From NCBI GenBank assembly GCA_934045905.1, contig OW203770.1, positions 3,038,001-3,102,000 on the forward strand: 64,000 nt of DNA, in the 5' to 3' direction. Position numbers and translations under genes: made by a program. Position 1 is the stretch's first letter; the number at the start of each line of letters is the position of its first letter. Under the pieces are notes generated by a model. That model had not been told where the DNA came from. It made no database searches and was given only the letters and a program-made list of their open reading frames with translations. Shown in pieces: positions 1-64,000 of this stretch. The stretch comes from Leuctra nigra. Its lineage: Eukaryota > Arthropoda > Insecta > Plecoptera > Leuctridae.

Positions 1-34
1 AAATAAATAATAAATAAATAAATAAATAAATAAA
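1..34. repeat. (AAAT)n microsatellite
   Basis: The window opens with tandem AAAT units. A second simple repeat of GGAACC-type units follows at about 81-152. Nothing gene-like is seen between here and 539. Confidence 0.85.
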
Positions 35-80
35 CTTATTAGACTTCTCGACTGAGGGAAATCTCTTACTAGGTAACCAG

Positions 81-152
81 GGACCGGAACCGGAACCGGA
101 ACCTAGAACCGATATGAACCTTTATAATTTAGGAACCAGAACCGGAACCTGC
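81..152. repeat. GGAACC-type short tandem repeat
   Basis: Imperfect copies of GAACCGGAACC lie in two blocks separated by a short AT-rich stretch. No coding signal is seen; 153-539 holds no recognisable feature. Confidence 0.6.
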
Positions 153-539
153 TAGTCCCTGCAGGTAACTATACTTACATATATCACAGTCGAGTATATG
201 CACAGTATTGTCAACGATAGCTTATCAGCGCGGTTTTGCTTGCGTTTTCATGGAAATAATAATTAGTGCATAAAAGGCCATGCAAATGAATTCTGTGTCA
301 ACTTCACCGTGTTTTTATTGTTATTTCTTATCATGCTGTAATATATTTGACTATTATCAGTGCCAGTATAACCTGCTACCTGTTCTACATGCAAAAGCAA
401 TGTGGGACGTGCTAGTGATAACGTTATAAGCAGATTTACTTGAAGCCGAAACGAAATTTCCCTCGAGGAAAAAAGTGAATTTCACCTTCTGAGTATTCAA
501 TAGGAATATTCTTGAATTTATATGGGATTGATTGAATTA

Positions 540-1444
540 TTGAGCGAGCGTAGCGAGCGTCACCACGGTACTCTTATGGCACTTTCTCTGTGTGTTTTTT
601 TTTTGTGTTCACAGCCCAGGTCAAACGGCACAACCAATCGATCTGAAATTTTGCACATATACTAACGTAATCTATGCGGTCTCTGGGATCGTTTTTGAAC
701 GGGCTCATGTGATTGGTTCAAATTTAAAAAAATATATCTTTTGATTGGTTGTTCCGAGCAATTTGAAATTTTGACAAGTCATTACGACCAACATTGTACC
801 CAATCATACAAAGTTTCGGCCAAATCCTCCCATTGGTTAAAATTTAAAAAAATCTTTCATATGATTTTTGAAATTTAAACTAGAACCGTATGACCGATCA
901 ACTTAAAACTTTGCATGGTCATTAAGACCAACATTATCTGTATTTTTGACAATTTTCCGACTTATCTGTGTTTAAATCCAAAAGTTATTGACATTTTACG
1001 GACATTTTGCGTGTTGGCTGTCAAATTACTCAAAAATGTTGATCACGGCTTCTTCGACTCTTTATAGTTCCAAGGAAGTTAGAGCAGAAACTTTCAAACG
1101 TATGAAACTGATATGACCGTTCAAAAGATCGTCTAATACTGTGTAAGTACACACACTTATATCACATAAGTGGTCCCAGGTATATTTTTTTAAATAGATC
1201 CTATGATTTTTGAATATTAACAAGGAACATTCTAATCATAAAGGTTCAATCAATCAACCTAAAACTTTGCATGGTTATTGGGACTAATACTTTAGGAATA
1301 ATTGAAAATTTTTATACCTACAAGTCTGACGAATTTCAAGAATTATTGGCTTTTAATGATATTTTCGATATACATAATTTCGGTGCGAAGTGTTGCGCGT
1401 GTCCGTGCTCGCTCATCAACGCGTTACACTGAGCGTTTTCCTAG
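540..1444 (+). mobile_element. Non-autonomous Helitron-like element, copy 1
   Basis: It starts TTGAGCGAGCGTAGCGAGCG and ends with the hairpin AACGC-loop-GCGTT followed by TTCCTAG. The base before it is A and the base after it is T, so it sits in an AT dinucleotide without a target-site duplication, as Helitrons do. A 9-bp subterminal inverted repeat (TGAGCGAGC near the 5' end, GCTCGCTCA before the 3' hairpin) joins the ends. The interior is AT-rich with degenerate reiterations of a GATCAACTTAAAACTTTGCATGG-like module. No transposase reading frame is present. Copies 2-8 in this window share these ends. Confidence 0.85.
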
Positions 1445-1448
1445 TTAC

Positions 1449-1500
1449 CTCTAGAGTGAGTTATGTCATAACTCCACAAGTTACGACATAACTCACTACA
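1449..1500. repeat. Short inverted repeat (hairpin)
   Basis: Arms AGTGAGTTATGTC and GACATAACTCACT enclose a short loop. It lies between Helitron copy 1 and a foldback element and is probably a decayed MITE end. Confidence 0.55.
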
Positions 1501-1505
1501 GCTGA

Positions 1506-1815
1506 GTAGTGAGCGTGGCCTTGAAGTGTTTTTTAATCGATTTTTATCAATATCTTTTACATATGTAATTGTTAACAAAGTAGGGCTTTGTACGAGTATT
1601 CAGAACAGTTCAATGAAAATAATTTCATAGCTTGGAATAAGTTATTAGTTTTATTTTGTCCAACAGATGTTTAGTGCCATAATTTTACTAATTTCGGGCA
1701 CTAAACGTCTGTAGGACAAAGTAAATCTAATAAACCATTACAAGCTTCGGAATTATTTTCATTGAACTGTTCTGAATACTCGTGCAAAGCCTTATTTTGT
1801 ATACAATTACATTAC
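1506..1815. mobile_element. Foldback (palindromic) MITE, right end lost
   Basis: A long imperfect palindrome is centred near 1690, with arms AGGGCTTTGTACGAGTATTC and its complement. The intact relative at 35113-35475 shows both ends (GTAGTGAG...CTCACTAC), so this copy lacks its right terminus. The following 1835-1990 looks like degenerate Helitron interior. Confidence 0.75.
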
Positions 1816-2098
1816 TAAACATTTAGTTGATATCGTAAATTTTCAGACTAATCTGAAGTAAACTTCAAATGTAATTGACATTTTACGGATATATTAGGCA
1901 TTTGTGAAATATATGTCAAATTTCTCGGAGGAAACGTATAAGATATTGTAGAGCTGCAACCCTATAACTCATATGAATTCGCATGCACTACTGATTGTGT
2001 TACACAGGGACACTTGGTTTTCGCGCGCGCGAAATGCGCGAAATTTTCCGAATGTTGAGATTTCATGTTTTGAACAACTTTTCTTCATGGATCACATT

Positions 2099-3116
2099 AC
2101 TAGGAAAACGCTCAGTGTAACGCGTTGATGAGCGAGCACGGACACGCGCAACACTTCGAACCGAAATTATGTCTATCGAAAATGTCATTAAAAGCCAATA
2201 ACTCTTGAAATTCGTCAGACTTGTAGGTATAAAAATCTCCAATTATTCCTAAAGTATTAGTCCCAATAACCATGCAAAGTTTTAGGTTCATTGATTGAAC
2301 CTTTATGATTAGAATGTTCCTTGTTAATATTCAAAAATCATAGGATCTATTTAAAAAAATATACCTGGGACCACTCATGTGATATAAGTGTGTGTACTTA
2401 CACAGTATTAGACGATCTTTTGAACGGTCATATCAGTTTCATACGTTTGACAGTTTCTGCTCTAACTACCTTGGAACTATAAAGAGTCGAAGTAGCCGTG
2501 ATCAACATTTTTGAGTAATTTGACAGCCATCACGCAAAATGTCCGTAAAATGTCAATAACTTTTGGATTTAAGCACAGATAAGTCTGAAAATTGTCAAAA
2601 ATGCAGATAATGTTAGTCCCAATGACCATGCAAAGTTTAAAGTTGATCAGTCATACGGTTCAAGTTTAAATTTAAAAAATGACATAAAAGATTTTTTTAA
2701 ATTTTAACCACTGGGAGGATTTGGCTGAAACTTTGTATGATTGGGTACAATGTTAATCGCCATGACTTGTCAAAATTTCAAATTGATCGGAACTACCAAT
2801 TGAAAGATATATTTTTTTAAATTTGAACCAATAACATGAGCCCTTTCAAAAACGATCCCAGGGACCGCATAGATTACGTTAGTATATGTGCAAAATTTCA
2901 GATCGATTGGTTGTGCCGTTTGACCTGGGCAGTGAACACAAAAAAAAAAAAAAAAAAAAAAAACACACACAGAGAAAGTGCCGTAAGAGTACCGTGGTGA
3001 CGCTCGCCTAACACACACAGAGAAAGTGCCATAAGAGTACCGTGGTGACGCTCGCCTAACACACACAGAGAAAGTGCCATAAGAGTACCGTGGTGACGCT
3101 CGCTACGCTCGCTCAA
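2099..3116 (-). mobile_element. Non-autonomous Helitron-like element, copy 2
   Basis: This is the reverse-complement arrangement of copy 1: the CTAGGAAAACGC end is at 2099-2111 and the GCGAGCGTAGCGAGCG end is at 3100-3116. It lies head-to-head with copy 1 about 650 bp away. Its 5' end is odd: a unit of about 47 bp (ACACAGAGAAAGTGCC to GACGCTCGCCTAAC) is present three times between 2966 and 3110, next to a long poly-A tract (2941-2962). Reading frames here are by-products of that repeat. Confidence 0.85.
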
Positions 3117-3867
3117 CAACCTGTCACAATCTGATCGCGACAAAAAGCGAAATAGTGATGTTTTAGGCCATAACACCGACATTTTATGATTTTTGCAATA
3201 TTTATACTAATTTTCATAAATTTTTAAGACAAAATGTAATTTTTAACACTAAAATAAAATATATTTCAAGAGTCAATGACAGTGACAGCTTGTCTGGCTT
3301 ACAGATATCATACCAACCTTGAAAATATTGTCAAAGTTGTATATTTTCCCGCCAAATATTTAAATGGATATAATTTCCTTTTATGTAGGATTACAGATGT
3401 GCAAATTGTCAATTATTGTAAAGCTGGAATTTGGAAGGATTATTGAAATAAGAGTGAAATAAATTACAATTGTTGCAGGAAATGCATTTATAGGCAGAAA
3501 ATTACAGAGGTCGATGATTTGTAATTTTGTACAATTTTAAAACTGTACATTTTAGCAATTTTTACATGAAATTTTCATAAAACGCGAAATTTCATTATAT
3601 TAAAACGAAATTTTGGATTTTATAAAACCATTTTCAAGTGACATAGCGCATTGCTTGTATCACAAAGCTGTTATCACACGCGCCTCATATCTCCTCCACG
3701 TAATATATAAACATGCAGGTATCTGATGCATGATCTATCTTAATGAATACCTCCAGCTTGTTGGATCATATCAGGTAATTGCTGTTTCATATGACATGCT
3801 ATGGCGTCGCTTATCTAGCAGTGAGGGGAGAAATTTAAACTGCTAATGAACTTTAAACCCCTGGGGG
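3117..3867. other. No gene recognised; AT-rich DNA
   Basis: The stretch is AT-rich with many stops in all frames. I see no conserved motif and no clear repeat boundary. Confidence 0.5.
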
Positions 3868-4890
3868 CGAATATTTTTCTGGCAAAGACTTCGTAAATGG
3901 GAGAAAAAATTATTTTTTATAAAATTCCAGTTTTAACATTTTTGAAGTGGTTGATCCAACTAGATTATGTTTTCAAATGTCATTCACGATAGTTCTGGGA
4001 TGAAACTGGGGTCGTGAAAACCTTCTAGAGTAAAAAATGTTTAATTTTTAATTACAAATGGAGCAAATTTACTGTTAATATATCCTTCATTTAACTGATG
4101 TAGTAGCTGTCAGAACACAGTATGTATACCAGAGATGGGCACTATCAAAGATACAAGTATCTTTGATAGTATCTTTGATATTTGATACTATCAATATCTA
4201 TATCTTGATACTTTTCTTGGAGTCAGTATCAAATGTCAATTTTCAATTAATATTCAAAATAGTATCAAGTATCTTTTTACCGAAAAGATACTTTTGATAC
4301 TTTTGAATTTTGGACTAAAATGTTTCAGTTTAGAACCTCAGGCATTTTTTCCAGGAATCCCTTCCGCCCATTCATACCATTTTTTCACCCAACCCCTAAG
4401 AACACTTTTGTCAATGATCTCCCCCTCCCTCACCTTGACCAAATTCTTCCTCAGCAGCGGTATCAAAGTATCTCTGATAAAATATCTTTGATACAATTTT
4501 TGATACTTGATACTTTGATACTATCAAAGTATCTTTTGATATTTTGATACTATCAAAGTATCTTTTGATATTTTGATACTATCAAAGTATCTTTTGATAT
4601 TTTGATACTATCAAAGTATCTTTTGATACTTTGATACTAATATCAATTGATACTCAAATTTAATAATGTATCAAGTATCAAGTATCAAGTATCAAGTATC
4701 TTTATGAAAATTTTACGAGTATCGGTATCTTGTATCTTGATACTTTTTCCAAGTAACTTTGCCCATCTCTGATGTATATTATACTTCTATATCAGAGTTC
4801 TATTTGTAAAAATAAGAAAGTTATTAGAGTTTTTATCACAGTCAATTTACGTCCCATTTACGAAGTCTTTGCCAGAAACATTCTCGCACC
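3868..4890. mobile_element. TIR element split by a hAT MITE
   Basis: Left arm GGGGGCGAATATTTTTCTGG and right arm GTCTTTGCCAGAAACATTCT are inverted. The uninterrupted relative at 10645-11035 aligns with the two halves, which shows that 4130-4771 is a later insertion. Confidence 0.75.
4130..4771. mobile_element. hAT-type MITE with internal GATACTTTGATA repeats
   Basis: Terminal inverted repeats are CAGAGATGGGC and GCCCATCTCTG. Flanking 8-mers ATGTATAC and ATGTATAT match 7/8, a hAT-like target duplication. The interior consists almost wholly of short palindromic permutations of TATCAAAGTATCTTTTGATA, which are tandem from about 4500 to 4640. No transposase is present. Confidence 0.85.
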
Positions 4891-4944
4891 CCGGGTGCCG
4901 CATGGGGTGGGGGTGGTGCTTCACATACTGAAAACCAGACTGAA

Positions 4945-5110
4945 TGCATATCTGTATCAAAAGCCATTTGTCTGTACCTCAGAAGTAGAAGGGCCTAAGT
5001 CCATTTCTATGATTCTTGAGATGAGCTCATAAACCTCTCATCCAATCATATTTGTAATAGTGACATGAGTCATTGTGTAAGAGAATACTTCAATATAACT
5101 GTATTTGTTG
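4945..5110. repeat. Dispersed repeat fragment
   Basis: The segment from TCAGAAGTAGAAGGGCCT to AATGACTCATGTCACT-like sequence recurs inverted and duplicated at 31060-31320, and partly at 27940-27985. The function is unknown. Confidence 0.5.
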
Positions 5111-5150
5111 ACATCAGTCCAATGGCAATTGATAGAGATTGATTATATAT

Positions 5151-5433
5151 TTTTTTTGTCTGGGGCTTAACGTCGCACTGTTCTGCAGCGAGGCTAATGG
5201 CGACGGATGAATGATTATGAGGATGATTGGGAGATGATGGTGAAGAGTAGGTAAGGATGGAAGGTGGGATGGAGGCGGTCGTGGCCTATTAGTAGGGTAC
5301 CTTCCCAGCATTTGCCTGTCGACTGAGGGAAAACCACGAAAAAACCCCAGTCAGGAAGGACGGCCGCGGGAATCGAACCCGAGCCTCCGGAATACAAGTT
5401 CAGAGCGTTACCACTCAACCAACCTGTTCCGTC
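5151..5433 (-). mobile_element. tRNA-derived SINE
   Basis: On the minus strand the element starts with a tRNA-like head (A-box near GAGTGGTAACGC, B-box GGTTCGATTCC), then a conserved body, and ends in a T/A-rich tail. Near-identical copies lie at 18313-18597, 32310-32572 and 35983-36266. The head explains the Pol III-like motifs here; it is not a functional tRNA. Confidence 0.85.
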
Positions 5434-6140
5434 AATCAAAATCAAAATCAAAAGTGTTCAACGGAAAATCGAGAAAATCGACTTTCGCCATTCCACTGCT
5501 GAGGTGTAGATATACAAAATTTAACATATATCTTTGATATACTTTAAATTAAAAATAATACGACACTTTAATTTAAGGATGAACCAGCGCCAGGTCATCT
5601 ACCAACATTTTTTTTCAAAACCATTTTATTTTGTTCCTAATAGTATTATCTACAATATAAGATCAACAAATTTATACCTTACCGACCTAACTTTTGTGTC
5701 AACACACAAAACAGAAAACAGAAAACTGTTGATATATTCTTGAACTAATATTGAATGCATTGAAAACTTAAAATAATCTTGTCACCGACTGAATTTCTGA
5801 GATAATGGCATTTAAATGTTTGAAAATCTTCATATTTGGCCATTTAACATGGGTCAACTGAACTAGTCAAAACAACTGCTGTATTCTCAACAACTTTATT
5901 TTACAAAAACCTTATTAAAAAAATCCTCATCATCTCATATCGTATTATTCTTCACATATTACATGATAAAACTATGTTTTAAAGTTTAAACATGCGTTTT
6001 CTGAATTAATTTATCTCATGTTATGAATATAGTCATTCAAAGCGATGGTTTAGCCTTAAACAATATTTTTTTTGTTTTTGGTGGTATTCAATCGATCAAA
6101 ATGTAAAAAAATTAAAATCTTGTTAAAAATGAAGATCTAA
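5434..6140. other. No gene recognised; AT-rich DNA
   Basis: Short ORFs only, without recognisable domains, and no clear repeat ends. Confidence 0.45.
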
Positions 6141-6159
6141 AAGTAATGCATGGTTTCGG

Positions 6160-6350
6160 TTTCCCCCCACGTGCAGGTCGTTTCATTGACAGCGCGACTG
6201 CGGCCATGTGAGACGGTCACGTGACTGGTAACCATGGGAACAGGAAGCTAGGCGTGTAGTACACACATGCAGTGACGTCATCCACGCATCGCAGCGCTGC
6301 CATGAATGAGGCGCCACGGCAACACGCCGCGCAAGCAACAGTGCATCACA
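6160..6350. promoter_or_regulatory. GC-rich island with E-box and CRE motifs
   Basis: Within AT-rich surroundings this stretch is rich in CpG. It holds CCACGTGC, the palindrome GTCACGTGAC and TGACGTCA. It resembles a short promoter or enhancer, but no adjacent gene was found, so a decayed repeat is equally possible. Confidence 0.3.
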
Positions 6351-6503
6351 CAATCAATGACTTTGTGCCTGAATAACATGACCTCAACATTCATCATCAT
6401 AGCAGAAAATATTAACACATTAAAAAAAACAGTTTGGTGCATTTATATTAAAAATCTTTAACTTTTTCCTCATTATTCACATATTTCTTAAAATTTCACA
6501 TAA

Positions 6504-7423
6504 TTGAGCGAGCGTAGCGAGCGTCACCACGGTACTCTTATGGCACTTTCTCTGTGTGTTTTTTTTTGTTTGTTTGTATTTTTTTGTGGTCACACCCCAG
6601 GTCAAACCGCTCAAGCAATCAATTTGAAATTTTGTACACATACTAACGTACTCTATGCGGTCCCTGGGATCGTTTTTGAACGGGATCCCGTGATTGGTTC
6701 AAATTTAAAAAAAATTATCTTTCGATTGGTTTGTTTTATCAATTTGAAATTTTGACAAGTCATTACCACTAACATTTTACCCAATCATACAAAGTTTCAG
6801 CCAAATCCTCCCATTGGTTAAAATTTAAAAAAATCTTTCATATGATTTTTGAAATTTAAACTAGAACCGTATGACCGATCAACTTAAAACTTTGCGTGGT
6901 CATTGGGACCAACATTATCTGTATTTTTGACAATTTTCAGACTTATCTGTGTTTAAATCCAAAAGTTATTGACATTTTACTGACATTTTGCGTGTTATCT
7001 GTCAAATTTCTCGAAAATGTTGATCACGGCTTCTTCGACTCTTTATAGTTCCAAGGTAGTTAGAGCAGAAACTTTCAAACGTATGAAACTGATATGACCG
7101 TTCAAAAGATCGTCTAATACTGTGTAAGTACACACACTTATATCATAAGAGTGGTCCCAGGGATATTTTTTTAAATATCCTATGATTTTTGAATTTTAAC
7201 AAGGAACATTTTTATCATAAAGGTTCAATCGATCATCTTAAAACTTTGCATGGCTATTGGGACTAATACTTTAGGAATATTTGGAGATTTTTATACCTAC
7301 AAGTCTGACGAATTTCAAGAATTATTGGCTTTTAATGATATTTTCGATCGACATATTTTCGGTTCGAGGTGTTGCTCGTGTCCGTGCTCGCTCATCAACG
7401 CGTTACACTGAGCGTTTTCCTAG
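6504..7423 (+). mobile_element. Non-autonomous Helitron-like element, copy 3
   Basis: It has the same 5' end (TTGAGCGAGCG), 3' hairpin and TTCCTAG terminus as copy 1, between A and T. It is complete and among the closest in sequence to copies 1 and 2. Confidence 0.88.
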
Positions 7424-7438
7424 TATGAGTCCTAGTAG

Positions 7439-7553
7439 TAAATTCCCTTGTCGTCTCGTTTCACGTGATACGGGCTCACTGCACACTGGAGTGCTATCTA
7501 TTTAACACGGTAGTGACGCCGTATCAATTGATACGAGGCGACAAGGAAATTTA
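7439..7553. mobile_element. Small TIR element
   Basis: Arms TAAATTCCCTTGTCGTCTCG and its imperfect complement ending GACAAGGAAATTTA are inverted around about 60 bp. No coding content. Confidence 0.6.
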
Positions 7554-7564
7554 GAATAAACCCT

Positions 7565-7932
7565 CCTGGGGACCGCTTTAGAAAATTGATGGTTGCGTCA
7601 AATTTACGCAAAATGCGAACAAAGGCTCATCATTTACTCCACTTTTATGCAACTTTGAGAGGTAGTTTTGATACACTTTTTCGGAGAATCCATTGAGAAA
7701 ATTAAAGAAATGTTTAAAGACACAGTTTAATTTTTCATATATTTCATAAAAAAACAATATAAAAATGCAACTTTTTTTATTTTAAGTTTCTGAAATGTTC
7801 TCAGTAGAAAATGGGTACTTTCCAAAGTTGCATAACAATGCAGTAAATAATGAGTCCGATTATTAATAAATAATCCGTATTTTGGGAAAATTTGACGCAG
7901 TCGTCAATTTCCACAGCGGTCACCCGACTCTT
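7565..7932. mobile_element. Palindromic MITE (GGGGACCGC family)
   Basis: Left GGGGACCGCTTTAGAAAATT and right TCAATTTCCACAGCGGTC are inverted. Relatives lie at 13926-14312 and, right part only, at 31561-31851. The whole element can fold on itself. Confidence 0.7.
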
Positions 7933-7967
7933 TGAGTATAACCACATTTTGGTTAGTAGAGTAAAGG

Positions 7968-8676
7968 CTGAATAACACGATTCAAGTTTCCTTGAATTCA
8001 ACCCTTTCAAGGGGTTGAATTCAAGACTTGGATAGTCTAAATGAAAACATCGGAGCATTTAAGAGGCAAACGGAAGCAAACGGGAATCGCACGGTTCGTC
8101 ATAGCATTTTTTTTTTGAAATTTTGTCTTCCCACATAATAATTTAAAAAAATCAGATAGTAACGACCCATTACAGCCTAATAGACTAAATAATGGCGCAA
8201 ACTGGAGCTCATTATGACCTCAGGTGCGACCTCAAAGTGTTAAATACGATTTTTTTGAATAAAATAATCGAAAATAATCGTATTTAACACTTTGAGGTCG
8301 CACCAGAGGTCATAATGAGCTCCAGTGTGCGTCATTCTTTAGTCTATTAGGCTGTTATGGGTCGTTACTATCTGATTTTTTAAAATTATTAAGTGGGAAG
8401 ACACAATTTAAAAAACGCTCTGACGAACCGTGCGATTTCCATTCGCTTCCGCTTGCCTCTAATTCTTGAATTCAATACATCTCTTCAGCCCTTTCAATTA
8501 GAACATGTCCTATTTTCCTTCAAGTCTTGAAATACTTCAACAAATTGTTAATTTCACTGCAACTTCAATCTATACAATAAACATTAAATCGTCTAACTTC
8601 TCTTTCATGTTTCCTTGAAATCAAGGGTTGAATTCAACCCCTTCAAGTAAACTTGAACCGTGTAATTCAGGCTTTA
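7968..8676. mobile_element. TIR element interrupted by a TTAA MITE
   Basis: Left GGCTGAATAACACGATTCAA and right CTTGAACCGTGTAATTCAGG are inverted, with TTGAATTCAACCC arms inside. The TTAA MITE at 8059-8463 is nested within it. Confidence 0.65.
8059..8463. mobile_element. Palindromic TTAA MITE, copy 1
   Basis: TTAA then GAGGCAAACGG at the left and CGCTTGCCTC at the right, palindromic throughout. Copies with TTAA at both ends are at 22462-22864 and 28557-28957, which suggests TTAA target duplication. No coding capacity. Confidence 0.8.
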
Positions 8677-9284
8677 GGTTGGAAAACTTGTCAAATGAAT
8701 TGCAACAGAAGAATGTAAAGTTTCAAAACATTAAATGTAGGTACTAATTTGGCCAAATTTGGGCAGGTACAGTCTCTTTGCTTATGGGGCACTCGGAAAA
8801 AATTACAATTACATGGGATTTGGTCGGACTTTCTGAATTTTAAAACGTTTTGGATACATTCTAAGCCCTAAGCATCTTGAAAATTCTTGAAATAAGACGT
8901 TTATGGCGTCTTTTTCATTGAAAATGCGTCTTAACCTCAAAATGAAGATACTTCTCAGCGTCTCATGTTTCTTAAAAGTGTCATATTATATAGATCGATG
9001 GGAAGTTATTGGTTGCTGTTCCCAAGTTCTTCACTGCATTTTTGAAGCGTTTTTCTATTTCATTTTTTAGTATTTTAGATATCATTGTTCCCATTTTTTT
9101 TAAATCATCAATTGGCATCCTTCATAATAATTTTTATAGCCAATCCAATTTTTAATTTTCATTGTCCCTATTTAGCTTATAGATTTGTAAATAATAGTTT
9201 AACGCAAATAATTTTAATTGTACCTAGTACGCTGGATCCAAGTGGTCAACCTTTTTTTAAAAAGGACAGCCGTCAATAAAGTGA
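8677..9284. other. No gene recognised
   Basis: AT-rich single-copy-looking sequence; no domain or repeat end recognised. Confidence 0.45.
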
Positions 9285-9911
9285 TTGAGCGAGCGAAGCG
9301 AGCGTCTCCTCTTGACTCTTTTGACACGGACCTCTGTTTTTTTTTTGTATTTTTGTTTATATTTTTAGCTGCTATCTGGAGCAATGGAAGTCGCACCGTT
9401 TCACCGATCGATCTGAAATTTTGTACACATGTAGATACAACCTTTTCTGTTTGCTGACCTTAATTTTTTTTGAAATCCATTCATTGGTTAAAATTTAAAT
9501 AAATATCTCCCGATAGGCTGATAAATGAAAACGGTATTCGATAATTCTGATCAAACTCATATTTTGCATGATCATTAAGACCAACAATGTCTCTTATTTT
9601 ACAAAATTTCATCTCAATCAGCTAAGAACGTATGAACTTATTGACATTTTTAATATCTGTCAGTTATGAAGTATCAAAATAAATGTTTTCCAGAGCCAAT
9701 TGAATTGAATCTGATTTTCTATATTTACCAGGGTGCTTAGATGCTATTTTTAAGTTTCGACGAAAAGCATACTTTTTTGTTGATTGAGTGATCATACTTC
9801 AATTCAATATGGAAGTATATGTTTTCTGTGCGTTGTGTACGCGATTCCGGTTCGAGAATTTGCACTTACCCGTGCTCGCTCATCAACGCGTTACACTGAG
9901 CGTTTTCCTAG
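9285..9911 (+). mobile_element. Helitron-like element, subfamily B, copy 4
   Basis: The ends match the family (TTGAGCGAGCG and CGTTTTCCTAG between A and T), but the 5' block reads AAGCGAGCGTCTCCTC...ACACGGACC. It shares this variant with copy 6 at 32952 and not with copies 1-3. It is shorter because the interior is reduced. Confidence 0.82.
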
Positions 9912-10391
9912 TTTATATATTCACTGTCTTGATCTTCCTCGTAGTGTAAACGCCGTGATTTGTCCCGCCGCGGTGTGTTGACCTGTCTCTAATAATCACT
10001 AATATCTACTTGTTGACATCGCAAAGTCCAGCTTAATATCATAAATCACAGATCCAGGATCTCCGCTCGAGATCATCTTCCCACGCTGGACACAAGACAA
10101 CTGGACGCGAACCCAGGGCGCGTGGCGGGCGAGCGGGTCGGCAACAATGCCAACCAATTAGTTCGACCTCTTGTCATCATTCGTGCTCAGAACAGATTTA
10201 ATAACTACTATTTCTAACAACACCGGTCAATATGACGACAGTGAAATATCAAGGTATTAATTATTATGTCTAAACAAAACTTTTGAAATAAGATAGTTTT
10301 TGGTTCGCTGAATAACCGGTCCAGATAGCGTAAAAATATAATGTTTTCTCAGAATCGTCTGAATCTTTTGAGGTGAAGCCTCGATTTTGTG
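9912..10391. other. No gene recognised
   Basis: Mixed composition, somewhat GC-rich around 10075-10160; no ORF with a recognisable product. Confidence 0.4.
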
Positions 10392-10399
10392 TCCATCAC

Positions 10400-11090
10400 C
10401 AGGTGCGTAGGAAGGGTGGGGGGGGGGGGGGGGGGGGGATGAGCTAAGGAGTTATTTGTTGTAATTTGAGCAGCATTCCTCGAATCGATTCTAAAATATT
10501 TATATTCGAAAAAATGCCCTGCGGGGGGGCAACAATTGAAGATTTTTTCCTTCAGTTTGTGCATTTTAGAGCCCCAGAATCACTTTTAAATAGTTTAAAT
10601 TCTAAAAAACGCCCTGCGGGGCTAAAACTGGAGGGCCTCCCGGACGCGAATATTTTTCTGGCAAAAACTTCGGAAATGGGAGAAAAAATATTTTTATAAA
10701 ATTTCAGTTTTAACTTTTTTAAAGTGAAGTAAATGGTTGCTCCAACTAGATTATGTTGTCAAATGTCATTCACGATAGATCTGGGATAAAGTTGGGGTCG
10801 TGAAAACCCTCTAGAGTAAAAAATGTTCGAGTTTTTAATTCGAAAATCGAAATGGAACATATTTACTATTAATATATCTTTAATTTTACTGATGTAATAG
10901 CTGTCAGAACATAGTATGTATACTACACTTCTAAATCAGAGTTCTATTTGTACAAATAAGTAAGTTATTAGAGTTTTTGTCACCACAATAAATTTACGTC
11001 CCATTTACGAAGTCTTTGCCAGAAAAAATCTCGCCTCCGGGATCCCCCCCCCCCCCCCCCCCCCAATGATGAATAGTTCCTACGCGCCTG
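10400..11090. mobile_element. hAT-like MITE (CAGGCGCGTAGG family), copy 1
   Basis: Left CAGGTGCGTAGGAAGGG and right TTCCTACGCGCCTG are inverted. Flanking 8-mers TCCATCAC and TCCATCCC match 7/8. The interior has long G and C runs (10418-10439, 11045-11064). The TIR family seen at 3868-4890 occupies 10645-11035, uninterrupted. Confidence 0.8.
10645..11035. mobile_element. TIR element, uninterrupted copy
   Basis: It runs from GCGAATATTTTTCTGGC to GTCTTTGCCAGAAAAAATCTC. At 10915-10930 it carries the empty version of the hAT target used at 4130. Confidence 0.7.
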
Positions 11091-11109
11091 TCCATCCCCA
11101 TAAAACTGT

Positions 11110-11275
11110 TGCATTGGTTTTAAAAATGGTGATGATGAAGAATAGAATGACGGGCGGGGGAAATTAGGCGGTTAGTAGGGAACCTTCCCAGAATTTGCCT
11201 CTCGCCTGAGTAAAACCATTAAAGATCCTCAGTCAGAAATGACGGGTTTGGGGACGAATCCGGTTAAGAGTCTAC
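11110..11275 (-). mobile_element. Degenerate SINE fragment
   Basis: It keeps pieces of the SINE body (TAGTAGGGAACCTTCCCAG, CTCAGTCAGAAATGACGG) with many differences. Confidence 0.5.
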
Positions 11276-11304
11276 GATACTTGATGAATGTTTTATGAAG
11301 CACA

Positions 11305-12095
11305 AAAAGGCGGCCCCTACTTTTTTCTAAACGGCTTTACCGATTGTCTTCAAATTTTCACAGGTTATAGATAAAGAGCCCCCCGACGGCTGTCACCTTA
11401 TCGCGGTGGTGGGGTTTGTGTTGGCCAATGATCCATTGCAGCTACGCCGGCGAGCATATGCTCATGTGTAAGGGTTACCATTGGGGTTACTCATGCCGGA
11501 CAGATCAGTGGTGAGGCCCAGACCAAGAGCAGCCAGGGTCGGCCTAACCATGTCCTCCCTTGAATTTGCGGTCCCCTCGGGCCGGCCTCCCCCCTCGAGA
11601 TGGTGATCCCCCTGAAATCGGGTTCCACCGGCCCGAATCCTCACTCCCCCCGGTCCGTCCCCATTCCGGCCTGGCTTTCCCACCAGTGCTGGACTCCCCC
11701 GGATCGGGCCCGTTAGGTCGACCCCCTCCCCTTGCCCTCCAATTATGATCAACAAAGTTAAATATAACAAATAATGTGCGCAATATAACCTCGTCGTTGA
11801 CGCGCCATTAAACCAAACTAATCTTATCTAATCTAGATAAAGAGTAGATCTGTGTCTCAAGTGGCCCTAAAGTTTTATTTTTTGTTTAGTTATTTCAGGG
11901 CACAGGTGCCAAAAAGACTCATATATTGCCCATGTTAGCACTTCCTCAAAACGAGAAAAAACTTTTTTTATTATTTTTTGGATCACTATAGAGACACAGA
12001 TTTTTACACTTTATCTCTATGCTGCTAAATTTTGAAAACAATCGGTCAAGCCGTTAAGAAAAATGTAGGGGCCGCCTTTTTATGGTTTTTTGTGG
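11305..12095. mobile_element. TIR element carrying a retroposon
   Basis: Left CAAAAAGGCGGCCCCTAC and right GTAGGGGCCGCCTTTTT are inverted, and both ends continue into ACAATCGGT-type sequence. The retroposon at 11379-11833 is inserted inside. Confidence 0.7.
11379..11833 (+). mobile_element. Short retroposon with 11-bp target duplication (RTE-like)
   Basis: It is flanked by exact TAGATAAAGAG copies (11368-11378 and 11834-11844). It is GC-rich at the 5' end, and its 3' end CGCGCCATTAAACCAAAC plus short AATCT-like units resembles RTE-clade tails. No reverse transcriptase is encoded, so it is a non-autonomous or internally deleted copy. The short ORFs here are compositional. Confidence 0.6.
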
Positions 12096-13925
12096 TTTTC
12101 TATATTTGAATTAAAATAACTAACTTCACAGCAGTATATGCAACATGCAACATACGATTAAATGTCACAAATGCCACATACAACCCAGAGCTAATGCATT
12201 TTCATGCATTTCTAGGATTTTTTTTACATCGGAATCGAAATTTTCTGCGAGTACTGTCGACTCTTAAAATACCTCACGGAATGGATCCCATTGCTGTAGA
12301 TTCCCTCCTCATGTCTCTGGCAACGCCTGAAGTACCACATTCCTCCTAACAGTCCGCGACTATAGCAGCTGTCACCCAGCTAATGTGAATACAGCCAGAC
12401 ATTTGCATATGAAAGCGCAGCGGAGTTGAGCACGGCACGTCTATTCTCACAGCAGTTGACACATCAGCTAGATCATCCATCACAGTGACTGATGATCATC
12501 ACTGTCTTCATTGAGAGGATGTGTGGACCAAAGATATTGTCAAATATCAAAGAACATCGTGAGGATAGCAAAACATATCATAACTTTATCAAAAGTTTCT
12601 CTAGGAAAAAGTGAACTATGATGACACATTTCATATAATTAAAACTTTTTTTTTTAATAATTGAAGTGTGCTGAATAAGTGTTCGTCTCACAGACTTGTC
12701 AGCAAATAAAATAAGAAAATAGCAATTGCCAATTTTATTTTGAAATGGAAATAGGCCTAAACAGGTACAAAGTAAATGAAAGTCATATTCGGACATGTTA
12801 AGTTAGTAAAAGGCCTAACATCAACATCAATAGAATTACATTGGGGTTACTTTTGTCACTCCGACATTTCCATTGAAATCTCTCGCACTGTAAATATCAT
12901 AGCATTTTGTCTGTAAAAACTGGGTGAGTTGATTGAAACCCTGATAACGTAGACAGTAATGTTATTTGCGAGCAAAGTTCGAAAGTGTAAGTATTCGTTT
13001 TATTCAGACTTTAAAGATTCCTTGATGACTATTGAGTAGTTATTCTCTACATCCGATCAAAAAACAGTTTTAGCTATGAGGACACTCCTTACATAGTTGA
13101 GTTATTCAAGACGAATTATGAAGGACATTCGCTTAATCAATATTTTTACTTTCAGTCAATAGAAGTTGATTTTGCAATGATTTATTTATAAGAATTAACA
13201 AAAATCTCGTGTATAAATACCCATGTGAAAACTGCAAAATCCAGTGCTAGTGAATATAATTAGTATCTCGACATTTCGTTGGAATGATGAAGAAAGAGCG
13301 CATGTTTTGATGGCAAAATTGTGTCAGCTTTGTGTTGCATGTTACCTTTTATTAGAGTAAAGTTTGCTGTTCTTGGCTGCTCTTAGGATTTCCTTCAACA
13401 TAAGCTCTTGATTTGAGAATATTTAGGTGCAAGGAAGTAAAATCATCTTCAAAGTTATTTTGCCAAGTGAAAATGTTAGCATTTTGTTGTCACTACGCCT
13501 GAAACTTAATAATGTTTTGTTTGACTCTACTTTCAATATTTCAAGTTTTTAATTAATTCTACAAACAGAGTTCACCATTCACTAATTGAAGTAAGTTGAA
13601 TGAAAGTACCTAATGATTTCTGCTATAGTACTGCTATAGAAGTGTGAAATGATGACGTAATGTCAGGCAAGGCTCACTGTGACAGACGTGTGGGTGAATG
13701 AATAACAATTAATAACCACGTAACCTTGGTGTTTCACCTCCAACAGATGTGGAGCAAACCATTGGCTCATAGCTCAGAGCAGGTGTACTTTCAACCACAC
13801 ATTAATTATACACACGACCAAGGTGTTGCGATTGACATGGTCTACCTCAAATCCACTCAAATCCACTATTTAGGGGCAATGCAACACCGAAAACATTTTC
13901 TTAGGGTCGATTTTTCAATTCTTTG
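12096..13925. other. No gene recognised (1.8 kb)
   Basis: Long low-complexity AT-rich stretch; no ORF with a recognisable domain and no repeat ends found. Confidence 0.45.
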
Positions 13926-14312
13926 TGGGGACCGCTATGGAAACTGACGGATTGTGTCAAATTTTCCCAAAATACCTAAGTCTCCCCAAGGCTCATTATT
14001 TACTCCACTGTTATGCAACTTTGGGAGGTAGTTTTTATACCCATTTTCTCGTAATACTATTGAGAAAATTTAAGAAAAATTTAAAGGAAGAAAAGTTGTA
14101 TTTTTCACATATTTCATGAAAAAATACAAAAAAAATTTTTTTTGTTTCAAGTAGGTATTTCTTAAAATGTCTCGATAATATTACGAGAAAATGGGTATCA
14201 AAACTACCTCCCAAAGTTGCATAACAGGAGTAAATAATGAGCCTTGGGGAGACTTAGGTATTTTGGAAAAATTTGACACAATCCGTCAGTTTCCATAGCG
14301 GTCCCCAGGACT
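13926..14312. mobile_element. Palindromic MITE (GGGGACCGC family)
   Basis: Left GGGGACCGCTATGGAAACTG and right CAGTTTCCATAGCGGTCCCC are near-perfect inverted ends, and the palindrome extends well over 100 bp on each side. Confidence 0.8.
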
Positions 14313-14360
14313 ATTAAATTTCTGTGTTTCTATTAAATGAATCCACTATTTTTACATTAT

Positions 14361-14487
14361 TGTGTTTAACGTCGCACTGTTCTGCAGCGAGGCTAATAGC
14401 GACGGATGAATGATTATGATGATGATTGGGAGATGATGATGAAGAATAGGTAAGGTTGGACGCTGGGAAGGATGTGGTCGTGGCCTA
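14361..14487 (-). mobile_element. SINE fragment (body only)
   Basis: It contains AACGTCGCACTGTTCTGCAG and the GATGATTGGGAGATGATG block, then breaks off before the tRNA-like head. Confidence 0.7.
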
Positions 14488-14700
14488 AGAATATTTGAGT
14501 AAATGTTTTTTTGCCTTTTGTACAAGATACTTAATAAGGAAAAGTTTCCCCAATTCAATTTACGCTGTTCGCTAAAGACGATAACTTATCTTCTTCATAC
14601 AAGATTTTTGTAATAGTGTGTCAAAAATATCAAAATGTATCATCAATTCCGTAGTTGACTTCTCGATGATTTTCAGAGTCTGTGGAAAGAGTGCTCTAGG

Positions 14701-15007
14701 CAGGCGCGTAGGAAGGGGGGGGGGGAAATCTCTCCCCCCTCTGATTCAATTCCTCTCCCTATGTTCTTATACATTTATGTATCAAGAAAAAAATGTACTT
14801 AAAAAGTGTAAAAATCGCATAGAAATGCGCCAAATTGATGTCTGAAATTCAAAAAAAAATCCGGGGCTGTGCGCCCCGGACCCGCATTTTTTTGGGGCGC
14901 CCTCCCCCCAGACCCCCCATTGTTTTCGTAGGCACTACTATCTCCAGCTCAAGTTCTTTTACAATATTATTCCCCCGCCCCTTGCAAATTTGGTTCCTAC
15001 GCGCCTG
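14701..15007. mobile_element. hAT-like MITE (CAGGCGCGTAGG family), copy 2
   Basis: Ends are CAGGCGCGTAGGAA and TTCCTACGCGCCTG. A perfect 8-bp duplication GCTCTAGG lies at 14693-14700 and 15008-15015. This is the clearest boundary call for this family. Confidence 0.92.
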
Positions 15008-15254
15008 GCTCTAGGTAAAGAATAAATCCCAGCACGTTCTAAAAATGTTTATTCATGTCATGTCTTGCAATACGCTCCTGCATGTTCCATGTGGTACTGC
15101 TACAGTGTGTGTGGTTGCTTCTGATCTGCAGGTAGGTATAATGACAGCTCGGCCGGTAACGACATAATCAATGTAATTACATGCAACTGGTTGCTGAACA
15201 CAAGTGTGCTGCTGAACCATGGCGAGGTCACGTGATAGCGTGGGAGCAGGCATG

Positions 15255-15800
15255 GAGCGTGGCAGGAGACAGGTTAGAGCCCAGGGAGCGTGGCAGGAGA
15301 TAGATTAGAGCCCAGGGAGCGTGGCAGGAGACAGGTTAGAGCCCAGGGAGCGTGGCAGCAGCCAGGCTAGAGCCCAGGGAGCGTGGCAGGAGATAGGTTA
15401 GAACCCAGGGAGCGTGGCAGCAGCCAGGTTAAAACCCATGGAGCGTGGCAGCAGCCAGGCTAGAACCCAGGGAGCGTGGCAGGAGACAGGTTAGAGCCCA
15501 GGGAGCGTGGCAGGAGCCAGTCTAGAACCCAGGGAGCGTGGCAGGAGACAGGTTAGAGCCCAGGGAGCGTGGCAGGAGACAGGTTAGAACCCAGGGAGCG
15601 TGGCAGGAGACAGGCAAGAACCCAGGGAGCGTGGCAGGAGCCAGGTTAGAACCCAGGGAGCGTGGCAGGAGACAGGTTAGAGCCCAGGGAGCGTGGCAGG
15701 AGACAGGTTAGAACCCATGGAGCATGGCAGGAGACAGGCTAGAGCCCAGGGAGCGTGGCAGCAGCCAGGCTAGAGCCCAGGGAGCGTGGCAGGAGCAGAC
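15255..15800 (+). repeat. 31-bp minisatellite, about 18 copies
   Basis: The unit GGAGCGTGGCAGGAGACAGG plus GTTAGAGCCCA is repeated in tandem with GAGACAGG/GCAGCCAGG alternation. The ORFs on both strands are products of the repeat. Confidence 0.92.
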
Positions 15801-15850
15801 CCGGGATTCAAACCAGGGGAACAGGGGTGGTACACTAGCGCTCGGACGTT
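15799..15850 (-). other. tRNA-like promoter remnant
   Basis: On the minus strand GGTTTGAATCCC resembles a B-box directly next to the minisatellite. This may be a SINE head from which the minisatellite grew; weak. Confidence 0.3.
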
Positions 15851-15898
15851 TGAAAAAATTGAGAGAGAAAAATTGTTTCATTTGTGGGTGTAACTTTG

Positions 15899-17028
15899 AT
15901 CCCAGAAAAAACACTCCGTGTAAAAATACCAGCCAAGTCTCTTTAACTATAAAAAAAAATAGAAGAAATCTAAAAATTCAGCACTGAAAAGGAGTGATAT
16001 CAAAAAAGGAGCCAAGTCAACGAATTTTCCAAATATTTAATCGTACCATTGAAATAAAAATATCAACCACCGAGAAATACTTAAAAAAAGGACTTGGCGC
16101 ATCGTTTTTTTAAAGACACTTTTCTATCCTAAAAGTATAGGAAGAACTCTACAAGTATATTTTCCTGAGTATATCACATTCATTATCGACGAATCATACT
16201 ACGTTTTAATATAACTAGTACTCTTACCTACTGGCAGTTTTGGTATTTTGTCAATATTCAGAGGAAATAAACGGATAAACGAATAACGAATAAACGGAAG
16301 CGGCCTAGTCTATTCGTTATTGCCACTATTTCTAGGGTCATATTAATCAATCATACTTCTCAATATCGTGACTGAGGGAAATAGCGAAAGCGCTCATTAC
16401 AAGAAGGCCGTCAATGAGATTTGTATAAGTGACTAGTGCACTGAGCCATGCTGCTCAAATAATTACTGACTAGATTTTTATCTAAAGTAATACGTTATGT
16501 AATTTATGAATTTTTTTGGTATAAAATGTTAATTAATAGCAATTAATTACACGGCGAGAAGGTTCCAAGTATAATGCTGTAGTAGGTATGTTGATGTACC
16601 CACAAAACTATAGGTACCTACCAATCACAAACACAACTGTTCTGTATTTATTGCTTGTAAGACAATGCTATGTTTCTTTGCGTACTTATATTTAAATTTA
16701 AAATATTTTACAGAATGTTCAATATTTAATTTGAAAGTTTTGTCCCAATTTTTCTAGGCATTTCTGAACTACGTAGTATGTGAGTGGCATAAGCTTAAGA
16801 ATAGAAAAATGTCTTTAAAAAAACGATGCGCCAAGTCCTTTTTTTAAGTATTTCTCGGGGGTTGATATTTTTATTTAAATGGTACGATTAAAATTTGGAA
16901 AATTCGTTGACTTGGCTCCTTTTTTGATATCACTCCATTTCAGTGCTGAATTTTTAGATTTCTTCTATTTTTTTTTATAGTTAAAGAGACTTGGCTGGTA
17001 TTTTTACACGGAGTGTTTTTTCTGGGAT
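15899..17028. mobile_element. Long-TIR element (ACACTCCGTGTAAAAA family)
   Basis: Terminal inverted repeats of roughly 230 bp begin ATCCCAGAAAAAACACTCCG and end in its complement. A central unique part of about 650 bp holds no transposase ORF. Related but shorter copies are at 53033-53397 and 57880-58290. Confidence 0.85.
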
Positions 17029-17084
17029 ATCACTTCTTTTGTTAGTTTATTCATACAGCTTGTAGCACATGTCCGAGCAGGGAC

Positions 17085-18262
17085 TAATTTCTTTAAAAAA
17101 ATACGCCTCAACCGATTTGGTTACTATGAAAAGTTGCGTTTGGTATAAGATGAAAATGATTATCCAAGAAGAATAGCTTAAGTTTCGTTATAATCGATCC
17201 AGCCGTTTTCGATACATGACGTCACTTCCGGTTTTGAAATAGCGGCCGAATTCCGGTATAGGTAATAAGAAAACAATCTAGTTTTATCTAGTTGATACCT
17301 TCATGAACGACCATCTGAATTCCTAATCCCTATATTTCCGTAAAATCGGTCATGCCGTTTGTAATATATGACGTCACTTCCGGTTTCATTTAGTGGTTCC
17401 TGCCGCCATTTCCGGTACCATTAATTTATTTATTCATTTTTCACAATTGATTTTTCAAATAAATAGCAGAATGAATACGCAGGAGCTAGTTCAGTTGCAA
17501 TCGGTACAGGCGTTTTAGATATATGACGTCACTTCCGGTTTCAGGAATGGCGGCCGAGAACACTGCTACCTTGAATATATAAATTGTATTGTCTATGTTA
17601 CAATGTAAGTTAATTATGTACGTATTTTAAGTATAATTTGTTGAAATAAGTTAAATATTGCGTATTTATGACGTCACTTCCGGTTTAGAAAATAAGAAAA
17701 TAATATTTTTTTTATTGATACTTCATAAAGATGACCATCTAAATCGAATGGCGCTAATTTCGTTCTAATCGGTCCAGACGTTTTTGAGTTATGACGTCAC
17801 TTCCGGTTTAAAAATGGCGGCACAAAAAATCACAAGAGGCAAGGTATCATCAGACGCCAAAAGTGCATATGTGGTAAAAGTTTCAGGTCGATCGGTTTAG
17901 CCGTTTAGGCTGTGGCGCTGTCAACAGGGTTTCCTGATATCATCATCATCATCATCTTCAGAATCAGAAAGTGGTGTAATTTCACTGTTTTCTCGGTCCT
18001 CTAGCGCGCAAATGGCATAACCTATTGTTCCCAAATTTGGTATATGTAGTGGGGTGGGCCATAGCTCGAAATTAAGACATTTCACAACAATGTGAGATTT
18101 TCCAATTTTAAGATCCAGTAGGCCGAAAATGCCATGTTGTTGCTTACAGTAAAAGTGTTTGGTCTGCTCCTCAGTTTATTAGGCATTTACGGTATGTTGA
18201 GTGACTGTGAGTGTATAGTACGACTTGGCTGGGTGGAGCGACCGCTCCACTAGATAGGATGT
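17085..18262. mobile_element. Reiterated element with five CRE-ETS modules and terminal hairpin
   Basis: About 120-155 bp apart, the block TGACGTCACTTCCGG occurs at 17217, 17369, 17524, 17669 and 17792, each preceded by a variant of AATCGGTCCAGCCGTTT. The right end has GTGGAGCGACCGCTCCAC. The last 95 bp recur inverted at 63628-63712 in an intron of the Ig gene. No ORF found. Confidence 0.65.
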
Positions 18263-18312
18263 TCACATGATCAGTTTGATTGTATATTCTAGCACTTTTT
18301 CATTTTTGGTTA

Positions 18313-18597
18313 TTTTTTTTGTCTGGGCTTAACGTCGCACTGTTCTGCAGCGAGGCTAATGGCGACGGATGAATGATTATGATGATGATTGGGAGATGAT
18401 GGTGAAGAGTGGGTAAGGATGGAAGGTGGGAAGGAGGCGGTCGTGGCCTATTAGTAGGGTACCTTCCCAGCATTTGCCTGTCGACTGAGGGAAAACCACG
18501 AAAAAACCCCAGTCAGGAAGGACGGCCGAGGGGAATCGAACCCGGGCCTCCGGAATACAAGCTCAGAGCGTTAACCACTCACCCAACCTGTTCCGTC
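18313..18597 (-). mobile_element. tRNA-derived SINE, full length
   Basis: Same family as 5151-5433, with a good B-box (GGTTCGATTCCC on the minus strand) and A-box. A long T run directly after it belongs to the flank. Confidence 0.88.
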
Positions 18598-18679
18598 TTT
18601 TTTTTTTTTTTTTTTTTTTGCTTATTGCATCGTTAATAAGGCGCCAGTTATTCAACAAAACCGCGCAAAACTATGAAAT

Positions 18680-18980
18680 TTGCGATACGATTGGAGACCA
18701 AACCCGTTAACCAATTGATCTCAAATTTTATTCATGATTAGATGAAAGACAAACTTAGGGTTATCACTTGGCACATTTTTGAAATTTAATTTTATACGGC
18801 CCCCAGGAAGACAAGAATATAGCTCATTTTTCACCAAAAATCCACTAATTATTACTAATTAACGAAACAAAAAATTCAAAATGTACCAAGGGATAACCCT
18901 AAGTTTGTCTTTTATCTAATCACGATTAAAATTTCAAATAATTTGGTCCACCCATTTTGTCTCCAATCGTATCCAAAAAA
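18680..18980. repeat. Palindromic element
   Basis: Arms ACAAACTTAGGGTTATCAC and GATAACCCTAAGTTTGTC are inverted around about 100 bp, with GATACGATTGGAGAC outside. Confidence 0.65.
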
Positions 18981-19011
18981 GTGTCTGCAACAAGCGGCAT
19001 AAACGGCAGCT

Positions 19012-19112
19012 AGTCTAATGGCGACGGATGAATGATTATGATGATGATTGGGAGATGATGGTGAAGAGTAGGTAAGGATGGAAGATGGGAAGGATGCGGT
19101 CGTGGCCTATTA
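19012..19112 (-). mobile_element. SINE fragment
   Basis: Body segment CTAATGGCGACGGATGAATG to GGTCGTGGCCTATTA only. Confidence 0.65.
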
Positions 19113-19393
19113 TTCGGCTTAGGAAAACCACGAAACTAAAAAATACGAATATTGCATTGAAATGATTCTTTATGGCAGCAAAAATTAAGGAAATCATAGG
19201 TAACATATAGAGCCAGTTTTTCAATAATCTGCTAACTTTTAATATGTTGATTTAGGACTTCATTTTCATGGCCTTGAATGTAAACAAAGTATTGAAAACT
19301 GACCCTTATATAATTTATACTAAAATATTTGAAAAAACCCGAAAACTTAATTTGTTATAATCACTGAATATGACATTATTTAATTTTCCATAT

Positions 19394-19612
19394 GTACACT
19401 CGGCCAAACAAAACTTGAACGTTGACCAAATTTGAATGACTGCTGGTCATGTCCCATAACCAATCAAAGCTTGTTATTATCATTGAAATGTGAGGTCACC
19501 TACTAGATTGAGACAATGAGATCGCTTAGACTGACTTCTGATGGTGCGATCTTACATTTATCAGCCTATCAGATTTATTGAACGTTCAAGTTTTGTTTGG
19601 CCAAGTGTACGT
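19394..19612. mobile_element. Mariner-like MITE, copy 1
   Basis: Ends TACACTCGGCCAAACAAAAC and GTTTTGTTTGGCCAAGTGTA are inverted. A relative sits at 55735-55941 in intron 1 of the Ig gene. Confidence 0.8.
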
Positions 19613-20090
19613 AACCCTGGTGAATATAATGTCAACACACTTCAATCTGGTTAACCAAGTCTATTGCCCCTAAACAACAAACAAACAAACAAACAAACAC
19701 ACTCGAGGATCCGAAGCCGCATGAAATGTGTGATTTAATTATGCAAATGGCGGCTGAAGTGATTCTGAAGAAGTGCCAGCTGGTTCTTAAAGCCACGCTA
19801 ATTCCGCCTAAACCGAGTCAATTAGACTTGAGTGTTTGCGCGGGGCTTTTTCACGTCATTCGCTGCACTTAACTGCACCTGAAATTAACAAAAAGTAAAT
19901 ACAGGAACACTCTCTGTAGTAATAGGAGTGAAGGGGGGAAAAAGTTAAACATGCAAATATTTCTACATTAAATTATTTTACAAATGTTACTTTTTTTTAA
20001 AAGAAATGTGAACTTAATTTTATACTCATGATCGTAAAAGTACGCAAGAAAACTTTCTAGAAGTTTGTGCTCTGGAAGGGAGTAAAATGG
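19613..20090. other. No gene recognised; (AAAC)n at 19673-19700
   Basis: Short AAAC microsatellite, otherwise unremarkable. Confidence 0.5.
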
Positions 20091-20770
20091 CTTAACAATT
20101 GAAACAATACATACGTGACATCATCTCATTGTTGCGCGGCCATCTTGGTGATACTTGTCAGAACGGCTGTTAATCTGTTTTTCAGTATTTTTTATATTAT
20201 TTATGGTTACCTGCGCAATGGGCTTCCAAACTCCAAGCTAGAATAGAGCGCGCCACGGACGATCACCTGGTAGCTATGGCAACAGTCAAATGTTTGTTGA
20301 CAGGTAGCTAGATTTGTCTGAATTGAAAACAAAGGAAGTTGTTTAACATAAAGTGATATTCCATTTTAAAAAGTAAGTAATTGAATCTACATTTAAGTAG
20401 TAAGCTATATATTACATTTTAAATCAATTACCTTCACTCCGAACACAACAGTTTGGCATTATATTTCAAATGCAAGAAGTTATAAGTGAGCTGTCATCTA
20501 GCTGTCATTTTGTACAGACGCATACGCGGAAGGAAAAAAGAACAATTCTCCCTAGCGCTCCTAGTGAGAGCAAATGGAATGGCAACGTGGAAGCCCATAG
20601 TAGGCAGCAGAAGAAGTTCTTATAGGTATAAAACAAACTATCTCTTCAACTATAACCGATAATAATTAGTTTAAATCGACTTGACAACTGTCTGTCACCT
20701 TAATGGCCGAAAATATACTGTTTTACTTTGTTGATGTTAAACAAAAGACGCTCGTGCAAACTATGACTAC
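20090..20770. repeat. Dispersed repeat, degenerate
   Basis: It shares GACATCATCTCATTGTTGC and the following context with the inverted pair at 30670-31010 and 36345-36670. Boundaries are unclear. Confidence 0.4.
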
Positions 20771-21340
20771 ACTTCATTACACCTTCTTTCTTGTTTAATA
20801 AATTGTTTTTTAGTTCGACAACATATTATTTTATTTTACTTAGATAATTTCAAAGATCACAATAACTTCATTACAATTTCCATCCCATCCCATTCTACGA
20901 ACTTCGCATCTCAACAATGAAAAACTTTTAAAACAAACAATAATTTCACTGCTTCCTAGAAGTCATGGCTGTTACATTTGTGGACAGGCTCTTCCATGAA
21001 TCAACCATTCCCCACAGGGTCTGTACCATCTCACATTCTTGGATTTAGTAAATTAAATTTTGAGAACTAATAGGTAAGTGTAAAATATGGGGCTCTTGCC
21101 AGACTAATGTAAACTGCCAATTGGTATGAACATGATAACATTGTTGATCAACACAGAAATAATACAAAACTCCCGGTGGTGGACTGGCCCTGTACGTTAT
21201 CTTGCAATCTTTCCGGAAGTAATATTATTCTGGTAAAAACATCTCAAATGAGACAGAAACAATGTAAATCTAAATTAGAATGTAGGTTTCTGTGGAAAAC
21301 TTCCATGGAGTCAGGATGATAGGAACGGATGTGCGTTGTG
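20771..21340. other. No gene recognised
   Basis: AT-rich, no repeat ends, no convincing ORF. Confidence 0.45.
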
Positions 21341-21350
21341 AAAAATATCC

Positions 21351-21422
21351 GACCGAACCGGGGCTCAAACCCGGGACCTCTCACTTGCCGGGCGAGAGCT
21401 CTACCAACTGAGCTACCCGATC
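21351..21422 (-). tRNA. tRNA-Ala(GGC)-like sequence, probably a SINE head
   Basis: On the minus strand a 72-nt cloverleaf can be drawn: D-arm GCTCAGTTGGTAGAGC, anticodon stem CTCGC/GTGAG with loop CCGGCAA (anticodon GGC), and T-arm CCGGG-TTTGAGC-CCCGG. The acceptor stem pairs only with several G-U wobbles, and position 33 is C instead of U. Those defects favour a tRNA-derived retroposon over a working gene. Confidence 0.5.
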
Positions 21423-21586
21423 GGACGGACGGACATTAGACACAACACACTGATGAGGGTTAGAGATCTCCGAGGAGAATGGAATGAAGGTAGAGAATGC
21501 TCACTACGAACTGTCATACCCATGGTGACGATGTTGTCACCATGTCTCTTTGCACTTGCGTGCGCAACCCTCTTTTACTCGACACA

Positions 21587-21613
21587 TGTAAATGTAAATG
21601 TAAATGTAAATGT
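21587..21613. repeat. (TGTAAA)n microsatellite
   Basis: Four to five tandem hexamers on the flank of the tRNA-like element. Confidence 0.8.
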
Positions 21614-21804
21614 CAAGTCAAAATACTCTTGGTATACGAAGTAGGCTATTGTCCTCATCGATGCCTTTCTCAATTGCCCTTCTATGAAATTAAATCTAAA
21701 AGAAGATAATTTATGTAATACAAAATATTGTATCAGGATCACGTATATGATACGAAAAAGTTTAATAGTTTTGGTCAATTCTTCTTCCAATTGTATAGTC
21801 TAAA

Positions 21805-22337
21805 TAAGGGGCTTTTTAAAAAGTATGCCACCCAAAATAGGCCACTTTTTTACCCCCCTACATCCCTAGTCACAAGTTGGCACATATTTTACACCCCCGC
21901 CTCCCCTAAAAAGTATGACACATCTGCAGACCCCCCCCCCCCCCCCCAAACGAAAACCCAAAATTCATATTTTCACTATAGTTATTTGATTTATTGCAAA
22001 GAAAAAATACATTGCAAGAATGAGAAACCCGAAATCTTTTATTGACTTATTGCAAAATATTACATTCAAAGAATGAGAAAACATAAAAATTGTTAGAATT
22101 ATATTACTACCTACTTATAATATTTGTAATATTATCCTAAAGAGAGGGAAAATTCAAATCTCAGTTGAGAAAAATAAAAGTGATATTTCGTTTTGCTGAA
22201 ACGTAGGCACAAATAATCACAAAATATACAACAAACTGTGACATCACACTTGTCCACCCTCCCCCTGTCACAGATTGTCACAGTATAACAGACACCCCCT
22301 ACCCCCTGAGGCATGACATACTTTATGAAAAGCCCCT
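21805..22337. mobile_element. TIR element (AGGGGCTTTT family), intact
   Basis: Ends GGGGCTTTTTAAAAAGTATG and CATACTTTATGAAAAGCCCC are inverted. The C-rich run at 21930-21947 and the body match the copy at 42687-44135, which a Helitron has split. This copy preserves the empty target at about 22096-22112. Confidence 0.8.
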
Positions 22338-22461
22338 AAAGACTGATGCCAGAAAAATTCTTGCATCACCTAATTTTGATTTTTTTTATGCACTAGATAT
22401 TCTTGCATTTTCTCTTGTCCACTTTCACTTGCATCTGCGGACATTGGACAACACATTGTTC

Positions 22462-22864
22462 TTAAGAGACAAACGGAAGCGAACGGGAATCGCACGGTTC
22501 GTCAGAGCGTTTTTTTGAAATTGTGTCTTCCCAATTAATAATTTTAAAAAATCAGATAGTAACGACCCATAACAGCTTAATAGACTAAATAATGCCGCAC
22601 ACTGGAGTTCATTATGACCTCTGGTGCGACCTCAAAATGTTAAATACGATTATTTTCGTTTATTTTATTAAAAATATCGTATTTAACACTTTGAGGTCTC
22701 ACCTGAGGTCATAATGAACTCCAATGTGCGGCATTATTTATTCTATTGGGCTGTAATGGGTCGTTACTATCTGATTTTTTAAAATTATTAAGTGGGAAGA
22801 CACAATTTCAAAAAAACGCTCTGACGAACCGTGCGATTCCCGTTCGCTTCCGTTTGCCTCTTAA
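22462..22864. mobile_element. Palindromic TTAA MITE, copy 2
   Basis: TTAA at both ends (22462-22465 and 22861-22864) with GAGACAAACGG and CGTTTGCCTC inside. Almost fully palindromic. Confidence 0.88.
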
Positions 22865-23017
22865 ACTGGTCAACTGGATGATCCACTGCTGGACATCAAC
22901 ATGTCATTTCACTCACAAAGACCAGAGGCTTCTGGGAATACCGAACTACCATGAGCCAATGTTCGAGAACGCTCAGACGAGACCGCATTACACTAGGCGT
23001 AATACCAGTGTGAGTTT

Positions 23018-23946
23018 ACAAGGAAAACGCTCAGTGTAACGCGTTGACGAGCGAGCGCCGATACACGCAACACCTCGAACCGAAATTATGTCTATCGAAT
23101 GTCATTAAAAGCCAACAATTCTTTAGTTTCGTCACAGACTTGTATAAAAATCTCCAAAATCTCCACAAATATTGGTGCCAATCCTTGCTAAGTTTTAAGT
23201 TGATCGATTAAACCTTTATGATTGAACGGTTCCTTGTTAATTTTCAAAAATCACAGGATCTCGTTCAAAAAATATACCTGGGACCACCCATATGATATGA
23301 TATGTAGTGTGTGTACACAATATCAGATCAATCTGTTGAACGGTCATTATTAGTTTCATATCGTTTAAAACTTTCTGCTCTAACTACCTTGCCTTGAACT
23401 GAAGATTCGAAGTCACCGTGAATTTGACAGCCAACACGCAAAATGTCCCTAAAATGACAAAAACTTTTGAAAATAACGACAGATTAGAGTGAAAATTGGC
23501 AAAAATACCTTAAATGTTGGTACAAATGACCATGCGAAGTTTTTAGTTGGTCGGTCAATCGGTTCCAGTTTAAATTTCAAAAATCACAGGAAAAATGGTT
23601 TCAAATTTGAACCAATTGGAGGATTTGGCTGAATTTTTTTTTGATTGGGTACAATGTTGGTTGCAATGACTTTGCTAAATTTCAAATTGATCGAACCAAC
23701 CAATCGAAAGATAATTTTTATAAAATTTGAACCAATCACAGGATCTCGTTCAGAAAAGATCCCAGGGATCGCATAGATTACGTTAGTATGTGTACAAAAT
23801 TTCAGATCGATTGGTTGTGCGGTTTGACCTGGGCAGTGAACACAAAAAAAAACAAAAAAACAAAAAAACAAAAAAACAAAAAAAAAACAAACACACAGAG
23901 AAAGTGCCATAAGTGTACCGTGGTGACGCTCGCTACGCTCGCTCAA
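23018..23946 (-). mobile_element. Non-autonomous Helitron-like element, copy 5
   Basis: Minus-strand copy. Its 3' end is ACAAGG on the plus strand instead of ACTAGG, so the CTAG terminus has mutated to CTTG. The 5' end GCGAGCGTAGCGAGCG is at 23930-23946. The family poly-A block is broken into CAAAAAA units. Confidence 0.85.
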
Positions 23947-24570
23947 TTATATAAGTGGTACCTAAAAATTCTAATTGAACCCTTTAAAGCTAATAACACA
24001 ATGTCATCAATAAAGAACCTAACAGAAATAGAAAATCGTTTACAAAATTGAATAAAAAAATCTGAAATCGTGCCACGCGCACCAATAAACAGACCAATTA
24101 TTTCAATTTTGTCAATATCATACAAATTCTTACAAAAAAGATATAGTCGGTTCATAGTGTAAACATGTTTATGGACAGCCGTCAATAAATTGATCTTCTC
24201 TCTCATTGAAATTTCTTGTAAAAGACAGTTTGAGAAGTGTAACCCGGGATTGCCTCCAGCGGCGGCTCAACACGAAAGAGTGGGGAGGGGGGAGGGGAGG
24301 AGAGGGGTAAAGGTCGTGCTACCGTCCATGACTCAACACTTTCCAATTTTATTTTCAAATTTCAAATTACGATTAATAATGGATAAAAAAAGGTCCGTGA
24401 ACTCTTAGTGCAGCGTTCGTGAATGGAAGATCATTTATCCTGGTCCTGTGGCAGATGCTGGGGTAATTATCCATGCAGGTGTTTGAGAGATCAACACTCT
24501 GGTCCAGCAGATTCTCACAAGAATGTCACTCGAGGATGAGCAAGGCAAACGATGGGCACAGGGAAAGAAA
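23947..24570. other. No gene recognised
   Basis: Mixed sequence with a purine-rich GGGGAGG patch near 24270-24310; no supported gene. Confidence 0.45.
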
Positions 24571-24994
24571 GCTATAAGCAGGCGCGTAGGAAGGGGGGGG
24601 GGGGGGGGGGATGGGGGGTTTATCCCCCCCCACTCGAGGAGGCTGACCCCTCATTTACCATACAAAATTAAGTTAAGTGTCCAAAAATCACTTAAAAAAG
24701 GTTTAAATTCTAAAATAAATATCCCTGCGTGGCAAATATAGAGAGTTAAAATCGATATTAAAATGTTTATATTCGAAAAAATGCCCTACGGGGCAACAAT
24801 TGGAGAGTTACCCAGCAAACACAGCACTGCACGCATTGTACATTAATTGTGCCTTCCCGACGCATCATGTGCAAGGAAAGTGTTGGGCGTTGTACGGTTG
24901 ATACAAGAAAGATATCTGTTCGTGTACACACATAAATTGCACCTTCAGAGAGTGTACCTTTTGTATGCTGGGCCTGTACCCGCGTACAACACTG

Positions 24995-25755
24995 CAATTT
25001 ATTTGCACGCGCGACAATACCGGGCCAGTGTCTACCGACGTGTATGTTTCTTGCATACCAAAAGCTGCACGCGCAACAATACCGGGCCAGTGTCTACCGA
25101 CGTGTATGTTTCTTGCATACCAGAAGCTGCACGCGCAACAATACCGGGCCAGTGTCTACCGACGTGCATGTTTCTTGTATACCAAAAACTATACGCGCAA
25201 CAATGCCGGGCCAGTGTCTACCGACGTGTATGTTTCTTGCATACCAGAAGCTGCACGCGCAACAATACCGGGCCAGTGTTGACCGACGTGCATGTTTCTT
25301 GTATACCGAAAAACTACACGCGCAACGACACCGGGCCAGTGTTGACCGACGTGTATGTTTCTTGTATACAGAAATACTGCAAGCGCAACAATACCGGGCC
25401 CGTGTTGACCGACGTGCATGTTTCTTGTATACCGAAAAACTACACGCGCAACGACACCGGGCCAGTGTTGACCGACGTGTATGTTTCTTGCATACCAGAA
25501 GCTGCACGCGCAACAATACCGGGCCAGTGTTGACCGACGTGTATGTTTCTTGCATACCAGAAGCTGCACGCGCAACAATGCCGGGCCAGTGTTGACCGAC
25601 GTGTATGTTTCTTGTCCTACAGAAATACTGCAAGCGCAACAATACCGGGCCGGTGTTGACCGACGTGCATGTTTATTGTATACACACAAGGAGTGCACTC
25701 AACAATGCTGGTCTGGTATCAACAGGAGTGCATGTTTCTTGCGTTGCGAAACAAC
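24995..25755 (+). repeat. 62-bp minisatellite, about 11 copies plus one degenerate
   Basis: The unit contains CACGCGCAACAATACCGGGC, CAGTGTCTACCGACGTG and TATGTTTCTTGCATACC, with a small GTATG/CATAC hairpin. Since 62 is 2 mod 3, reading frames rotate and several frames on both strands stay open. These ORFs are unlikely to be proteins. Confidence 0.92.
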
Positions 25756-26470
25756 TCTATCGGAAACATGCAAAACCATTGCTGGCCCAGTGTTGTACAA
25801 CGCTGTTATACGTTCCACTTTCTTGCCTACCCAATCTGTATAGTCACGCTATGGATGTGTTTAGATAATTTAAAGCGAAAATGTAAAGAAAGAAAACATG
25901 AATATATCTATGCGAAATCAATTCTAATCTATATCAGTTGTATTATTTCACATCCTAATACATGTCCGTGTGTTTTTTTCAGTTAATACTCGCAATAAGT
26001 CTTCAAAATGAGCATTTTAAATATAAAGTGCACGAAAAGTGCACGCAATGGTGCCGGCGTGGTACAAATATTGTATACGGTCATCCACAAGAAATCAAGT
26101 ATTTCAATGTTACTTAAATATAAAATTAATTATATTAGTATGAATTGGACTTTCATGACGTATATAATAATTTCATGTATCAATATTTTAACGGGATGTT
26201 TTAATTATGAACACATTTTATTTGTTATGCTTATTATATTAATTTCTTTGCACTGTACAAATTAATAACATAAAAAAATTATTTGATGTTAAAATTGATG
26301 AGGAAATTGAAAATACTATGATATTTAATGCATTCTTTTAAAGAAATTGAATTGCGCGGTATTGGAGTGCCCCAGCAGTAGGTACCCGTTTTGTATCAGA
26401 ATTGTGTCGTACGATCGCTCGCGCTCGCTCGCCGGTCAAATGTCTTATTTCACCCACGAAGCTCCATCGT

Positions 26471-26542
26471 CACCGTGGAGGAGTGGATACATCGGAAGCG
26501 CGCCAAATCGACGACCGGAGTTCGAATCCAGTGTATGTCTCA
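26471..26542 (+). other. tRNA-like module
   Basis: GTGGAGGAGTGGATA and GAGTTCGAATCC are spaced like A- and B-boxes. Probably a SINE head inside the nested element. Confidence 0.35.
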
Positions 26543-27228
26543 TAAAATTGTCTTTCATGTACTAATTGCAATGTCTTCTATCACACAGTACAAATTACCT
26601 CCTTGTATAAAACAAGATATTTTTTTCGATTTTGAATACTATAATATTTGTTTTAAATACGGCATCATGAACTAGTAGCGATCCCCGTAGCTAATTTTGG
26701 AACTAGCGTTTTACATGCGAAAGAGCAAGTGCAAGAAAGATGCCGTTTCGTTGGCGCAAATTTTGTGCACGCAATCCGCACGGACGCTGCACGCCCTGTG
26801 TTGGGAGTGTGCCTTTCATGGCTGCAAGATTAGTGCAAGTAAGTTAACGGCGAGGTATCTTTTCATGGCAGTTGGTTTTGTGCAAGAAAGATGCTGGTCC
26901 GCAACTGGGTTGGTGCACGCTGTACATGATGGAAAATGTGCATATTTTCGGGACATGATTTTGCCGGCCCAGTAACTTCTGTACAACACAAATACAACAC
27001 CGCATGAAGGTACAAAAATGATACAAGGCGTGCACTCTTGTGTTTGCTGGGTATTTGCTTCAGTTTGGGCATTTTAAAGCCCCAGAATCACTTTTAAACG
27101 GTTAAAATTCTAAAAAACGCCCTGCGGGGCTAAAACTGAGGGGTAAGCTCCCCAGACCCCCCTTCCGGGTGACGCGATCCCCCCCCCCCCCCCATGATGA
27201 AAGTAGTTCCTACGCGCCTGGCTATAAG

Positions 27229-27659
27229 TCCATTTTTTGAAGAAGAATATACCATCGGTTTTTAGAAAATATTGCCACAAAGTCTTGAAAAACGCAATTG
27301 AAATATCGCTTTGTATGGAAGATAGAAACAAGTTTCAACATAAAACTTCGCTTATCTCAGTGTCATTCGAATGTGACTCATAGCGTTCTTCCCCTGTACT
27401 CTTCGAACTATTAATACCGGCGAACTGTTTTCATTTTTTAAATGTTGATTTTATATTACTTTCATTTTAATCATGTGTATACATTTTGAATTAAGAATCG
27501 GCTGCGCTTGAAGCAGCAACTAATTTAAGTAATAACTCCGTGTAATCTGGTGCATAAAGCAAATCAGATTCAGTTATTATAGTATAGATGACTCACATTC
27601 ATTTCGATACCCCTATAATACCTACTTCCATTCTGATTGTCAACTTTAAAATCTAACTG
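27229..27659. other. No gene recognised
   Basis: AT-rich, no clear repeat end. Confidence 0.45.
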
Positions 27660-27935
27660 AAAATTTCTAAAAAAAACAAAAAAAAACTGGTAGTACAAAT
27701 GTCAATGCAAAATTTGAATTTAATCTGACCATTTTAGTAGGTTAGTTTTTCAGCCACCTAAAATAAATTTATTTTAATTATTAAATTTAAACCAATGAAC
27801 GGATTTCCAAAAAATATAGGTCTGCAAACCACAGAATTGGTCCTTAGATGTGTGCAAAATAACAGATCGAGTGGGGGACAGAAAGAAACAAAAAATACAT
27901 ATGTACGTGTCAAAAGAGTCAAAAGGAGTCGCCTC
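27660..27935 (-). mobile_element. Degenerate Helitron-like fragment, subfamily B
   Basis: It retains the GTGTCAAAAGAGTCAAAAGG block of subfamily B and the following AT-rich arm; both termini are lost. Confidence 0.5.
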
Positions 27936-28021
27936 AAGAATAATTGAAATGGACTTCCACCCTTCTACTTCTGACATACATATATTTGAATACATTGCCA
28001 TTCTTTCATCATAGCAAGTAT

Positions 28022-28560
28022 TAAGGTGGCTCATCCAATCGGGCATAGTCTCAGATTTTCATAATTTTTTGTCTACATATTGATATTCATGCCATACACA
28101 TTCCTTGAAAAAATTAAACACTTCTCGTGTCTAGTTTCTGAGATAAATTGAGTTTTCTTCCCCATGTTATCTTATGGCAGACAAGTAAAATCGTGTCACA
28201 TTTAGGCTAATAATGAAGATCTAATTTTTATGTAGTCCCAACTTTGAACAAAAAACTTATTTTCTGGTAGATATATGGATATCCTATTAGGGAAAAAATT
28301 GAAAACAATACCAACGTGTACTATTTTATAAGTTATAAACCAAAAACGCACTGATTTTCCTATACCTCCTGTGTTAAAGTTTTGTTCATTCTCGGAAGAC
28401 AATAATTTGAAACCTCGCTGTAAGACAGGAGTTGCAAGTTAAATGACATTTTATGATTCTTTTATACTTAAATATAGTTGAAATGTTGAAATAAGTAATT
28501 CATGATGGTAATTTCAAAAAATAAATATTTTGGAATGTTCGATCGGTTGAGCCCCCTTAA
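28022..28560. mobile_element. TIR element (TTAAGGTGGCTC), copy 1
   Basis: Left TTAAGGTGGCTCATCC and right GGTTGAGCCCCCTTAA are inverted. A diverged inverted copy is at 52253-52795. The next MITE starts at its right TTAA. Confidence 0.7.
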
Positions 28561-28957
28561 GAGGCAAACGGAAGCGAACGGGAATCGCACGGTTCGTCAG
28601 AGCGTTTTTTGAAATTGTGTCTTCCCAATTTAAAATTTTTAAAATCAGATAGTAACGACCCATAACAGCCTAATAGACTAAATAATGACGCACACTGGAG
28701 TTCAATACGACCTCTGGTACGACCTCAAAGTGTTAAATACGATATTTTTAATAAAATAGTCGAAAATAATCGTATTTAACACTTTGAGGTCGCACCAGAG
28801 GTCATAATGAACTCCAGTGTGCGTCATTATTTAGTCTATTAGGCTGTTATGGGTCGTTACTATCTGATTTCTTAAAATTATTTAGTGGGAAGACACAATT
28901 TCAAAAAAACGCTCTGACGAACTGTGCGATTCCCGCTCGCTTCCGTTTGCCTCTTAA
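28557..28957. mobile_element. Palindromic TTAA MITE, copy 3
   Basis: TTAA at 28557-28560 and 28954-28957 flank GAGGCAAACGG...CCGTTTGCCTC. Confidence 0.88.
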
Positions 28958-29259
28958 CAGAAACCCTCAAACTAATTATTATTTCTTCCTAGATTCAGAT
29001 CGGAATAATGGCTGATTACTTGAAGCATGAAGGCATGCTAGGGTCAACCCCCCCCCCCCTCCCCCACACCTGTGCATTGTGTCTAGATGATAATCTGTCA
29101 TGCTGCTGCTGAAAGATGCTGTGATCTAATGGACCATCAGGTAGCCATGGTAACCCTGCACTGACTCCTGGTCAACTCAGATGATGAGCGAGATCGACTG
29201 AAGAATCACAACACTGCCAAACCCGTGGCGACTAGAAGAAGAGGTCCTATCTACTTCTA

Positions 29260-30602
29260 GTGCAGCCCATAAACCGCAATTTAGGGGTCAATAGTGCAAA
29301 TAGTCATAGAAACATGAACATTTGTACTTACTAATTCGATCATGACAAATCCAAAAATTTATGGCCTCAAGCTGAATTCCTGCAACTTTCGCAGTAATTA
29401 ATTAATTAATTCACATTTTTTAGTAAAATGTCAAATTAACACGCTGTTTACAAGTCATTAAAACACAGAATATAAGTACCTTGCCTCAAGTATCAAAGCC
29501 TTCTAGATTTTCATTCTTTATGAATGAATGCACATTTGGAGATTGATTTTAATTTCTTAATTATTATTAAATTTAAGTCTGAATTAATCAAATTTTAATT
29601 AAAGAAACGATGGTTTATATTTTAATTAGTCATTCTAATATTCAATTTTAAAATTTCAAAAAGCTGCCAATTTATTGTGATATTTAACATTTAATTGTTT
29701 AATTTAATTACTTAATTACTCCGAAAGTTGGGGGAATTCAGATTGGGGCCATAAATTTTTGATTTTTCATGGTCGAATTAGTAAGTACACAAATTTTCAT
29801 GTTTCTATCACTATTTGCATCTATTGTTCGGTTTATGGACCATAGGCGTGCGCAGGAGAAATCATTAGGGGGGGCCAACATGGGCGCCGTCAGGATTAAT
29901 GACAGGGGGTGTAAAGTACAAGAAAAAAAATTGCCACTGGATAAGGGGGGTGTGGGGGGCGCGCCCCCCACCTTGCCCCGCAGGGCGTTTTTTGGTTTTT
30001 TGACGCATTGAAATCAATTTTGAGAAGTTCTGAGGAGCATTTTCTTTAAAATTTTGTTTAAATTTTACACACCTTTTCACTACAATAAGGTGAGGGGGCC
30101 ATGCCCCAAAACCTGGCATGGCTGAGCGTTTTTAGTATTTTGGGCTCTTCAAATTGAATTTGAAACGTTTTAAGGTGCTTTTTGTTCCCAAAACATTTTT
30201 TTCACGACATAAAAATATAAATTGATATGAAAGGGTGTTCAGGGGCGAAGCCCCCGAGAAAATATTCTCTGAAGGTCATACATAAGAGCAATTTTGAGTC
30301 ATATTAAAAATACATTTTTAGGGGAAAAACCTAGAAATTCATGAAAAATCGTGTTTTTGGAAGGTACCTTGTAGGCATTATTTTCCAAAATTTTGTGTTT
30401 TTGATCAACCTAGTACTTGAGTCTAGTGATTTGTGCAACTCCAGTCTGCCCCGCAGGGAGATTTTTTTTTAAACCCATTTAAAACAAAATTTTGACACTT
30501 TAAGGACCACATTTTATAATTTTTTAGTTGAGGCTGACCCATTAGGGGGGGCCAAGGCCCCCCCGGCCCCCCCCGTGCGCACGCCTTTGTTATGGACTGC
30601 AC
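29260..30602. mobile_element. Mariner-like MITE (TA target) split by a hAT element
   Basis: Ends GTGCAGCCCATAAACCG and CGGTTTATGG[insert]ACTGCAC with TA outside (29258-29259 and 30603-30604). The inverted arms are long (29270-29402 versus 29715-29838). The hAT element 29841-30589 interrupts the right terminus. Confidence 0.75.
29841..30589. mobile_element. hAT-like MITE (AGGCGTGCGCA family)
   Basis: Ends CATAGGCGTGCGCA and TGCGCACGCCTTTG, with a perfect 8-bp duplication TTATGGAC at 29833-29840 and 30590-30597. G/C-rich ends and an AT-rich interior; no transposase. Confidence 0.88.
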
Positions 30603-30669
30603 TATTCTCTGAAGATAGAACCTTGTCATTGAAACTCACGAAATGTGTTTGATACAACTGGGATAAATC

Positions 30670-31010
30670 AGAGAGCAGCAAATTACCTATTCATAGGTTG
30701 CTTGTGATGTCATCTCATTGTTGCCGTCGCCATCTTAATGGCACGCAGAATAGCTGTGATTCTCTGCTTTTTTGACGATATTTTATAGTTAATGAGTACC
30801 TGGGAAATTGTATAGGCTCCGGAGAAATCTTTAGTACGAAGAGGAATCACTCACATTACAAAAATACATCGATTTACCTCAATAAAGTTAATATCTGACC
30901 CGTCAACGTGCCAACGTAATGTCCGTCCTCAGGTGGAAAATTCAATAATTTTGCATTGCTGATATAAAACAAAAGAAGTTCGTGCAAGTTATGAATACAA
31001 GCTTTCAAGT
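30670..31010 (+). repeat. Long dispersed repeat, arm 1
   Basis: It runs from TTGTGATGTCATCTCATTG to AAGAAGTTCGTGCAAG and recurs inverted at 36345-36670. Confidence 0.75.
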
Positions 31011-31059
31011 ATTCCAAAATGACAAAAGGCATAAAATAATCAAAATACATGTATGATTA

Positions 31060-31320
31060 CAGGAACTATTCTGTATTTCGGAGGTAGAAGGCCTGAAGTC
31101 CATTTTCTCGCCTTTTCATTGCAACACTTTTGGAATGATGTATCAAGTACTCTAATTGTCATTCGACTGATGTCAACAAGTACAGTTATATTGGCTTATT
31201 CTCTTACACAATGACTCATGTCACTGTTACAAATATGATCGGATGAAGAATTACCGGTACTCTTGCTCACATCAAGAATCATTGAAATGGACTTCGGGCC
31301 TTCTAACTCTGAGACACAGT
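31060..31320. repeat. Palindromic dispersed repeat
   Basis: Inverted arms GGAGGTAGAAGGCCTGAAGT and GGGCCTTCTAACTC flank ATGACTCATGTCACT. A relative is at 4945-5110. Confidence 0.55.
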
Positions 31321-31354
31321 ATTGATAATGCAAGTTGATTCAGGCAGTAGTTTG

Positions 31355-31518
31355 ATAACGCACCCGCCCTTCCTGACTAAAACCCTACCAATAGGCCACG
31401 ACTTCTTCCCCCCGTCCATCCTTGCCTACTCTTCACCATCATCTCCCAATCATCCTCATAATCATTCATCCGTCGCCATTAGCCTCGCTGCAGAACAGTG
31501 CGGCGTAAAGCACAACTA
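31355..31518 (+). mobile_element. SINE fragment (3' part)
   Basis: Body from CTTCCTGACTAAAACCC to CAGAACAGTGCGGCGTAAAG; the tRNA-like head is missing. Confidence 0.7.
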
Positions 31519-31560
31519 AAAATATCTATACGTGTCCTACATAATTTTTAGAACCATATT

Positions 31561-31851
31561 TTTTCTAATTTTTTCCCTATTTTCTCGCAATACTGTTGAG
31601 AAATTACTTGAAACTTGAAACAAAAATGTTTTTTTTTCATATATTTTCATGAAATGTGTGAAAAATATTCTTTTTTCTTTTTTAAATATTTCTTAAATGT
31701 TTTCAATAGTATTGCGAGAAAATGCGTATCAAAACTACCTCCCAAAGTTGCATAACAGTGAAGTATTAATAATGAGCTTTGGGGAGACTGAGGCATTTTG
31801 GGGAAATTTGAGGCAACCGTCAGTTTCCATAGCGTTCCCCAGGGCCCTATT
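31561..31851. mobile_element. Palindromic MITE (GGGGACCGC family), right part
   Basis: It ends CAGTTTCCATAGCGTTCCCC; its left terminus is not recognisable. Confidence 0.6.
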
Positions 31852-31970
31852 CTAGAACATTTAAATTCCCAATTCCACTGGAATTCGATTCCATACAGTG
31901 TTAATCCTTATGGCCGTGATCGAATTCCATCAGAAAGGAATTGGGAAATCGTTCTAGAATAGACCTCCAG
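31852..31970. mobile_element. Small TIR element
   Basis: CCTATTCTAGAAC and GTTCTAGAATAG ends with GGAATTC-rich arms. Confidence 0.6.
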
Positions 31971-31974
31971 CAGG

Positions 31975-32234
31975 GCGATTGTCTAACTTTCTTAGCCGAG
32001 ATAATGGATCGTTATCTATACCAATTGATGAAAGTAAACTATTAATATCATTGTTAATCATTTAATTGTGCAAAAGCTACAAGGATATGAAATATAATCA
32101 CATTATTTATCTCAGGAAGTCGACTTTACGCACTTTGAATTGCTTTACCTTCTGATCGGCTAAATTAATTTCATCAATTGGTATCGATAACGATCCATTA
32201 TCTCGGCTAAGAAGTTATACAATCGCACTGCAGG
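31975..32234. mobile_element. Palindromic MITE
   Basis: CTTAGCCGAGATAATGGATC and its complement are inverted; the outer ends GCGATTGT and ACAATCGC also match. Confidence 0.75.
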
Positions 32235-32309
32235 ACTCACATTTGTCCAGCTTCATATTTTGACAATCATGTTTAATTTGTCGAAAAATTCATATCTAAA
32301 TATCCATGT

Positions 32310-32572
32310 TTTTTTGTCTGGGGCTTAACGTCGCACTGTTCTGCAGCGAGGCTAATGGCGACGAATGAATGATTATGAGGATGATTGGGAGATGATGGTG
32401 AAGAGTAGGTAAGGATGGAAGGTGGGAAGGAGGCGGTCGTGGCCTATTAGTAGGGTACCTTCCCAGGATTTGCCTGTCGACTGAGGGAATACCACGAAAA
32501 AAACCCAGTCAGGAAGGACGGCCGCGGGAATCGAACCCGGACCACCGGAATACAAGCTCAGAGCGTTAACAC
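32310..32572 (-). mobile_element. tRNA-derived SINE, head truncated
   Basis: Body and B-box present; it stops within the A-box region (AGAGCGTTAAC). Confidence 0.8.
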
Positions 32573-32917
32573 TCTCATGAAGGAATATTTCTGCAGTTCT
32601 GTGGTCAAGACTGCTGCAGTGCATCACGTACCAAGGTGTGAAGGTTGCTACTGAACTCAACTCTTTGTTAGAAAAAAACATGAAAAACACGAACCAAAAA
32701 ATAAACAAAATAGTGTAATAAAACCGCGAGGCAAGAATGATGATCATTAATCACGTCCAGAGGGAATGTGTTTGAGATTTCATCTGGAGCTGAGTCGTGG
32801 GAGAAGATCTGCTCTTATTCATGACAGAAGTGTTCAGCTCGACACTAGCCATTGATTCCGCATCAGTGTGGGGTTCACGGACATAGGAGGCCGTGTCATG
32901 TTGCAATCTCTTCTTAT

Positions 32918-32946
32918 CAGGCGCGTAGACCCCCCCCCCCCCCCTT
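32918..32946. mobile_element. Left end of a CAGGCGCGTAGG-family element
   Basis: CAGGCGCGTAG followed by a C run. The matching right end may be at 35785-35831, with the Helitron-like copy 6 and a foldback element nested between. The flanking 8-mers do not match clearly, so this pairing is tentative. Confidence 0.5.
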
Positions 32947-32951
32947 GTTAA

Positions 32952-35028
32952 TTGAGCGAGCGAAGCGAGCGACTCCATTTGGCTCTTTTAGCACGGACCT
33001 CTGTTTTTTTTTTTGTTTTTTTTTTGTTTTTGTTTTTGTATGCTAAAGGAAGCAATGGAAGTCGCACCGTTTCACCGATCGACCTGAAATTTTGCACACA
33101 TGTAAAGACAACCTTCTCTGTTTGCAGACCCAATTTTTTTTTGAAATCCATCCATTGGTTCATTGTTAAAATAAGTATCTCCTGATAGCCTAAAAAATGA
33201 AAATGGTCTTCGAGAAATGTGATCAAACTCATATTTAGCATGGTCAGTAAGACCAACAATGTCACTTATTTTACAAATTTTCAGCCGAATCTGTCAAGAA
33301 AGTATGCACTTATTGACATTTTTAATAGCTGTCAGAAATGAAACATTGAAAATGAATGTCTTTCCAATGCAACTGAATCTGATTTGCTTTAGGTACAAGA
33401 GTGTTTTGATGGTATGTACAGTTTTTTAGTGAAAAGCAGATATTTTTATGTTTATTGAGTTGATCAAATTTGAATAATTCAATTTGGATCATAGTTTCCA
33501 ACAAATCATTTCGAGTTTTTAAGGACCTTGATTGTCTTTTCGTCAATTCGTAGTTCTAATGGCCGTGCCTCCCGTGTTTCTACTTGGCTGATTTTGCATC
33601 CAGGAGGGATTAGAAACATAAGCTCACATTTCAATAATATCATTGAGTGGCGTTTGTTCTCTTCTAGCGTTCACACGTCATTCCAAATCTCTCCTGCATT
33701 TTGCTTCTTTTCGTTGATAATTTTGGCAATTTGGTGTACTTTGTGAAGGTATTAGTAAAATTGAATCGCTTTTAAAGCATAGATATTAGGTATCTACAGT
33801 TTTTGTCCAGGGGATTGATTATTTCAAATTATTTTCTTCTTGGAAACGTTGGATTTATTCCGTTTCTGAGCTTCTGTCTAGCCTGACATTTCCTTGAAGG
33901 TTGCTATTTTTTTTTGAAAGTTTTGATTCATTCAGTTCAAAACATTACGATGTCTTATTTTAATTGTGGAACGTTGGATTCATTCCGTTTCTAAACTAGG
34001 TAGTTACTATTTTACCTGATCCGTTTTTTGTGTGGAACTTTGATTCCTTTCGCTTATTAGTTGAAAGGTGATTACTTTATTTTCATATTTGCGAAGTTTT
34101 GTTCAAGATTCATTTCGTAACATTACGACATTGAATACATTACGTCTTTGAGCACACATTTCGTGCATTTCAAACATTGATCACACAAATATTATTGTAC
34201 TTTAATTAGGTAGGTACTGTACTTCTTACTTTTTCATTACTTATCTTATCCCTATTTAAACATGCCGAAAAAATGGAAAGACTTCTGCTAGAATGAAAGC
34301 CATAAAGGCGAAAAAGCGTCTGCGTGAAATTGAAGATCAAGAAACTGACGAAGCTAAATCTAAAAGGTTGAAACAAAATGTCGTTAATAATAAAGCATCA
34401 AGGAGCAAAGAGACCCCCGACCAGACTGCTGCAAGGAGATACTCAAACAATCAACGCAATACCCGCTCTCGTGCAGCGGGTATTGCCGATTGACCGACCA
34501 ACTAAAAACTTCGCATGGTAATTGGTAGCAACATTTAAGGTATTTTTGCCAATTTTCAGTCTAATTTGTAGTTATTTTCAAAAGTTTTTGTAATTTTAGG
34601 GACATTTTGTGTGTTGACTGTCAAATTCACGGCGACATCGAATCTTTAGTTCAAGGCAAGGTAGTTAGAGCAGAAAGTTTCAAACGAAATGAAACTAATA
34701 ATGACCGTTTAACAGATTGATCTGATATTGTGTCCACAGTAATATCATATCATATGAGTGGTCCCAGGTATATTGTTTGAAAGATATCCTGTGATTTTTG
34801 AAACTTAACAAGGAACCGTTCAATCAAAGGTTTAATCGATCAACTTAAAACTTAGCAAGGTTATTGGGACCAATATTTTTGGAAATTTTGGAGATATTTA
34901 TACAAGTCTGTGACGAAATTCAAGAATTATTGGCTTTTAATGACATTTTCGATAAACATAATTTCGGTTCGAGGTGTTGCGTGTATCCGTGCTCGCTCAT
35001 CAACGCGTTACTCAGAGCGTTTTCCTAG
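32952..35028 (+). mobile_element. Longer Helitron-like element, copy 6, with coding remnant
   Basis: It starts TTGAGCGAGCGAAGCGAGCG (subfamily B 5' end) and ends AACGCGTTACTCAGAGCGTTTTCCTAG, between A and T. Its 3' half from about 34484 matches subfamily A copies, so it is a chimera. It holds the coding remnant at 34263-34493. At 2.1 kb it is twice the size of the other copies and links the short copies to a coding parent. Confidence 0.78.
34263..34493 (+). pseudogene. N-terminal fragment of a Helitron-type protein (frameshifted)
   Basis: An ATG at 34263 opens MPKK and then shifts frame in an A6 run. The continuing frame gives a basic, charged stretch (MKAIKAKKRLREIEDQ at 34293) ending in TPDQTAARRYSNNQRNTRSR, the kind of RR/QRTRSRAA-rich N-terminus common in Helitron-encoded proteins. 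The frame runs into a stop exactly where the 3' tail of the element begins, so this is the coding start joined to the tail by internal deletion. Rep and helicase parts are absent. The protein assignment rests on composition and location only. Confidence 0.5.
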
Positions 35029-35112
35029 TATATTTATTTGTCAAGATAAAAATAATACAAAAATAAATCAGAGATGTGCGCCCTAGACCCGCATTGACTT
35101 GGGGAGGGCTGA

Positions 35113-35475
35113 GTAGTGAGTTTGACCTTGAAGAGTTTTTTAATCGATTTTTATCAATATCTTTTACCAATTTAATTGTTAACAAAATAGGGCTTTGTAC
35201 GAGTATTCAGAACAGTTCAATGAAAATAATTTCATAGTTTGGAATAAGTTATTAGTTTTTTTTGTCCAACAGATGTTTAGTGCCATAATTTTACTAATTT
35301 TCGGGCACTAAACGTCTGTAGGACAAAGTAAATCTAATAAACCATTCCAAGCTATGGAATTATTCTCAATGAACTGTTCTGAATACTCGTACACAGCCTT
35401 ATTTTGTTAACAATTACATTGGTAAAAGATATTGATAAAAATCGATTAAAAACTCTTCAAGATCAAACTCACTAC
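35113..35475. mobile_element. Foldback MITE, intact copy
   Basis: GTAGTGAGTTTGACCTTGAA at the left and its near-complement ending CTCACTAC at the right; palindromic over the full length. Truncated relative at 1506-1815. Confidence 0.85.
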
Positions 35476-35488
35476 CCTTAACTCTTAT

Positions 35489-35745
35489 ATCACACTGTAC
35501 AATTCAAGTCTTCATATTTGAATTGCCCAATATGGCTTGTGTGAGAGAAAATAATCCAAATCTGGCAATTCTTGGTTTAGAATCTGTTCTATTTTCCCAA
35601 CTGATTGGACAATTTGAGATGAAATGGTTGTAAAAACATAAAGCTAACCTAACCTCAAACCATGAAAGTGCAATACAAAAACAAGATTTGAGTGTTGGAG
35701 ATTTGAATTGGCCAACTTCAATTGCATAGTGTGATACCCACTGTA
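35489..35745. repeat. Small TIR element
   Basis: TATCACACTGTACAATT and an imperfect complement ending TAGTGTGATA. Confidence 0.5.
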
Positions 35746-35784
35746 GACGATCGTGATCTCTTCCAATGATATTTACATTGTACC

Positions 35785-35831
35785 CCCCCCCCCCCCTCCC
35801 CCTTCCTTATAAAGCTCTTTCCTACGCGCCT
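35785..35831. mobile_element. Right end of a CAGGCGCGTAGG-family element
   Basis: C-rich run then TTTCCTACGCGCCTG; see the left end at 32918. Confidence 0.55.
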
Positions 35832-35982
35832 GTCTTTGATTCTGTTCTCGAAATATCAAAACCTTAAACGTATCAAGCTCATACATATATTTATATTGTT
35901 CCTAAAACAATAAACTCTCATTAGGTAATTAAAAATGTAATTTTTTATTGACACAAACTCATTTTTTAAAATATGAATCCAT

Positions 35983-36266
35983 CGGAACAGATTGGGTGAG
36001 TGGTTAACGCTCTGAACTTGTATTCCGGAGGCCCGGGTTCGATTCCCGCCGCCGTCCTTCCTGACTGGGTTTTTTTTCGTGGTTTTCCCTCAGTCGACAG
36101 GCAAATGCTGGGAAGGTACCCTACTAATAGGCCACGACCGCCTCCTTCCCACCTTCCATCCTTACCTACTCTTCACCATCATCTCCCAATCATCATCATA
36201 ATCATTCATCCGTCGCCATTAGCCTCGCTGCAGAACAGTGCGACGTTAAGTTCCAGACAAAAAAAA
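35983..36266 (+). mobile_element. tRNA-derived SINE, full length
   Basis: The best copy: A-box GAGTGGTTAACGC (near 35998), B-box GGTTCGATTCC (36036-36046), body, and an A-rich tail (36259-36268). Confidence 0.9.
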
Positions 36267-36344
36267 TCAACCTTCGTAATAATACAAAATCTTGTTATCT
36301 ACTGATAGCTACTTTTTACATTATTGTAAGTGGTGATGAATTCT

Positions 36345-36670
36345 ATAAATACCCATTCATAGCTTGCACGAACTTCTTTTGTTTTATATCAGCAATGCTA
36401 AATTATTGAATTGTCCACCCATTACGTTGGCACGTTGACGGGTCAGATTTATAACTTTATTGAGGCAAACCGATGTATTTTTGTAATGTGAGTGATTCCT
36501 CTTCGTACTAAAGAAATCTCCGGAGCCTATAAAATTTCCCAGGTACTCATTAACTATAAAATATCGTCAAAAAAGCAGAGAATCACAGCTATTCTGCGTG
36601 CCATTAAGATGGCGACGGCAACAATGAGATGACATCACATGCAATCACCTATAAGTTGGTTATACAATGT
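36345..36670 (-). repeat. Long dispersed repeat, arm 2 (inverted)
   Basis: Reverse complement of 30670-31010 with scattered differences, ending CAATGAGATGACATCACATG. Confidence 0.75.
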
Positions 36671-36729
36671 CGCTATGCAATCAACACATAAACAATGCAA
36701 GCCACCACCTGTAGAGGCTGGTTTCTGTT

Positions 36730-36850
36730 AGCGCGATTACCGCTCAGTCTAGTGGTAGTTTTCACGTCTACTATCAGAGCATGACGTCAGAGATAGATCA
36801 CATCACTGCGCATGCGCGACGCGGTAATTAAGCCCGGCCATCGAGATGAG
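36730..36850. promoter_or_regulatory. CpG-rich patch with CRE and NRF1-like sites
   Basis: ATGACGTCAGAG and TGCGCATGCGCGAC lie within 45 bp. The pairing is typical of CpG promoters, but no gene follows on either strand within reach. Confidence 0.3.
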
Positions 36851-36904
36851 TGCATAGTGTAGTAGCACGGCCACTAGAGCTGCCACATTTTATTGGATTA
36901 CTTA

Positions 36905-37063
36905 GGGCCGGTATTACCAAAGTTAATCTGAGCCGGATTAACTAAATATTGGACTAAATTGATGGCACAGCCAATCAGATGCCTCAAAATGATTGAAACA
37001 GTTGAATTTAATCCAAAAGTTAGTTAATCCAGCACAATTAAACTTTGGTAATACCGGGCCTTA
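36905..37063. mobile_element. Small TIR element (GGGCCGGTATTACC)
   Basis: GGGCCGGTATTACCAAAGTT and AACTTTGGTAATACCGGGCC are inverted. A degenerate end appears at 40390-40402, just upstream of the NLR gene. Confidence 0.75.
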
Positions 37064-37392
37064 CAATAATATTCATGATTTTTTGTATTTCCTAGTTTTT
37101 ACATATATAAGACTTTTAGTTAAGTTTATTCGTGGGGGGTGGGGGGAGAGGTTTATTACGTATTTCCTATAATTAATATTATAATCTAATTATTAGAACA
37201 ATCTTTCTAGAAAAGTTTTAAGCTAAGTAAGGTAGACAGCCAAATTAACATATCTTCAAAAGTGACTCCATTTATATCAAAACTAAGTACCTCAGCAGGA
37301 TTTTCATAAAAACTACCTAGAATACTTGAGGTTGGTCGAACATTTTCGACGACTGTCATTTTCAGACAACAAAGTGATGCGTGGTTTCGGTG

Positions 37393-37652
37393 GTTTTTAA
37401 CGTCGCACTGTTCTACAACTAGACTAATGGCGACGGATGAATGATTATGATGATGATTGGTAGATGTTTATGAAGAATAGGTAAGGTTGGACGGTGGAAA
37501 GGAGACTGTCGTGACCTATTAGTAGGAAACCTTCCCATCATTTACCTCTTGACTGAGGGAAACCACGTTAAACCTGAGTCATGAAAGTGACTTTGAATTT
37601 GAACCCGAACCCAGTACCTCCAGACAAGTACGTAACATTGCTTCTGAGCCAC
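37393..37652 (-). mobile_element. Diverged SINE copy
   Basis: Body and head recognisable with many substitutions (AACGTCGCACTGTTCTACAA start). Confidence 0.65.
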
Positions 37653-37888
37653 TTTTAATTAGCTCAATTCGTTAGTTTTACTCAGGTTTGATTTTAATAT
37701 ATCTTGGAAAATCGGCCTTATTTAAAACTATCGAGTTAAATCATGGCTCTGCCTTTTCAAATATATCAAAAGCGGCTCTGCTTTTCACATAATGTAATAT
37801 GCCTACTTTTAATCTATAGCTGAATGAAGCAAATCGTATAATATGTAATAAACGTATGTATAAATGAAAATGAAAAAAAAATATATAT

Positions 37889-38335
37889 ACCGGGTGGTGC
37901 AAAAAAAATCCCACTGATTAAGAGGTCACTTTATCGAAACTATTATAGATAGGATTCTGAAATTTTTACACATATTAGAAAACATACCAAAATTTAATAT
38001 GTGCAAGTTTCAAAAACATTACTATTGTAGGAAAAAAGTTACAGCTGTACAAATTTGGTTGTCAAAAAATTGATTATACGGAGCTTAAATAGCGCGAGTC
38101 GAGAAAACTTCCAATGGCCGGGACGCTGTTTCTTCAAAACTAATGACGATATCAAGCTGAAAATTTAAAATTTTATTGAAAATATATTAAGATCAATGTA
38201 TAAAATTTTCAATCAATTTGAATAAATGGAACAAAAATTATGGAATCTTGAAGTTTCAAAATCATATCTACAATAGTTTTGATATAGTGACCTCTTAATC
38301 AGGGGTATTTTTTTTGCGCCACACGGTATGTAATG
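37889..38335. mobile_element. TIR element (ACCGGGTGGTGCAAAAAAAA)
   Basis: The left end and the complement ending TTTGCGCCACACGGT enclose ATTAAGAGGTCACTTTATCG arms. A second left end lies at 38573-38650. Confidence 0.75.
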
Positions 38336-38389
38336 TAACGTTAATGAAAGCAGACGCAACTGTACTAGTGGCTGTTCTCTACATACTAG

Positions 38390-38520
38390 CATGGAGTCAC
38401 ACTCCATGCGCATGCGCAAAGCGTGACGTCATGATGAGTTCAACTCGCTAATTGTCAGCGCTTGTAATTAACACTGCGCTAATGAGCTTCACGCATGCGC
38501 ATGGACATGGATTATATAAC
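38390..38520. promoter_or_regulatory. NRF1-like and CRE motifs in an inverted arrangement
   Basis: CCATGCGCATGCGCAAAGCG, GTGACGTCATGA and CACGCATGCGCATGG occur within 130 bp. The outer motifs are inverted copies, so this could be a repeat rather than a promoter. Confidence 0.3.
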
Positions 38521-38660
38521 ATGCAGATGACACCGGGTTACACAGTGTCATGGGTCAGAGTGTCAGCCTTTATACCGGGAGGCGCAAACAAAAAGTCAAC
38601 CTGATTGAGAGGTCACTACATCGAAACTATAGAAGATAAAGGGCTGAGAGTTTCACATTA

Positions 38661-39207
38661 GGTCTGTTCGTTTTGCTTACTGCACTTTACTGCTCACTGC
38701 AAATCCGTTCGTTTTGCATCAAACTTGCTGTTCCGTCACTGCGATTGTGTTCGATTTGACACTGACAGTAGCTGCGCAGTGACTGCTCTTACAGCTGGGT
38801 AGGGAGGTGATGTAAATGCAGTAACTTTGCAGTAGGCGGCAAAATGGCCCATGTTTGAAATGTAAAATGTGTTTCTTATGGATGGATAGTGAAAAAACGC
38901 CTAAGGAGGAGGGAAATGAGTATTTGTTTCAGAGTTTAGTTTAGTTATATGTTATGAAATGATACATATTTATATAAAAATGCATTGGGATTAGACAAGA
39001 ATTCTATAAATGCAGAACATAACCTCACTTATTTTTACATTCTTCCCGCCAAATTCACAAACCTCCCAACCAATAGGAAAAGGCCAGTCTGCCATCCTGC
39101 TGCAAATGCGTTCGTTTTGTGTTGGTACAGCAAGCTACTGCAAGAGTTACCATGGGCCTACTGTAAGCTGCTGCTACTGCAACTGCAGTAAGCAAAACGA
39201 ACAGACC
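38661..39207. mobile_element. TIR element (GGTCTGTTCGTTTTGC)
   Basis: GGTCTGTTCGTTTTGCTTAC and GTAAGCAAAACGAACAGACC are inverted, with TA outside on each side. It has cut the repeat begun at 38573. Short ORFs inside show no domain. Confidence 0.8.
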
Positions 39208-39230
39208 TATTGTATAGTACAAATATGAGT

Positions 39231-39485
39231 AAGCGAACGGGAAGAGCACGGTTCATCAAAGCAATTGTTTGAAATTTCTTTTCACGCTGATAAAATTTTA
39301 AAAAATCAGATAGTAACGACACATTACAGTTTAATAGACTAAATGATGCCGCACACTGCAGTACTTTATGACACTTGGTACGACTTTAAAGTGTTACCTA
39401 AATACGATTATTTTACTAAAAAATATCGTATTTAACACTTTAAGGTCGTAACAGAAGCAATAGTGTACTCCAGTGTGTGGCAAGT
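39231..39485. mobile_element. Palindromic TTAA MITE, decayed copy
   Basis: The interior (AAAAATCAGATAGTAACGAC, AAATACGATTATTTTA) matches copies 1-3, but the ends are lost. Confidence 0.65.
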
Positions 39486-40076
39486 GGGTTTTTCACGGAG
39501 AGAGCAAGTCAAAAATTAAGCAATCAGTGTAATAGAGCTTCCTTCCAGTTCGTCAGAATAGCCCAAGATAATCGAATACTTAATCAAATGTTGTCTGGTC
39601 AATATGTCTCCGATTGACCTGATTTTTTTATGTAGATTCCCAAAAGATGTCTCTTGAGGCCACACGTTTTCCTCGTAACAAAAGTTTGCACACTGATCTA
39701 TAAAGCCCAATTTACACGGTATTTCTTGGACAACTTATGTGTCACATTCGAATTTTTAATACAATTTTGGGTTTACACGATGCAACTTTTTGTTACAGAA
39801 TTATATCATTTAGAACATGTCCTAATTCCCATCAAGAAGTGTGGCACAGAAGTTGATCAAGAAATTGCTCCGTTTAACGTAGCTAATGTTGTACATAAAA
39901 CATTTATTTTTCGAAATGTCTCTGCCTTGCAACAAGGTATACAAATAATCAATAAACAAATACTGCTCTAGCTCCATATCTGTGTCACTTATCGATAAAA
40001 CTAAATTCTTGAGAAGATAACAACTGATAAACAAATATGCGAATTAATCAGTTATCATAACTCTTGGACGCAGCAG
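39486..40076. other. No gene recognised upstream of the NLR gene
   Basis: AT-rich; no TATA box or start site could be pinned down for the downstream gene. Confidence 0.4.
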
Positions 40077-40148
40077 AGTTCTTAAAGCAGTGAGTTCTTA
40101 AAGCAGTGAGTTCTTGAAGCAGTGAGTTCTTAATGCAGAAAGTTCTTT
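40077..40148. repeat. 16-bp tandem repeat
   Basis: GAGTTCTTAAAGCAGT repeated about four times. It lies 360 bp upstream of the NLR start codon. Confidence 0.75.
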
Positions 40149-40484
40149 ACATAATATGTATTTATTCAATGCGTATGTGAGTTAGTAAGTTTTGTCTAAG
40201 CGGCCATATCATCATAGTTTAAGCTAAACTTCGGAAATGTAGTGTATTGCCATTATACAGGCAAAGCTGAAATAGACTAAGATCAATGTAGCCTGAGGTT
40301 ATAATTTAAGCTGAGGGAATAAGCTTCGAAATTGAACTGCAGTATATAATGGTAATACAGCGAGTTTTCTGAAGTGGAGTTTAAACTTAAATACCGGCCC
40401 TTAGACGAAATAATTACTCAGAATAACTCAAAACGTTGGTCAGTAAAACAATTCAGACGAAACCATTAAGTGTGAATAAAATTT

Positions 40485-40505
40485 ATGACGTGTTCAGTGG
40501 CGTGA
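40485..40505 (+). promoter_or_regulatory. Upstream ORF of the NLR gene
   Basis: ATG ACG TGT TCA GTG GCG TGA ends two bases before the main ATG at 40508. If the transcript includes it, reinitiation or leaky scanning would limit translation. The main ATG has the better context (A at -3, G at +4). Confidence 0.4.
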
Positions 40506-40507
40506 TC

Positions 40508-41956
40508 ATGGGTGTTAGTGTGCAGCAGTGGCGTGCGGTGATAGGCAGTTGGTGCAGCAGTGGCGGACCATGCAGGTGGGGGGAAGTGGAAGCAGGTTCA
40601 CGAGTGTTGCCGCTGCTTCTCCTGGCAGCACTCTTGCTGATAGCAGGCGTGGAGTTGAACCCGGGACCCAAGTCGAACCCAGGACCTAAGGAGTTGGACC
40701 CAGGACCCAATGAGTTGGACCCAGGTCCCAAGGTGTTGAACCCGGGACCCAAGGAGTTGGACCCAGGTCCCAAGGAGTTGAACCCAGGACTCAATGAGTT
40801 CCCAGGACCCAAGGAGTTGAACCCGGGACCCAAGGAGTTGGACCCAGGTCCCAAGGAGTTGGACCCAGGACTCAAGGAGTTGAACCCAGGACCCAAGGAG
40901 TTGAACCCGGGACCCAAGGAGTTGGACCCAGGTCCCAAGGAGTTGAACCCAGGACTCGATGAGTTCCCAGTACCCAAGGAGTTGAACCCGGGACCCAAGG
41001 AGTTGGACCCAGGTCCCAAGGAGTTGGACCCAGGACTCAAGGAGTTGAACCCAGGACCCAAGGAGTTGAACCCGGGACCCAAGGAGTTGAACCCAGGTCC
41101 CAAGGAGTTGAACCCAGGACTCGATGAGTTCCCAGGACCCAAGGAGTTGGACCCGGGACCCAAGACGTCGAACCCAGGACCCAAGGAAGGAAATGACGAG
41201 TCGCATGGTTCTGATTTAGACCCCCAAGAACTGTATAAAGACACGAAAGACAAGTTGATACCTGTGGCTGAATCAGAGAGGAATCAACAAATACGTGAGC
41301 TTAAGAAGAAATTGAAAGACCAGGAAAATACCACAAATAATTGGGACAAAGAAAAGTTGCAATTGGAAAAGAAAATTGATGAACTTAAGATGAATGCAGA
41401 AAAACTGGATTCTGAAAATTCACAATTAGAACAGGAAATGGCAGAACAGCAGAAGAAAGCTGAGAATGAAATCAAGGAATTGGAAAAGAAAATTAATGAA
41501 CAGAAGAAGAATGCAGAAAATCTATCTTTAGAAAAGTCACAGTTAAAACATGGAATGGAAGAACAGAAGAAAAAAGCTGAGAGTGAAACCAAGGAAGTGG
41601 AAAAGAAAATTGATGAACTCGAGAAGAAGGCAGAAAAACTAGAATCAGAAAAGTCACGGTTTAAGTTATCATCATACCTAAACACAAGGGAAAATTTGTT
41701 ACCTGTTTCTGAGCCAGAGTTGAGGAAAGTAGTGCTACATCTTAGGATAGAACTCCAAAATGGATTCAGTAAGTTGGAACAACAAATAGAAGAGCAAAAG
41801 AAGATAGCAGAAGAATTATCAAAGGAAAAGCTTCAGTTGGAAAAGAGGCTGCAAGAAGAAATAGCATTAAAGGAGAAAGCACAAGAACAAGTCAAGGAAA
41901 AGTCGCTAGGGGTTGAGAAGATTGCAGAACATCAAGGCAACGAAAAGACAATTGAG
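40508..41956 (+). CDS. NLR gene exon 1: leader, 2A-like motif, NPGP array, coiled coil
   Basis: This encodes residues 1-483 of the predicted protein. A hydrophobic segment (about residues 33-46, PLLLLAALLLIAG) runs straight into GVELNPGP (47-54). That matches the 2A consensus D-(V/I)-E-x-N-P-G-P except that D is G. There follow about 26 units of 6-7 residues (LNPGPKE, LDPGPKE, LNPGLDE, FPGPKE) to residue 227, then an acidic linker and a Lys/Glu-rich heptad coiled coil (about 240-480) in which a segment ending LIPVAESE/LLPVSEPE occurs twice. The start is the first in-frame ATG after the stop at 40424. The donor GAG|GTAAGA at 41957 leaves phase 0. Antisense ORFs over the array are shadows of the repeat. 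In sea-urchin NLRs, leader-2A N-termini act either in recoding or as signal sequences; that either applies here is inference. Confidence 0.8.
40649..41188 (+). repeat. 21-bp coding repeat (NPGP array)
   Basis: In-frame units around AAGGAGTTGAACCCAGGACC, about 26 copies. About 11 encode NPGP and 7 encode DPGP. A higher-order period of roughly eight units is visible (each block ends LNPGLxE-FPxPKE). All units keep the reading frame, which argues for selection or recent expansion. Confidence 0.9.
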
Positions 41957-42159
41957 GTAAGACAGACATTGACGACTCTTCAAGCTCCCCGATTTCCCTA
42001 TACCTAATATCTAGTCAAATAACATGGTTCACTATTTCATGTTGAGCAACGCAGATATAGATCAAATATGTTATATATTGCGCTGCTTCTTCTTATTTAC
42101 ATCGTCATCGCCTTATTGTTGTAAGTTTGTGTTTCTCATGAACATGTTTCAACTTACAG
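41957..42159 (+). other. NLR gene intron 1 (predicted)
   Basis: GTAAGA to TTTCAACTTACAG, 203 bp. Reading through would give a stop at 42005, which supports removal. Confidence 0.7.
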
Positions 42160-42188
42160 GCCGATCCAGCTGCAGCTGTGAATGCAGG
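42160..42188 (+). CDS. NLR gene exon 2 (29-nt small exon)
   Basis: The acceptor TTTCAACTTACAG precedes GCCGATCCAGCTGCAGCTG, encoding ADPAAAVNA plus two bases of a Gly codon; the donor is GCAGG|GTGAGT. It enters in phase 0 and leaves in phase 2, exactly what exon 1 and exon 3 require. No conserved domain; a linker between the coiled coil and the nuclease-like region. It is supported only by splice signals and frame. Confidence 0.6.
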
Positions 42189-42269
42189 GTGAGTTGAGTC
42201 AACGCCATTACGCAGGCATGTTCAAAAAGTATGACGTCATAGAATGGCCGGGAATAAAATGGGCCGATC

Positions 42270-42328
42270 CACTTTTGCGCGTATCCGTGCTCGCTGATCA
42301 ACGCGTTACACATAGCGTTTTCCTAGTA
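42270..42328 (+). mobile_element. Solo Helitron-like 3' terminus
   Basis: CGTGCTCGCTGATCAACGCG, loop, GCGTTTTCCTAG followed by T; no matching 5' end upstream within intron 2. Confidence 0.65.
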
Positions 42329-42686
42329 AAATACAGTTGTTATCAGACTAATCAAAGGTCACCTGCCATCATAAAGCGGATCTCTGAGCCCTCCCACTCA
42401 TACAGTGTTGCCAACCAAAATGTACAGGAAAACGGGTACATTAAAATAAACTACAGCATTATACACCACATGCCAATTTTTCCAAAAGATGCTATGTTCA
42501 GGAAAGGTTTATCGAACCATTTTGAAGTTCACACGAGGCTATGTTTTGCATGACCGCCATGTTAGAGTAGAATTACACAATACTTTAATGTGATAAAACT
42601 ATTATAGGAAATTATATCAATTAAGTTATTTCTTCTTGGTAAATTATGGGGTAGAATAAAATTGTACAGTTTAACGATTTCGTACG

Positions 42687-44135
42687 AAGATGTTCATAAA
42701 GTATGTCACGCAAAAACGGCCACTTTTTAACCCCCCTCCCCCCTTGTCTCAAGTTGTCACACTTTTTACAACCCCCCCCCCCCCCCCCCCCCCCTAAAAA
42801 GTATGTCACACCTGCAGACCCCCTCCCCCCCACAAAAAACACAAAATTCGTATTTTCACTATAGAAAACATACATTGAAAGAATAACCTTTTACTGATTT
42901 ATTGCAAAATTTTACATAGAATGAGAAAACAAGAAAATTGGTAGAATTATTGAGCGAGCGTAGCGAGCGTCACCACGGTACTCTTATGGCACTTTCTCTG
43001 TGTGTTTTTTTTTTTTTTGTGTGGTCACAGCCCAGGTCAAACCGCTCAAGCAATCGATCTGAAATTTTGTACACATACTAACGTAATCTATGAGGTCCCT
43101 GGGATCGTTTTTGAACGGGCTCCTGTGATTGGTTCAAATTTTAAAAAAAATATCTTTCGATTGGTTGTTCCGATCAATTTGAAATTTAGCGAAGTCATTT
43201 CAACCAACAATTTACCCAATCATAATAAATTTCAGCCAAATCCTCCCATTGGTTCAAATTTGAAACCATTTTTACGGTGATTTTTGTAATTTAAACTAGA
43301 ACAGATTGACCGATCAACTTGAAACTTTGCGTGGTCATTGGTACCAACATTTTAGATATTTTTGTAAATTTTCAGTCTAATCTGTCATTATTTTCAAAGG
43401 TTTTGTCATTTTAAGGTCATTTTATTCCATAATCTTGAAAAATGTATACTTAATTGTCATCCCTGCCTTCTTTAAGCTTCTGTTCCAAGGCAAGGCCTGT
43501 AGAGCAGCCAAGCTATCCACAATGTACAGTAAAATGAAAGCATTTTTGAGCTAGCGCATAAAATCGGATGCAGTACGAAGGCCAAATCCTCTAATTGGTT
43601 TAAGTTTAAATAATGTCTTTTGATTGGTCGACAATATAAATGTTCACATTAAGTTCAAATTTTGCATGGTGATCAAGACCAACTTAATATTAAATTTTAC
43701 ATATTGTAAGCCCAATCAGTCAAGTATTAATTGTAATTTTACGAGTTTAGAATGGGATGTTACAAGAGATTTCTGGAGAAGGTATGTAGGTAAGACTTCA
43801 CGACACAATGGATCTGTTATTCATCCAGAGTATTATGGAGATTGAAAAATTGCAGAGAAAATCGTCTTGTGCCGTGTCGTGTATCATGACTATGGGGATG
43901 TTGCATGTTCTGTGCTCGCTCATCAACGCGTTACACTGAGCGTTTTCCTAGTATTACTACTTACTTAAATACTTGCCCTAAAGAGAGGGAAAATAAAAAA
44001 TCTCAGTTGAGAATAAAATTATGTGATATTTCTTTTTGCTAAAACATAGGAAAAAAAAGACACAACAAACAGTCCGTACGCGTCGTCCGTCTGCATCAAT
44101 TGTGCATCGGCCTATACTTTATAAACAGCCCCAAA
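42687..44135. mobile_element. TIR element (AGGGGCTTTT family) split by Helitron copy 7
   Basis: 42687-42949 and 43952-44135 together align with 21805-22337. A long C run lies at 42770-42795. Confidence 0.8.
42950..43951 (+). mobile_element. Non-autonomous Helitron-like element, copy 7
   Basis: Starts TTGAGCGAGCG and ends CGTTTTCCTAG. The flanks GAATTA and TATTACTAC join to give the uninterrupted sequence at 22096-22112, so the boundaries are exact to one base and no target duplication was made. Confidence 0.92.
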
Positions 44136-44193
44136 GGCGGAAATTTGATGGTCCGTTCTAAGTGGGCTATAACCTCTATGCTTGATTCCACAG

Positions 44194-47100
44194 TGGTTCC
44201 AATGCTGGTGAAAAACCATTTCTGAGAAAATATAAGAAGACTCCGGGACAAACGACAATGAAGTCCCAGTTGCTCGAGGTGAAGATGGCAGCACTGATCT
44301 ACATGCGCGCCATCAACAGCGGCCAGCCCTTCTTCCTCGCGACCAACATGGAGGCGGCCGGAGTCTTCGACGACATCATCATCAGAATCAAGCTGGCCGG
44401 CCAGGACAAGTGGTCGACCACGCTAATGCAATTGAAACATAAGGAATCTGGCAAAGTAGGATACGCGCCTCTTCTCAGTCTTAGCAGCAAGAGTGACTTT
44501 GGTTTGGTCAAGTACTGGGATTCATTTTTGAAGGTCAAAACTGTGTATTTGGAAACTATGAATGATTGGCCATGGGATGGTGAATTTGATGACTTTAGAT
44601 TTGTTCTCTGCACAAACGCGCAATCAGACAATATCTTAAAAGAAGATGAGAATGAGTCCATGATGTCAAAGGATAAATTGTTGGCTTCAAATCCGCAGGG
44701 CACATATTACCATTTCTCCACAACTTCTCCGATTTATAGATATATGAATGAAATTATTTCGTTCAAAAATATACTAACCGATTTAATTACTAGTATAGAA
44801 CTTCGGGCCAATGATTTTACTGACTCAGTCGAGCGTAATTTGATTGAGTCTCAAGTTGCTCCTTGCAATATTGAATTGAAATCGAAGAAAGATAATCTTA
44901 CAGGAATGCCAACAAAACAAAATGTTCAGTCAACACTTAAAGCAATGTCATTAGTTCCACATTTTCATTCATTAAAAATGTTTCTCGATAAATTCTTCCT
45001 CTACACAGATCAACCAAATGAGGGCCAACTTGACGTCTTAATCTCGCAGGAATTGAAAAGAGCGTGTCATGTTTCAAGCGAGTCAGAACGAACGTCACTT
45101 CAAAGGCAATTGGTCAATTCTGTTAGTGATTGGTGGAGCGACGTAAAACCCAAGGGGTCTTGGCTCACAGAACATTCTGATGTTTGGAGTTCCATCATGT
45201 CTTCCAGAATAGCTCAGTTGTCCCACAAGAAACTCTCACAGCTAAGGGAAGTGGCAGTCAAGTTTGAGACCAAAGCACTCGAACGTACTTTCAGAACTCT
45301 CCAGGAATGTCGAAAGAATAACATTCTCGTGAAATCAGGAACTAATTCCCTCGTAGCGTCCCAAGTGCATCAGGCTTTGGTGCATCACCAAGTTCATAAC
45401 TACATCTTCACTGGAGCAAAGGAGATGCTGAAGAGGAAGGTGGAGATGATTTCTGTTTGGCAGAGCAGCTTGTGTCAAGGTCTCATCATTGATTGCGATC
45501 AAACATTGTCAGACGAGGAGTCAAATGATCTTGCCACTGTGTTGTTAGAAGTCTTAACTTTCCAGGTTCGTCTGGCAGTTGTCTTGATCTCAGACAAACA
45601 TTGTGGTCTGACTCGAGCTCTTCAACCAGTGTTATTGCAATCAAGAGCTGTGTGTCAGTGGAGTGACCTGACTTCGGAATCCCAAAGCGAGCTGTTGAAG
45701 TATCCAGTAATGTTCCAAGGTCACGAGTTGCCTCTGAGCGAAATAGTGGGCAATGACGTCACTCAGATCAATCAGCAGTTGCAAGGAACTGGACTGTCAA
45801 AGCTCTTGAACACAGGACTGCGAGTTGGAAAAGACTTGGAATCATTGATTGATTATTACATTCCTCGTAGATTGACCCGAGACGGTAAGGAAGTTGCTAT
45901 TGAATCCTTGGCCGATGTTCCAGACAGAGTAGTGGTGTTGATCGCTGAGCCAGGGATGGGAAAGACAGTTTTGGTAACTCATTTGACTCGAGCAGCAAAG
46001 CTTGCCGATCCCTCCACTTGGATAGTGAGAGTCAACTTGAACGACTGCACACACTACCTGGCTAACTTAAATCCGGTTAACATCAACACAGCTGCAACTA
46101 TCGACTTCCTCACTCACTTTGCCAGATCTTCAGATTGGAAAGAAATCATATTTAAACATCGATTGTTGTTCTCCGGGAAGATAATCCTATTTGTTGATGG
46201 AGTCGATGAAGTCTGTCCGCACTATGAGACCTCAGTTTGTTCCCTTCTGAAAGAACTTCTTAACACCAAGATCCAGACTTTGTGGGTAACATCTCGACAC
46301 GTTGCAAAACAAAGTCTCGAGAATGTTTTGGATGTAGCGTCTTTCGCCCTTGTCCCTTTCTCGATTGAGGATCAAAAACAATTCTTTGAAAATTTCTGGC
46401 AGAAGAAATGTAATCACGTCAACCGGTCGCTGAGTGAATTTCTTAGTAAAGTGATGGAACTGTGTTCTGATGGAATAAGTGAGGGATATCTTGCTTCATC
46501 ATTTCCCCAACAGACTCGGATGTTGGCAGAATATTTTGATCCCCATCTTGATGAGTTCCTAAATAGAGGTTTTCTTGATTCATTTCCTGAAAAAATAAAT
46601 ATCTTTGAACTGTATGAAAGTTTTGTGGAAAAGAAGCTACGGGAATACTCTTTGGAAAAGAAAAAAGCCGATGAATTAAACTCTGCTGTAAAAATTGACC
46701 ATGAAATTCTTGTGAGACAATATCGCATAAGCCACATGCATGCAGCTATGTTAGTGCTGCTCTCTGGTGATGAATTGATGGAAATTCGTCTCCCACGTAC
46801 TTTGAATGATCAAGATATAGAGAGTCTTCAGATAACAGGAATTATTGACAAGGTAGTCGATAAGAAGCCCTTCTTCGTTCACAGAACTTTTGCTGAGTAT
46901 TTTTCATCTCTTTGGATATCAGAAAACTATGAGCGAGCACTAGACTTTCTCAGAAGAACTCTTTTCGAACAACGATTTAACTGTGTTAAATGTTTCCTTG
47001 ACCTCAAACTTTGTAACTCCAAACTACATGAAGCTGTGATAAATAGGGACGTAAGTACTATCAAAAGTTTGGCTGCAAAGTCAGGGGGCTTGAAATTGTT

Positions 47101-47884
47101 CAATAAGAAGAAAACAAACATCAACCAAGTGGACTTGGGAGGTCGAACTGCTTTGCATCTTTCAGTGGTCAAGAGCAGTTTGGACAGCAACACGGATTAC
47201 TTTGAAATCACACGCGAGCTTTTGAAGCACAAAGCTGACATTGAAGTGAAGGACAAGCTGCTACAATGGCGGCCATTGCAATATGCTGCTGGATCTGGTT
47301 CATGGAAGATGGCGGGGTTGTTGCTACAGGCGGGGGGTCGGGTTGATGACATGGAAGTAGCCAGACAGATCGTAAAGGCGGGTGTAATCAAAGAGTTCAT
47401 CGAGTTCTTGTCAAATCCAAACCAAAGTCCTGACGATCTCTTGCTTCTTGCCTCACAACACGGGGACCTGAGTGTAGTTCAGTTCCTTGTTGACGATTGC
47501 GGGGCCGACGTCAATTGCCGTGGATTTGGTTGGACTCCGATGCACTGGTGTGCATTTGGCGGCCATGTTGACGTGATGCGTTTCTTGTTGGAGAGAAACG
47601 CATCCTGCGACGAGGTCGATGATGACTGTGCACGGCCAATGCACTGGGCTTCGACAGCACAGGTTGTGGAGTTGCTCGTTGAGAACGGAGCTTCGGTGAA
47701 TGAAGTCAACAAGCAAGGATATTCGCCACTCGCAGTCGTTCTAAAGGGAACGCAAGTTGAAGTGTTCAAATGTCTTTTGAATCACGGGGCTGATCTCGAT
47801 GCGGTGAAGGAGTTGGATAACTCAACACATTGGAAATCATTCAGAATGGGCTTGATAGACTTGGAGGAGTTGTTCGGTCTCTGA
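44194..47884 (+). CDS. NLR gene exon 3: nuclease-like domain, NACHT, ankyrin repeats
   Basis: The acceptor CTTGATTCCACAG at 44193 and the phase-2 start join exon 2 to a frame running to the stop at 47884 (whole protein 1722 aa). An internal ATG at 44258 gives a 1208-aa version; numbering here starts from it. Residues 7-62 have a helix followed by E32, FDDII (D38, D39) and QLKHK (Q58-x-K60), the order of a PD-(D/E)XK fold in the QxK variant of Mrr/Cap4-type nucleases. Walker A AEPGMGKT is at 563-570 and Walker B ILFVDGVDE near 643-651, a NACHT/STAND ATPase. Helical sequence follows, then about six ankyrin repeats (about 958-1185: GGRTALHLSV, FGWTPMHWCAFGG, QGYSPLAVVLKG). The likely role is a cytosolic sensor that oligomerises on nucleotide exchange. 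The NACHT and ankyrin calls are firm; the nuclease call is inference. Confidence 0.9.
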
Positions 47885-48849
47885 AAAAGTGATCCGTTTG
47901 AGAATAGATAATTCGTTATTAGATGTCGGAGGCAAGGCAAGTCTTTCGCCAGTATATGGCTGACCATCTGACTTTCTGACTACTATTCTCACTGATCATC
48001 TGACATATTTAGAAAAAAAAATCACTTGTTGGCATTACGGCCAACTGATTACTATTTATAGGAAGTATAAAGGGTAAAAGTTTGACTCTTTTGACAATTT
48101 GTTTAATTCAGTGAAAACAAAATATATTTTTGTAATCATTCGGATAGCATAAATTTGGAATTGGGCTTCATGGCATTTTTTGAAACACATGCCATCATCA
48201 TGTCAAAATGTAATGTTGACATTTGTATATTTCCTTTTTAGAAATCGTATAATTTAAAAAACTCAGTCGATAGAATATTATATTTGAATGACAGGAAAAG
48301 TACCAATATTTTAGCCGCCAAATAGTACTCCTTACAGCTCTTGAAAGACAAAATGTCATTGTTAGTGTTAATTATGAAAAGTATTAATTTTAAATCAATG
48401 CATATTCGAGATTGTGTAAGTCAATAATTTATAAGGAGTAAGGGAGGGCCATACAAATGGCAGATGTAGTATACATACACCGACTTCTTATTTTTTTCAC
48501 GCGATATAGCTATTTTGTACTCTTCTCAGAGCTTTCTCAATGCAAAATGAATATTGTTTAAACTATACTTATTGGCAGCTTATTTTGGTTTACACTCTCT
48601 TGTTTTTAGTTCTTGTAAGGTAGGTAGGTACTCTGTTACTTGCGCATAAGTTTTAAATTAAGTCACAATGAGGAAAGTATTAATACATTTTATTAATAAT
48701 CGCTTTTTCTGATGTCTTAATTTTAAACGTCAATTTCAACTGTGCAGTGAAAATTAATTTTAGTAGGCAGTGAAACTATGTAACTTGCAAAAATCGACCT
48801 GAAAAATATTTGGCCATGGAATCATCTGAGAGAGAAAGGAAATAAAAAT
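47885..48849. other. 3' flank of the NLR gene; no further gene
   Basis: AT-rich with no ORF of note. I did not find a convincing AATAAA close to the stop codon. Confidence 0.5.
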
Positions 48850-49584
48850 ATGCTCACTGCCACTAAGATATGCGCTATGAGAAGAGTACAAATCCATGAC
48901 CTATCTATGCCCGACGTCGCGCTACCGATACGCGTTTACTTGGAGGCAAGGATTTTCTTCTTGGAGGGATTTCAAGCAAACTTTACCTGTATTACAAGGC
49001 GGCCACCGAACTACGTACCTACCATAGTGGAACTTACCATTAAACGTTGCCCTCTATGGCGAAACTTCAATTCGCTTCGCCTCAACGTCAACATGCGAGT
49101 GAGGGAAGGAGAAGATAATTTTATGCAATTCCTTCTCAATGTTAGAAATGGAGAAGTTCTTAACAATTATCACCTCGATAAAGAAACAATTGAAGTTTGA
49201 TGCTGTTTACTGAGAGGCAATATCTGTCGATCAGATTGCTACCGTCAAAGACTATGCAATTCTATGCCCTATAAATGTTGACTCTCTTTCCATCAACGTA
49301 CAATGGATTCAGCTAACTTTTCATTGAAAAAACAAAATTTTACTTGCTTTCGCATAGTCGAACATTTTTGCATGCGCTTTCAACCAGAGAATAGGCTCCC
49401 AGATGCAGTTACACCTTCCGAATTTGGCCTACCATTTATGTTTAGCGGGAGGCAATTTCCTATCCGATTATCTTTCGCAATGACCATCAACAAAGCACAA
49501 GGACACACGTTTTCCCGAGTCGGTTTAATCCTCTACAAACCTGTGTTCTCACACATAGTAGGCAGCAGGCAATCTGTGGATTAA
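48850..49584 (+). pseudogene. Helitron PIF1-like helicase, fragments
   Basis: Two reading frames separated by stops. The first (48850-49200) has PTIVELTIKRCPLWRNF and LRLNVNMRVREGE, as in the middle of Helitron helicases. The second (49303-49584) has SFAMTINKAQGHTFSRVGL and PVFSH, the C-terminal PIF1 motifs (usual form FAMTINKSQGQT). Walker A and the Rep domain are missing; stops and frame breaks make it non-functional. Confidence 0.78.
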
Positions 49585-50192
49585 TTTCACTTTTAAAACA
49601 TTAGTATTTTTATGAACTCCTTAGTTCACTTAACCTGAAGTCTGGAATTAATAATGGAGATGAGTCTAACAATGGTAATGATCCTGGACTCCAAGTTGAG
49701 CTAACTCAGGTGTTGGTAAAATAACGGTTTTAAAATAAAATCCAATCCACAGATGGGTCGGCCTATACCTGGCAATGCTAAACAGGGTTCAACTTAGCAT
49801 GTCCCCGACCTTACGTAGCATTATCCAGAGCCCGCAATTTCCAGTCAGTCTTCATAGCAGTCATTCATGGAGAACAACAAGGAAAATTGGCACAATCGAC
49901 CGATGCAATTTTTACGCAAACATTGTGTACTTATCCTGAAATTCTGCTATAGTTTTCTCTATAAGCCAAACATCATGAAAATTGTTCAACATTTTCCTTC
50001 ATTTCCATAATTTTACCTATGAATTGTGAACAACTCTTTTCTTACTTCACTTGCACCTCCTACTTTCCACCATTATCCCAATTGAATAAAAATATAAAAA
50101 TCTATAAATTACCAACGTTTCATTAATACAATTTGTATAACTATCGCACAAATTATTGCCTTTGTCATGTGTGACATGACGGGTCCCTCTAG
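48850..50192 (+). mobile_element. Decayed Helitron, 3' part
   Basis: It contains two helicase fragments (48850-49584) and a textbook 3' end: perfect 7-bp hairpin GTCATGT-GTG-ACATGAC (50164-50180), GGGTCCCT, then CTAG followed by T. The hairpin differs from that of copies 1-8, so this is a different Helitron lineage. The 5' end was not found. Confidence 0.75.
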
Positions 50193-50600
50193 TATTTCAT
50201 ATTTCATATTTGTGAGAATTTGAAATTACTTATTTGTCAGGACTTTCCAACCGACATCACTGAAGTGAATGAAGGCTTAAGTTTAGAGGTGGAGCCCCCC
50301 CCCCCCCCCCCCCCCCATCGCAGATCAGTCAACTACAAGAGTGAAAATAATATCAATTTTGATATAAATATGACAATTTATCAAAAAAGTATAAAATATA
50401 GTTCTTTTTTGTGTAGTTCAAATAGAAGTTTTAGGAGTCCATGCCCGAAATCCGATTCCAAAAATATATATTGGCTCTTGAGCCCTTCAAAATTTCACAA
50501 CAATTTTGATATATCTCACAACATGGTGTACCTTGCTTCTAAGGTCACACTAAACTTATAAATACGATACCAATTTGAGACGTCTTATCTATTTAAAATC
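50193..50600. other. No gene recognised; C20 run near 50297
   Basis: A long C run interrupts otherwise AT-rich sequence. The ORF across it has no domain. Confidence 0.5.
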
Positions 50601-50637
50601 TTGTTATAAATCACGATTACACACAATCAAGTTCAGT

Positions 50638-50727
50638 TGAAAGACGCGAGTCGAGTGCTCTCTCATTGGCTATACAACTGCCACGTGAGCCAATGAGGGA
50701 GCACGCGCCACTCGCATCTTTCACCCA
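50638..50727. repeat. Inverted repeat with CCAAT and CACGTG motifs
   Basis: GAAAGACGCGAGTCGAGTGC and GCACGCGCCACTCGCATCTTTC are inverted around CATTGGCT...CCACGTGAGCCAATG. Confidence 0.6.
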
Positions 50728-50926
50728 CATTTGATAGTGTTCCCTGTATTTAAAATACTAACGAGACATGATTTGAATATTCTCACTTTGGCTTTACGGG
50801 CCCCTTGATGTCTAACAAATGCTAACTTTAAAAATTCAAATAGTCCAAAAACGTTGAAGAGAGATAAACGCAATTTTCTATTGACATTAGCATGGAAGAG
50901 ATACGATATCATGTGTCTACACAATA

Positions 50927-51345
50927 GGGAAGTCTCATGAAATTTTATTCTAGTAAATTTCTATAAATAAACACAAATAATAATGACAAATACACTTATT
51001 ACCTATGAAATCTTAAATTTTCATTCATAAAAATCGAGTTCAAAATCATAGGATTTTTGGCGGGAAAAACGGCCTTTAACAAGAATCAGAACTGTGATGT
51101 CATTTCCAAGTCTTGAACAATGTGTTGACATGGGGATTCCCTTGTTGCCATGGCAATATAGCCAACTGTGATGTCATTGCCAATTTTCCTGTTTTTAAAT
51201 GAGAGGAGATCTATCAAACTTTGTAAATTAATTACATGAGAACTATTCGTCCAGCAACAAAAATAATACCACATCTGTGTTCAGCAACATCTCAACTTTC
51301 ATAAAATAAATATTATTCTGAATTCTAATCTTCACGAGACTTCCC
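50927..51345. mobile_element. TIR element with TA target
   Basis: GGGAAGTCTCATGAA and TTCACGAGACTTCCC are inverted, with TA on each side (50925-50926 and 51346-51347). Confidence 0.75.
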
Positions 51346-51478
51346 TATTAATTACATTTGTGCTCTTCATATGCATTCTTACCTCTAACAGAAAAAACGC
51401 AAAATTGACAAGTTGCGTTTTGAAATATAGCTCCTCAAATAGTAAGCAAGTGCTCGGGTGGCATAATCCACAGGGTTG

Positions 51479-51505
51479 GGGGGGGGGGGGGGGGGGGGGG
51501 GGGAG
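51479..51505. repeat. Poly-G tract
   Basis: About 25 consecutive G with one A near the end; the longest of several G/C runs in the window. Confidence 0.9.
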
Positions 51506-51984
51506 GGGGATGATTATTAGCTGGTAATGGTTTATCAGGACTCGCTCATTGCAGGAGTATGTTGCTTGTTGAGTGAGCTTATACAGCAAAGTAGTTCATA
51601 ATGACACCACGGTGGTTGTGTTATTATATGTTTTTATATTTCCATTGTCACATATTATTGTACAGTAGGTAATACAATAAATTATGTACTTACAACGGAT
51701 TTGCCTCATAAATTGAGGGGGTTAGATGCAAAACCTATGGCCATCTCCAAAAAAAAATAATTGAGCTAGATACAATTGATAATTACACAGTTTTTAGTTC
51801 CATATCTTCTAAATACAGTGATGCAAGAAAAATTATCTTTGCTGTCAAAACGTGGACTGAAAACTGATTTGCCGGTTATTTGTATGGGAAATGCAATGTT
51901 GTGATTTTTCCTGTTTTTCTCCAAATAATCAAAGTAGAGATAGCTGGTTTTGCGTCTGACCCCTTCATTTGTTTGATCCATTAT

Positions 51985-52222
51985 TTGAGCGAAACAAGTT
52001 GGCTTAGACAGTTAGCCTTGTTGACTTCGATTCCCGCTGCCGTCCCTCCTGACTGAGTTTGTTTCGTAATTTTCCTAAGTCGAGAGGCAAATGAGGGGAA
52101 GGTTCTCTACTAATATAGGGCACGACCGCCTCATTCCTTCCGCATATCCTACATATTCTTAATCATCAATCATACGGTGCCAATAGCGTATAGTTGCAAA
52201 ACAATACGACGTTGAAACCTAA
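51985..52222 (+). mobile_element. Diverged SINE copy
   Basis: B-box-like TTCGATTCCCGC followed by CGTCCCTCCTGACTGAG and the body, with many substitutions. Confidence 0.6.
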
Positions 52223-52252
52223 AAGAAGAGAAAAAAATGCACTAGTCACGGC

Positions 52253-52795
52253 CATATGGAGTTACGATCGATTTATACATAAATATTTTTTTCTTGAAAT
52301 TATAAGTTCAAAACCCGTTTTCCAATATTTCAACAATATTTTAGTATAAAAGATTCTTTTAATGTCCTGTAGTTCGCAACTCCCGCCCAATAATAAGTTT
52401 TTAATTTAATGTCTTTTGAAAATGAATAAAACTTTAACATGGGAGGTATAGGAAAATCATTGCGAATTTGGTTAATAACTTTTAAAATAGCACTCGTTGG
52501 TATTGTTTTCAATTTTTATCATGATAGTACGTCAGTATATCGACAAGAAAAAAAGATTTTTGTTCAAATCTGACGGTACAAAGTAATAAGAACTTCATTT
52601 TAGCTTAAAAATGACACGATTTTAGTCGGCTGCCATAAGATAACATAGGGGGGAAAAACTCAAATTATCTCAGAAACACACGAGAAGTGTATAATTTTAT
52701 CAGGGATTGTGTATGGCATGATTATCAATAATTACACAAAAAATTATGAAGATCTGAGACTACGCCTCGAGTGATCCAGCCACCTTAAACTCAAT
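52253..52795. mobile_element. TIR element (TTAAGGTGGCTC), inverted diverged copy
   Basis: Aligns as the reverse complement of 28022-28560 (AACATGGGAGGTATAGGAAA, CCATAAGATAACATAGGG); it ends GATCCAGCCACCTTAA. Confidence 0.65.
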
Positions 52796-53032
52796 CGGAT
52801 CCTGGCCGAATCTGAATATTTTAAGTAATAGAATAAGCACAGGACATTTCATAATTGTGTCTATCAGGTATATACATTTAGGTTGTCTCTTGATTTATTT
52901 AAGTTTATTATCTTGTCATGCACTTGACTGCTTCAGTTGTATCATTCCATTTTTATCACACACATACAACTCGATAAGTTCTTATCATTCTGATACAAGG
53001 TCTTTGCTCAAGGTAGGTTGAACCCATAAAAA

Positions 53033-53397
53033 CACTCCGTGTAAAAATACAAGCCAAGTCTCTTCAACTATAACAAAAATAGGAGAAATCTACAAATTCT
53101 GCACTGAAAAGTAGTGATATATAAAAATGGGCCAAGTCAAAACTTAATTTTAAAAACCAAAATATACTTGGCGCATCGATTTTTAGGACATTATAGGTAT
53201 GTATAGATGTAGGTAGATTTTATGTTTATTTCACATCTGGCCTATACTTCTAAACTATCTATTCACGATGCGCCAAGTATATTTTCGTTGTTAAAATAAA
53301 GATTTGACTTGGCCCATTTTTTGAAATCACTACTTTTCATTGCAGAATTTTTAATTTTCTTCTATTTTTTATTTGAATAGACTTGGCTGGTATTTTT
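53033..53397. mobile_element. ACACTCCGTGTAAAAA-family element, short copy
   Basis: AAAACACTCCGTGTAAAAAT at the left and GACTTGGCTGGTATTTTT at the right, inverted. Its right tip is lost. Confidence 0.75.
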
Positions 53398-53408
53398 GGT
53401 ATTTTATA

Positions 53409-53609
53409 TTAACGTCACACTGTTCTGCAACTAGGCTAATGGTCGCAGATTAATGATTATGAATTATGATGATGAAGGTAAGGTAAGGATGGAAGGAGAC
53501 GGTCGTGGCCTATTAGTTGGGAATCTTCCCAACATTTGCCTCTCGGCCGCGGGAATCGAGCCCGGTGCCTCCGCGTGCAAGTGAAAGCGTGAGCCAACTT
53601 GCTCTGTCA
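53409..53609 (-). mobile_element. Diverged SINE copy
   Basis: AACGTCACACTGTTCTGCAA start, GGGAATCGAGCCCGG B-box region. Confidence 0.65.
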
Positions 53610-53936
53610 ATGTAAGTATGTTAGAAAGTATTCACAGCGACGCCATGGCGTTCGCTACTCCATGTGTGTTGAGCATCTTGTACCCAGATCACTCGGCGAC
53701 TCCACTACGACACATACCGCATACATTAGAAGTTCAGACTAACAGTAATTAAAATACAATACCGATTCACCACAGCATATTTGTAATATGAAAAATGAAA
53801 ACAAAACTATGAGAAATTATTACGATAATTGTTTTCTTGATTGTATAATTGTTAGTATCTAAAATTTCGGATTGAAATAAGACTGCGAATTCTCATGGTC
53901 GTTTAACATATCTAATCTGTAAAGATAAGGAGGCAT

Positions 53937-54151
53937 GTACACTCGACAATTCATAAAACGGTATTTGAAAGAATTTGATTGTCTGAAAAAAATTTGAAGG
54001 CATCATCTGATGAAGTCTATACTTACTCGTCATCTACATCTAGTAGGTGAGCTCTGATTTCATTGATAATAACAAGGATTGATTGCCAATGAGCCTGACC
54101 AGCAGCCAATCTGTTTCGTTCAAATACCGTTTTATGAATTGTCGAGTGTAC
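53937..54151. repeat. Perfect 32-bp inverted repeat
   Basis: Arms 53937-53968 and 54120-54151 (GTACACTCGACAATTCATAA and complement) are identical. Between them, TCTAGTAGGTGAGCTCT plus ATTTCATTGATA recurs at 58602-58630, just before the Ig array. Confidence 0.75.
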
Positions 54152-54179
54152 GTTTCGATTTGCTTGAGTAAATGTAGGT

Positions 54180-54313
54180 TGCAGGCTTACCGTGAGGTGA
54201 CTTGGAACCTCAAATACAATGACTCCATTATGTCGCCCCAGCTATGTAGGGAAGTAGGTAGAATCCACATAAATGGCGCCAATACTTGGAGAAGTGAGCG
54301 AATTAAAAAGTTA
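54180..54313 (+). other. Possible exon remnant
   Basis: An open frame (YREVTWNLKYNDSIMSP...) ends at TTAG|GTAAGT with phase 1, the same phase as the Ig exons downstream. It has no recognisable domain and no clear acceptor. Confidence 0.2.
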
Positions 54314-54499
54314 GGTAAGTTTCATTGTTAGAAATTTTATGTTTATTTTATGTACTTTTTATCACCGTAGAGCTGAATAAACAAAATATACCAAAATCAT
54401 AAGACTTTTGCCACACAATGATATTTGGGGGTGAAAATGGCGTGTTTAACAATATGCAAAGCTAAATTATGCACACTGATTTTGTATTCAGGCTGTAAA

Positions 54500-55150
54500 G
54501 GGGCGGATTAAACAGTTTGGCGCCCCCTAGGCTAATTCATGAGCCCCCCCCCCCCCCCCCCACCAAAAGGAAACAGTTCTATTCTGTCTATTTTTAAATA
54601 GCCCTCAACGTACCCCGCAGGGCCTCTTTTGCATTTTGAACACTTTTATAATGAATATTAGACGTTAAAATGGTGTTTCTTAAAATCATGTAATGACGCT
54701 GCTAACACAGAAACTGCTTAAAATGGGATGCCAAACCCGCGAGAATTAAGGCTTTAGGAGCCCCGCAGGGATTCTTTTAGAATGTATGCACTTTTTGATT
54801 GCATCTGGGGCGAGGAAATGGCGCCTGTTTCTATCCAAGTCAATGTAATAACTCAAGTTAGGAACCTTAACATTTGCATGGGGGGAAATATTCATATCCC
54901 CCCACTCTATTGAGAATACGATTCGCTAATAATTGTCTTGACACAAGTTACCACATTTTCAGATTACTTTGTATTGATAGTTTATTTATGATTTTTTAAA
55001 ATCATAATTTGGCATTTATTTGGCGCCGCGGCGCCCCCTGAAAGATGAACTATAATGGCCTGGGGCTATTGAGCCCCAGGCGCCCCTGAGGCGATGAAAT
55101 TAATGCACCTGAGGATGATGGGGCGCCCCTGAGGCTATATAAGTGAATGC
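54500..55150. repeat. GGCGCCCC-rich degenerate repeat
   Basis: TTGGCGCCCCCTAGGC, a C run at 54546-54560 and repeated CCCCTGAGG phrases suggest an old hAT-like element; the ends are not defined. Confidence 0.4.
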
Positions 55151-55473
55151 ACATAGGAAGTTCATGCAATATGCTTGAGCTCAACCATAAATAGCATTTC
55201 TAATCAAAAGAATACAAACGACAAAATAATTCAAGAGTTGTTTTCATCCCTACAAATATATAATACAAATAAATATTTTACAAATAAAAAATAAACCATA
55301 CACTCATATTTCTTTGAATCCTAGTTTTAAGTTCTTAAATTGTTAAATAATTATTTTGGCCTACACACTATCTGTTGTTTACTGTGTTAATTTCAAAGCG
55401 TGACTCGAATTCGCTCAACAATGGCGATGTAACAACGATTTTCGAGGAATTATTTTGTTTTTGTAAGTTATAA

Positions 55474-55490
55474 TCAGTATAAAATAAAGT
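55474..55490 (+). promoter_or_regulatory. Candidate TATA box of the Ig gene
   Basis: AGTATAAAATAAAG lies about 105 bp upstream of the first ATG. No initiator was pinned down. Confidence 0.35.
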
Positions 55491-55584
55491 GTGTTCTGCG
55501 AATTATAAGGCATATGTTATACGAAACGAAATTCGGACTAGGGCGTTGTTTGTTGTCTAAACTGCCCAGCTGTGTGTACTTATC

Positions 55585-55648
55585 ATGATGCGGTGCAAGA
55601 CTTTGATGCTGTTTCTGGTCCAGGTGGCTCTGGGTGCAGATCTCTCAG
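55585..55648 (+). CDS. Ig gene exon 1: signal peptide
   Basis: ATGATGCGGTGC encodes MMRCKTLMLFLVQVALGADLS, a short basic start, a hydrophobic core and a likely cleavage after LGA. The exon ends TCAG|GTGAGT with one base of the next codon (phase 1). That phase matches the Ig exons at 63283 and 63918, the usual 1-1 arrangement of Ig-domain genes. Joined to the 63283 acceptor it reads ADLS-GSDPHAITIQPK without a break. The product should enter the secretory pathway. Either of the two adjacent ATGs could start it. Confidence 0.65.
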
Positions 55649-55734
55649 GTGAGTAGGAGATTGTATTCGTCGGACTACACGAAGTAGTTGCAAGTTTCAG
55701 CAACTTAGAGCTGTTCAGAGCAAGCTCAACGAAC

Positions 55735-55941
55735 AGACGTAACTAAAATTGATCGTTGAACAAATTTGAATGACTGCTGGTCATATCCCAATCAAAGCTT
55801 GTTATTATAATTGAAATGTGAGGTCACCTACTAGAGTGAGACAAGGTGATGGCTTGGACTGAATCCTGATGGTGCGATCTAACATATTTTTTCAGTCAAT
55901 CAGATTTATTGAACGATCAATTTTAGTTGGGCCAAGTTTAC
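55735..55941. mobile_element. Mariner-like MITE, copy 2 (intronic)
   Basis: Same body as 19394-19612 (GACTGCTGGTCATATCCC, TGAGGTCACCTACTAGA), with diverged ends. Confidence 0.75.
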
Positions 55942-56278
55942 GTGAAAGCACGTAGAAGAAACAATCCACTGTGTTGCTTCTTCCTGCTTTCAATTCTCTA
56001 TCTTGTAATGATACATAAAATGTTTTCTTTCAAGAAATATTATTTTATGATATGAATAGTGCATAGGAAGTTCATCTAGTGGAAAAATTGGAATAATTCT
56101 TTCACAATTCTTCATGAAATATGAAGAATTTGGCTTTGGGCGAATCGATTAAAATAACGTCAATTTTACAAGCAATCTTACGCCTTACATCAGGTTCAGA
56201 TTTAACAACAATACGATAAAATGTTTCATTGTTGTAATGTTTTACAGGTTCCTGATTTGTTTAGTTACATATAAATTA

Positions 56279-57178
56279 ACTAGGTAAACGCTCTGTGTAA
56301 CGCGTTGATGAGCGAGCACGGACAGGCGCAACACCTCGAACCGAAATTATGTCTATCGAAAATATCATTAAAAGCCAATAATTCTTGAATTTCGTCAGAC
56401 TCAAGTATAAAAATCTCAAAATTGTCCTAAAACATTAGTCCCAATAACCATGCAAAGCTTGAACCTTTTGAACCTTTCTGATTGAACTGTTCCTCGTTAA
56501 TATTCAAAAATTACAGGATCTCTTAAAAAAATAGACCTGGGACCACTCATATGATATTATTGTGTGTACTTACACAATATTAGACGATCTGTTGAACGGT
56601 CATATCAGTTTCATACGTTTGAAAGTTTATACTCTAACTACCTTGCAACTATAAAGAGTCGAAGTAGCCGTGATCAACATTTTCGAGAAATTTGACAGCC
56701 AACACGCAAAATGTCCGTAAAACGTCAATAACTTTTGGATTTAAACATAGATTAGTCTGAAAATTGTCAAAAATGCAGATAATGTTAGTCCCAATGACCA
56801 TGCAAAGTTTTAAGTTGATCAGTCATACGGTTCAAGTTTAAATTTAAAAAATGACATAAAAGATTTTTTTAAATTTTAACCAATGGGAGGATTTGGCTGA
56901 AACTTTGTAAAATTGGGTACAATGTTGGTCGCCATGACTAGTCAAAATTTCAAATTGATCGGAACTACCAATCGAAAGATATTTTTTTTTTAATTTGAAC
57001 CAATCACAGGAGCCCGTTCAAAAACGATCCCAGGGACCGCATAGATTACGTTAGTATATGTGCAAAATTTCAGATCGATTGGTTGTGCCGTTTGACCTGG
57101 GCAGTTAACACAAAAAAAAAAAAAAAAACACACAGAGAAAGTGCCGCTACGCTCGCTACGCTCGCTACGCTCGCTCAA
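56279..57178 (-). mobile_element. Non-autonomous Helitron-like element, copy 8 (intronic)
   Basis: CTAGGTAAACGC at 56280 and the GAGCGTAGCGAGC end at 57178. At the 5' end the CACCACGGTACTC block is deleted and the 9-bp unit GCTACGCTC is present three times. Confidence 0.85.
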
Positions 57179-57288
57179 TTATCAAATATTATTTTTTTGA
57201 AACTTTCAAAAAAGTAAATTCACACTATTTTAATACTCGTCATAGTTTATACTCAGTAATTACGTTATCCCCCTACATAGCAACAAGT

Positions 57289-57486
57289 ATGGTAGAAGAT
57301 TCATCAGGCAAGTTAAGACAACTAGAAAGATACAAACTAGTAAAGGAATTCGTCAAAAAAGGCTCCTGCATAATTAACTATTTTTTTACCGCAATAAGAA
57401 TTAGATCCTTCGTATCCTTTCAAATTTGTTATTTTGATTTATGTTTATTTGTGTATGATTGTGATTTCTTTACCTGTATTATTTGA
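57289..57486 (+). other. Unrecognised short ORF
   Basis: 65 codons with a basic N-terminal half and a hydrophobic C-terminal half rich in F, I and C. No acceptor or donor fits the Ig gene, and no family was recognised. AATAAA signals lie downstream near 57585 and 57602. Confidence 0.2.
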
Positions 57487-57879
57487 GTTGAATATCAACT
57501 GTGTACTGTATATTTTTATGTATCCACAGATAAGTCTCTTTTAGGGACTTAGCGGAAGAGTGTTTATTGTAATTTTTGTGTGTTAATAAAGGAGATGTTC
57601 AATAAAATTTATATATGATGTTAAGCATATTTATAGCCCCAAACGCAAATTTTATTAGTAGCCCAATCGGAAATGCTTTTTTTATATAGGAAACTGTCAT
57701 TGTAGCGCTGATATGTGTTTAAAGTTCAATTCAATTCAATTTATCTTTATTTGTTTTGATACAAAAAGGCGACATTCAACAGAATTATGAGCACTTTACA
57801 TGTTCATTGTTGATCTACCATGTAACCTAAAGATATACTGTATGCTGTGTGTTGTATGAATAAGCTAAAAAAATAATTG

Positions 57880-58290
57880 ATATCCCCAAAAAACACTCCG
57901 TGTAAAAAGGCAGCCAAAACTCTTCAACTAAAAAAAAATAAAGTATTTCTAAAAATTCAGCACTAAAAAGTTGTGATATCAAAAAATGAAACAATTTAAA
58001 AAATCTAAAATATACCTACTTGGCGCATCGATTTTTTTGTTGCGAATTATAGGTAGGTTTACTATGTAGGTATAGGTACATTTGATTTCTGATCTATACG
58101 CGTCTATAGTGTTTATACCTACTACCCGAATCGAAAACTGTTTATATTTTTATTTTTTTAGATTGTTTTGACTTGGCCCATTTTTTGAAATCAATCACTT
58201 CTTTTCTGTGCTGAAATTTTAGATGCACTTTACTTTTTCTTAATTGAAGATACTTGGCTGCTTTTTTACAAGGAGTGATTTTTATGGGAT
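57880..58290. mobile_element. ACACTCCGTGTAAAAA-family element, short copy
   Basis: ATCCCCAAAAAACACTCCG at the left and a complement ending ATTTTTATGGGAT at the right; the TTGGCGCATCGATTTTT centre is shared. Confidence 0.7.
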
Positions 58291-58624
58291 TGTTACATCT
58301 GCACGCAAAACGCAAAACCTGTAAATCCTCTTTAGAATTAACTGCGTTTCGTTTCTAAAGATGATTTATTACTATTATAAATAATCGAACCTTTGAAGAA
58401 CGAATGTGCGTGACTATTTCGTACGACAATCCAAAGCAAGGTTAAAACAATTAGTGATAAGAAATACCAAATAATTATTTTCAACCTTCAAACTATTGTG
58501 TGTTTCTTGTGACGATAAGAACAATACAGTTCAAGGAAATATGAGGTACAACCAACAAAAGATAAAACGGAATTCGAAAGAAACGGATTGGCATCAAATT
58601 CTAGTAGGTGAGCTCTAATTTCAT

Positions 58625-61600
58625 TGATATCGTTGTCACAATGTACAACAAAATTACTACCCTTACATCTACCCCAACCAGTCAGTGGTCATCACTTGCA
58701 ACGCGGACAAGAGTCTGGTCGCATGTCAGTTCTACAGAGACTCTATTGCTTGTATCTTCCCACAGGCTCTGATCCACCCTCTATCACAATACAACCAAAG
58801 AACTACGCTCACATCTACCATAACCAGTCAGTGGTCATCACTTGCAACTCCATCAAGAGTCTGGTCGCATGTCAGTTCTACAGAGACTCTATTGCTTGTA
58901 TCTTCCCACAGGCTCTGATCCACCCTCTATCACAACACAACCGAAGTACTACACTTTCATCAACTCCAACCAGATAGTGGTCATCACTTGCAACGCGGAC
59001 ATGAGTCTGGTCGCATGTCAGTTCTACAGAGACTCTATTGCTTGTATCTTCCCACAGGCTCTGGTCCACCCTCTATCACAATACAACCGAAGTACTACGC
59101 TCACATCTACCATAACCAGTCAGTGGTCATCACTTGCAACGCGGACAAGAGTCTGGTCGCATGTCAGTTCTACAGAGACTCTATTGCTTGTATCTTCCCA
59201 CAGGCTCTGGTCCACCCTCTATCACAATACAACCGAAGTACTACACTTTCATCAACTCCAACCAGTCAGTGGTCATCACTTGCAACTCCATCAAGAGTCT
59301 GGTCGCATGTCAGTTCTACAGAGACTCTATTGCTTGTATCTTCCCACAGGCTCTGATCCACCCTCTATCACAATACAACCGAAGTACTACGCTCACATCT
59401 ACCCCAACCAGTCAGTGGTCATCACTTGCAACGCGGACAAGAGTCTGGTCGCATGTCAGTTCTACAGAGACTCTATTGCTTGTATCTTCCCACAGGCTCT
59501 GATCCACCCTCTATCACAATACAACCGAAGTACTACGCTCACATCAACTCCAACCAGTCCGTGGTCATCACTTGCAACGCGGACAAGAGTCTGGTCGCAT
59601 GTCAGTTCTACAGAGACTCTATTGCTTGTATCTTCCCACAGGCTCTGATCCACCCTCTATCACAACACAACCGAAGTACTACGCTCACATCTACTCCAAC
59701 CAGTCAGTGGTCACCACTTGCAACGCGGACAAGAGTCTGGTCGCATGTCAGTTCTACAGAGACTCTATTGCTTGTATCTTCCCACAGACAATTCTCCACC
59801 CTCTATCACAATACAACCGAAGTACTACGCTCACATCTACTCCAACCAGTCAGTGGTCATCACTTGCAACGCGGACAAGAGTCTGGTCGCATGTCAGTTC
59901 TACAGAGACTCTATTGCTTGTATCTTCCCACAGGCTCTGATTCGCCCTCTATCACAATACAACCGAAGTACTACACTTTCATCAACTCCAACCAGTCAGT
60001 GGTCATCACTTGCAACTCCATCAAGAGTCTGGTCGCATGTCAGTTCTACAGAGACTCTATTGCTTGTATCTTCCCACAGGCTCTGATCCACCCTCTATCA
60101 CAACACAACCGAAGTACTACGCTCACATCTACCCCAACCAGTCAGTGGTCATCACTTGCAACGCGGACAAGAGTCTGGTCGCATGTCAGTTCTACAGAGA
60201 CTCTATTGCTTGTATCTTTCCACAGACTATTCTCCACCCTCTATCACAATACAACCGAAGTACTACGCTTACATCAACCCCAACCAGTCAGTGGTCATCA
60301 CTTGCAACGCGGACAAGAGTCTGGTCGCATGTCAGTTCTACAGAGACTCTATTGCTTGTATCTTTCCACAGACTATTCTCCACCCTCTATCACAATACAA
60401 CCGAAGTACTACGCTTACATCTACCCCAACCAGTTAGTGGTTATCACTTGCAACGCGGACAAGAGTCTGGTCGCATGTCAGTTCTACAGAGACTCTATTG
60501 CTTGTATCTTTCCACAGACTATTCTCCACCCTCTATCACAATACAACCGAAGTACTACGCTCACATCTACTCCAACCAGTCAGTGGTCATCACTTGCAAC
60601 GCGGACAAGAGTCTGGTCGCATGTCAGTTCTACAGAGACTCTATTGCTTGTATCTTCCCACAGGCTCTGATCCACCCTCTATCACAACACAACCGAAGTA
60701 CTACGCTTACATCTACCCCAACCAGTCAGTGGTCATCACTTGCAACGCGGACAAGAGTCTGGTCGCATGTCAGTTCTACAGAGACTCTATTGCTTGTATC
60801 TTTCCACAGACTATTCTCCACCCTCTATCACAATACAACCGAAGTACTACGCTCACATCTACCCCAACCAGTCAGTGGTCATCACTTGCAACGCGGACAA
60901 GAGTCTGGTCGCATGTCAGTTCTACAGAGACTCTATTGCTTGTATCTTTCCACAGACTATTCTCCACCCTCTATCACAATACAACCGAAGTACTACGCTT
61001 ACATCTACCCCAACCAGTCAGTGGTCATCACTTGCAACGCGGACAAGAGTCTGGTCGCATGTCAGTTCTACAGAGACTCTATTGCTTGTATCTTCCCACA
61101 GGCTCTGATCCACCCTCTATCACAACACAACCGAAGTACTACGCTCACATCTACCCCAACCAGTCAGTGGTCATCACTTGCAACGCGGACAAGAGTCTGG
61201 TCGCATGTCAGTTCTACAGAGACTCTATTGCTTGTATCTTTCCACAGACTATTCTCCACCCTCTATCACAATACAACCGAAGTACTACGCTTACATCTAC
61301 CCCAACCAGTCAGTGGTCATCACTTGCAACGCGGACAAGAGTCTGGTCGCATGTCAGTTCTACAGAGACTCTATTGCTTGTATCTTCCCACAGGCTCTGA
61401 TCCACCCTCTATCACAACACAACCGAAGTACTACGCTCACATCTACCCCAACCAGTCAGTGGTCATCACTTGCAACGCGGACAAGAGTCTGGTCGCATGT
61501 CAGTTCTACAGAGACTCTATTGCTTGTATCTTTCCACAGACTATTCTCCACCCTCTATCACAATACAACCGAAGTACGCTTACATCAACTTCAACCAGTC

Positions 61601-63440
61601 AGTGGTAACTTGCAACGCGGACAAGAGTCTGTTTGCATGTCAGTTCTACAGAGACTCTATTGTTTGTATCTTCCCACAGACTCTGATCCACCCTCTATCA
61701 CAATACAACCGAAGTACTACGCTTACATCTACCCCAACCAGTCAGTGGTCATCACTTGCAACGCGGACAAGAGTCTGGTCGCATGTCAGTTCTACAGAGA
61801 CTCTATTGCTTGTATCTTTCCACAGACTATTCTCCACCCTCTATCACAATACAACCGAAGTACTACGCTCACATCTACTCCAACCAGTCAGTGGTCATCA
61901 CTTGCAACCTGGACAAGAGTCTGGTCGCATGTCAGTTCTACAGAGACTCTATTGCTTGTATCTTTCCACAGACTATTCTCCACCCTCTATCACAATACAA
62001 CCGAAGTACTACGCTCACATCTACCCCAACCAGTCAGTGGTCATCACTTGCAACGCGGACAAGAGTCTGGTCGCATGTCAGTTCTACAGAGACTCTATTG
62101 CTTGTATCTTCCCACAGGCTCTGATCCACCATCTATCACAATACAACCAAAGAACTACGCTCACATCAACCCCAACCAGTCAGTGGTCATCACTTGCAAC
62201 GCGGACAAGAGTCTGGTCGCATGTCAGTTCTACAGAGACTCTATTGCTTGTATCTTTCCACAGACTATTCTCCACCCTCTATCACAATACAACCGAAGTA
62301 CTACGCTCACATCTACCCCAACCAGTCAGTGGTCATCACTTGCAACGCGGACAAGAGTCTGGTCGCATGTCAGTTCTACAGAGACTCTATTGCTTGTATC
62401 TTACCACAGGCTCTGACCAACCCTCTATCACAATACAACCGAAGTACTACGCTTTCAACAACCCCGACCAGTCAGTGGTCATCACTTGCAACGCGGACAA
62501 GAGTCTGGTCGCATGTCAGTTCTACAGAGACTCTATTGCTTGTATCTTCCCACAGGCTCTGACCAACCCTCTATCACAATACAACCGAAGTACTACGCTC
62601 ACATCAACTCCAACCAGTCAGTGGTCATCACTTGCAACGCGGACAAGAGTCTGGTCGCATGTCAGTTCTACAGAGACTCTATTGCTTGTATCTTCCCACA
62701 GGCTCTGGTCCACCCTCTATCACAATACAACCGAAGTACTACGCTCACATCTACCCCAACCAGTCAGTGGTCATCACTTGCAACGCGGACAAGAGTCTGG
62801 TCGCATGTCAGTTCTACAGAGACTCTATTGCTTGTATCTTCCCACAGGCTCTGATCCACCCTCTATCACAATACAACCGAAGTACTACACTTTCATCTAC
62901 TCCAACCAGTTAGTGGTTATCACTTGCAACGCGGACAAGAGTCTGGTCGCATGTCAGTTCTACAGAGACTCTATTGCTTGTATCTTTCCACAGACTATTC
63001 TCCACCCTCTATCACAATACAACCGAAGTACTACGCTTACATCTACCCCAACCAGTCAGTGGTCATCACTTGCAACGCGGACAAGAGTCTGGTCGCATGT
63101 CAGTTCTACAGAGACTCTATTGCTTGTATCTTTCCACAGGCACTGCTCCACCCTCTATCACAACACAACCGAAGTACGCTTTCATCAATCCGAACCAGTC
63201 ACTGATCGTCACTTGCAACGCGGACAAGAGTCTGGTTGCATGTCAGTTCTACAGAGACTCTATTGCTTGTATCTTCCCACAGGATCTGATCCACATGCTA
63301 TCACAATACAACCAAAGAACTACGCCCACATCAACTCCGACCAGTCAGTAGTCATCACTTGCAACGCGGACAGGAGTCTGGTCGCATGTCAGTTCTACAG
63401 AGACGACGTGGGTCTGATCGACCTGAGTCTTGGTAAAGCG
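58625..63440 (+). repeat. 146-bp array, 33 copies, derived from the 5' half of an Ig exon
   Basis: The conserved phrase GAGTCTGGTCGCATGTCAG occurs first at 58711 and last at 63374. That distance is 32 periods of 146 bp once three 3-bp deletions (two near 61577-61605, one near 63176) are allowed. Each unit holds the splice acceptor TATCTTCCCACAG or TATCTTTCCACAG, the strand-B motif SVVITCNAD and the VACQFYRD motif. Units differ mainly just after the acceptor (GCTCTGATCC versus ACTATTCTCC) and at CATCTACCCC/CATCAACTCC. Since 146 is 2 mod 3, each frame continues into the next frame of the following unit, and all three are open. The overlapping ORFs of 90-750 codons here are therefore not separate genes. 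Confidence 0.93.
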
Positions 63441-63609
63441 TCTTATCCAGAGGGTAACAATTTCTACCACGGCTCAGGACTCGAGAAGGGAGATTGCGGC
63501 GTGGAGATTAAAGGGTTGTCACCTGAAGACGGATTCGGCATCTTCTGTCGCGTGCGAACAAAGAAAAGTAATTGGGTTTACAATCAAATTTATCTGCCCT
63601 CGACTACTG
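63283..63609 (+). CDS. Ig gene exon: first immunoglobulin domain
   Basis: From the last array acceptor (TATCTTCCCACAG, ends 63282) to ACTACTG|GTAAGT, 327 nt, phase 1 at both ends. It encodes (G)SDPHAITIQPKNYAHINS, SVVITCNAD (B-strand Cys), SLVACQFYRD, a middle part with KGDCGVEI, and LSPEDGFGIFC (F-strand Cys in a D-x5-C context), then NWVYNQIYLPST. That is one complete Ig-like domain of about 109 residues with an extra Cys pair. The first third is the sequence amplified in the upstream array. Upstream acceptors three units apart would also keep the frame; others run into stops at about 63415 or 63434. Confidence 0.7.
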
Positions 63610-63627
63610 GTAAGTACAAAATATCTA

Positions 63628-63712
63628 GTGGAGCGGTCGCTCCACCCAGCCAAGTCGTACCGTACACTCACAGTCACTCAACATACCGTAAATGCCTAAA
63701 AACTGAGGATGT
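63628..63712 (-). mobile_element. Terminal fragment of the 17-18 kb repeat element
   Basis: CTAGTGGAGCGGTCGCTCC hairpin plus CAGCCAAGTCGTAC match the right end at 18165-18260, inverted. It lies 18 bp inside the intron. Confidence 0.7.
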
Positions 63713-63917
63713 TAGTTAACTGAGTTAACATTAACTGAGCCAATGTTAGTTAACTGGTTTATCGACGTGGCCCCCTAATTTTCTCAACATATTTCTTTAA
63801 TTTGTTGAAAAAAAAGGACTTGCCCCTCCCCCCCCGCTCCATTGGCATGCCTGGAATCATCACTGGTTACTTGCTGGTTCATGATTGTTCGATGTAAGTA
63901 TAACACGATTCTTTCAG

Positions 63918-64000
63918 CTCCTCCGGTTGACTGTACATTGACTGATATACAAGTACTCGTTGATGTGGACGGATTCACTTTGACAGCCACATGCTCAGCC
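63918..64000 (+). CDS. Ig gene exon: second immunoglobulin domain (cut by the window end)
   Basis: The acceptor GATTCTTTCAG precedes CTCCTCCGGTTGACTGTAC. In phase 1 this reads (A)PPVDCTLTDIQVLVDVDG followed by FTLTATCSA, an Ig A-to-B strand pattern with its B-strand Cys. It continues beyond 64000. Confidence 0.6.

Follow-up and report, generated by a model that had tools for sequence, protein, structure and literature searches.

The window (the whole 64,000-nt stretch analyzed, C9:3038001-3102000) contains a gene model for a NACHT-ankyrin receptor that begins with a hydrophobic leader ending in a StopGo/2A core. This leader-2A is a module of the NACHT-ankyrin receptor family and lies upstream of 15 of the 49 NLR loci found in the 536-Mb genome searched. 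The initial annotation had placed a 2A-like leader at an NLR N-terminus, and its recurrence in the same genome supports that placement. Our favored reading, held with a little better than even confidence, is that each receptor would carry one N-terminal StopGo/signal switch and that the array behind it would be a Pro-Gly spacer, grown from the tail of the switch and made of units that do not skip. The leader is probably shed by a ribosome skip. We infer skipping, targeting and the spacer role from sequence, and the gene layout comes from a model.

Exon 1 and the receptor gene

Exon 1 lies within an open frame (40427-42007) with its ATG at 40508 on the forward strand. It had been described as a hydrophobic leader running into AGVELNPGP, followed by about 26 short units, about 11 with NPGP and many with ELNPGP, and all of this was confirmed (26 units, 11 with NPGP, 8 ending in ELNPGP). 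The ORF start also stood. The end of the array was corrected to 41182, and the core octapeptide is GVELNPGP at 40646-40669; AGVELNPGP begins at 40643. The features of the gene model are as follows.

40508..41956, + strand: exon 1, with leader-2A, NPGP array and coiled-coil-like region (open frame; donor GAG/GTAAGA)
40508..40645, + strand: leader before the 2A core, MGVSVQQWRAVIGSW...LPLLLLAALLLIA (hydrophobic core; homologous in paralogues)
40646..40669, + strand: StopGo/2A core GVELNPGP (fits the core definition of PMC12846837)
Between 40666 and 40667, + strand: predicted skip point, NPG/P
40652..41182, + strand: tandem array of 26 units, unit 1 being the 2A tail itself, with a 21-nt unit and a 165-nt higher-order repeat (TRF, unit parse)
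41183..41956, + strand: Glu/Lys-rich coiled-coil-like region with 117-nt repeats at 41361-41661 (hydrophobic spacing peaks at 4, 7 and 11)
42160..42188, + strand: exon 2, 29 nt (splice consensus and frame; present in the sister gene too, splice sites included)
44194..47884, + strand: exon 3, with pre-NACHT domain, NACHT, ankyrin repeats and stop (frame, Pfam)
44243..44734, + strand: pre-NACHT domain, possible PD-(D/E)XK nuclease fold (suggestive)
45926..46399, + strand: NACHT domain (Pfam PF05729, 35.6 bits, cut-off 26.7)
47441..47704, + strand: ankyrin repeats, best stretch (Pfam PF12796, Ank_2, 126.4 bits)

The hydrophobic core of the leader has a mean Kyte-Doolittle hydropathy of 3.07. GVELNPGP conforms to the StopGo core (D/G/C/N)(V/I)ExNPGP, as widened by Li et al. 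2026 (PMC12846837). The ALLLIA that precedes it agrees with motif 5 of that study, which is L-rich, ends in (A/G/S)G at position 12 (p12) and prefers P at p15, but p15 is L here. The array divides into 26 in-frame units with zero remainder (11 NPGP, 7 DPGP, 3 NPGL, 2 DPGL, 2 FPGP and 1 FPVP), and TRF reports a period of 21 nt in 26.1 copies over 40651-41187, with a higher-order period of 165 nt in 3.3 copies. Six-frame translation of the window contains NPGP 12 times, 11 of them in the array and one at 21368, compared to a mean of 0.3 and a maximum of 2 in 20 shuffled windows. Pfam returned zero family matches on exon 1.

Two other tandem repeats were seen in the window. A 146-nt unit is repeated 32.7 times with 93% matches at 58644-63404; the unit is not a multiple of 3, long open frames run in all three forward frames, and the end reads like an Ig-type exon. 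At 25004-25683, a 62-nt unit is repeated 10.9 times and has long open frames on both strands.

The splice model, built on consensus sites and the reading frame, joins exon 1 (to 41956) through exon 2 (42160-42188) to exon 3 (from 44194) in frame and gives 1722 amino acids with zero internal stops. Together with its splice sites, exon 2 matches the sister gene (L068, the nearest paralogue, C9:2.29 Mb) at 38 of 45 nt, compared to 21-23 in five shuffles. It was sought in ten loci and matched only in this one; for most of the remaining loci the intron in question is not covered. The model has the NLR order of a NACHT followed by repeats (NACHT and Ank_2 by Pfam). The repeats are ankyrin, and LRR was absent in a Pfam scan of nine families.

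The pre-NACHT domain may be a nuclease effector carried by an animal NLR, on suggestive evidence. E28, D59-D60, Q79 and K81 are at least 90% conserved in an alignment of 12 rows, which has the E...D...QxK residue pattern of PD-(D/E)XK nucleases; E28 falls below 90% in 19 rows. The predicted order of elements is restriction-endonuclease-like. PADLOC and Pfam gave zero matches on the domain, and in a PDB sequence search (alignment A3) ankyrins dominate among the 60 of 626 matches listed.

Leader-2A elements across the genome

A search with the NLR exon gave at least 70 matches, a lower bound because 51 of 220 candidates were scored, and these were grouped into the 49 loci. A search with the leader gave 32 matches, several of which are array pieces of the same two genes. 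The pattern (G/C/W/stop)(V/I/M)ExNPGP is encoded at 28 sites in the genome and its reversal at none. Sixteen of the 28 G/C-type cores lie 0.9-8.4 kb upstream of the 15 NLR loci on the same strand, when 0.02 would be expected within 15 kb; the downstream side has 0. Chance as the source of the NPGP array or of the NLR-linked cores was excluded by the shuffles and by this expectation. Position 12 is G in 12 of the 16 and C in 4. With any residue at p12 the pattern occurs at 133 sites, 100 of them listed, and the p12 survey is complete for G, C, W, stop, D and N.

D/N-type cores number 79 genome-wide, grouped in few repeated DNA sequences, and none is upstream of an NLR locus (Fisher P 7e-12 vs G/C-type). 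At six D-type loci (L001, L004, L073, L079, L080 and L081) a PHD-like stretch follows the core by eye, and at L001 Pfam identifies PHD and endonuclease. Among the other 12 G/C-type sites, nine of which were characterized, L019, L026, L028 and, weakly, L032 have related or L-rich leaders with no NLR match nearby; at two further sites the core DNA is the same as in L082, and at three it is the same as in L037 (read from a single copy of each).

Protein similarity identified 14 NLR-linked leader exons, and every one of them keeps the core. A G/C-type core within 15 kb is absent from 34 of the 49 NLR loci, and L043, L046 and L064 are leader-less members inside leader-bearing clades, which counts against a universal need for the leader.

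Several leaders have variant layouts. The leader paralogue L017 (C11:12.975 Mb) contains two complete GCVELNPGP cores at a distance of 75 nt, which makes double skipping more plausible there than in the array of the window. In one paralogue (L083 and L030, C9:21.816-21.818 Mb), about 1.4 kb separates the MGVCVQQWRAVIGGW part from the hydrophobic-2A part downstream of it, as might result from an intron within the leader. In L022 and L018 (C8), the QWRA-VGRW part is duplicated before a single 2A core.

Among 11 aligned leaders, the invariant positions are M1, G2, QWRA, G13, W15, some of the hydrophobic stretch, and the V, E, N, P, G and P of the core. Between E and N, p15 is occupied by L, W, S or M in these 11, with T also found among the NLR-linked cores, and core codons differ synonymously between leaders. 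The fixed V-E-x-NPGP with a free x is the pattern of StopGo constraint more than that of a plain signal peptide, though the conservation of the core is partly selection of matches because queries and patterns contained it. Compared to the sister gene, dN/dS is 0.22 for the leader (6 silent and 4 replacement changes, so the value rests on 10 changes) and 0.38 for the NLR exon; in seven other leader pairs the value ranges between 0.22 and 0.73. Over the 57 codons that follow the array, the gene differs from its sister by 4 replacement changes and 0 silent ones.

Distances between leaders correlate with those between their NLRs (Mantel r 0.88, 10 pairs, P 5e-5). A quick tree was made for 29 NLRs (of 30 loci one was dropped, and two leader-bearing loci are outside the set); leader presence on it needs 5 changes, compared to 9.8 in shuffles, of which 1 in 500 was as low. 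The leader's history on this tree may be old presence with losses, or several gains. The clustered presence and the correlated distances fit descent with losses. Several acquisitions of the NLR leaders from mobile elements, in place of a single inheritance followed by loss, would explain why they resemble leaders of transposon-like genes: L082 and L035 start MGIS..VWRA.IG..., have a C2H2-like stretch behind, and match the leaders at E 1.4e-5 and 8.2e-5, while L037 shows weak similarity (E 0.09-0.25). The 5 changes required on the tree also agree with repeated uptake, but presence is clustered and leader distances track NLR distances, and we consider repeated uptake unlikely.

The related leaders on L082 and L035 could also mean that exon 1 is transposon-derived, or is a separate small gene that merely sits upstream of the receptor gene. 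We give this very little credence, as the splice model is in frame, the sister gene retains exon 2, order and strand are alike at 15 loci against the 0.02 expected, and leader and NLR distances correlate.

Proposed skipping and targeting, and the array

In the mechanism we favor, the leader would combine a hydrophobic targeting sequence with a StopGo/2A element that has G or C at position 12. The nascent ...LLLIAGVELNPG in the exit tunnel would block the next Gly-Pro bond, the 53-residue leader would be released, and translation would restart at Pro. By analogy with the sea-urchin NLR leader-2A, the leader-less receptor, which would begin with Pro-Lys in the array, would remain cytosolic, and a failure to skip would leave the leader in place and send the receptor to the ER and the secretory route.

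The replacement of D by G in the core had been suspected of abolishing skipping. Among RNA-virus StopGo elements, however, G12 is as prevalent as D12, and D12G and D12C are cited as functional in the accessible text of PMC12846837. In view of the reported function of G and C variants, and of the G or C at p12 in each of the 16 NLR-linked cores, we rejected D-to-G as a loss of function.

A simpler explanation of the leader is that it serves as a signal peptide or membrane anchor and that its 2A-like end is inactive. The leaders do have a strong hydrophobic stretch, targeting alone would also conserve them, and the L-rich G12 class is outside the motifs assayed (four motifs, not including motif 5, in the accessible text of PMC12846837). 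But a signal peptide would not be expected to hold V-E-x-NPGP fixed around a free x, as StopGo would; every one of the 16 NLR-linked cores has G or C at p12, the p12 classes listed being G, C, W, stop, D and N; and L017 repeats the whole core. Overall, an inactive 2A-like end seems quite unlikely to us.

The array would be a tandem expansion of 2A-tail DNA common to the sister gene only. The forward strand of the window has five copies of the leader 18-mer GAGTTGAACCCGGGACCC, one of them in the leader itself and the other four in the array; the reverse strand has 0. Its presence in both leader and array indicates that the array and the 2A tail share an origin, in support of the earlier proposal that the array grew by duplication of the 2A end. 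DNA encoding GPKEL(N/D)PGP is found at two loci genome-wide, with 10 sites in the window gene and 5 in the sister, whose array has nine units and whose coiled coil is longer.

The initial annotation had offered two functions for the array: a graded skipping or stalling cassette, and a spacer. As a cassette, each successive NPGP unit would pause or skip to a degree, and together they would adjust both how much receptor is made and where its N-terminus falls. NPGP is retained in 11 of the 26 units and ELNPGP in 8, the paralogue L017 has two full cores in tandem, and picornaviruses with multiple 2A copies exist, some of which end translation without restart (PMC11512398, accessible text). However, only unit 1 fits the StopGo core; units 2-26 give 0 of 25 matches even when rare active variants are included. 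N is missing from 12 of the 26 units, an L-rich stretch precedes none of them, and the array is found at two loci only. Three 165-nt copies compared with one another vary at 14 codons, and at 11 of these (79%) the residue differs as well, when 62 to 78% is expected without selection. As the copies thus change without constraint at the protein level, we read the array as a spacer free to drift. With one core in 26 units, 12 units lacking N and residue changes at 11 of 14 variable codons, the sequence gives no support to the cassette, which we consider highly unlikely, and the spacer is the better fit to the missing cores and the codon drift. The array would then be an extended, charged, Pro-Gly-rich spacer that separates the coiled coil from the skip site, and skipping would not occur at its units.

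Comparison with known systems

A database protein search found 24 NLR relatives, and all 10 with an organism name are insects; another gave 7 matches that are apparently ankyrin-driven. A leader-only search of public NLR-length proteins matched 0 of 86 candidates at E <= 10, and NPGP is present in 0 of 31 database proteins examined. Gene models often miss the first exon, a caveat to this last count. In the literature searched, with most subscription journals outside its coverage, we found no NPGP array and no animal NLR family with 2A besides that of the sea urchin.

Combining these results, we tentatively propose, at somewhat less than even confidence, that a second animal lineage, probably arthropod, places an immune-receptor family behind a G/C12 StopGo leader. 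One mRNA would yield a cytosolic, nuclease-armed NACHT-ankyrin sensor along with a smaller amount of a secretory form, the leader determining the ratio of the two; the leader would be a mobile N-terminal cassette common with transposon-like genes, and in one sister pair its tail would have become a spacer array. If true, StopGo would be a device used repeatedly to put the same receptor into two compartments. With roughly 15 natural leaders available in a single genome, skipping rate could be compared directly with receptor placement. These leaders are of the L-rich G12 and C12 type, which is outside the motifs assayed in the 2026 study (motif 5; PMC12846837, accessible text).

Bacterial Cap4 and Avs3 are nuclease-armed defence proteins. 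The pre-NACHT domain is weakly like theirs, but it belongs to an animal gene and has no sequence-family match in PADLOC or Pfam.

The leader-2A shares (A/G/S)G at p11-p12 and (V/I)ExNPGP with motif 5 of the RNA-virus StopGo elements. In contrast to these, it is at the N-terminus of a cellular receptor gene, with L, W, S, M or T at p15, where motif 5 prefers P (PMC12846837, accessible text). Picornaviruses with multiple 2A have several NPGP in tandem, like the array, but each of their copies is its own 2A, whereas the array units lack the core (PMC11512398, accessible text).

Non-LTR retrotransposons of the PHD and endonuclease type (L001, L080) also have a 2A core near the N-terminus; theirs has D at p12, and 0 of 79 D/N cores are near NLR loci. 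At the retrotransposon-like L080 (C2:417740-418110), two D-type cores in tandem (GDIEMNPGP and GDVETNPGP) are followed by a PHD-like stretch, and copies of this core pair are found in many places.

StopGo is described as rare in cellular genes, and the cellular example cited is the sea-urchin NLRs (PMC12846837, PMC11512398). About 35% of these (85 of 241) are reported to have 2A-like sequences; an N-terminal 2A from one such NLR skips at about 80% in vitro by the authors' qualitative estimate, and molecules that fail to skip enter the secretory pathway (PMC4981915). SpNLR2A (Roulston et al. 2016) and the genes described here both have a hydrophobic N-terminal leader ending in a 2A-like core in a multi-gene NLR family. 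The SpNLR2A core is D(V/I)ExNPGP, its leader has 26 residues, it is of the LRR type, and no array is reported in the accessible text of PMC4981915. Here, by the gene model, the 2A-like leader on an NLR is shared, but p12 is G or C in place of D, the leader has about 53 residues, ankyrin repeats stand in place of LRR, an NPGP array follows, and the host is likely of a different phylum. An N-terminal 2A on NLRs is already known from the sea urchin, and the family described here resembles it in another build that differs by its G/C core, its ankyrin repeats and perhaps a nuclease effector.
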